NCBI GenBank assembly: GCA_038093975.1
Contig: JBBPTG010000193.1
Coordinates: forward strand, 1 to 46,537
Direction of reading: 5' to 3'
Length of the DNA stretch: 46,537 nt
Source of the DNA: Chalciporus piperatus
Lineage: Eukaryota; Basidiomycota; Agaricomycetes; Boletales; Boletaceae
Shown here: in pieces, positions 1 to 46,537 of the stretch
How positions within the stretch are numbered: the first letter of the stretch is position 1
Layout of the letters: every line of letters begins with the position of its first letter
Notes under the pieces: generated by a model
The model's input: only the letters and a program-made list of their open reading frames with translations
Told to the model about the DNA's origin: nothing
Database searches by the model: none
Program-made: the position numbers and the translations under genes

Positions 1-89
1 TCACTCCAGTACTACTCAGTCATCTAATAGAGTCATTCTAATTAGTGACATTTTATACTCATTCATAGGATGGATTATAGCTAAAGTCC

Positions 90-700
90 ACAAAAATGTG
101 TACTAAAAGTGTAGTTAACAATGTGGGAAAGGGTATTAGGATTGAGTGTAGTGAAGTGTACAAAAAAGCGTAGTAAAAGTGTAGTTACAAGTGTGGGAAA
201 GTATAGCTAGATTGAGTGAGCAAAGTGTACAAAAAAGCGTAGTAAAAGTGTAGTCAAGAGTGTGGGAAAGTATAGCTAGATTGAGTGTAGCACAAGTGTA
301 CAAAAAAGCGTAGTAAAAGTGTAGTGAAATGTGTGGGAAAGTGTGTAGTGATAGAGTGTAGCTAAAGTGGACAAAAAAGCGTACTAAAAGTGTAGTTACA
401 AGTGTAGTGATTGAGTGTAGCAAAGTGTAACAAAAAAGCGTAGTAAAACTTGAATCAAATGTGTAGGAAAGTGTAGCTAGATTGAGTGTAGCAAAAGTGT
501 ACAAAAAAGCGTAGTAAATGTGTAATTACAAGTGTGGGAAAGTGTATTAGGTTAGAGTGTAGCAAAAGTGTACAAAAAGCGCAGTAAGTGTGTAGTTAAA
601 AGTGTAGCAAAGTATGTGGAGATCAAACCTATTGAAAGTGTACAAAAAAGCATACACAAGTGTACAAAAAATATGGTAGCTATCTAGTGTAGGAGATCCT
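90..700. repeat. ~70-bp AT-rich tandem repeat (about 8 copies)
   Basis: A degenerate unit built around GTGTACAAAAAAGCGTAGTA recurs at about 157, 226, 297, 369, 432, 499, 566 and 638, so the period is 62-72 bp. Each unit also carries GTGTAGTTACAAGTGTGGGAAAG-like and TAGCTAGATTGAGTGTAG-like blocks. Reading frames across it are open on the minus strand only because stop codons are rare in the unit; the translation is a low-complexity Thr/Leu/Phe/Tyr repeat and is not taken as a gene. The array ends where the shared module at 701-775 begins. Confidence 0.9.
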
Positions 701-775
701 AATAAAGTGTAGCTACATTTCCCTAATGCTCGGACTTGACAAAAAATCCGCGCGAAAAAGTCACGTGACCATGTT
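701..775. repeat. Module shared with 3676-3748
   Basis: The blocks ATGTAGCT/GTGTAGCT, TTTCC-CTAATGC, TCG-GACTTG, CGCGCG-like and CA(C)(A/G)TGACC occur in the same order and spacing here and at 3676-3748. In both places the module separates an AT-rich GTGTAG/AAAAAAGC(G/A)TA sequence on its left from a GC-rich minisatellite on its right. It may be a conserved piece of one repeat family. Its role is unknown. Confidence 0.6.
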
Positions 776-840
776 GAATTTGCCGTGCCACCTCTTCGAC
801 TCTCTCTCACCACTACACCACACCTCAACAACAGCAAAAC

Positions 841-1600
841 GGCCGGCGAGTGCTCAAAAGCCCCGCCGGCATCGCCAGGTGAGTGAAAACTCGCTCACCA
901 CCACATCCGCTCACCTCGCAAACAGCCTGCTGCCACCTACCACCTCACTCTCGACAAGAAAACGACGAAAATGCGAAAACGCGGCCGGCGTGGGCTCAAC
1001 AGCCCCGCCGGCTTCACGAGGTGAGTGATAAGCCACCCGCTCACCCCGCAAACAGCCGCTTGCACTGCTCGGCCCACTACCACCTACCACACCACTCTCG
1101 ACACGAAAACAACGAAAACGCGAAAACGCGGCCGGCGAGGGCTCAACAGCCCCGCCGGCAGCACACGGTGTGTTCTTCCTCACCCACCACCACCACCTCT
1201 CATCTCGTACAGAGCCGCTCGGGCTGTACGAACCACCACCACCTCCAAACCCTCAAACAACCTCGACCTCGAACTCGATGGCCGGCGTGGGCTCAACAGC
1301 CCCGCCGGCAGCACATGGTGTGTTTTTCCTCACCCACCACCATCCTCTCTCACCTCGTACAGAGCCGCTCGGGCTGTCTCCCCCCCACCACCTCACTCCC
1401 TCAAACTCGATCGTAAAAAAACGGCCGGCGTGGGCTCAGCAGCCCCGCCGGCATCACGAGGTTCGTGTTTCCTCACCCATCACCTCATCCACTCACTTCA
1501 ACGACAGCCGCTTGGGTTGTCTCCCCCCCACCACCTCCCACCTTCAACCTCGACACCAACACATGGCCGGCGCGGGCTCAACAGCCCCGCTGGCTTCAGA
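841..1600. repeat. 142-150-bp tandem repeat with a GC-rich hairpin
   Basis: Six copies of a 30-base block that reads GGCCGGCGTGGGCT, a CAAC loop, then AGCCCCGCCGGC start at 841, 983, 1130, 1280, 1423 and 1565, giving spacings of 142-150 bp. The two halves of each block pair (GCCGGCG and GGGCT with AGCCC and CGCCGGC), so every copy can form a strong stem-loop. The spacer between copies is rich in CACCACC and CTCACC and varies more than the hairpin. Overlapping frames across it are open because of composition and are not called as genes. Confidence 0.9.
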
Positions 1601-1784
1601 GGTTCGTGTTTATTTGTTGACTAACACACCTACTCACCTCGTACATAGCTGCTCGTGTTGCATGGCACTTCATTAACTAGTAACTATTGTACCACAATAC
1701 ATGTAATAGTTAGACATAATATATTTCGCATTTTCTGAACTGTCATAAGGTGTGAATTAATCATAAGATATAGTGAACTAGTAA

Positions 1785-2330
1785 TTGGGACTGGGTGACT
1801 GGATTACTGGGTGACTGGATTACTGAGGTGACTGGGTGACTGGATTACTGAGGTGACTGGATTACTGAGGTGACTGGAAGTGACTGGTGACTGGGTTACT
1901 GGTGTGACTTGTGTGACTGGAGTGACTGGAGTGACTAGATTACTGGATTACTGAGTGACTGGATTACTGAAATGACTGGATGACTGAATGGCTGGATGAC
2001 TGGACTACTGAGACTACTGGATTACTGGACCACTGAGTGACTAGATTGCTGGAATACTGGAATACTGGATGGCTGGAGTAATGAGACAACTGGATTGCTG
2101 GATGACTAGGGCACTGGGCTACTAGGCTGCTGAGATGACTACATGACTGGGAAACTGGGCTACTAGGCTACTGAGATAACTGGATGACTGGAACACTGGG
2201 CTACTGAGCTACTGAGACTACTGAAGTGACTGGGCTAATGAACCAATGAGATTACTGAAATGACTGGATGACTGGATGACTGGGCAACTGAGCAACTGGC
2301 ATACTGGTTTAACTGATCCAGTCATTCCAG
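1785..2330. repeat. Degenerate ACTGG / GACTGGATTACTG satellite
   Basis: Short words such as TGACTGGAT, TACTGAGG, GACTGGGTGACTGG and CTACTGAGAC are strung together for about 540 bp with an irregular 5- to 10-bp periodicity. No gene is seen here. The array decays gradually after about 2290 into unique sequence (2335-2595) in which I recognise nothing. Confidence 0.85.
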
Positions 2331-2595
2331 TAACTTCAGACTTTTTGCAGTGTTGCTGATGCGCTTGCCTGGGGAATGACAACACTCTGGCGTCCCGCGA
2401 CAGCCGGGATCTCCACCCTTTCAGATGCCTCCACTTCTCGTGGTACAATCGGTATGCGACGAATGTAAGTGATCACAAATCTGCTCTGTGTTTGACCTCA
2501 GTTAATCCTTGACCACAACCAGGGGGACGGCGCTCCAACGGACAAGCATCCCCATCAGTTGACACATAGCGTAGTCCATTTGTACCCTGATCCAG

Positions 2596-2843
2596 GGCCA
2601 GCTGATCACCAATTAGGCCGTGCTCTACTGGCCGGCTAACGATTGGCCGCTGGTGTATGATCACCTAGGTTAGGGATCGGCTAGTAATAGAATGTACACG
2701 TAGAGTAGGGATCAGCCAATGTGCCATTGTGCCCTGGCAATGGGAATGGCCAACACAAAGGTTCCATGAGGTAGGACCTGGCCGACTGGTGCTAATCACC
2801 CAGTCCTGCCTGCATCAGGGTTCGGCCCATAGAGAATAGGGAT
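2596..2843 (+). repeat. Inverted repeat, left arm
   Basis: This segment matches 6187-6434 in reverse complement with equal length (248 bases) and about four mismatches. Its outer part also matches 46443-46537. It carries several variants of the word TAGGGATCGGC, the same core word that reappears in the adjoining 33-bp repeats. Confidence 0.9.
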
Positions 2844-2962
2844 AGGCCGATGTGTAAACCCTCCATGTGTAGGGAGCGGCCGATGGAGGGAATGTTTAGG
2901 GGTGGACATTGGCCAGTGAATCATGTCTCCTACAGCAGGCATGGCCCGATAGATTGAGTGTC

Positions 2963-3310
2963 AATGGGTAGGGATGGGCTGATGCAATGATGTCTATCTG
3001 TAGGGATGGGCTGATGCAACCCGCCTCAGTAGGTAGGGATGGGCTGATGCATTGAGGCTCAATGTGTAGGAATGGGCCGATGCAATCAGTGTCAATGTGT
3101 AGGGATGGGCCGATGGGTTGAGCCTCAATGTGTAGGAATGGGCCGATGCAATCAGTGTCAATGTGTAGGGATGGGCCGATGCATTGAGCCTCAATGTGTA
3201 GGAATGGGCCGATGGGTTGAGCCTCAATGCGTAGGAATGGGCCGATGCAATCAGTGTCAATGTGTAGGAATGGCTCAATGGGTTGAGCCTCAATGGGTAG
3301 GGATAGTTGC
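2963..3310. repeat. 33-bp tandem repeat, left arm
   Basis: Ten to eleven units share the core TAGG(G/A)ATGGGCCGATG and are exactly 33 bases apart. Two alternating unit types differ in the tail (GCAATCAGTGTCAATG or GGTTGAGCCTCAATG). Since 33 is a multiple of 3, frames on both strands stay open and give an 11-residue peptide repeat. I treat those as artefacts of the period. Confidence 0.9.
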
Positions 3311-3675
3311 GTCATGCGTCTCAGGGTTGGCCTCTGCTGCCAACCCACCGGCCCCCCCGCTCCCATGGGCCCATCAACCCCTCAGCCGATTCTTCGGTCA
3401 CCTGTTGATCTCATCAGCAAATCATCCATTTAGGGACAGAATTTGCCCATGACACAGCCGCGCCACAGCCGCCAGCCCAATTCACGGCCGTGCCACAGCC
3501 ACTGGCCAAGTTCACACTGTCCACAGGCCTCATCAGGCCACAGTACACCAGGAAACCCGTAGTTAGTGATTGTCTAAGTGTGTAGTACTAATATACTAAA
3601 AAAGCATACATGTTACATGTTTATTCCATAGTAAAAACAGGTAAAATGATTGGCATTGATTACTAGTTTACAATG

Positions 3676-3748
3676 CTATTAAAATGTAGCTTTTCTTTTC
3701 CTAATGCCTCGAGACTTGGCGGAATTTCGCGCGCAGGAACACATGACC
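3676..3748. repeat. Second copy of the 701-775 module
   Basis: This copy lies between an AT-rich stretch containing AAAAAAGCATACATG and the 20-bp array. The blocks AATGTAGCT, TTTCCTAATGC, CTCGAGACTTGGCG, TTTCGCGCGC and ACATGACC line up with the copy at 701-775. Confidence 0.6.
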
Positions 3749-3791
3749 TTGGTTGGTACATTTTGTCGTTCTTTGTCTAGTATTACTTACT

Positions 3792-4530
3792 AGTCCCGAG
3801 TGCACCAACTGGCCCATCTGTGTTCAAAAACAACTCACCGACATCCCAAATGACCTGCCATTGCTCCGAACGACTCACCCGACGAGTCACCAGTGATCTA
3901 ATCAGCCCTCCAGTGGTCCAACCGGCCCATCTGTGCCCAAAAACAACTCACTGACATCCCAAACAACTCATGTACGCCCCGAGCGATTCACCTGCCACCC
4001 AAACAACTCACCCATGTCCCGAGCGACTCACCCGCACCACAAACGAGTTCTCAGCGACCCGAATGGCCCATTAGTGCCCCAATCGACTCACCTACACCCC
4101 GAGCGGCTCACCCATGTCCCGAGCGACTCACCCGCACCACAAACGAGTTCTCAGCGACCCGAATGGCCCTCCAGAGACCCGAACGGCCCTCGAGTGGTCC
4201 AACCGGCCCACCCATGCCTCAATCGACTCACCTATGCCCCGAGCGGCTCACCTACACCCCGAGCGGCTCACCCATGTCCCGAGCGACTCACCCGCACCAC
4301 AAACGAGTCATCAGCGACCCAACCGGCCCATTAGTGCCCCAATCGACTCACCTACGCCCCGAGCAGCTCAGCCATGTCCTGAGCGACTCACCCGCACCAC
4401 AAACGAGTTCTCAGGGACCCAAACGGCCCTCCAGTGGTCCAACCGGTCCATCCATGCCCCAATCGTCTCACCTACGCCCCGAGCAGCTCACCCATGTCCT
4501 GAGCAACTCACCCACACCACAAACGAGTTA
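3792..4530. repeat. 20-bp minisatellite, left arm
   Basis: About 35 units of 20 bases follow the pattern CC(N4)CCC(N3)CGACTCA, for example CCCATGTCCCGAGCGACTCA next to CCTACACCCCGAGCGGCTCA. Higher-order blocks of several units repeat as well. Frames are open throughout and give a Pro/Thr/His/Ser-rich translation, but the stop-free state follows from the composition and no gene is called. Confidence 0.9.
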
Positions 4531-4539
4531 AAAAACACG

Positions 4540-5367
4540 GCAGCTCCTCAGGCTGGCCACTCATCCAGTCCAAGGACGACAATGGACAATGGACAACGAC
4601 AGGAGTTAGATATTACTCATAGATACTAGTACATGGAATAAATATATTTTATTCTACTACTCGTGAACATGCAAAGAGAATTTCGCAAGTACAGAAGACA
4701 GAGGCTGGTAAAACTTTTGCTTCTGTACAAGTTCGTACAGAATCGAGACTCTGTACAGTGCTGTGACTATGCTGCACAGAGGGGGACCTTTCTGTCATAC
4801 TGTGACAGGAACATGCTGTGCAGAGTGCCACAGCATTGTGCAGCTCACTGAGGATTTGCTGATGCATGATTGCTGGAGGGAAGGTCCTGCATATCATAGG
4901 AACGTTCGGCCGTCGTTTGGGTGGCAGACTTCATGACCATCTTTCTGTTGCTTCAGGTGCAAGAGAAACAAATCCTGGTGTCAGTGCAGTCAGGAACCTT
5001 CGTTGCTGGTCATTGGCTCCTTCGGTGTGATAGGTCCCAATGATGTCGGCTCTGGGTCAATTTATCAGACATCTAAAATAGGCCCGAGGACGTCGGGTGT
5101 GAAGCTGTCAATCAGACGCTTGTCACCTTTCAGCCATGTCTGCATCTTAAATCGTCCTGATGACGTCGGATAAGAAGCTGTTAAGATATCGGCTAATATG
5201 AATGTAAAAGGGATCCGTTCCAACGAATCCGGAGATGTTTCCGTGCGTTCCAGGCATCGGAAACGTCGGATTAAACACGGAATGCATCCGGAAGTATCTG
5301 GTTCCGGATAGGGGCTATCCGGAAGCGGAAAGGAGCGGATAGGCACGGATTGGACTATATTTTGACA
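4540..5367. other. Unique core of the palindrome; no gene recognised
   Basis: No open frame here resembles a known protein. 4740-4850 contains short self-complementary words around CTGTACAG and CTGTGCAG. 5050-5350 contains repeated GACGTCGG and TCCGGA-type words. The longest frames, 62-93 codons on either strand, have no recognisable domain. If the element once carried a transposase it is not here. Confidence 0.5.
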
Positions 5368-5575
5368 GTAGGTGAGTCGATTGGGGCACTAATGGGCCGG
5401 TTGGGTCGCTGATGACTCGTTTGTGGTGTGGGTGAGCCGCTCGGGACATGGGTGAGCCGCTTGGGGCATAGGTGAGTCGACTGAGGCATGGGTGGGCCGG
5501 TTGGACCACTGGAGGGCCATGCGGGTCGCTGAGAACTCGTTTGTGGTGCGGGTGAGTCGCTCGGGACATGGGTTA
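5368..5575. repeat. 20-bp minisatellite, right arm (inverted, about 10 units)
   Basis: GGTGAGTCGCTCGGGACATG-type units are the reverse complement of the units at 3792-4530 and occur in the same higher-order order. The array is much shorter than on the left arm, so the arms have changed copy number independently. Confidence 0.9.
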
Positions 5576-5785
5576 GGCCCAAGGGCTGTGCAGAGAACAC
5601 CAGCCCCGGAGGGATCAGCCGCCGAAGAACAGGCCAGAAATGATGATGCCACGCTGATGGCCATATCTTGGATCATGTTTGAACGCTTAGAATTTCTGGC
5701 CTACACTCTTAGGCAACACATATTCCATCTGATTTCTTTGCTACGTCAGATGGACATGTTCGAGAGGCTGAGGAATGTCATGTAG
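5576..5785 (+). other. Possible coding fragment, helical C-terminal piece
   Basis: A frame open through 5492-5785 leaves the repeat at about 5576 and continues as an Ala/Glu/Leu-rich segment of about 65 residues ending at a stop at 5783-5785 (…LISLLRQMDMFERL…). The composition looks more like protein than the surrounding repeats. It could be the 3' end of a decayed gene carried by the element. I do not recognise a family, and no start codon belongs to it clearly. Confidence 0.2.
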
Positions 5786-5884
5786 TGTAGGCCATATAAT
5801 ATTGACACTGATCATTGAGCATCACAAGTTCTTTACATCCGCCCTTTCTTGTTAATTGTGTTAGAATATCGGCCCGTTCACATA

Positions 5885-6070
5885 AGCATTAGGAGCTCGT
5901 GCATCGGCCCATCCACCTCACGTGACAGGTGCATCGGCCCATCCTACACATTGACACTCAACCCATCGGCCCATCTATGCATTGAGGCTCAGCCTGGCTC
6001 GGCCCATTCTACGCATTGAGGCTCAGCCCAAATCCAGCCCATTCCTACGCGTGGGCTCATTCGCAGAAGC
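5885..6070. repeat. 33-bp repeat array, right arm (inverted, degenerate)
   Basis: CATCGGCCCAT and CATTGAGGCTCAGCC words are the reverse complement of the left-arm 33-bp units. About five units remain. Spacing has become irregular, unlike the exact 33-base period on the left arm. Confidence 0.75.
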
Positions 6071-6186
6071 TGATTATAATTGAGGCTCGGCTCCCTTGAC
6101 CCATCCTCCCTTGTTAAGGCTCAATGCATCGCTCCAGCTCCTACACATTAGGAAACAACCCATTGGCCCATTATACACACCGACTC

Positions 6187-6434
6187 ATCCCTATTCTCTA
6201 TGGGCCGAACCCTGATGCAGGCAGGACTGGGTGATTAGCACCAGTCGGCCAGGTCCTACCTCATGGAACCTTTGTGTTGGCCATTCCCATTGCCAGGGCA
6301 CAATGGTACATTGGCTGATCCCTACTCTATGTGTACATTCTATTACTAGCCGATCCCTAACCTAGGTGATCATACACCAGCGGCCAATCGTTAGCCGGCC
6401 AGTAGAGCACGGCCTAATTGGTGATCGGCTGGCC
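6187..6434 (-). repeat. Inverted repeat, right arm
   Basis: This is the reverse complement of 2596-2843, with about four mismatches. It continues outward for 32 further bases to 6466 as a sequence also found, in the opposite orientation, at 46411-46442. Confidence 0.9.
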
Positions 6435-6520
6435 TTGCTGTACGGCCTAACGAGCTGAATGGGCTCCAGTTGAAAAGAGTCCAAGCATCTCGTGTGAATA
6501 CTTCACAGTACCTCCCGTAC

Positions 6521-7051
6521 ATGTCGCAGGATTTCGAGAAACATCAGAAACTGTACGACGATCTGAGCGCCGCGTTCAAGGACGTTTTCATGTGGATTGA
6601 AGAAGTGGTAAGTCTTGGAAGTCTTCACATTGGGCGGAAGAGTGCTGGAACTAGCTTTCACATGCGCGTTCATTTACCTGCAGAGTACCAGGCAATGGTG
6701 CAGGTCCTCGACTCACTACCTGGTCAGCCGGGCAGTCTGGTGGTGCCCTTTCCCTCATTCGTTCTCAACATCAATGTATGTACCCAGGGCCATCGCGATG
6801 TCGGCGACAAGAATCTTTGCGCGGTATTGGTCATAGGACAATTCCAGGGTGGGGCGCTGGCCCTTCGTGAGCCCGGGTTAGTGATCGAGATGGGCAATGG
6901 CGACTGGGCTGCTTTCCAGTCAGACGGGACAACACACTACAATCTTCATTACAACGGCACCTGGGCTTCCTTTGTATTACAGAGTGACAGGGCGTTCAAT
7001 CGTTGGTTAGAAAGGGAGAATGGTTGGGGTCCAAACGAGTTTTTCCATTAG
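6521..7051 (+). CDS. TET/JBP-like Fe(II)/2-oxoglutarate dioxygenase, possibly 5'-truncated or inactive
   Basis: The reading frame is open from at least 6452, inside the end of the repeat element. The first ATG, 6521, gives 176 residues. Residues 81-95 read VLNINVCTQGHRDVG and supply the HxD iron ligands (His91, Asp93). FQGGALALREPGLV (108-121) and GDWAAFQSDGTTHYNLH (127-143) follow, with His139 as the likely distal ligand. This order of blocks is what I know from the TET/JBP-type oxygenases that agaricomycetes have expanded; in animals such enzymes oxidise 5-methylcytosine. Family members usually carry an arginine for 2-oxoglutarate about 8-11 residues after the distal histidine. Here that position appears to be Trp148 (NGTWASF), so activity is doubtful. 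A GTAAGT at 6610 is a possible intron donor, but the frame continues through it. The gene begins where the element ends, so an upstream exon may have been lost. A different DSBH oxygenase is the alternative. Confidence 0.6.
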   Translation: MSQDFEKHQKLYDDLSAAFKDVFMWIEEVVSLGSLHIGRKSAGTSFHMRVHLPAEYQAMVQVLDSLPGQPGSLVVPFPSFVLNINVCTQGHRDVGDKNLCAVLVIGQFQGGALALREPGLVIEMGNGDWAAFQSDGTTHYNLHYNGTWASFVLQSDRAFNRWLERENGWGPNEFFH

Positions 7052-7301
7052 AGTTATCGTAGGCTTTCCTTAATCTCTCCCTATTTGTAAATGGTACTGC
7101 TAATAATGTGATGGATTAATCAGCGAACAGAAGCTCGATGTGAGCATGAGGGCTGCAGATCGCGAAGTTGACGGTGATCCAGAACCGGGTGGATCCCAGA
7201 TTGCCGAAGTTCAAAGTTCAAAGTTCAAGGTAGGGGACTGGTTTTTCTTCACCCCTTCATCCTCTTCTTTCACCATCGCACTCACTAGAAACAAAAACCC
7301 C

Positions 7302-9842
7302 ATGGCTCTGACTACAAGAAGTCAAAAACACGCTGCCTCCCCACTCCCCAAGGGGTCAAAAGGCGGTAAGAAAAGCAAAACTGCGTCTAAGGATGCTTTG
7401 CCCGCTCTCACCGCCTCTGAGCTCAAAATGTTAAAGGAGCTGGAGGCCAAAAGAAAGGCTGTTGAGGCTGCCGAAGCTGAAGCGGAAAAGCAAGGTAAGT
7501 ATGCACTATTGAAGCTGTACGCGCTGCCGGCTAACTACTCTGAATAATCTAGCTAGCCGCAAAAGGGCGGCATCAATGCTTGCTCGCGAGCAGGAGGAGG
7601 AAGGAGGTGATGTCGACACTGACGATGAGAGCCCTCCTCCATCCACCCAGCCACCAAGAAAGAGGCTGTGTCACGAAGGTGCCGTCTCATCCCTCGACGA
7701 CCTCTGGGACGACCCCAAGGGACCAGAGCCTGGCGTCGAGCAAACAGAAGGCCCACATGAAGAAGTGGACCAGGAGAAAGATGATGTTGACTCACTTGAG
7801 GGAGGGGATGTTGTTGAGAATGTGGACGGCAATGATGACGAGCTATTTTTTTTCATTGATTGTAAGTTGATGCTAATTCAATCTTCTCCCTAACAGATCA
7901 TCGTCGTATCCAAGGTAGAAGAAAAGACCGCTCCTGCTTTCACTGACGGTCGACAAGGCAAGGCTTCCAAGGTCACCCTCGGTTCCTTCAATACGCCACG
8001 CTCTGAACGCATAGCCAAGCTTGGCCATGGTTTAATCCGCCAATATACCTCGGTCACTGATGCCTTTCCATCAGCCATGGAGAAGGAGGAGTTGTGTTGG
8101 AAGGCAGTTGTGGAGGCAGCCAGGCCTGACAAGCTACTCAACGGCCTCCTCAAGGAGCTGGACGGCGACCTCAAGAAGAAGAAAAAGCTTGTGGACTATG
8201 TAAGCATTATTGTCATTGACGCTGAAATACTAATTTTTTTTCCTAGTGTTGGGGGGGAGTGACCCAAATACGTGGTGAGCTCATCAACAAGGCAAGGATT
8301 GCGGTTCCTCATGCATATGGACTTCCCGGGGGACTCAAAGGAGATGAGTTGGTGGATGCAGTGAGGTGGTTGGTGGATGGGCATAAGATGCTGCACAGCG
8401 GGATCAAAATCAAGGTAAGTGACTCACTCGTCTTCTCAGAGTTTCCTCTGAATATGAAGATACTAGAAACGCACCTGTGATGATGATCAGCCTTGGGGCC
8501 ATCCTATCATAGGTCAGCTCATCAAGGCGCAGTGGTGGGGACACCGTGCAGAGGGTCAACGATACGGATCCACTGCGACCAATCCTTTCCTCAATGCTCC
8601 CATTTGTCAGATGGCCCTGGTGGCAACCGCGGTAGGTCTCGACAATTTCTCAGTTCACATACTGACAATGGACTTGACAGGTCAACTGTGTGCTCACTAG
8701 CATAGGAACCGGCACTACTCTGGAGTTCAACAATACATTGTTCAAAACCAAGTAAGTTTTTTTTGTAATTTACCAAAACATCTGATGGATTGGACGCTCT
8801 ACACCCTGGTAATAGATGGCAAACCTATATGGGCATGTTAAAGGCGTTCCAGGCAAAGTCTCCAACATACCTGAAACAACTTCAAAGCAGGATCCAGGAG
8901 GAGACTGGGTATGACTGTGTTTCATTCTCATTATTGTTATGTATCTGATTTTTTTTTCATCTCTGTTACGTGTGTGCCGGGTAGGCCCAAACGTAGACCC
9001 GGTAGGAACAAGGAGAGAGCTTGCTGGGATGTCCAGACAAGACTCAAGCGCTCACTCAGGAGTAGAGCGACGGCTCAGGGATTCTAGGCAAGATCTAGCA
9101 ACAAGGAATGGATTGCATAGAGAGCTTGGACACTAGGAAAGAGAGAGAGGGATAGCTAGGTAGGACACTAGGCTGGGTAGCTAGGTGACCGGGTAGACCA
9201 AGGTTAGAGTGTCATAGCGCGAGAACCTGGGACTTAAGTACGATCCCAAAGGTAATGACTAAGCAACCAGAAGGGAAAGGGAAGACTAAGGGTAAATGAC
9301 GAACGTCCGATGATCGGACGGAGGCATAAGACAGAATGACAAAGGAATGACAAAGAGAAAGGAGATGCCGACCGGATATGAGATAGGTACGGAGAACACG
9401 AGGCGAACAAGTCAGAGAAAGGCCCACGAGGTGGGGCACAAGGCGGGACACGAGGCAAGTGAGTCACTGGAGGGTCCACGAGGTGGGACACGAGGCGGGT
9501 GAGTCACTGGAGGGTCCACGAGGTGGGACACGAGGCAGACAAGTCGAGGGCTAGAGCTAAGATCGGAGATCCGAGTGCGGATAAGGGATCGATGAAGTAG
9601 ATCAAGCGTCTAGATGATAGGAAGGACTCGGGGAAGTCAAGGAAGGACTCGGGGAGAGACGGAGACAAGGAAAAAGGATAGGGGCAGGTAGTGATCGTAA
9701 CAATCTCCTTATTTTCAGCATCGCTCCCTCAACATCCACTGACCACATCTTTGACTTTGCAAGCCTTGAGGCGAAGGCCAAGGGCCAATCTACGACTGAA
9801 TCTACGGCTGGGGATACAGCTCCAAACACTCCTCCTGCTTAG
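7302..9842 (+). CDS. DUF6532-like protein with a solo LTR in its last intron
   Basis: Eight exons: 7302-7494, 7553-7861, 7897-8199, 8247-8414, 8491-8631, 8681-8751, 8816-8908, 9719-9842. Total is about 466 residues. The start ATG follows a pyrimidine-rich leader typical of fungal promoters. Exons 1-2 encode a basic then strongly acidic, disordered N-terminus (KGGKKSK; EEEGGDVDTDDE) with an Ala/Glu helix at residues 45-64. Exons 3-7 encode a helical domain (QGKASKVTLGSFNTPRSERI; PIIGQLIKAQWW; ICQMALVATAVVNCVL; WQTYMGMLKAF) that resembles DUF6532, a domain of unknown function common in Agaricomycetes; I am moderately sure of that. The C-terminus is Thr/Ala-rich. The splice from exon 2 to 3 is out of phase by one base unless the T8 run at 7846-7853 is really T7. 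The last intron, 8909-9718, is 810 bases long only because it contains a solo LTR. Confidence 0.6.
8959..9707 (+). mobile_element. Solo LTR with 5-bp target duplication, inside an intron
   Basis: 8964-9702 starts TGTTACG and ends CGTAACA, the inverted TG..CA ends of an LTR. It is flanked by ATCTC at 8959-8963 and ATCTC at 9703-9707. No internal retroelement sequence is present, so this is a solo LTR left by LTR-LTR recombination. It contains a 40-bp tandem duplication (9459-9538, GTGAGTCACTGGAGGGTCCA…). Without the LTR and one target copy, the host intron would be a normal 66 bases. Confidence 0.9.
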
Positions 9843-10336
9843 TTGTAGCTGCTGTAATTTGTTTTCTGTTTTTGGGCTGGTTTTGGGCCGCTGCAAATGA
9901 ATCACATTTTCCCCGTTCTAAATGTGTGACAAATGAGTACAAAGAGTGAAGAATGGTGACAAAAGGAAAAGTCCCAGATTACATTTGGACATTTCCAGAT
10001 AGCACTATATGTGCGCATGTGCATATCTGACACAAAAAGCCAAGGCTGAGCATAGGCCATTGGTCCTGTTAAAACACCTACTATATGGTACTATATAATG
10101 CTATATGGCACTTTTTGTGTGCTATTTTGTGCTATTTTACAGGGGACTTTTGCATTCTGGCCATTGGATCCATATGACACATATAGTAACATATATCATC
10201 AAATACCTCCATATATCATCAAAGAGTGATATAGGGAACAGAGGTTTTTTCCTGATGGAGAGGTGTCGAGGCGAGGTCGTTGGAAAATGGTGGAGGTCTA
10301 CAGCGAAGGTAGCCTTCAGGGGTAACTTAGACCTTT
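9843..10336. other. Intergenic, no gene seen
   Basis: Contains the 3' flank of the DUF6532-like gene and an AT-rich stretch with repeated ACTATATGG/GCTATATGG and CATATATCATCAA words (10080-10230). I recognise no coding region or RNA gene. Confidence 0.6.
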
Positions 10337-10805
10337 TGTTACGCTTGTACCGGGTAGGTTAAAGCGTAGACACAAAAGCCTAGTCAAAGACAAAGGTTTC
10401 AAGGTAGCCTAACGATGGGATGTCCACGTTAAGGCCTAGCGTCCGTTCAAGAGTGGGACGGTGACTCTCAGAGGGTTCAAGGAAGCGAGGAATGACCAAG
10501 CTAGATTGCGTAGGTCTAAGTTAGGGTTACAGGAGGAAACTCGAGGGTTTATATAAGTAAAGAAACGAGTTAAGGGCAGGCATAGAACAAGTCAGAATTC
10601 GTAAGAACAAGTCATGACGAATAGGAATGAGTCATGCTCGATAAGCATACGAGTCAGCGATGACGAAGCGTGGAAGGTGAAAGAACATTAAGGAATGTTC
10701 GCTGACTAAAGCAAGGTAAGAAATGAGAGGCCTAGGCAGGACTCGAACCAGCGACTAGGACTTAGTACAAGGTAACAAAGAAAGAAAGAATGAGTGATCG
10801 TAACA
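10337..10805 (+). mobile_element. Second LTR-like element, related ends, no clear target duplication
   Basis: It begins TGTTACGCTTGTACCGGGTA and ends GTGATCGTAACA, like the solo LTR at 8964-9702 (TGTTACGTGTGTGCCGGGTA … GTGATCGTAACA), but the interior differs and it is 469 bases long. Flanks CCTTT and CTTCC do not form a perfect duplication. It contains TTTATATAAG (10545-10554), a possible LTR promoter element. It is probably a solo LTR or a recombinant of the same Ty3/gypsy-like group. Confidence 0.65.
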
Positions 10806-10982
10806 CTTCCTCAACCGCTTGCCCACCACGGTGGGACAGGCATTTTGCTTTACTATCATACACGTACCCACTTTCTTCTGCAATTCCACAGCGCACCGTT
10901 TTATTTACTGCCAGCATTGTCTTACATAGGGTTCTTATACCCCAATTGGACATAATGGAACAAAAAAAAAAAAAAAAAAAAA

Positions 10983-11222
10983 GGACAGTTAGAGTACCTG
11001 GTTCATTGGAAAAGCTGGGACATATTGGACCATACATGGGAAAAGGCAGCGCATTTGTCAAATGCACCCGAAGCTGTCAAAGCTTTTCACAAAAAGCACC
11101 TGTCCGCCCCACGCCGAATCAACATGACCATGGGAAATTTCTCTGCCTTGTTTCAGAAATACGAGAATCTGACAGAGGTTCCTGAATGCAAGTTGCTGAA
11201 TCGCCTGGAATGTGATTCCTAG
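10983..11222 (+). pseudogene. Chromodomain fragment of a Ty3/gypsy (chromovirus-like) polyprotein
   Basis: Starting just after a run of 21 A at 10962-10982, the frame reads GQLEYLVHWKSWDILDHTWE followed by AAHLSNAPEAVKAFHKKH and SAPRRI, ending in a stop at 11220-11222. YLVxWK, the TWE and the NAPE…FH block are the signature of the chromodomain at the C-terminus of gypsy-type integrases. No reverse transcriptase, RNase H or integrase core lies upstream in the 180 bases that separate it from the LTR-like element ending at 10805, so it is a remnant. A stand-alone chromodomain gene is less likely given this context. Confidence 0.6.
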
Positions 11223-12190
11223 AGAGGAGATAGTGCTATAGTATTTAAAAACTTTTCAAACTTTTGCCTACAACGGCATTCGAACTCTGGACTTTGTCTA
11301 CAACTTAGGGGTCAAGCCGGATTCATCTTTATCTGCTCCGGTAGTCCCTGTAGCATTACATAATCTATTACATAATCAGGTCACGTGATAAAGGTCCAGA
11401 CTTAGATGAGTCAGCAATGATGTCATGGCCTAGACCCTAATCCATGCCTGGTACCTTTTCTTATCATCGTTCCATTTACCTTATCTATCTTTCCCTTTGT
11501 GATTTCCTTATTCAGCTGTTGGTCTGTGTGCACTTCTCAATAGTATATAAGTAGCCCTGTACTTATCACAGACCCCAGTCTAATCCATTTGTGACTTCAC
11601 TGTCATTAAGTTTTAGTACTCAGCTTATCCTTCGCAAGGTCTAGTGTGACCTAAGTCCCCGCCATGTGTTGTGAGAGATCATAACAATCCCAGGGGAACA
11701 TAGTCTCCCCATAGGATCTGACTCATAGTGGTCATGTCCCATCTGAGCGTGATCACATCATAAGGGGTGCTCGGCGGTAAACCGCACAGAGCGACCAGAC
11801 GTTCTTCTAGGCAAACATACCAGAGTAGTCAGCAGCGCTTTCGCGCACAGCTGAGCTACTCAGGGCTCATAACCTGTTGAGAGGGTTCCAATGAGGAACT
11901 ACTTATGGTGCTTACCTAGTGTTGAGGTTGTTGGATAACTCCATTTCATGACATATCTGTTCACCATTCTCCCTTTCTATTCTTATCCCTGTCAAGTCCT
12001 TGACATTCCTTGATTCTTTTGCACCCGGAATCGGTTATTCCGGACCGGAGTCACATCAGATCGTTCCGAGCACATCTCCACCCATCTACTTAAACTCCTC
12101 GTCTCACTTCCAGAGCACCTCAGTCGTTTCCGCCTCTATTGGGCATCGGCTGAATTCGTTTAGTTTTCACAATCGTGACAATTGTCACTG
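11223..12190. other. Decayed intergenic sequence, possible retroelement LTR/leader
   Basis: No protein is recognised. AGTATATAAGTAGCCCTGTA at about 11541 followed by CTTATCACAGACC looks like an LTR-type promoter with a downstream start. A 64-codon frame at 12000-12194 follows a few hundred bases later and could be the start of a gag gene. The boundaries and terminal repeats could not be found, so this remains a guess. Confidence 0.25.
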
Positions 12191-12344
12191 TTAAAATTCT
12201 TGAGCATGATGTCATCGTGCTCAAGCCGAAAAGTGTTCGGGAGTCGGATGAATTATCACATGACTATGTCAAGTAAACAGAACTCCCTCAGGGCAGGCCG
12301 TTGTGACGATAAACTGATCAGCTGACATGTGACTTGTTTTCAAA

Positions 12345-12590
12345 TAGCAACCATGTGGTGTTGTATGAAAAGTGGGACAATTCCAGACGACCAGAGACCT
12401 TGCAAGCAAGGTAATTTCATGGAAATATCAGCTATTATCAGCTTTTCTATACAATTATCTGAGAGAGGTTTTTCCTGATGGAACTATGTGCGATGTTTGG
12501 TATGGCCTACAAAATGACATGCCATTCAAGAATGCAGACAATGTTGCATTCATGATCCTTGGCAACCTGCAAGCTGTGAGAGCAGTGAGC
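12345..12590 (+). pseudogene. Unrecognised coding fragment
   Basis: Two adjoining frames look like protein: a first with VVLYEKWDNSRRPETLQA (about 12350-12408) and a second with LLSAFLYNYLREVFPDGTMC and LQNDMPFKNADNVAFMILG (about 12430-12590). A GTAATT at 12409 and a TATCAG near 12451 could be splice sites, but they do not join the two frames, so the fragment is probably broken. At about 12600 the sequence passes into the 3' flank shared by the F-box paralogues. Family unknown. Confidence 0.3.
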
Positions 12591-12757
12591 ATGGTGTTTG
12601 ATCAGCATGTTACAAATGATACGAACAATGTTACGTCAAAGCATACAGTGCCGTCAGTGGATGCATTGGATTGTCATCAACATACGAGAAAGGTCTATGT
12701 ACGAGGCCAATCACTGAGGAGGGTCAAGGGGGGGTCACCATTATCACTGTCCAAGCT

Positions 12758-14517
12758 TCACCAGACCAGGTTATCGACCTCCAACCATAAGTGATAGTCT
12801 ATGGCAGGGCCCAAAAACTTCGCAGCGACACTTGATGCAGATGGAAAGTGTTTACGGAGGAAACTTGCTACTTCGGAAGGATCACTGATGTGGGGTTCGT
12901 GGAAACAGAGATGACGGATGGCGGTGTTACGAACATCGGGATCTGTGTCCGTTGGAACCTCCCTAGCATCAAGAGGTAGACAAAAATCCCTCAGTTTCGG
13001 GCAGGCAACGATGAGCTGCAAAAGTCCTTCGCAGGTGATGTATTTCATCGATTGTGGAGGATATGCTCCACGCTTGGAAAATATTTTCAGGATTTCCATG
13101 GATGGCCAGCTGCGAGCCAAGTGTGCAAACTCGTTGTCATCCAGAGAAATCTGGTCGCTCCAAGCGACCTGCAGCGTGTGAAGATGCGAGAAGGACATGA
13201 GGGGGAGCAGGGATTGATATGAGAGGTGGAAGACGTGTGGTTCCTCTTCCGCACGTGATTCCCCCACCAGAGGAATGGGCATCTCAGCGAACACGAGGGT
13301 CTGGATGGATTCTGTGTACGAAGAACTCGAGGCGAGCATCGAGAAGAAGGTCGATAGCGCTTTCGCAGTAGGCTGCTCGCGGACCTCGACAAACAAGGTG
13401 GAGAATGTCTGATCCCGAGATCCCAGGAGGGTGGTGAAGAAGTCCAGATCCGACGTCGTCAACTGGAGGATCCTGGCGCGTGGAAACGATGTATCTTCAA
13501 GTTGGAAATATGGGCGTGGAATTGGTTTCTGAGGGTAGTGATAGACGGAAAGTGATTCAATCATGGGAGACAGGGACAGCTGCCTCATCGCAGCATCATC
13601 AATGGGAGCGTTGAAAAGGCGGAGATACACGATTTTATCGTGACTACAAACTGCCCGAGATAACTCGTAGGTAGTCGTCTGGGCCACCGCTTGGTCAGAC
13701 GGGAAAGTAAATGCAACGGTCTTCAAGTTCCGGCAGTAATGAGGATAGCGCTGGAGAAATGATCGTAAGGTTTCATCGTCCGTGTCGGTCAAGAGCGCGC
13801 GGAGCTCAACGAGCGTAGGACTGAGCAGAGGATAGATCCAGGCGATAGACCCAGGGCGCGGATAGTTAGATTTCCAGTGCCAGGTCAAGACCCTTAAGTT
13901 GGGAAAGAGGGGGGAGGATGGCTGAGAGCCAACACTCTTCAAGAAGCTGAGGGACAGGTCATCTTCTAGGAGAGCGAGTTCCTGCACGCGATGTGAGTAT
14001 CTTTCGATGACAGCCCACTCAGCGGGGGTGGGAGGATCCTGTTCATATTTGATCACGATCTTCGCAACTCAGGAAACCCGTGGCATGGACCTACCAGTTC
14101 GTCCAGCTCGTCGTCCTTGGAGTCTTCGACTTCCTCGGCGCCCCCCTCAGAGTCTTGGTCCTCCCCCTCAGAGGCTTGGTCGTCCTTCGCAGAGTTTTCG
14201 TCCTCTTCCTCGTTGTCTTCGTCGTCCTCCTCGGCGTTTTGTTTCGTTACCTCGGTGTCTTGGTCGTTCTGCTCGACGTCCTGGTCGTAACGCTCAATCG
14301 GTCTAGCACATCGGATGAGTGGATGCAGAGACAACAACTTCCGCCAAAGGCGATCGAGGGATGGTTCTGAAGTCGACCGACACGTTTGAGCGAGAGCGAA
14401 CAGTGTCTGCTGTCTCTCGACATCTGGATCCTGAGGAATACAATCTAGGATGGACTGAAGTGTGTCTGGGATGAGCAATGGATTGCGGCCCTGCGTGCTC
14501 AACGACTCGGATGTCAT
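12758..14517 (-). CDS. F-box/LRR-like protein, copy 1
   Basis: Two exons, 14517-14095 and 14038-12758, with a 56-base intron at 14039-14094; 567 residues. The ATG at 14517 is chosen because all four paralogues keep a methionine there. Residues 12-70 (NPLLIPDTLQSILDCI … ALAQTCRSTSEPSLDRLWRKL) match the agaricomycete F-box-like pattern of a helix, a CR core and an LW motif. Residues 76-136 are an acidic linker of DQD, EED and SEGED repeats. The rest is a leucine-rich, LRR-like solenoid (for example LSLSPMIESLSVYHYPQKP, MSFSHLHTLQVAWSDQISL). Such proteins usually act as substrate adaptors of SCF ubiquitin ligases; the target is unknown. The C-terminus ends in LVW because a 5-base duplication near 12770 shifts the frame relative to copies 2 and 4, which end in LVKLGR. 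Confidence 0.8.
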
Positions 14518-14594
14518 GGAATCCGTCCCCAGTGTGCGTGTCTGGTTCCAAGGGGGTAGAAAAGTGTAAAGCTGCTGCAACTTGAGCTGTCAGT

Positions 14595-14634
14595 ATCACG
14601 GTTCTTATATCCGAATCACGGTTCTTATATCCGA
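14595..14634 (-). promoter_or_regulatory. Duplicated TATA-like element upstream of F-box copy 1
   Basis: Two 20-base copies (14595-14614 and 14615-14634) each read, on the minus strand, CGGATATAAGAACCGTGAT. Copy 4 has a single version at 42855-42862. The distance to the ATG is about 90-110 bases, compatible with a TATA box plus leader. Copies 2 and 3 have CTAAGAACCGTGA instead and have lost the GATATAAG word. Confidence 0.45.
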
Positions 14635-14759
14635 TCAAGAAATTGACTCGGACACGTCAACAGATGCTGTGCTGAAGCATGTAACCGAGTCTGTCACTTC
14701 CCAAGGCCACGAAGCAGCACGAAGCCAACTGTACAGGACCGACTCGGGCCACGAATAAA

Positions 14760-15117
14760 CCGCGTCGTAGTTTGCAGCGAGGAAGCTTCCGCAATCATCA
14801 GTTTCAACAGCGCCGTCGTCTCCTCATCTTTATCAAACGACGACCGCGCCCGGGATGGCCTTTCCCAGCTGAACCTCGTTCGCTTCTGGGTCAATACAGG
14901 GTTCATCATGGAAGTAAGTTTACGGAGTTGCCTAGGGTTGCCTTCAAGTTTTCCCGACCAAGGTTTTCTGCTGACTGAGACTCCACTCTTGGATCCGGGT
15001 CCATGGAGTCGTTCTCTCACGCGCGTCATCATGATGATCAATTGATCACGCATCACGATGGCAAGTTGAAGGAGCGCGTTTCGCCAATCGTCCCCGACAA
15101 CCGGCAGCGAGCATGAC
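14760..15117 (+). other. Possible small two-exon gene, divergent from F-box copy 1
   Basis: A frame from about 14760 encodes VVCSEEASAIISFNSAVV and SQLNLVRFWVNTGFIME and ends at a GTAAGT donor (14911). The equivalent stretch exists at 42420-42660 on the minus strand, where the same frame is kept and the length differences fall in the presumed intron. After the intron the sequence to about 15117 is again conserved, but which frame is used is unclear. Copy 2 keeps only the second part (17060-17170) and copy 3 none. No start codon is evident. I do not recognise a family; it could also be conserved flanking sequence of the duplicated cassette. Confidence 0.3.
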
Positions 15118-15274
15118 GTTTGATCAGAATATTACAATGCGAGAAACATAACATGAAACAAATGATACATACGAACGACGTTACATCAAAGCATACAGTG
15201 CGCATTGGATTGTCATCAACGTGCGAGAAAGTTCTACGAGGCCAATCGCTGAGGAGGGACAAGAGCCACCATTA

Positions 15275-16977
15275 TCACCGTCCAAGCTTCACCAAGTCAT
15301 CGTCCTCCGACCACAAGTCATAGTCTATGGCAGGGCCCGAAAACTTCACAGCGACCCTTGATACAGATGGAAAGTGTTTACGGATGAAACTTGCTACTTC
15401 GGAAGGATCACTGATGTGGGGTTCGTGGAAACAGAGACGGCGGATGGCGGTGTGACGAATGTTGGGATCTGTGTCCGTTGGAACCTCCCTAGCATCAAGA
15501 GGTGAACAAAATTCCCTCAGTTTCGGGCAGGCAACGATGAGCTGCAATAGGCCTTGGCAGGTGATATATTTCATCGATTGTGGACTCGGAGGATATTCTC
15601 CGTGCTTGGAAAATATCTTCAGGATTTCCATAGATGGCCAGCTGCGAGCCAAGTGTGCAAACTCGTTGTCATCCAGAGAGATCTGGTCGCTCCAAGCGAC
15701 CTGCAGCGTATGGAGATGCGAGAAGGACATGAGGGGGAGGAGGGATTGATATGAGAGGTGGAAGACGTGTGGTTCCTCTTCCGCACGTAATTCCCCCACC
15801 ACAGGAATGGGCATGGTAGCGAACACAAGGGTCTGAATGGATTCTGTGTACGAAGAACTCGAGACGAGCATCGAGAAGAAGCTCGATAGCGCTTTCGCAG
15901 TAGGCTGCTCGCGGACCTCGACAAACAAGGTGGAAAATGTCTGATCCCGAGATCCCAGGAGGGTAGTGAAGAAGTCAAGATCGGACGTCGCCAACCTGAA
16001 GACCCTCGAGTGTCGTAACGGTGTGTCTTCAGGTTGGAAGTATGGGCGTGGAATTGGTTTCTGAGGGTAATGATCGACGGAAAGTGATTCGATCGTGGGA
16101 GACAGGGACAGCTGCCTCATCGCAGCATCATCAATGGGGGCCTTGTAAACGTGGAGATCCACAAGTCTATCGTGACTGCAGACTGCTCGCGATAACTCAT
16201 ATCTAGTCGTCGGATCCAGCGCTTGCTTAGGTGGGAAGGCAAGTGAAACGGTCTTCAAGTTCCGGCAGTAATGAGGATAGCGCTGGAGAAATGATCGCAA
16301 CGCCTCGCCGTCCTCGTTGGTCAAGCACGCCTGCAGCGTAATAAGTGTGGGACCGAGCAGTGGATATATCCACGTGATGGACCCAGGGCGCGGATGGTCA
16401 GATTCCCACTGCCAGGTCAAGACCCTTAAGTTGGGAAAGAGGGGGGATGGCTGAGAGCCAATACTCTTCAAGAAGCTGAGGGACAGGTCATCTTGTAGGA
16501 CAGCGAGTTCCTGCACGCGATGTGAGTATCTTTCGATGACAACCCACTCAGCGGGGGTGGGAGGATCCTGTTCATCTTTGATCACAATCTTCGCAACTCA
16601 AGAAACCCGTGGCATGGACCTACCAGTTCGTCCAACTCGTCGTCCTCGGAGTCTTCATCCTCCTCGGAGTCTTCGACTTCTTCGGCGTCCCCCTGAGAAG
16701 CCTGGTCCTCCCCCTGAGAGGTTTCTTGGTCGTTCTGCTCGACGTCCTGGTCGTCATGCTCAATCGGTCTAGCACATCGGATGAGTGGATGGAGAGACCG
16801 CAACTTCCGCCAAAGGCGATCGAGGGATGGTTCTGAGGTCCACCGACACGTTTGAGCGAGAGCGAACAGTGTCTGCTGTCTCTCGATATCTGGATCCTGA
16901 GGAATACAATCTAGGATGGACTGCAGTGTGTCGGGGATGAGCAATGGATTGCGGCCCTGCGTGCTCAACGATGCCAT
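15275..16977 (-). CDS. F-box/LRR-like protein, copy 2
   Basis: Two exons, 16977-16624 and 16567-15275, intron 16568-16623 (56 bases); 548 residues. The domain order is as in copy 1: N-terminal F-box-like helices, acidic linker, LRR-like C-terminal half. The acidic linker is about 23 residues shorter than in copy 1, through loss of ETEVTKQN/EEEDEN-type repeat blocks. The C-terminal 430 residues are very similar to copy 1, with many substitutions near residues 90-110 of exon 2 (LITLQACLTNEDGEALRSFL). It sits directly downstream of copy 1 in head-to-tail order, and the 3' flanks (15120-15270 here, 12600-12757 for copy 1) match, so the two form a tandem duplication with a unit of roughly 2.5 kb. 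Confidence 0.8.
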
Positions 16978-17059
16978 GGAATACGTCCTGTGCCGCGTGT
17001 CTCGTTCCAAGGGGGGTAGAAAAGTGTAAAGCTGCTGCAGCTGAGCTGTCAGTATCACG

Positions 17060-17170
17060 GTTCTTAGTCTCCACTCTTACTAGAGTCGTTCTCTCACGCA
17101 CGTCATGATCGATTGATCACCTTCAAGGCCCCAAGCAAGTTGAAGGAGCGCGTTTCGCCGATCGTCTCCG
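17060..17170 (+). pseudogene. Remnant of the small divergent gene next to F-box copy 2
   Basis: CTCCACTCTTACTAGAGTCG through GAGCGCGTTTCGCCGATCGT and CTCCGACAACCG matches the second part of the 14760-15117 candidate. The first exon is absent: the F-box leader is joined directly to the second part by a deletion. Homology ends at about 17172, where unrelated sequence begins. An open frame continues to 17454 but has no recognisable domain. Confidence 0.4.
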
Positions 17171-17477
17171 ACAACCGTTTAAGCACTACTAATAAAGTTC
17201 CGATTCCTCGTCCTCCAACTCACTTGTCGAGAACACTAGAGTCTCTTAGTTTGGACCATGATCCGACGACCTGCGCCCACTTACATTGCGAAATGGAACC
17301 CAGCTGGCAGCGAGTCCCGAGTCAGGCCCCAAATCGTGTTCAGATTATTTGTCGTGGCGCCCATTCAGAAAGTGATAGTCTCATAAGAACGTTTATTGAA
17401 GAACAAATACCGGAATTAGGTATCAAGTCAATACATAAAACCACAACTTCATAACAGGCAAAGGGTCACCTCGCGAC

Positions 17478-19626
17478 TTACAACGACAAGTCAGTCATCA
17501 TCTGCCTCAACCGGCTCTCCTCCAGACGAGGTATGAAGTCTACCTCGAAAGGAGCCGCATGTGCAATGACGCCATCCGTATAAGCATTGACATCAATGGG
17601 CGCATCCGGACGCTCCGTAATTCGGAAGGACCAGAGCAGAAGCGCAAGGTTGATATACATCGACCGATTGGCAACATGTTGCCCCGGACATACTCTGTTG
17701 TCAAACATCAGCGATCAGCTAAACATTATACTTCAAGGTTGGCTTACCTTCGACCAAAACCGTATGAATAGGAACGCATGTCTTTCCTGACTTGCCCATT
17801 TATGTCAAGCCATCTCTGGGGATCGAATTTTTCAGGATCAGGGAAAGCTTCGGGATCCCGAGAAATAGCCCTGGGTAACCAAAGATTAACGATGCTGCAC
17901 GAATGAAATGCAAGGTACGCGTACCAATGGCATCCCAAGACAGTTGCACCGGCTGGAATGTATTCACCCCTCTGTTACAGATGAATGTCAGTAGTGTCCC
18001 TCGATCAATCTGAGGATCGACAACATACCCAAATGATGTCTTGCGTCGCGCGATGTGCGAAACCTACAGGTATATAGAGTCAGTCCCGAATCCCGATACC
18101 CTTGTGCTCAAAATAATTATTACCAATAGGCGCCACAGGTCTCCAACGAAGTGCTTCCAGCAAGAATGCCTGGAGCCGAGGAAGTTTATCAGAATCTTCC
18201 CAATCGGGCACTACGAACATATTCTCAGCACGTTTCGGCCCACTACATATGACCCGACCTACTCCTGGCCATCCCAACAACAAGATCGAGCTCGTCTTGA
18301 ACTCGTTTTTGTGCTTCTGGATGACATGCGGCGGCCATAATCATCGTCGTGATAGCGACTGAGGTCTGTTCGCGATGCAAATCAGTTCGGTCACCAGATT
18401 GTTCAGCTAAGAATGGCGCACAGTATCTGAGCCAGCACCGAATAGACTCCCGGCGAGATAAGCCATTTCGTCTACCGATAGTCGATGTTGACTAATGTTC
18501 TCCAGAAGCGTCTGTGCAAACGAGTCTCCACCCTCCTTTCTTTTCTGTAACAATAATATTCTTGTCAATTATCTGACTCGACCAAGTGACTTCCTGCCTA
18601 CCATTTCACTTTCCACGCGACCCAATTGATCCCTGAAGAGCTCAAGCTCAAAGTCGTGGTGTCGCTTGAGTTGACTCCCATATCCAGGGATGTACCTCAA
18701 CAAAGGGATACGATCCACAAGATGACCTCCAGGGTGCAAGGCATACTGGAAGTGTTCAATGGCTTGATGTATACGAACGACCTCCGGATCATCATTCGAC
18801 GTTGGCGAGGACTTGCCATACGTGACACGAAGGATAACCGATGCGGCATACCTACAACACGCCACACCTCGCGTCAGTTTTTCACCGGGAACATCGCGAA
18901 AGTCCGTGCTCACCGTTGCGCATGGGCCTGATGATTCTTCGGGTCATTCAGGATATCCGTTATGACATCCTTGGCATGTTCCAGTTGCAAACCTTGGTAA
19001 GATTCAGCTGCTTTGGGCTGCAAGTGGGAGTGGACGGCCTTTCTGAGCCGACGGAACCGTTCGCCAGTGCCCTCAAGCAAAATTCGCATTCCCCCAGACA
19101 GAATTTCGCCAGCAGCTATTGAGCGGGGACGATCTACGAGCGCGCCACCCTCCTTCTCCATTATCTCTGACGCTGCCTATCTCGTCAGGTTCACAAAACG
19201 TTATCAGGGAGTCAAGGACAAATGGCGACACGCATATCAGCGTATGATAGATGACGTCAGAACAGAGTTCCTTACATTCATTCGTCCAATAACGATGATA
19301 ACTTGGCTACCTTGGCGCAAGCTGATCACAGGGCCATATTTATCGACCCATTCAGTGAGCGTGTGAGCAATTCTGGGGAAAGCGCATCAATGAGATTGAA
19401 AAAAGTGGTAGGGACAGAGCGCTCGCACTTACTTCGCCTCCGGCATAGCGTTCTCCCAGAACCAGTGTGCAGGAGGTCCAGGCGGGAGTGGGCTACCGTT
19501 CTTGGATACATGTGCAGCCTGGCGTTTCTTGTACAAGACAACAGCTGCCATGGTAGCTGTTGCTGCAAGGCCGACTAGACCGTTGACTGAGGAAAGGCTT
19601 TCGAGCGCTTGCAAAGACAAAGTCAT
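17478..19626 (-). CDS. Cytochrome P450 monooxygenase
   Basis: Eleven exons: 19626-19433, 19372-19276, 19176-18914, 18851-18602, 18544-18422, 18365-18263, 18210-18124, 18063-18029, 17971-17925, 17870-17748, 17694-17478. All phases join, giving 512 residues. An N-terminal anchor (LVGLAATATMAAVVLYKKR, 17-35) and a PPGPP hinge place it in the ER membrane. The I-helix AGSDTT is at 305-310, the ExxR at Glu362-Arg365 (LLEALRWRP), the PERF-region FDPQRW precedes the haem loop, and FGRRVCPG provides the haem thiolate Cys443. The architecture is that of the multi-exon class E P450s expanded in agaricomycetes (the group often labelled O-methylsterigmatocystin oxidoreductase-like). The substrate cannot be told, and no biosynthetic partner genes lie nearby. 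The gene looks intact. A CTATATAG at 19718-19725 is a plausible TATA box. Confidence 0.92.
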
Positions 19627-19717
19627 TGATTGAAGGAAGATGATATCTGCAAGTAGTGATGCTAGATGTTCGATGTGTTCTTTCGTGTTGAGTGAACGAG
19701 CTGCCAGCCCATCGTGC

Positions 19718-19725
19718 TATATAGC
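19718..19725 (-). promoter_or_regulatory. Candidate TATA box of the P450 gene
   Basis: CTATATAG lies 92-99 bases upstream of the P450 start codon at 19626. It is the only TATA-like word near this start. No transcription start evidence is available. Confidence 0.4.
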
Positions 19726-19739
19726 CGCGACATCTTGTT

Positions 19740-20640
19740 CGTCCGTTCATCATCGGATGGAGAGAGAGTATCGGACAACGTAAAGATGATTACCCTGTAA
19801 AGACCGATGTGGTACGGCTCCGTGCCGGCACGGATGTAGATCGCTTCTCCAACCGATGATAACATCACTTATTTCAGTCAGTGGGAGAGAAGCCTCGTCC
19901 GCACCTCAAGGGAGAAATTACCAACCTTAGTTTCATCTTGATCCTCCATCCCGAAGTTACTCTTTCCACCTGCCTTGTCGGCCGAATAATCGGGTAGCCG
20001 AGTACGCTGGGAAAAGTGAATAATAAAGCATTCGTACATCCACCAGCATGCTCCATACCATCGGGAATGTATATTGGTTAAAGATAGTAGGCACCACTCA
20101 TCACATCAGCTATGAGTCGTGGGTGCGAAAGGACCGGACGGGCGACTCGTCGGACATCGTGGCAACGGGTGAACATAGTGCGGATTAGTACGCCAGAGGC
20201 ATGTGGACAGTGAGATGAAGGAGACTTTGGCTTTCCTGAATCGTGCTGGGGGTTGCTCTCATTGCATACCTGCCTGATCGTGATGATGATGATGCAGTCA
20301 TCTGCAGGAATAAGCGAGTTAGCCGAGTGCAAAAATCGGACTCTCTGGAAAAACGAAAGGGGAAAGTCCCCCATTTGGTATAAACCATCGATGGGGAGTA
20401 CGGACTACGAAGTGACAGGCAGTTCAAGAGTGCCAGCGAAGACAATGTTGCTTGCACGACACTTGGCAACCAAGTTGTGCAGGCCGCCATGCATCAGGTA
20501 CGGCAGTACCGCCGGGTACGATCTTGGTCACAAGTGTGGTCATAAACGTGTCACATGGTCATGGCAGTAGTCGGTCGTGCATCGCGAGCGACGTCCCATG
20601 GATGAGTAGAGCAGCGAGCATGTTATCGGACTTGTGACAT
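19740..20640. other. Intergenic, no gene seen
   Basis: About 900 bases between the P450 promoter and the 3' flank of F-box copy 3. Open frames up to about 105 codons exist on both strands but none shows a recognisable domain or a convincing splice structure. The last 150 bases, to 20790, match the 3' flanks of the other F-box copies. Confidence 0.5.
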
Positions 20641-20793
20641 AAGGATTACAACGCGAAAAAAATCACATGGGACAGATGATACTACGAACAACGTTACATC
20701 AAGGCATAGAATTGTCAGCGAATGTGTTGAATTGGCATCAACACGCGAGAAAGTTTTACGAGGCCAACTGCTGAGGAGGGATAAGGGTCACCA

Positions 20794-22472
20794 TCAACAT
20801 CGTTTCAATTTCAGCCAAGCCTCGACAGCGAACCAAGGGCCAGAATTTGTGTCAGTGTCTGAAACCTTTCCAGTGACTTTTGATACAGATGGAAAGTGTT
20901 TGCAGATGAAATTCGCCAACGCAAGAGACCGACCGATGGGGGATTCGTGGAAACAGAGATGGCGGATGGCAGTGATACGAACATCGGGATCTGTATCTGT
21001 TGGGACCTCCCTAGCATCAAGAGGTAAACATAGTTCCCTTAGTTTCGGGCAGGCAATGATGAGCTGCAAAAGGCCTTGACAGGTGATATATTTCATCGAT
21101 TGTGGGGGATATTCTCCACGCTGACAACGTATCTTGAGGGATTCCATAGATGGCCAGCCGCGGGCCATGTTTACGAGCTCGTTGTCATCCAGAGAGATCT
21201 GGTCGCTCCAATCGACGAGCAGCGTACGAAGATGTGAGAAGGACATGAGGGGGAGGAGGGATTGGTACGAGAGGCGGAAGACGTGTGCTTTCTCTTCCGC
21301 GCGTGATTCCTCCGCCAGAGGAACAGGTGGGTTGGATTTGAACAAGAGGGACTGAATGGATTCTGTGTACGAAGAACTCGAGGCGAGCAGCGAGGAGAAG
21401 GTCGATAGCGCTTCCGCAGTAGGTTGCACGTGGACCTGGACGAACAAGGTGGACAATATGTGACCCCGAGATCCAAGGAGGGTAGTGACGAAGTCAAGAT
21501 CCGAGGTCGTCAACTGAAGGCCCCGCAAGTGTCGAAACGGTGTGTCTTCAGGCCGGAAGTATGGGCGTGGAATTGGCTTCTGAGGGGTGTGCTGGACGGC
21601 AAGATCCTCAATCCTGGGAGACAGGGACAGCTGCCTCATCGCAGCATCGTCAATGGGGGCCTTGTAAACGTGGATATCCACAAGTCTATCGTGACTACAA
21701 ACTGCCCGTGATAACTCATAGGTAGTCGTCTGAGCCAGCACTTGATTAGGTGGGAAGGCAAGTGAAACGGTCTTCAAGTTCCGGCAGTAATGAGGATAGC
21801 GCTGGAGAAATGATCGCAACGCAGCGCCGTCCACGTTGGTCAAGCGCGCCTGCAGCGTAATAAGTGTGGGACTGAGCAGTGGATATATCCACGCAATGGA
21901 CCCAGGGCGCGGATGGTCAGATTCCGGCTGCCAGATCAGGAGCCTTAAGTTGGGAAAGAGGGGGGATGGCTGATAGGCAATACTCTTCAAGAACCCGAGG
22001 GATAGGCCATCTGTAAATAGGACAGTGAGTTGCTGAACGCGGTGCGAGTATCTTGCGATGACATCCCACTCGGCGGGGGTGAGAGGATTCTGTTTATATT
22101 TGATCACGGTCCTCGCAACTCAAGAAAACCATGATATAGAGCTACCAGTTCCGCCAACTCGTCGACCTCGGCGTCTTGGCCCTCCTCCTCGGCGTCTTCG
22201 TCGCCCCCCTCTGAGTCCTGGTCCTCCTCCTCCGAGGTATCTTGGTCGCCATGCTCAATTGCCAGTGGTATAACACAACGAAGGAGTGGATGGAGAGACC
22301 GCAACTTCCGCCAAATGCGATCGAGGGATGGTTCTGAGGTCGACCGACACGTTTGAGCGAGAGCGACCAGTGTCTGACGTCGAGAGACATCATGAGGAAT
22401 ACAATCCAGGATGGACTGCAGTATGTCTAGGATGAGCAATGGATTGCGACCCTGCGGGTTCAACAATGTCAT
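20794..22472 (-). CDS. F-box/LRR-like protein, copy 3
   Basis: Two exons, 22472-22146 and 22089-20794, intron 22090-22145 (56 bases); 540 residues. It is the most divergent of the four in this window: the acidic linker is the shortest (exon 1 encodes 109 residues against 118-147), the LRR-like half carries many changes (LSPRIEDLAVQHTPQKP), and the C-terminus (WFAVEAWLKLKRC) is different. The F-box-like N-terminus is kept (LLILDILQSILDCIPHDVSR, ALAQTCRSTSEPSLDRIWRKL). It is separated from copies 1-2 by the P450 gene, which probably entered between copies or was caught in the duplication. The small divergent gene found beside copy 1 is absent here. Confidence 0.8.
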
Positions 22473-22746
22473 GGAATTCGTCCTGTGCGTGTCTCGACTC
22501 TCCAAGGGTTCAGCGGGGTACTACTAGTATAAAAGTGAAGCTGCGGATGTCACGGTTCTTAGTTCCGCCGGTCAATTACATAAATGCTCATGACTGACTT
22601 GGACACTTTGACTGTTGAGAAAGCACGAAAACCAAAATGATTATGAGGCTACTAGAACAGTCCAGCATGGGGTACTTCGACCGAGGGATTTCGACTGGAC
22701 TCTCTACTAGCTTTGGCAATGATTCACCGGGATCACTGACAAAACG

Positions 22747-25700
22747 TTACAGACCCATGTGAATGAAGGGGATCCAGGCTATAGCCGGAACCTTTTCTCG
22801 ACGCAGACGTTGCACTGCATCATGCAATGCTCGTGCAGCCTCCCTATAGTCCGGATGTACACCCTCCTTGACAAGTTGCTCATACACATCCTTGGCCAAC
22901 CGAGGCGCAATGCTATCCCCGATGAACCACATCGTTCCAATCACGCCGCCATAGCCCGCAAACAGCATCCCTGCAGAAAGGTGGACGGCCTCTTCGGAGA
23001 GTTCTGTGTCGCCAGTCGCTGTCTCGCATGCAGAGAGAAAGGCGAGTCCGCTGCGAGGACGTGATAGATCAATAATTGTCGACAGCGTTAGACGCTGGCG
23101 ACCTGCGAGGCAAAGTCCACTGTTGGTAGGATTCACAGGGTCTTGGACACCATGACAAGCAAAATGGACCCAGTCCGAGTCTTTCATCTCTTTCAAAACT
23201 TCATCGACGATTCCATTGGACTTGAGGAGAGTGACACGCGGGGAAGACAACCTTCCGATCACCTTCGAGATGTTGTCTATTTCCTCAGGCACGTATTGGA
23301 GTCGATTTTGCCCGTCGGAGCTTGGTTGAGGAACTGCAAGAAGACGGAGTTTTCTCGAGGACAGGTCCAGCTGAGAGGGTAAGCCAAGGACGCCGAGTGT
23401 TGGGGTATATGAGGAAATGGCGAACTCGAGAAGATTGTTCCCTGGCTCGGGTGAACTGTAAATACCCGCCGCGTGGATTGGAAGGAATGCAAAAGGTCCA
23501 GTAGGGCACCAGAAGATGCGCGGCAATTTTTCAGTAGTAGTCTGCACGTATAAAAGGAATCAGGGATGTCAGCTAAAGTATATCGAGCAGCGCATATTCA
23601 TGTACACGTACCGAATATCCAATGTCATCTAGAACTGGTTTAACCACTTTGATCCACAGTTCCGACAAGATGTAATTGAAATCGGGCCGGAGTCTTCTCG
23701 CACCTCGAGGAGCGATATCATCCTCCCCGGACTCGGAATCGACGACACGACCATCTTTCGCACGAATCTTGTCCATTAACGAATCTTGCAGGTATTTGGC
23801 GTGTTCGTAATCGATTTCTGACAGCCGGATGTGCACGGGTTGATTCGAGTCAGACTTGACAGCCAACGCGTCGCATCCCAGCACGCTGGCGTTGATGAGA
23901 ACAACGGGCCCGGAGTGGGCGCAAGCTCGGAGTCGAGTGAATGTTTCTGGGAGTAGAAATCGCTTGAAACCGGGTTTTGACTGAATTTCCTCAAGAAGCT
24001 TCTCGCGTTCGACGGTGAGTGCACGATGTCGGCGGGCCTGTTTCTCCAATGACTCCTCTAGATAATGTTGTCCCTCACTGAATAGGAAAGTGGACTTGTC
24101 ATGGGCAGAGCTAGCATGCTCCAGCTGATTCGACAATCGCTCGAGTCGTTCAGCAAGGTCAGAATGGACAGATCGCAGTTCATCAAGTGGGGTGCGGAGC
24201 CGGAACAACTGGCCCCACACGACTGAGCGTCCTTGCTCAAGCCACTCGACAGCTTTTGCAAGATGACCAAGCGTCACAGCCGTAGAAGCTGCGTCCCGCG
24301 CTAGATCTGTGCAGGATTGAAGCCACCGATAGCGGTCCTTCAGGGGAAAACCAATCCATGCAAGCTGTGGGAGAAGGGCGATAGCAAGTGAATATGCGTC
24401 AAGGAGTGACTTGTCACCCAGCTGTCGAGCGCACTGGATCCAATAAGTGGATGCCCGAAAGCGAACGTACGAGATTCCGATCGACGAAGAAGCTGCATGG
24501 GAGAAATGCTGGATGGCTGTGTGAAGGGCAGAGTGGTCACTTTGGTGCTCGAACCGCTGAACAAAGCAGTACCCAAGGTTGGTGAGCCACGTAGAGTGGT
24601 CTAGATGATCAGCTGGCGTGATTTGCACAGCTCGCTCAACTGTGGAGATGGACTTGTTGAGGTCATCGAGCTCCCGGAGGCGCTCGAAACGTGTCAACAA
24701 GGACATCCCGAGATTGTTGAGCCTGCCAGGCAGGTCTGGATGGTGGTCTGGTGTAGCTTGAACAGCTTCTTCCAGAACCGAAACTGCCCTGTGAAGGTCC
24801 TCAATGGCACCATGTTTCTTGAACTGCATCAACAGCGAGTTCCCCAGGATATTGAGCCATCTTGCCTTCTCTGGATGTTCCTTCGGTGCGAGTTGCACAG
24901 CTGCCTCTGCCACGCGAACCGAGTCTTCGAGGTCAGTGGGCCTTTCATGATGCTCGAAACGTCCGTACAATGCTGCCCCGAGTGCGCTCAGTACTCCAGG
25001 CCTATCGGTATGATCAGCCGGGATGAGTTTCATGGCCTCATCCAGCTTCTTGACTGATCTGTCAAGGTCTGCGAGGTCCCCGAGGTATTCGAAGCGTGTG
25101 CGGAACGAATTTCCGAGGTTGCTGAGCCGATGAAGCTTGCTAGTATGGTCGTCCGGAGTGACGCGCAAGGCCTCCTCTATGTTTGCAATGGACTGGTCGA
25201 GGTCTGTAATGTTGCCACATCGCTCGAAACGTGTCAGCAATGCGACGCCAAGATTGTCAACCCAAGCAGGTTTGTCAGGTTCGTCGTCCGACGTGTTCTG
25301 AACAGCTTCCACCATCACCGTAATCGACTTGTCAAGGTCCGGGATGGTGTCGAATTGCTGGAAGCGTGCCAGCAATGCACTTCCAAGTTTGCTGAGCCTT
25401 CCAGATCGATCGGAATGGTCTTTCGGTGTGGCTTCCACTCCTTCCTCCTTCATCGTGACTGCTCTGTCGAGGTCTGCAATATTGCCACAACGCTTGAAGC
25501 GTGCAAGCAAGTAATCCCCGGAGTTACTGAGCCACCTCGCCCTATCCGGATGGTCCTTCGGCACGATCTTCACGGCCTCGTCCAGGACGGACACCGACCT
25601 GTCGAGGTCCTCAATGCTATTGAGTTGCTGAAAGCGGAGAAATAACGACCCCCCGAGGATGCTCAGCACTGCAGGCCTATTGGGATGACCGCATGGTGAG

Positions 25701-27305
25701 GCCTGCAGGGCGGCCTCTGCTACGGTGACCGACTCTTTGAGATCTGCTTGGTTTCCGAGTCGCTGGAAACGTGTCGACAACGAGCTCCCATGGGCGCTCA
25801 ATGCCTGGACCCTATTAGGATGACCCTCCGGCGTGAGTTCTACGGCCGACCCCGTCAGCTCAACCGACTGATTGAGATCTTCAACGTCGCCGAGTCGAAG
25901 GAATCGTTGCAGTGATGTGCTTCCAAACATAATGAGAAGCCAGGATTTACTGGAGTGGTCATCCGGTGTGAGTCGCACAGCTTCATCGAGCAGTGAGATC
26001 AACTGGTTGAGGTCGGCGATGTCTCCGGATCGCTGAGAGCGCTCGTAAAGGACGGCGCTGGCTATCATCCACTGGTGCCCGAGGTCAAGATCAGCTGCCT
26101 CGTTGTCACTGGAAGGAGTGGCCTCTTCTGCTTGATCGTTTGCTTCATCTTCCAGAGCTAAGCATGCCTCGAGTACGAAATCGGCATATCCACGCTCAAG
26201 GCTGTCGATGGGGCACAAGCCCTGGACTTGGGCAGCAAGATCTCTGGCTTCATCAGCGTCGCATATATTCCTCCCTTTCTTGAAGCGAACGGCGAGAACG
26301 CGAGAAAGGTTCAATAACGTCGCAATGCGATCTGGATGGCCGTTGCCTCGGAGAGTGAGTGCTTCCCGGAACAAGGAAATGGGCTCGTCAAGTTCGGTGG
26401 GTGCAACATCGGCACTACAAGCAGTGAATTTGGCTCTAGCCAAATTGAACAAGACAGCAGCTCGACAGGGATGATCTAGCGGACAGAGCTGGAGAGCGCG
26501 TTCGAAGTGATCTAGGGCGCTCGCTAGATCCTCTGCCCTGTCATGCTCGTTGTATTGGCAGAGGTAACTGTGCCCTTGATCGGTCAATTCGGCTAGAGTA
26601 CCATCGTGGACCCAATCAGACTATGGTACAGTGAGCCACGAGAGAGTGGATTCACAGTTGGACAATGCACTCACGTTATCGATCTGATGAGAAATGGTTG
26701 CAGAACCGTCCAAACGCCGGCGTTCCACTTTGACCAGAAGCGACGAACAGGGGGAAAGGGTTTCACCTTCATCACAGAAAGTGAAAGCTATACTCATGCG
26801 GTGAGAGACAGTGAAAACTCAGTGGCCTACTCACGGGTGGCGCTTTCGCTGCTGCTGAACAATTCTCCTACACCGACTTCGATGATCCGGAGGGTCTCTC
26901 CATTTCCTAGCATCGGCACGAATTCGAAGGACGCACAGACCGTAAGATGGATTCTTGAAGACGTCTCAGGCGGACTACTAATTGTTTAAGTCGCGGAGCA
27001 AAAAGAACGAAGAATGCATACAGAATAATTTCCTCGTCCCATTCAACGATGTCGCGTTCTACGAGGACTGGCTTATTTGATGTTTTCCACTTTCGACAAT
27101 CAGACTGCACCACCACACAAAATCCGACGGGAATTCGCCCGAGGCCCCGCGCGACGTCGTGAGCTCGGATATCTGATCAATGACATGACACCTTTCATTG
27201 TGTTGAGCGAAGCGGCTACCTACGTGTAATGACAAACGCCACACTGGCAGGCTCCAATTGGGACGGTAATGCCTCGGCCTCAGGGTGAGAGTGGGACTGG
27301 CTCAT
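22747..27305 (-). CDS. C2-TPR-CHAT domain protein (caspase-like peptidase fold)
   Basis: Six exons: 27305-27224, 27172-27022, 26977-26835, 26787-26675, 26620-23612, 23541-22747. All phases agree; 1430 residues. Residues about 20-150 form a C2-like beta domain, with IPVGFCVVVQSDCRKWKTS, VEWDEEIIL and IHLTVCASFEF. Residues 170-850 contain about eleven ~44-residue TPR-like repeats with the recurring pattern DLDxSIxxxEEAVxxTPxDHPDR…LxNLGxxLxxRF. A coiled region and WLEQGRSVVWGQLFRL follow, then the C-terminal CHAT domain with the catalytic His1296 (VHFACHG) and Cys1338 (LSACETA). CHAT proteins of this layout are abundant in agaricomycetes and are suspected of roles in programmed death or self/non-self recognition. 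In bacteria TPR-CHAT peptidases are known partners of gasdermins and CRISPR effectors. No gasdermin-like partner is visible in this window. Both catalytic residues are present, so it may be active. Confidence 0.88.
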
Positions 27306-28450
27306 GAGCCCAGATGTTGCCGTTGATGGAGAATCATCCTCTGCAAATGTTTGGTTAGAGATACAACACAGGAAAGACTTGAACATGGAGAAGAGATTGT
27401 CGCAAGGGTTGGGGCACATCTGCGTAGAGAGTCAAGTTGCTTAGCTTGCGAGCCTCGTGAGGGTTGGAACTCACATTTCACCCCAATACCCTGTGCTGGC
27501 CACAGCCTGCATGCTGTAGGAAGCTGGGCGAGTTGTCTACACGTGTCAGCACGCACTGACACTAGTGCCGAGTTTGAAGGGTGCGTCACGGTGGACTGGC
27601 AGTACGAACATTCAACTTGAAATATTCAAGGCCTGAGTTTCGTTCGAATTCCTTCGGCACTGAATTGTTGTTCGTATATGCAGTAGTTCGAACGTTGTGG
27701 GCTTCCTTGGTTTCTCCAAACCCGCACATCCCCAGAAATGCTTCAAGTTGGAGTCGACAACGGCGTGAGACAAATTCATCAAGCCTAGACGGCGTGGCGA
27801 GTACTACCACGTCACTACACACATAGACATCCGGACTCATCTGTTCCATCTGCTCGCACAGCAGCGTTGCTAGAGGTGCGAGAACTTGTCGTCTATAGGA
27901 AAGTGCGCGCTTACCACCGACCTTCCACGTCCGGGCAGTGCTCAATTAGTAAATGTCTGCTTAGGTGTCATCCGACGGAATAAGGGTGAACGACTGTCTT
28001 CATCCCGACTCTTGGGTCAGCCTACATCCGGAAGCTATCAGGCATCCAACTTGAACAACTGCCAGCTCATCTCTATCATGCAACGAAGTGTACTGTACGT
28101 TTGCGATTGCCAGACATGGCTGGACTCGTCATCGATGACTAGTCGGACCTCACATCGACTCACAATGTTAGGAACAAGATGATCCGTGCTCATCATAGCC
28201 CGTCATTTTCTCCATCCAGCATTGGGACGTTCCGAGTCGGGCCCCGACGGGGTCACAAGATCCTACCGCTCTGATGACATTGCTAATCACCGAGTTGACC
28301 ACGCCCGGGATGATTGCTTGCTTTGAGGTTATCCTCCTTATTTCATGGCTGGTTTCACATCTTCGTCGTTTAAGCGCCACCTTCAGAATTATTTCACACA
28401 ACCCCACCCTCGCATAATATCCGCTGATATAGGCTTGTCGGTGTCTTTGA
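27306..28450. other. Intergenic, no gene recognised
   Basis: A 119-codon frame on the minus strand (27586-27945) and a 98-codon frame on the plus strand (27886-28182) overlap. Neither has a domain or a codon pattern that persuades me. This stretch would hold the promoter of the C2-TPR-CHAT gene. Confidence 0.5.
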
Positions 28451-28858
28451 TCACGGTGCGTGTCGGATAGATCGAGAAATGGTCATGGGCCCTGAGCGAT
28501 ACTTACTTAAATGTGCACCCTGGCAGGTAGCCTGACGTGGCAGGATGTCATTGTTCTCCGGTTTGTGGAATTTGGCATTTCCGTATCCGTGTGTTTCTGC
28601 TGTAAGTGCCGACTTCCTGGATTTCCCGGATGCATGCTCAGGAACTGTGAAGTTATAGTGCAAGTAGATGGGGTGCGACCAAGGATAACCCGACTTTCCA
28701 TATGGTAACGCAATGCGAGGCCGATGATGACCGCCAGTAACAAATGAAACATGCATTGTCGCGATCCCCTCAACCAACTCATTGTCAACTTCGTGATGTT
28801 CACCGCCAGGTATTGTGTCAGCAGGACGATTACCCGAGGTTGTCTCTTGACTGGACAT
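28451..28858 (-). CDS. Hypothetical small protein
   Basis: An ATG at 28858 opens a 135-residue frame. The sequence is polar and His/Pro-rich (ADTIPGGEHHEVDNELVEGI, YPWSHPIYLHYNFTVPEHAS) and more like protein than the alternative frames over the same bases. A GTAAGT at about 28505 could be a donor, in which case the C-terminus would differ. No signal peptide or domain is recognised. It lies about 320 bases upstream of the first GH55 gene, in the opposite orientation. It could be spurious. Confidence 0.3.
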   Translation of the reverse strand: MSSQETTSGNRPADTIPGGEHHEVDNELVEGIATMHVSFVTGGHHRPRIALPYGKSGYPWSHPIYLHYNFTVPEHASGKSRKSALTAETHGYGNAKFHKPENNDILPRQATCQGAHLSKYRSGPMTISRSIRHAP

Positions 28859-29175
28859 AAATGCAGCATGCTCCGTATGATAGGTATAGTTCTACAGCAT
28901 ACCATCTTCACCACGAACACTCGTTCCTGTCCTCTCACACCTGACGACCAACTTCCATATGGACATGACATTAATGTCTACAGATTAGGATGCTCCTCCT
29001 CTCGCCAGCGAGAATCTCTATCATGTGTTCTTGTACCCCGAGGATAATCCTAGCCCATTACAGATCGTAGGTCTTCCATTCAAAAGTATACTGGAACGCT
29101 CAAAACAGTTCGTCCTCCTAGAAGGTACTTAAGGCTTCCCTGTCTTCACTAATTCCCCACATCGATCCTACAACC

Positions 29176-32100
29176 ATGCTATATCGCTCAACGCTTCTCC
29201 TTCTGAGCACAATATTGTGTGCCACACAGATTGCTCTTGGTCTAGGGACTTCTTGCACTGCTGCTCTCGGGGGTGGGACCGCTGCTCCCACCGATCCGTA
29301 TTGGCTCGAGAGTATCCAGCACCAAGGAACGTCCCCATTCAATCCCGCAGGAAGTTCATATGTCGTTTTTCGCAATGTCAAAGATTATGGAGCCAAAGGT
29401 GATGGCGTCACTGATGACACGGCTGCCATAAAGTAGGCACTAACGTCAGAACCCCGCGTCTCGCTGATGTTTTATAGTTCGGCTATGTCATCCGGCAATC
29501 GTTGCGGTGGGGGATCTTGCGGGTCATCGACGTATGTGGCCGCTCTGTGAATTGCGTCAAACCACTCAGCTTGTAACAGTGTCTCTCCTGCAATCGTGTA
29601 TTTCCCTCAGGGGTGGGTTCAATCAAATCGACCAGTTTTTATCGGACACTGACCCATAATTAGCACTTATCTGGTCTCGTCCTCCATCAATACCTACTAC
29701 TATACCCAAATGATCGGAGATGCCAAGAATCCCCCGACTCTTCTCGCTAAGTCAACGTTCAGTGGCCTCGCGGTGATTGGTTAGTTCTTTCCATTTGATT
29801 ATTTCTCTATGTATCTAACGCCAACGTGGGATAGACGCGGACCCTTACATTCCTAACGGCGGTGGTTCGCAATGGTTTGTTAACCAAGACAACTTGTGCG
29901 GATATTCACCTCCCGCTTGTCTCTGATCCTGAGACTTAATCCCATTTAGCTTCCGTTCCGTCAGGAACTTGGTCATTGATTTGAGGCAAGTTCCGTCCGG
30001 GAATTCGGTGAATGGTTTGCACTGGCAGCTATCTCAGGCGACTTCTTTGGTTAATGTGCTGGTTGAGATGTCCACCGCTTCTGGAACCAATCACGTTGGT
30101 AAGGAAAAAATGTGTGGCGTTTGTTGCTGTACTGATTTTTGCGAAAGGCTTGTTCATAGAGAACGGAAGGTAAGTTCCCATTCTAGCCGAATGGCAAGGA
30201 CGATGGTGACGTAGTTTGTCAATTCCTTTTTAGTGGCGGTTTCATGGGAGGTAAGCAGACATATTAATTAATAAAGGTTGGTACACTAATTCGATGCTCA
30301 TTTGCTGCCAGATATCGTCTTCAACGGAGGTAATCTATGAGTCGTAACGAACCGAGAACAGCGCTGAACCTCGATTCAGGAAAGATAGGTATCGAGGTCG
30401 GAAACCAACAATTCACTGTTCGTAACTTGACCGTCAACAATGCGGTTACTGGTAAGCAAAGCTAACTCACGATCATGTCAAATACCGATCAATCCTGATA
30501 TCGGTCCTCAGCCGTCTCCGCTCTCTGGAATTGGGGTTCGTCGTCGTCCATGAAGTTAATATGGCTTAACTGAGTTTTTCCCCTAGGTTTCACGTTCCAG
30601 GGTCTTACTATCAACAGCTGCCAGGTACCTTGAGCGAGCTAGCCAGCGAAAATAAGTGTCTAATGTCCTTCGCAGGTCGGCTTCCACGTGTCAGTTGGTG
30701 GAAATACCCAATCGAATCAGGTATGACATCCCTCCATCACCTTGCTGTCTTACTCACTGGCGTCTTCAGGGTGTCGGTTCTGAAGCCATCATCGATGCTG
30801 TCGTGACGAATACACCCATTTTTGTGCAATCATCTGCCGCAAGCAACGGGGCCCTTCCATACTCGCTAGTTCTCAACAACATCAAGTTAACTAACGTTCC
30901 GATCGCGGTCGGCGTCGCTGGTGGAGCAACCATTCTTGCAGGGGGTACGACCACGATCGCCTCGTGGGGTCAAGGCAACATATACTCTGGAACTTCCGGT
31001 CAGAAGACTTGGGTGCAGGGTAACATCGCAGGACCCAACAAACCCTCCGTTCTCCTCGACAGCTCTGGCAGGATCTTTGGCAAGACTCACCCTCAATACG
31101 CAAACTATGCTACAAGTCAGATCGTTAGTGTCAAAAGTGTGGGAGCGAAGGGTGACGGGAAGACGGACGACACGGCGGCTATCCAGAACGTGTTCAACCA
31201 GGTATGGTTTGCATACATATCACCGCTGGGGTAGCTCCCTGAGTCTGGTTTCTGTATAGTATGCCGGGTGCAAGATCATCTTTTTCGATGCTGGGGTTTA
31301 TTATGTCACAAGCACCATAAATATTCCCGCTGGAACTCAAATTGTTGGAGAGGCATGGTCGGTCATCCTCGCTGGCGGAAGCAACTTCCAAAACCAGAAT
31401 AGTCCGACCGTGGTCATACGAGCAGGTGCAGCTGGCTCGACAGGAGTCCTGGAGATAAGCGATATGTTGTTCACGACCGCTGGGCCGAGTGAATAGTTGT
31501 TCTGACTCGTCTTTGAGGCCATGCTGACAAATGACCTTAGCTCCCGGTGCAATCTTGATTGAATGGAACGTACATGATCCCTCTGGCCAGCAAGGTGCGG
31601 CAGGTCTCTGGGACAGTCACCTACGGTGAGTTATTTGGTGCTTTATACGTGTAGCTGTGTTGAAACCGCGCTCGACAGGCTTGGAGGAGGTTCGTGTCGT
31701 AATGTTTCGCAGTTCAGCACCTCTAAAGACCATCTAGCTGCGGGTACAAACATGCAAAGCTCTCAATGTCCGTCGGGTTCCGTGAACGCCAACTGCCAGG
31801 CTGTGTTCTTGAGCATCCACCTTACGTCAGGGTCTAGTGCATACTTTGAGGTTTGTGCAATCTCTTGACTCAGCTTGTGGTGCATGTTTTCAAGAATGAT
31901 CAGGGTACCTGGGTTTGGACTGCGGACCATGATCTTGACGGCGGTCCTCAGACATCGATCTTCACCGGTCGCGGTATTCTGTCTGAGTCCGCTGGACCGG
32001 TTTGGTTGATTGGCACTTGTGAGTACATTGCAGCGTCACCCTGTATGACGCTAATCGTGATATCCTCGTAGCTTGTACGTTCATTGTTGCCTTCCGATGC

Positions 32101-32751
32101 GAGTCGTCACAATTGATATTCTTTCAGCGGAACACGCTGCTCTCTACCAATACAACTTGGCGGGCGCTCAAAACCACTACATCGGTTTTGCTCAGACGGA
32201 GACTGTGAGTGATTTATGAATATGGTCTAATACAGCCAGGGCTCATGGATTGATTTCGACAGCCTTACTACCAGCCTAGCCCCGCTCCACCTTCGCCGTT
32301 CAGCATCAATCCTACTTACCATGATCCTAGCTTCTCAGGCTCTAACATGGCATGGGCGATGAACATCCAATCTTCATCAAACATCATCCTCTTTGGTGAG
32401 CAGAGCAACTCCGCCCACTCTTCCCGTTCTGTTTTGCTGACTCGCTCTCTTATATCAGGTGGCGGGTTCTACAGTTTTTTCCAGGTCCGTCATACCATCT
32501 CTCGTCATTTCTGACGAGTCCGAGTCTGATATTGATTGCGTTTACAGAATTATGGCCAGTCGTGCCTCAGCAGCAACACGTGTCAATCACAAATCTTCAA
32601 CATAGACTCTGCGTCAGCGCCTAGCGTATCTGTATACAGTCTCTCCACTATTGGGACGACTTGGCAGCTCAGCGTGAATCAAGCTGGTGTCATCAACGAG
32701 AGTGGAAACGGGGATGGGCTCCAGGAAACGCTGACTGCCTGGCATAATTGA
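29176..32751 (+). CDS. Secreted GH55 exo/endo-beta-1,3-glucanase, copy 1
   Basis: 24 exons: 29176-29432, 29478-29531, 29580-29612, 29664-29779, 29835-29895, 29950-30098, 30148-30169, 30234-30250, 30312-30329, 30380-30451, 30512-30535, 30587-30624, 30676-30720, 30770-31201, 31260-31488, 31541-31625, 31679-31689, 31738-31850, 31904-32018, 32072-32074, 32128-32204, 32263-32395, 32459-32484, 32548-32751. All phases join to 777 residues. A signal peptide covers about residues 1-22 (TLLLLSTILCATQIALG). Two pectate-lyase-like beta-helix domains each open with the same motif (DYGAKGDGVTDDTAAI, residues about 69-84, and VGAKGDGKTDDTAAIQN), the hallmark of GH55. Glu633 in the SSEH block is a candidate active-site acid by family analogy. 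The enzyme should cleave beta-1,3-glucan in cell walls, its own or another fungus's. Intact, and paired with copy 2 in tandem. Confidence 0.93.
32072..32074 (+). other. Putative 3-nt microexon of GH55 copy 1
   Basis: TAG|CTT|GTACGT: a 3-base exon between a 53-base intron (32019-32071) and another 53-base intron (32075-32127). Both introns have normal GT and AG ends. The neighbouring phases give TSSEH with the microexon and TSEH without it. The same arrangement occurs in copy 2 at 38585-38587. Confidence 0.6.
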
Positions 32752-35595
32752 ATGAGAAGTGGGGGGGCGGCGCGAAAGGAGTCGACAAGTCGATGGACTA
32801 TTCATGTATACGATGTGTAGGAGTGCTATAATAAGGACGGTTTATATTGGTTCATGCAGGGGGTTTCCCTGCGAGTGGGGCGATCGGGAGAGTTGTTTGC
32901 TACCTATGTCTTGCAATTGACGAGAATTGCGTGTCAGATGAATGGCATAGGGGGAAAACATTAGGATCAAAACAGATTCTGAGCTCGAACTTGGTGAGGG
33001 GGCCAACCAACTCGAGTCCTTCGTCGAATCTTACTCGCCGTCGGGATCAATCGGAGCGTGACGCGTGAATTTCAACCTTTGTATCCTGGCCTTCTATTGC
33101 GTATTTGTCAACGTATGCAACAAGTTTGGAATCAGTCTCACCACGACAGACAATCTGCCACTGTGCGACAAAGGTGGATTGGCGCATGTCCATCATGGAT
33201 CCGTAACTTCCTCATGCATGCTAATCTGCCCATTGGAAACAGGTCCGACGCCAGCTCGGACGTCGGCTAAGGCGAGCCGGCGGATGAAGAAACGGAATCG
33301 AACGACATATCTATGCGCTGAGGGTCGCTGCTGGTTTAGTCATCGTGTAATGTGGCCTTGCTGTGATCCTAACGAGTGACTCCCATTAGATCAATGCTTG
33401 ACACAGCTCGTCATGGGACTCTCCATAGGTTCTGAGAGCGAAAGGTGAGATAAACCAGGTAGATCAACAAATATCCTAACTATCTTCCAGGTTCCTGTAT
33501 CGCCGAACGAATACGATGGCAGTCGCTGCAATTCAGCGTTAGCGAATTCAACATGAATACGTACAGCATGCCATTTCCAGCGAACATGTTGCCCAATTCG
33601 ACCAGGAGCACATGCTTTTTGAGACTTCAAAACTAGAAAGACACTCTCTAGATCCATTAGTAGGCCCCTGTTTGTGGTCAGACGCAGCATCGCCGCCAGA
33701 TACCCCTCGACAAAAATCTCCTCGCAGATCGGCACCATAAGTGGTATGCGCAAGAACTTTCCTCGTCTGGAAAAAACGCAAGTAGCCTTCCAAAACCGGT
33801 CCTCGAACTTCGCGAGTCTGAGGGCACAGTCACCCGAATCAAACGAACATTACGAAGGGTGGCACCGAACCGAGTCGACATAGCTCAACGCACAGGGCTA
33901 CGTCAATCCGTAAGCTTCGGAGTGAAAGGCGGGAATACTCACCGATTTTTTGCGCTGTGGGGATGTTGCCTTGATCTACGTAAATTTCGAACATGCCAGG
34001 ACCCGCATGTGCGAGCAGGCTCCGAGCGCTCCGAGCCGATCTCCGAGTGTAGGTGAGAGTCTGAGACGTTTGCGAATCCTTTGAAAGCCAACTGCGAACT
34101 TGAAGCAAGCATCGCATCAGTGCAGCACACGTTCGCCCTGAATCCTGAGATTGCGTCGTATTAACTGATCCTCAAATGCTCGACCCTCTAGCTACTTACA
34201 CAAAACAAAAGTTAAATAGCACTACCAAAGGCTGTCTGCCAGTAGCACCGTCTCTTATGTAAGCTTCCACAAGTTCCGCACTGCCACTATCGATATATCC
34301 CCTAGCTGCCCTGTCACAAAATTTCCATGCTTCATGCCGCTCGCACACTGTCGGAGAATATTTTCGCACATCGTATGACTTCTACCGGTGATGATGTGGG
34401 CACCTGAGGTTCCCTGTATGAATCGCTCCTGGAAGGATGAACATCATCTATTGCCGTTCAGTTTGTGTCTGTGAGGTACGTTTGCTAACAGATGGTCTGG
34501 AAGCTTGCATGAAGCCTGCGACGCCGACACTCACATTGAAGCATTGACTTAAGACGGGACTGGATCGGAGGTTCGTCCTCGTGAAACTTGTACCTTCCAC
34601 GTTTTGATCACGCGATGTCTCCAAAACTGTATCACTGCAATCCATTTGGCTCTTGCCGTGCGCAGGACAGTCATTACATCACCCTTGCGAACTCACTTTG
34701 TTTGGCTTCTCCGGAGCTGCGTTGTGACTCTTGTGAGTGTATCAAATCACCGTCTGACACCTTTTTTCATTTAGCTAACCTGTGATTGTTGTCAGCACAC
34801 CATCTATTACAATGTGCATGGAAAGCGAGCATGAGAACGATCGTCTGTCAAACACGTGTTCTACGTGGCAGTTCCAGATTGTTGGCTTGGGCGCCTCGAC
34901 GCGTCGTTGGCATACCCATATTTGGACATCTCGCCCCAGGTGTTGCTTGCAACTTGCAACCCAATTTCATTAACGAAGCTTCTATTCGATTCGGGCAATC
35001 AATGACCTGACCGTGTGGCGAATTGAGATCCGAACTGCTGCATGGATCATACCTTCGTCCACACTACCAAGTTGGATCGTATCGGGCCCCGACACCGAAG
35101 TCAATCTAGGAGATACTTTCGAATTCCCTGCTTTATGTAACCAACCTGACATCCCGGTGATGCCTCATAGCTGCCCGGCATCATCAGTTTTCGGAATACC
35201 TCTCCGGTATGCCGAGCTCACCAACGTTGGCACATCCTCACGTCCTTCCAACACACTGTGTTGAGATGACAAGGTCGTCTCCTAGCTTTTTATCCTCCAG
35301 GCCTGTTCGTGGTACAGCCAAACCATGTTTAATCTGTCCTTCGTCCGACCCTGCCGCCTGGTCCAGAAGAGCTGCCCACAGATTGGGCTGCTGATGTGCT
35401 TGCCAGCACGGCGCTCATTACCGACCTGCCTTCCTTTTCCTCTTGGCCCAAATCCGTTTGTCCTCCCTCCTACTGGCTACGGAGCTAACTCATTGCCAAT
35501 CGTAGGCCATCATACGTAGATGTCCACCTGTATTCTCAAAAAGCCTCGTTCTCTTACTCTCCTTGGGAAGCTGTACCCACTCGGGAACCTTGGGA
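32752..35595. other. Long gap between the two GH55 genes, no gene recognised
   Basis: About 2.8 kb with many short frames (60-120 codons) on both strands, none with a domain, signal peptide or consistent splice structure that I can defend. I see no tandem repeat and no remnant of a third GH55 copy. The last 100 bases form the promoter of GH55 copy 2. Confidence 0.5.
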
Positions 35596-35599
35596 TGGG

Positions 35600-35607
35600 T
35601 ATATAAA
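35600..35607 (+). promoter_or_regulatory. TATA box of GH55 copy 2
   Basis: TATATAAA lies 76-83 bases upstream of the ATG at 35683 and is followed by a pyrimidine-rich leader (TGTCTTCGTGAATCTTCTCT). Copy 1 has only the weaker GTACTTAAGG at the comparable position, which suggests different promoter strength. Confidence 0.6.
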
Positions 35608-35682
35608 CGCTCCGTTTCCCAGATACCCAGATTGAAGCACATTCCTGTCTTCGTGAATCTTCTCTTCGCTGCACCTTGAGCA

Positions 35683-38600
35683 ATGTGGTATCGCTCATCG
35701 TTGTTGCTTCTGAGTACAGTCCTATGCACTTCCCAAATTGCTTTTGGTCTCGGCTCGTCATGCTCAGCTCCTCTAGGTAGTGGGTCCGCGGCACCCACGG
35801 ATCCATATTGGCTCGAGACTATCCAACACCAAGGAACATCTCCGTTCAATCCAAATTCAGGTTCCTATCAGGTATTCCGCAATGTCAAAGACTTCGGAGC
35901 CAAGGGTGATGGTGTTACTGATGATACCGCAGCAATCAAGTGAGTCTGTTGCTCATTTCTCATCTTTAGTCTGAGCTGATGTTCGTAGTTCTGCTATGTC
36001 ATCAGGAAGTCGCTGCGGCGGAGGATCTTGTGCATCATCGACGTATGTGCCTAGCCTTCATGCAGCTTCCCAGACTAAGGTTTTTTCTTCAGTCTTACTC
36101 CAGCAATCGTTTATTTCCCTGGAGGGTGAGCTTCCAGTCGGTTTTTCAAACAATAGCTCACGTTGTCCAATGATCAGCACTTACCTCGTCACGTCGCCAA
36201 TCAATACCTACTATTATACCCAAATGATTGGAGACGCCAAGAACCCGCCGACCCTTCTCGCAAGCTCTAATTTCAACGGATTTGCTGTCATTGGTCGGTC
36301 TCTTCTGATCTCATCATTCCCCCGGATCTAACCTTCGACAGACTCGGACCCATACATTCCCAATGGTTGGGGCGCTCAGTGGTTCACTAATCAAGACAAC
36401 TTGTACGCATTTTATCCCCTGTCTCGCCATTTTCGTTCGTTTCCCATGGGCTGAGACGCGGTCCATATGTAGCTTCCGTTCTGCGAGGAACTTAATCATC
36501 GATTTGCGGCAGATTCCGTCTGGAAATTCGGCGATTGGTTTGCACTGGCAAGTAGCTCAGGCGACGTCATTAGTCAACATTGTGGTCGAGATGTCGACTG
36601 CTTCCGGAACCAATCATCAAGGTACGAAGAAGTCTCCGGTTGTATCTGAGATTGTTAATCATGACTGTCAGGGATATTCATGGAGAATGGAAGGTGAGCG
36701 TACTTCACAGGTTTGTTGTCAGAGTCTTGGTAATCCGCCTTCGTCTCTCAGCGGTGGCTTCATGGGAGGTAAGCTAACTTGACATGCGCTTAAAATCAGA
36801 GATGCTCATCTCTTGCAGACATCGTGTTTAACGGAGGTAATCAATAACTCTGGTCGTGCAGATACACGAACTAACAATTCTCCAGGAAAGATTGGCATTC
36901 AAGTCGGAAACCAACAATTCACGGTTCGCAACTTGACCGTCAACAATGCTAACACTGGTGAGTGAAGTCCCGATCAAAGCGTATCAATGCTCATCTATGC
37001 TACATAGCTGTATCGGGAATCTGGAACTGGGGTCTGTCTTTGTATAAGTGATTACATTGGGCGTCTTGTCTAACGTTACCTCAAGGCTTTACGTTTCAGG
37101 GTGTTACGATTAATAACTGCCAGGTACTGGTTCGAGTACACTAGGTTGATGCAGGGAGGCTTAATGTCCTTCTACAGGTTGGGTTTGACTTGACGATTGG
37201 TGGAACCACAGAATCCAATCAGGTATTTTATATGTTCTTAGATACATTCCTCCTATACTCACCACGCAATTACAGGGTGTTGGTTCTGAGGCCATCATTG
37301 ACGCTCTCGTTACCAACACGCCAATCTTCGTACGGTCATCTTCCGCAAGCAACGGGGCGCTTCCGTACTCGCTAGTTCTCAACAACATCAAGCTGAACAA
37401 TGTTCCAACCGCCGTCGGCGTTGTCGGCGGTGCTACCGTCCTCGCAGGTGGAACGACCACCATTGCCTCATGGGGACAAGGCCACGTGTACTCCGGTACC
37501 GGAGGTCAGAAGACTTGGGTACAGGGTAACATCGTATCTGCAAACAAGCCCTCCGTTCTCCTCGACAGCTCGGGCAGGATATTTGGCAGGGCTCACCCTC
37601 AATACGCAAATTATGCTACAAGCCAGATCGTCAGTGTCAAAGGTCACGGAGCGAAGGGTGACGGCAGAACGGATGATACGGCGGCTATCCAGAACGTGTT
37701 CAACCAGGTATGGTTCGCATACATATCGCCGCTGGGTTAGTTCCCTGACTCTGGTTTTTGCATAGTATTCCGGGTGCAAGATCATTTTTTTCGATGCTGG
37801 GGTTTATTATGTCACAAACACCATAAACATTCCCGCTGGATCCCAAATTGTTGGCGAGGCATGGTCGGTTATCTTGGCAGGCGGAAGCAACTTCCAAGAC
37901 CAGAACAACCCACGCGTCGTCATCCAAGCCGGTGCTCCTAACTCTCAGGGTATACTGGAGATCAGTGATATGCTCCTTTCCACTGCAGGACCAAGTGGGT
38001 AGTGTCCCGACTGATTGTTGGACCTGACTGAAGCTGATCCGTCGCAGCTCCCGGTGCTATCTTGCTAGAGTGGAACGTACACGACCCCTCTGGTCAGCAA
38101 GGCGCTGCCGGCCTTTGGGACACTCATATTCGGTACGTTATCTAACGCCGACGATGTTTTTCGCTGACCCTGTGGTTGGTAGACTTGGAGGAGGTCTGTG
38201 CTGTGCTCCTTTGCAGATACGATCGCTAACGTGGAATGCGTCTAGCTGTGGGTACTAACATGCAAACCTCAGCGTGCCCCTCTGGATCTGTGAACGCTGC
38301 ATGCCAAGCAGCTTTCTTGGGAATCCACCTGACTAAAGGATCCAGTGCTTACTTCGAGGTGCGTGACATTTCTGACTCGCCGCTGGACCATGTATTCAGC
38401 TATGTTTCAGGGAACTTGGGTTTGGACTGCAGACCATGATCTGGACGCAACCGGCTCTCCTCAGATATCGATCTTTACTGGCCGTGGTATCCTTTCGGAG
38501 TCTGCAGGCCCTGTTTGGCTCATTGGAACATGTAAGTGAATAGAAAATTCATTCCACATGTTACTGACAGTGTTTTTGTCGCAGCATGTACGTGTTGTGA

Positions 38601-39256
38601 TGCATCTTGACTAAACGCCAAGAATAATTGGTCTTTGATGATAGCGGAACACGCAGCTCTCTACCAAATTAATTTGGTGAACGCCCAGAACCACTATATC
38701 GGTTTCGCTCAGACAGAGACAGTAGGTTATCTCTGACTATTCCAACATCACTGGCGTTGATGTTGTACCCTTTCCTTAGCCATACTACCAGCCTGTCCCT
38801 GCCGCTCCGTCTCCGTACAGCAGCAGCTCTACCTATCATGATCCCACTTTTTCCAGCAGCATCAACACCGCATGGGCCATGTACGTCCAGTCGTCGTCGA
38901 ACATCATCATCTTTGGTGAGCGGTGTGACATGTCATTGGCGGCTATCTCTAACGAATCGACTTTGGGTATCAGGTGCTGGCTTCTACAACTTCTTCCAAG
39001 TGAGTCGTGTGTCAACACGCTTTCCGCGTACATTCGTTCTCACTGGCGCGCATTTCAGAACTATGACCAAACCTGCCTCAACTCCAACGTGTGTCAAACA
39101 CAGATCTTCAATATCGACTCGGCATCAAGCGTGACAGTCTACAGCCTATCCACGGTCGGTTCGACGTACCAGCTCAGCGTGAACCAGAACGGCGTCGTGG
39201 ATCAGGGCGATAATGCTGATGGGTTCCAGTCCACTCTGACGGCCTGGAGCAAATGA
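35683..39256 (+). CDS. Secreted GH55 exo/endo-beta-1,3-glucanase, copy 2
   Basis: 24 exons with the same order and almost the same lengths as copy 1: 35683-35939, 35989-36042, 36093-36125, 36178-36293, 36342-36402, 36473-36621, 36672-36693, 36752-36768, 36819-36836, 36886-36957, 37008-37031, 37086-37123, 37178-37222, 37276-37707, 37766-37994, 38048-38132, 38182-38192, 38246-38358, 38411-38531, 38585-38587, 38645-38721, 38780-38915, 38974-38999, 39059-39256. 778 residues, all phases closed. Signal peptide LLLLSTVLCTSQIAFG, both GAKGDG(V/R)TDDTAAI openers and the SSEH block are present. Exons differ from copy 1 only by +6 (exon 19), +3 (exon 22) and -6 (last). The intron positions are all conserved while intron sequences have diverged, so the tandem duplication is not very recent. 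Intact. Confidence 0.93.
38585..38587 (+). other. Putative 3-nt microexon of GH55 copy 2
   Basis: CAG|CAT|GTACGT, flanked by introns of 53 (38532-38584) and 57 (38588-38644) bases. It occupies the same place as the microexon in copy 1 and again restores TSSEH in the protein. Confidence 0.6.
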
Positions 39257-40030
39257 AGTCGGAACGCAGGTCGCGAGGAAGGGCTGTGTATTATCAGATG
39301 TGATCATTTCTGTCTCTCTCGTCTCAACCTGCATCTGTTTATGATGACGTATGGTGTAAGAGTATCGATCATGTGTTATTAGCTGTATTGATGTCTGAAG
39401 TAACAAGTACCGGGAGATGAAACTGGAAACCTGGTCGAAGGAGTCTGACAGAAAGATCTGAGTAGCATCCGTCATTCAACTGCCAACAAGAATGAAACCC
39501 CTGATCTATCTTAGTGTAGCTGTTCGACTACAGTGCCAACAATACTTGCAGATTCCTGTCTAGCACGCATTCCAACTCTGCAGCACCTAACTTACGAATG
39601 ATAATGACACGAATCATTGAATTGAATGACTTTGTAATAAATCACATTGAAGTACATTTCGAGCTGGGTGACTCAGATCATGCTCCGCCTAGTAGAAATC
39701 CACCAGGCATCACAGCAAAAAGAATCAAAGAAAAGTGAGGGTTTTTCAAAAATTGCTGAAAGCCGAAGCTAACAGACGAGTTCGGATGTGTAATTTGCAA
39801 TCAGCAAAAGACTGTGCCTCGGTAAAGACCTCACTGGCGACAGTACATGCCCGAGCACAAGAGATGAGGAACACCTGTCATTGAGAATCGCAGTATATAT
39901 CCTCGCGGCATACGCGCACGGACCACGCGTTTGCATATGGAAACTCTTCCTACTTGATTGGGTAGTCTACAGTTGAATGCGTCACTACGTCGTATTTACA
40001 GTCTAGATTCTACATCGACGCAAGGTTTAT
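39257..40030. other. Convergent 3' region, no gene seen
   Basis: About 770 bases between the GH55 copy 2 stop and the stop codon of the aminotransferase gene on the other strand. It should hold both 3' untranslated regions. Poly(A)-type AATAAA-like words are present (AATAAATC near 39637), but I do not assign a site. Confidence 0.5.
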
Positions 40031-41646
40031 TTACTCGCAGATAACGGCCCATCCCTCGTACTCGTCTCTCCCCTCCTGGATAGCAAGAAATTTCTCCCTT
40101 AGTGCCTTTCCGACAGGCTTGAGCGGTTCTTCGTGGTCAGGCACACGAATTTCTCGTCCCTCGAACCCAATCTTATCGACGGAGACGACAATCGCGGCTG
40201 TGCCAACGCAAAGTACCTCTGCGAGTTTGGCCTCCTCGGACCATCGCTCAAGGTCGTACATCGTGAACGTCCGCTCAGCAGGGTGCAGGCGCAACGAGAC
40301 GGACTCCTGGAAAGCACGGTCCGCCGCGAGAGCGAGACACGATTCTCGTGTTACACCAGGGAGAATTGTGCCATCCAACGGGGAAGTGATGAAATCGAAA
40401 CCTGTCGAGATTGGTTAGCCATCCCCCCCCTCTCTATTAGGTGCAAGATCACCCACCGTCTCCATCGTCCCGCTTGAGGACTGCGAATACATTCATTGCG
40501 CCAGCCTCGGTGATACGCTTCTCTGGGCCGAAAAGCCAGAGAACCTGATCGTATCCCTTTTCTGCTGCGATTTTCTGTGGCACGAAACCGGGCGAGTAGT
40601 TGCCCCCGACTTTGTGACCACCCGTTCCACCAGGCCATGCTCGCACATTCTCGATGATTGCGGCCAAAGCGATAGGGCGTGGGTCTGGGAAGAATGGTCC
40701 ACTGGGTGAACCGAGAACGTAGAGCATAGCGCTGTCAGATGCTACCACACCCAAGCCTAAGGAGAGCGTTCCAGCACCATCAGCGTCGTGGATCACAATA
40801 CAGGATAGTTGGACGTGCCTGGACGCGTTCCGATGATCGTCGGTCGAAGATAAAGGCTGTGACCGTTTAGGGTAGGGATCCATCGCTTCTCTGTCATGAC
40901 GAAGCGCTTGACAAGCTCTAGCACGGCGTCCCCGTCTACGGGCTACGATACCGATGAGGTTGAAAAACACGGTGCAGTTATATGCAAGCAATACTCACAG
41001 GGAGGGAGAGACGCGCGACGGAGCGCTCCAGGCGACGCATGTTGAGGTCAGGGCGGAACAGCCTGACTTTGCCATCGGGGCCGAGATAAGCCTGAGTGTT
41101 TCGTGGATGCTCAACATTAGCCGTTTTTAAAGGAGGGGTCATCTATCGCTCACCTTCATACCCTCGAAACAGTTGGTGGAATATTGGAAACAAGACGAGG
41201 CAGGGTCAAGGGAGATAGGCCCGTGAGGCTTGATTTCTGGGTCCGACCATCCCGAAGCAGGATGGAACGTCGAGACAGCCATGTGGTCACTGAATGTCTA
41301 TCGTCGATGAGGGGGGAACCGAGGAGGGGACGTTGATCAGCATGCTGGTATGAACGATTGAGATAAAGTGTGCGCTTACCGCCCCAAATTTGAGGGCTTC
41401 AGGGGCTGGGAGGGGTTTTGGTGCATCGGTCAACGTGACTTTCAATTTTGAGATCTATGGGCTTGTATAAGTTTTCTCCTCGTCGATCATAAGATCATTG
41501 GGGGATCCGGAGACATTGGGTGTGTTGGGGGGGAAACCTGCAGGATACGCGGAGACACTCACGTCGAGACGAGTAGGCTCTACGTCGGGCTCCGCACTCC
41601 CATTCGTTTTGTAGGGGGTATCCCCATTAGTTTTCCCAATCGCCAT
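40031..41646 (-). CDS. Branched-chain amino acid aminotransferase
   Basis: Seven exons: 41646-41563, 41454-41380, 41297-41154, 41091-40999, 40942-40819, 40756-40457, 40401-40031; 396 residues, the normal length for fungal BCATs. It is a PLP enzyme of fold type IV that interconverts leucine, isoleucine and valine with their 2-oxo acids. Landmarks are ALKFGATFSDHM, QYSTNCFEGMK, LNMRRLERSVARL, GTRPGLGV, the PLP lysine Lys222 in GGHKVGGNYSPG, EKRITEAGAMN and the C-terminal VCVGTAAIV-like block (LCVGTAAIVVSVDKIG). The N-terminus (MAIGKTNGDTPYKTNG) is not an obvious mitochondrial presequence, so a cytosolic enzyme (BAT2-like) is more likely. Intron 5 (40757-40818) uses a GC donor; that choice alone restores GTRPGLGV in phase. 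Gene intact. Confidence 0.93.
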
Positions 41647-42240
41647 TTCCGTATTTCGTTGATCCTAGACGGTGTGAGGTATCGACGTTGATATCGATCA
41701 GGCTGTCGAGTTCGAGATTCAAGCCTATCAGTTAGACAGGGATCAATGGTCCACCTTGGAGATCTGTTCGAAAAAATGAAACCGTGGTAAGCACGTCAAG
41801 GTTTTTTAAGGACCGGCGTCCGTGATCGAGTCACTTTACAACAGGGTTTACTATTTAGTCAAGATGCGAAGCTCGCGAACGGCACCACATGGTTCCGGGT
41901 TCGTAGATTGACGAGACACGGTCCAAGACTTGCCGTGACAGTGAGAGGGATGTAACTTGGGTTCCATCTACGCTCTGGTTGGGCTCTGGCTTCTGTTGCT
42001 AATGAAAGCCTTTATGAAGGAGGGCGTGGGAACACATCGGCCGAACGATCCGATCTTCGTCCTAGACAAACCAAAGAGTCGGGATGAAGACAGTCGTTCA
42101 CCCGTCACTATGAAGCCAGGCGGGATTCACAAAGAAAAGACCAGATCGATGGATGGTCGGTCCAGCGAGCGCTGAGCACTCACCACATTGCCAGCTATAG
42201 CTTTCTACACAGTTCATCAAATGGAGTCTAGAACGTCGTT
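41647..42240. other. Intergenic, no gene seen
   Basis: Upstream region of the aminotransferase gene and left flank of the inverted F-box cassette. A 72-codon frame at 41957-42175 with a hydrophobic start has no recognisable family, and I do not call it. Confidence 0.5.
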
Positions 42241-42419
42241 CGTTTCATTTGCATGTTATTTTTTTCGCATTGTAATATTCTGATCAAATGCTGCCGGTTG
42301 TCGGAGACGATTGGCGAAACGCGCTCCTTCAAGTTGCCATCGTAATGCGTGATCAATTGATCATCATGATGACGCGCGTGAGAGAACGACTCCATGGACT
42401 CGGATTCAAGAGTGGAGTC

Positions 42420-42660
42420 TTGGTTTCATCTCAGTCGGCAGAAAACCTTGGTCGGGAAACACTTGAAGGCAACCCTAGGCAACTCCAGCCGTAAACTTAC
42501 TTCCATGATGAACCCTGCATTGACCCAGAAGCGAACGAGGTTCAGCTGGGAAAGGTCATCCCGGGCGCGGTCGTCGTTTAATAAAGATGAGGAGAGGACA
42601 GAGCTGTTGAAACTGATGACTGCGGAAGCTTCCTCGCTGCAAAGCACGGCGCCGTTTATT
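42420..42660 (-). other. Second copy of the possible small divergent gene
   Basis: On the minus strand the frame VLCSEEASAVISFNSSVL … SQLNLVRFWVNAGFIME is kept relative to 14760-14910 on the plus strand, followed by GTAAGT. Length differences from copy 1 (for example an extra CTG) lie after this donor. Frames read on the other strand over the same bases are broken by those indels, which favours the minus-strand reading. Function unknown. Confidence 0.3.
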
Positions 42661-42854
42661 CGTGGAGTCGGTCCTGTACAGCTGGCTTCGTGGCCTTGGG
42701 AAGTGTCAGTGTCACAGTAAGTTGTTCCGTTGAGACGTTTTTCTGGTGCATTTCACTGTTCAGCTGATCGGCAGAGGAACGATGTTTGACAGCTACATGC
42801 TTCAGCACAGCATCTGCTTGACGCATTGACGTTGTCGAGTCAATTTCTTGATCG

Positions 42855-42862
42855 GATATAAG
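42855..42862 (+). promoter_or_regulatory. TATA-like element upstream of F-box copy 4
   Basis: GATATAAG lies 83-90 bases upstream of the chosen ATG at 42945. It is the single-copy counterpart of the duplicated element at 14595-14634 upstream of copy 1. Confidence 0.45.
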
Positions 42863-42944
42863 AACCGTGATACTGACAGCTCAAGTTGCAGCAGCTTTAC
42901 ATTTTTCTACCCCCTTGGAACCAGACACGCACAGGACGTATTCC

Positions 42945-44725
42945 ATGACATCCGAGTCGTTGAGCACGCAGGGCCGCAATCCATTGCTCAGCCCAGACAC
43001 ACTGCAGTCCATCCTAGATTGTATTCCTCAGGATCCAGATGTCGAGAGACAGCAGACACTCTTCGCTCTCGCTCAAACGTGTCGGTCGACTTCAGAACCA
43101 TCCCTCGATCGCCTTTGGCGGAAGTTGGTGTCTCTGCATCCACTCATCCGATGTGCTAGACCGATTGAGCGCGACGACCAGGACGTCGAGCAGAACGACC
43201 AAGACACCGAGGTAATGAAACAAAACGCCGAGGAGGATGACGAAGACAACGAGGAAGAGGACGAAAACTCTCCGAAGGACGACCAAGCCTCTGAGGGGGA
43301 GGACCAAGACTCTGAGGGGGGCGCCGAGGAAGTCGAAGACTCAGAGGAGGATGAAGACTCCGAGGACGGCGAGCTGGAGGAACTGGTAGGTCCATGCCAC
43401 GGTTTTCTTGAGTTGCGAAGATCGTGATCAAATATGAACAGGATCCTCCCACCCCCGCTGAGTGGGCTGTCATCGAAAGATACTCACATCGCATTCAGGA
43501 ACTCGCTGTCCTACAAGATGGCCTGTCCCTCAGCTTCTTGAAGAGTGCTGGCTCTCAGCCATCCCCCCTCTTTCCCAACTTAAAGGTCTTGACCTGGAAC
43601 TGGGAAACTAACTATCCGCGCCGCGGGTCTATCGCGCGGATATATCCACTGCTCAGTCCTACACTTATTACGCTGCAGGCGCGCTTGGGCGCCATGGACG
43701 GCAGGGCGTTGCAATCATTTCTCAAGCGCTATCCTCATTACTGCCGGAACTTGAAGACAGTTTTACTTGCCTTCCCATTTTATCACGTGCTGGCCCAGAC
43801 GACTATCTATGAGCTATCGCGGGCAGTTTGTAGTCACGATAAACTCGTGGATCTCCGCATTTTCGAAGCCCCCATTGACGATGCTGCGATGAGGCAGCTG
43901 TCCCTGTCTCCCACGATTGAATCACTTTCCGTCTATCACTACCCTCAGAAACCAATTCCACGCCCATACTTCCAACCTGAAGATACACCGTTACGACACT
44001 TGAGGGTCTTCAGGTTGGCGACGTCCGATCTTGACTTCTTCACTACCCTCCTGGGATCTCGGGATCAGTCATTTTCCACCTTGCTTGTCGAGGTCCGCGA
44101 GCAGCCTACTGCGGAAGCGCTATCGACCTTCTTCTCGATGCTCGCCTCGAGTTCTTCGTACACAGAATCCATTCGGACCCTTTTGTTCGATACCATGCCC
44201 CGTCCTGTGGTGGGGGAATCACGCGCGGAAGAGGAACCACACGTCTTCCATCTCTCATATCAATCCCTCCTCCCCCTCATGTCTTTCTCGCATCTCCATA
44301 CGCTGCAGGTCTTTTGGAGCGACCAGATCTCTCTGGATGACAACGAGTTTGCACACTTGGCTCGCAGCTGGCCATCTATGGAAATCCTGAAGATATGTTC
44401 CAAGCGTCCTCTGGGATCACAACCGATCAAATGCATCACTTGTGGAGGCCTTTTGCAGCTCATCATTTCCTGCCCGAAACTCAGGCAAATTTGTTTACCT
44501 CTTGATGCTAGGGAGGTCCCAACGGACACAGATCCCGATGTTCGTAACACCGTCATCGATCGGCTCTGTTTCCACGAACCCCGCATCAGTGATCCTTCAG
44601 AAGTAGCAAGTTTTATCCGTAAACACTTTCCATCCGTATCAAGCGTCGCTGCGAAGTTTTCGGGCCGTGCCGTAGACGATGCCTTGTGGTCGGAGGTCGA
44701 TGACTTGGTGAAGCTCGGACGGTGA
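42945..44725 (+). CDS. F-box/LRR-like protein, copy 4
   Basis: Two exons, 42945-43385 and 43442-44725, with a 56-base intron (43386-43441); 574 residues. The ATG matches the conserved start of the other copies; an upstream in-frame ATG at 42867 lies in what is leader sequence elsewhere. F-box-like helices (LLSPDTLQSILDCIPQD, ALAQTCRSTSEPSLDRLWRKL) come first. The acidic linker is the longest of the four (TEVMKQNAEEDDEDNEEEDE and several further repeats). The LRR-like half ends LVKLGR, as in copy 2. The exon 2 sequence is closest to copies 1 and 2. It lies on the opposite strand about 25 kb from the others. Probably an SCF substrate adaptor with an unknown target. Confidence 0.8.
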
Positions 44726-44879
44726 TAGTAATGGTGACCCTTGTCTCTCCTCAGCGATTGACCTCGTAGAACTTTCTCGTATGTTGATGACAATCCAATG
44801 CACTCACTAACGGTACTGTATGTTTTGATGTAACATCGTTCGTATCATTTGTCCCATGTCATTTTTTTTTCGCAATATC

Positions 44880-45083
44880 GATGACCTCGCAAAAACGAGG
44901 ACCATCCTCTTCGTTTTCCGTTACCAGAACGATCTGAATCTCCCTCTAAACATTTCGTTTGGCACAATATCGACGCAGGAGGGGGTTGTAGAGTTCTTTC
45001 CTCGTGATCATCCCGACCGTGATCGTTACCTCGGGGACCTCCGTATATTCAGGACCTCGTATCGAGAGCAAGGTTGCGAGTAG
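44880..45083 (+). other. Unrecognised coding-like fragment
   Basis: A frame ending at 45083 reads TRTILFVFRYQNDLNLPLN, ISFGTISTQEGVVEFFPRDH and DRYLGDLRIFRTSYREQ. The composition looks like real protein, but no start codon or upstream exon can be found: the frame runs into the 3' flank of the F-box cassette at about 44880. It may be a gene truncated by the insertion of that cassette. Confidence 0.25.
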
Positions 45084-45089
45084 GAGTGA

Positions 45090-45900
45090 GGGGCCCGTGA
45101 AGTATGGAAGTGCTACTCGTGATGGTCGATGTTCTTAACTTGAGAGATTTAGGTGGTGATGCTCACGTATATCAAAAGGGACAGACGTTTTGATCGATTG
45201 GGTTCCCTTGCCCCCATTCTTCCCCCCCCTGAAAGATCTCTCTGTCGGCTATGTTAGAACGACTGTCTTCTACTCATTGAAAGTCTGGGTTTGGGAGACT
45301 AGCTATGTTCCATCGTCGTTCCTATGTTCCTCCATTTTCGTCTCAAACGCACCCACACAGATGAGTTACTTGCGTCACGGTTTGCTGCCTTGCTATGGGT
45401 TTCAGCCTACGGATGGCACATAGCAACTGCGGACGGGAGAGTATGCTGCGGTGTGACAAGCTATTCTATGTAAGTTACGGATAGGTAACACTGAACCAGT
45501 TTGCATATCCGGGAAGCCTGGCTAATGGTTGAGTCCCAGTGAGAAAAGGTGGTATGGGACTGTATGTCAGTGTATGTAAATATAGGCCATAGGGAGACAT
45601 ACGAGCGAATCGGAAATGGGCGTCTCCATAGGTCTTTGTCGTATGAATACATATGTAGACAAAGGCATCTCTATGCCCCATAGTTCCCATAGGTTTCCAT
45701 AGGTCGGGCTCGTCAAAAATCCCTTCAGAACAATTTATGCCATTCTATGCCATTCAAGCAATTACAATGGTGCAACACACATATGTCAACCTATGCACAT
45801 CTAGGAAGGGGCACGAATGATACAAATCTCGCCACCCGCCCACCTGCCCCCACCACAATGCGCTCCCGATCGCCTTCTCTGCTGCTCGTACCCACTCCTG
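45090..45900. other. Intergenic with a cluster of CATAGG words
   Basis: No gene is seen. Between about 45580 and 45710 the words CCATAGG/GCCATAGGG/TCCATAGGT recur about six times, some in opposite orientation (GGGAGACAT against GGCGTCTCC). This could be the subterminal repeat of a small DNA element, but no ends could be defined. Confidence 0.3.
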
Positions 45901-45959
45901 TTCCTCGCATTCACGGAACCTCTAATGCATCAGCAAAACAGCAATTTTTGCGATCACAT

Positions 45960-46410
45960 CGGCTGTCCCCTTCGTCCAGATACCATCTGCGACCTAGAAG
46001 CAAGTTCGTCGGGGTTAGTTGCTTCTGAAAATGGATGTGCGACAAACCAGCTTTGCTGCTTCGTCTTTGTAGCTCTGTACACGATGCCATCAGTATGGAT
46101 AATGATAAGATAATCAGGTAGTAATACATACTGCTTTTGCCTGCGAAGAGAGTGTCTGGTAGTATGCATCAAACTCTTCTTTCGATCCGTTTGGTTTGAT
46201 TTGTTTGAGCCAGCGGTGTATGCAAAGTGTGCTGGGCAAGATGTCATCGTTACTACACGAAATGTCAAAGAAAAGAAAAAATAATTACCGTCCGGTTTTG
46301 TTCGCGGGAGGACGCCAAGCAGGTTTCTTGTTGCTTGACGTTGTAGCGAGAACTCCGGCAGATGGTTCGGGAGCAGGAACAGAACCGGTTTTCGAAACAT
46401 CGTTTGTACC
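45960..46410 (-). CDS. Unidentified gene, 5' end cut by the repeat element
   Basis: Read from the element end on the minus strand: an exon down to about 46291 (TNDVSKTGSVPAPEPSAGVL, NKKPAWRPPANKTG), a 36-base intron ending TTCGTGTAG, an exon with DDILPSTLCIHRWLKQIKPN and GSKEEFDAYYQTLSSQAKA, a second intron starting GTATGTATT, then a last exon SYKDEAAKLVCRTSIFRSN and a stop near 46020. The splice phases agree, so it is probably a real gene or recent remnant. The YYQTLSSQAKASYKDEAAKL helix recalls the tail of HMG-box-like or transposon-linked proteins, but I do not assign a family. The upstream part is replaced by the repeat that starts at 46411. Confidence 0.45.
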
Positions 46411-46537
46411 GAGCCCATTCAGCTCGTTAGGCCGTACAGCAAGGCCAGCCGATCACCAATTAGGCCGTGCTCTACTGGCCGGCTAACGATTGGCCGCTGG
46501 TGTATGGTCACCTAGGTTAGGGATCGGCTAGTAATAG
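46411..46537 (+). mobile_element. End of a second copy of the palindromic element (runs off the window)
   Basis: GAGCCCATTCAGCTCGTTAG and what follows match the reverse complement of 6466-6340 almost base for base, and from 46443 also 2599-2690. The boundary is sharp at 46411: the sequence to the left is unrelated to the flank at 6467. The element continues beyond the right edge of the window. Confidence 0.9.

What the first reader, a model, noticed from the sequence alone, without database searches (positions are those of the whole stretch)
32019..32127. A 3-nucleotide microexon conserved in both GH55 paralogues
In copy 1 (32072-32074, CTT) and copy 2 (38585-38587, CAT) a three-base exon lies between two introns of ordinary size (53/53 and 53/57 bases), each with good GT and AG ends; the donor after it is GTACGT in both. 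Including it gives TSSEH just before a conserved glutamate near the presumed active site, and matches the usual GH55 spacing (GTASEH-type). Without it one would need single introns of 109 and 113 bases, unlike all the others in these genes. Microexons this small are rare and almost always missed by gene finders.
Basis: partly seen in the sequence, partly recalled or inferred. Interest (0 to 1): 0.75.

Follow-up and report, generated by a model that had tools for sequence, protein, structure and literature searches.

The report
Three-base exon in fungal glucanase genes
Two neighbouring fungal genes for a glucan-digesting enzyme each carry a coding exon only three bases long beside active-site positions; relatives appear to share it, and many public gene models seem to have dropped it or garbled the site.

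Summary
In both tandem GH55 exo-beta-1,3-glucanase genes a 3-base exon (32072-32074 CTT; 38585-38587 CAT) sits between introns of 53/53 and 53/57 bases, followed by donor GTACGT. A third GH55 gene of the same genome (contig C61) has it too (CGA, again GTACGT). The other 62 introns in my three hand-made models are 45-70 bases; skipping would need introns of 109, 113 and 110. Inclusion gives ungapped alignment with three solved GH55 enzymes. Of 242 listed homologues, 19 of 19 unnamed lgn/jgi proteins keep the residue (11 on contigs without room for the introns); of 222 named models 129 keep it, 73 lack exactly one residue and 20 are garbled. So: a real, probably constitutive microexon, apparently widespread in Agaricomycetes and often mis-annotated. 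Refinements: the adjacent Glu is the proton-relay/subsite -1 Glu, not the general acid; 'almost always missed' is too strong. No RNA of this species, and no genomic DNA of relatives, could be read.

The parts
29176..32751 (+). GH55 gene copy 1, 24 exons, 777 aa
   Evidence: gene model
31904..32018 (+). copy 1 exon 19 (115 bases), ends GGC ACT T
32019..32071 (+). copy 1 intron 19, 53 bases, GTGAGT...CTCGTAG
32072..32074 (+). copy 1 exon 20, the 3-base microexon CTT (bases 2-3 of one Ser codon, base 1 of the next)
32075..32127 (+). copy 1 intron 20, 53 bases, GTACGT...TTTCAG
32128..32204 (+). copy 1 exon 21 (77 bases), starts CG GAA CAC (end of Ser, Glu, His)
35683..39256 (+). GH55 gene copy 2, 24 exons, 778 aa
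   Evidence: gene model; match to 3eqn over residues 22-777
38411..38531 (+). copy 2 exon 19 (121 bases)
38532..38584 (+). copy 2 intron 19, 53 bases, GTAAGT...GTCGCAG
38585..38587 (+). copy 2 exon 20, the 3-base microexon CAT
38588..38644 (+). copy 2 intron 20, 57 bases, GTACGT...GATGATAG
38645..38721 (+). copy 2 exon 21 (77 bases)

Best explanation
A genuine, constitutively included 3-nucleotide microexon in basidiomycete GH55 exo-beta-1,3-glucanase genes. Two ordinary short GT-AG introns (52-57 bases), both in phase 1, lie three bases apart; each is probably recognised as a unit across the intron (intron definition) and they are removed one after the other, so that whichever goes first gives the other a normal exon neighbour. 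The three bases restore one residue just before an active-site Glu-His pair (proton relay and subsite -1); skipping would keep the frame but delete that residue, probably harming the enzyme. Shown: sequence, open gene models, the third paralogue, protein spacing in relatives. Inferred: inclusion in RNA of this species, order and mode of splicing, constitutive use, effect of skipping.
For: Sites and frame. 3 of 3 GH55 genes found in this genome carry a 3-base exon followed by GTACGT, although copies 1 and 2 are only 49-68% alike in 22 of 23 introns. The other 62 introns are 45-70 bases. Ungapped match to 3eqn GTASEH, 5m5z GTSSEH and 8jhh ALGSEH. 19 of 19 lgn/jgi proteins keep the spacing; 11 of them lie on contigs without room for the introns; named models: 129 of 222. 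Scanning all positions with enough rows, this site has the largest excess of length differences in named models over lgn/jgi proteins (41.4% against 0 of 19; next 34.1% against 7.1%). An lgn protein and a Suillus model align over 777 residues with one single gap, this residue. The 73 minus-one models keep only Ala (46) or Ser (27), never Gly, as skipping predicts, while 28 of 129 full models have Gly (Fisher p 2e-6). 5 garbled models fit reading the microexon and on into intron 20, and 10 fit, by a looser rule, reading into intron 19. Full versus not-full changes at least 42 times on a tree of 234 rows.
Against: No RNA of this species. That lgn/jgi proteins come from transcripts is inferred from contig room: clear for 11, borderline for P0213, untested for the 7 on long contigs. 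Genomic DNA of relatives could not be read, so genomes with full spacing may have no introns there. Rows are related, so the Fisher values overstate. Other sites also show some excess of length differences (position 337: 18.2% against 0 of 12; position 90). The third gene allows another AG-N3-GT (TAC), though its sites score -4.5/-2.0 against 6.5/5.9. 5 of 20 garbled models fit neither reading-through class, and the classes were drawn after seeing the rows.
Confidence: 0.9

Rival explanations
1. No microexon: one intron of 109/113/110 bases is removed and the proteins really read TSEH (TVEH in the third gene); the AG-N3-GT is a chance pair.
For: GT-AG ends are legal and the frame stays open; 73 of 222 named models have exactly this spacing.
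Against: None of the 62 other introns exceeds 70 bases; 19 of 19 lgn/jgi proteins and the three solved enzymes aligned over the site have the extra residue; the not-full state is scattered on the tree (at least 42 changes); in Lentinula edodes Q401R8 is full and the genome model P0135 is minus one, though P0135 has other gaps too.
Confidence: 0.03
2. Both forms are made: the microexon is a cassette that is sometimes skipped, switching the enzyme by one residue.
For: Skipping is frame-neutral and would fall next to active-site residues; a regulated microexon is described in Trichoderma Xlr2 (PMC11121469, abstract and passages).
Against: 0 of 19 lgn/jgi proteins show the short form; they are representatives clustered at 90% identity, so minor forms could be hidden.
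Confidence: 0.06
3. A nested or recursive intron (stwintron-like): the 109-113 bases leave in two steps and the three bases are lost too.
For: Two splice-site pairs lie in one composite intron.
Against: Both introns have complete donors and acceptors, so no splice site is interrupted; loss of the three bases would give the spacing that 0 of 19 lgn/jgi proteins have.
Confidence: 0.01

Closest known systems
Small plant microexons of 1-15 nt, often missed in annotation (PMC8831610; abstract and passages)
   Same: Conserved, coding, mostly included, frequently absent from genome annotation.
   Different: Plants, found with RNA-seq; the word fungi occurs 0 times in that text. Here the case rests on genomic sequence and proteins.
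Phanerochaete chrysosporium P450 microexons (PMC1184071; passages)
   Same: Basidiomycete genes with 45-55 bp introns and very small exons.
   Different: Shortest exon there is 6 bp; the passages seen do not speak of GH55.
Trichoderma virens Xlr2 microexon (PMC11121469; abstract and passages)
   Same: A microexon in a fungal gene concerned with polysaccharide use; its abstract says functional microexons had not been described in filamentous fungi.
   Different: A regulated switch in a transcription factor; ours shows no sign of a switch and lies in an enzyme.
3-nt exons of animals: mouse Ncam, Drosophila troponin T (named in passages of PMC8042270)
   Same: An exon of exactly three bases; in troponin T it adds one residue.
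   Different: Described there as differential or tissue-specific; no sign of that here.
PcLam55A (3eqn), CtLam55 (5m5z), MnLam55A (8jhh)
   Same: The enzyme family, with the same spacing at the SEH motif.
   Different: Protein level only; the intron structure of their genes was not seen.

Membership tests
GH55 beta-1,3-glucanase | Full-length homology to the two-domain GH55 enzymes | tested here: met
   Copy 2 residues 22-777 align to 3eqn 6-756, 1053.8 bits (copies 1 and 3 not run); PF12708 over its cut-off at exons of all three genes
GH55 beta-1,3-glucanase | General acid Glu with Tyr three residues on, and the Glu-His pair of subsite -1 | tested here: met
   QTETPYY in all three translations; the Glu-His after the microexon aligns with 591-592 of 8jhh; roles from PMC10637969 passages
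GH55 beta-1,3-glucanase | Hydrolysis of beta-1,3-glucan | not testable with these tools
   No assay
Microexon | Very small internal exon (15 nt or less) between complete GT-AG introns | tested here: met
   3 nt; donors and acceptors within the score range of the other introns
Microexon | Included in mature RNA of this species | not testable with these tools
   No RNA held for this genome
Microexon | Included in mature RNA of relatives | tested here: inconclusive
   11 of 11 proteins on contigs without room for introns have the residue, but transcript origin is inferred and their genomic DNA was not seen
Microexon | Conserved in homologous genes | tested here: met
   3 of 3 GH55 genes found in this genome
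Stwintron | An inner intron interrupts a splice site of an outer intron (definition recalled) | tested here: not met
   Both introns are complete and three bases apart

The most novel reading that the evidence does not exclude
An Agaricomycete-wide 3-base microexon kept beside catalytic residues because its splicing itself is useful: sequential removal of two introns three bases apart is a slow step that limits or times production of a glucan-digesting enzyme, or yields a dead one-residue-short form when splicing is hurried.
Probability: 0.08. Interest if true: 0.75.

Novelty: new member of a known kind. Interest (0 to 1): 0.55.

Why it matters
If right, about four in ten of the named GH55 models sampled (93 of 222) look wrong at a site next to active-site residues, which matters to anyone ordering synthetic genes or modelling these enzymes. 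It also gives a fungal exon of three bases, shared by three genes of one genome, on which to test how a spliceosome handles two introns too close to be bound at once. The error signature (exactly one residue missing, only Ala or Ser kept, or intron read-through) could be used to look for other missed microexons in fungal gene catalogues.

Tried and rejected
Other inner exons in the composite introns: 7- and 14-base ones shift the frame; 9- and 12-base ones in copy 2 have weak donors (-3.7, 0.5); the alternative TAC in the third gene has weak sites. I considered an origin by tandem duplication of the last three bases of exon 19 plus an intron, because exon 19 ends in CTT before CTT in copy 1 and in CAT before CAT in copy 2; the third gene (CTG before CGA) does not show it. 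My first assumption that the SEH Glu is the general acid was dropped. Length variation at the junctions after exons 12, 13 and 17 is also present in the lgn/jgi proteins (2 of 14, 3 of 14, 5 of 16) and was taken as natural; after exon 2 named models differ in 26.6% and lgn/jgi in 1 of 12, a possible second error site not followed. One garbled model (P0032) first passed as full by length; it was moved to the garbled class, while the Fisher values still count it as full. The pattern search was uninformative. Structure prediction was not run, as solved relatives exist.

Confidence was lowered from 0.94 to 0.90 for the first of these and because the odds of the readings had summed to more than 1; the cassette rival went from 0.08 to 0.06 for the second reason.

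Literature: ten searches of the held open-access library. In the listings shown (searches show 20 of 39, 20 of 64 and 12 of 19) I saw no paper about a GH55 microexon or a 3-nt exon in a fungal enzyme gene; most listed papers were not opened. Passages in PMC4014442 and PMC3990503 speak only of read-mapper settings; PMC12590764 passages were of no use here; a 3-bp exon 2 named in passing for Ganoderma gpd (PMC8379801, passage) may mean three bases of a longer exon. Subscription papers (the PcLam55A and Lentinula exg2 gene papers, recalled, not seen) may already show it.

Full report
The window lies on contig C193 of an unnamed 35.5-Mb genome in 484 contigs. The rows nearest to copy 2 on the tree are models from Hydnomerulius, Imleria and Boletus; that these are Boletales is recalled. 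The organism itself was not named.

Observation. At 32072-32074 (CTT) and 38585-38587 (CAT) three bases lie between an AG and a GTACGT; the flanking introns are 53/53 and 53/57 bases. I built gene models by hand from splice sites, frame and comparison of the two copies: 24 exons each, the same phase at every junction, 777 and 778 residues. Both also contain exons of 11, 17, 18, 22, 24 and 26 bases, so very small exons are normal here and the 3-base one is the extreme. Hand-made models favour short introns to some degree; the frame and the 3eqn alignment check them.

A third gene. Searches of the genome with the protein and with PF12708 found one more GH55 gene, on contig C61 (only best candidates are scored, so more distant ones could be missed). 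Its model (23 exons, one intron fewer) has the same 3-base exon, CGA, between introns of 52 and 55 bases, again followed by GTACGT. It reads GTAMEH; skipping would give GTVEH. Among the 22 intron positions shared by all three genes this is the only one with the same donor hexamer in all; GTACGT occurs at 1 of the 62 other introns. Copies 1 and 2 are 49-68% identical in 22 of 23 introns and 67-91% in exons, the microexon itself being the lowest at 2 of 3; its one changed base is a silent third codon position.

Chance. The other 62 introns run from 45 to 70 bases; a single intron would be 109, 113 or 110. Shuffled composite introns contain an AG-N3-GT with two introns of 45-70 bases in 4.7, 7.4 and 3.0% of 20,000 draws each, and with GTACGT in 0.025, 0.010 and 0.020%. 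The hexamer was noticed first and the genes are related, so this is a guide. All twelve splice sites score within the range of the other introns.

Protein evidence. With the microexon the copy 2 protein aligns without a gap across the site to 3eqn (GTASEH), 5m5z (GTSSEH) and 8jhh (ALGSEH), the three of eight listed chains that cover it. In 8jhh SEH is at 590-592 and the later E..Y at 614 and 617, so the numbers agree with MnLam55A in PMC10637969, where Glu-591 and His-592 are proton-relay and subsite -1 residues and Glu-614 with Tyr-617 the general acid and its helper (passages). The microexon supplies the last two bases of the codon two before that Glu and the first base of the next codon.

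Relatives. Three protein searches listed the best 120 of 1445, 1309 and 2165 hits, 242 distinct proteins in all. I read the length of the stretch around the site in each. Nineteen have only the source tags lgn or jgi (what the tags mean is not stated by the tool). For 12 of them on contigs of 1.4-3.4 kb I compared the room left beside the coding sequence with the introns that copy 2 has in the same span: 11 have clearly too little room (107-589 bases against 550-1237), so they are most likely from transcripts; P0213 is borderline (1113 against 1237); 7 are on longer contigs and cannot be judged. All 19 have the full spacing. Of 222 named models (all except those 19 and Q401R8) 129 have it, 73 lack exactly one residue and 20 are garbled. 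Counting P0032 as full, 19/19 against 130/222 has Fisher p 9e-5, and the 12 against 130/222 p 0.004; related rows make these optimistic.

Controls. Over all positions with more than 150 named and at least 12 lgn/jgi rows, the microexon site has the largest excess of length differences in named models (41.4% against 0 of 19). The next are position 90 (34.1 against 7.1%), 574 (56.1 against 36.8%) and 337 (18.2% against 0 of 12), so other annotation errors exist but are smaller. Close pairs agree: P0008 (lgn) and the Suillus model P0013 align over 777 residues, 736 identical, with one single gap, which is this residue; P0126 (jgi) is 97% identical to a Rhodocollybia model that has seven extra residues at the site. 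In Lentinula edodes the database protein Q401R8, which has no contig (that it is from cDNA is recalled), has GTASEH and the genome model P0135 GTAEH, but P0135 has two other gaps and breaks off early in the alignment, so it is not a clean witness. Some close pairs are full in both, as P0186 and the Mycena model P0184.

Error forensics. If a model skips a 3-base exon of phase 1 here, the residue left is base 1 of the first codon plus bases 2-3 of the second; with Ser or Ala second this can give Ser or Ala but not Gly. The 73 minus-one models keep Ala (46) or Ser (27), while 28 of 129 full models have Gly first (p 2e-6). Of 20 garbled models, 5 fit reading the microexon and on into intron 20 (Cys from T|GT), 10 fit by a looser rule reading into intron 19 (Gly from G|GT), and 5 fit neither. 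Three of the ten (P0173, P0182, P0195, Lentinula) share a similar three-residue addition and might be something else. The five place an NNT|GT at the right spot in genomes of Rhizopogon, Collybiopsis, Rhodocollybia, Taiwanofungus and Wolfiporia, though only through protein letters, and the classes were drawn after looking at the rows. On a FastTree tree of 234 rows (231 of the 242 proteins, those of 600-900 aa, plus the three genes here; the site's columns left out) full versus not-full changes at least 42 times; 63 of 231 inner branches are weak.

Mechanism. Short fungal introns are thought to be recognised across the intron (recalled). A donor-bound U1 and acceptor-bound factors should not both fit on three bases, so the two introns are probably removed in sequence; after either is gone the other has normal neighbours. 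This is inference. Constitutive use is suggested by 0 short forms in 19, but minor forms could be hidden by clustering. That skipping harms the enzyme is inferred from position.

Verdict. It is a new member of a known kind, present in three genes here and, by protein evidence, apparently in Boletales, Agaricales and Polyporales (orders recalled from genus names). The claim that such exons are almost always missed is too strong for this one: 93 of 222 named models look wrong at the site.

Noticed in passing
G000:C61:82199-85708 (-), L031: Third GH55 gene of this genome, 23 exons, with the same 3-base exon (CGA at C61:82878-82880).
   Followed up: yes
31202-31259 and 37708-37765: Intron 14 is 88% identical between the two copies, against 49-68% for the other 22 introns; possibly a gene-conversion tract or a functional element.
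   Followed up: no
31679-31689 and 38183-38193: An 11-base exon (exon 17) present in all three GH55 genes, with more exons of 17, 18, 22, 24 and 26 bases.
   Followed up: partly
32016-32018/32072-32074 and 38529-38531/38585-38587: The last three bases of exon 19 equal the microexon in copies 1 and 2 (CTT/CTT, CAT/CAT) but not in the third gene (CTG/CGA).
   Followed up: partly
exon 2/3 junction, 29531-29580 and 36042-36093: Named models differ in length here in 26.6% of 173 against 1 of 12 lgn/jgi proteins; a possible second site of annotation error.
   Followed up: no
22747-26620 (-): Neighbouring open frames with tetratricopeptide repeats and a CHAT domain.
   Followed up: no
40031-40994 (-): Open frames matching parts of branched-chain amino acid aminotransferase, below the families' cut-offs, downstream of copy 2.
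   Followed up: no
6425-7051 (+): Weak, below cut-off match to the Tet/JBP oxygenase domain (E 1.3e-4).
   Followed up: no
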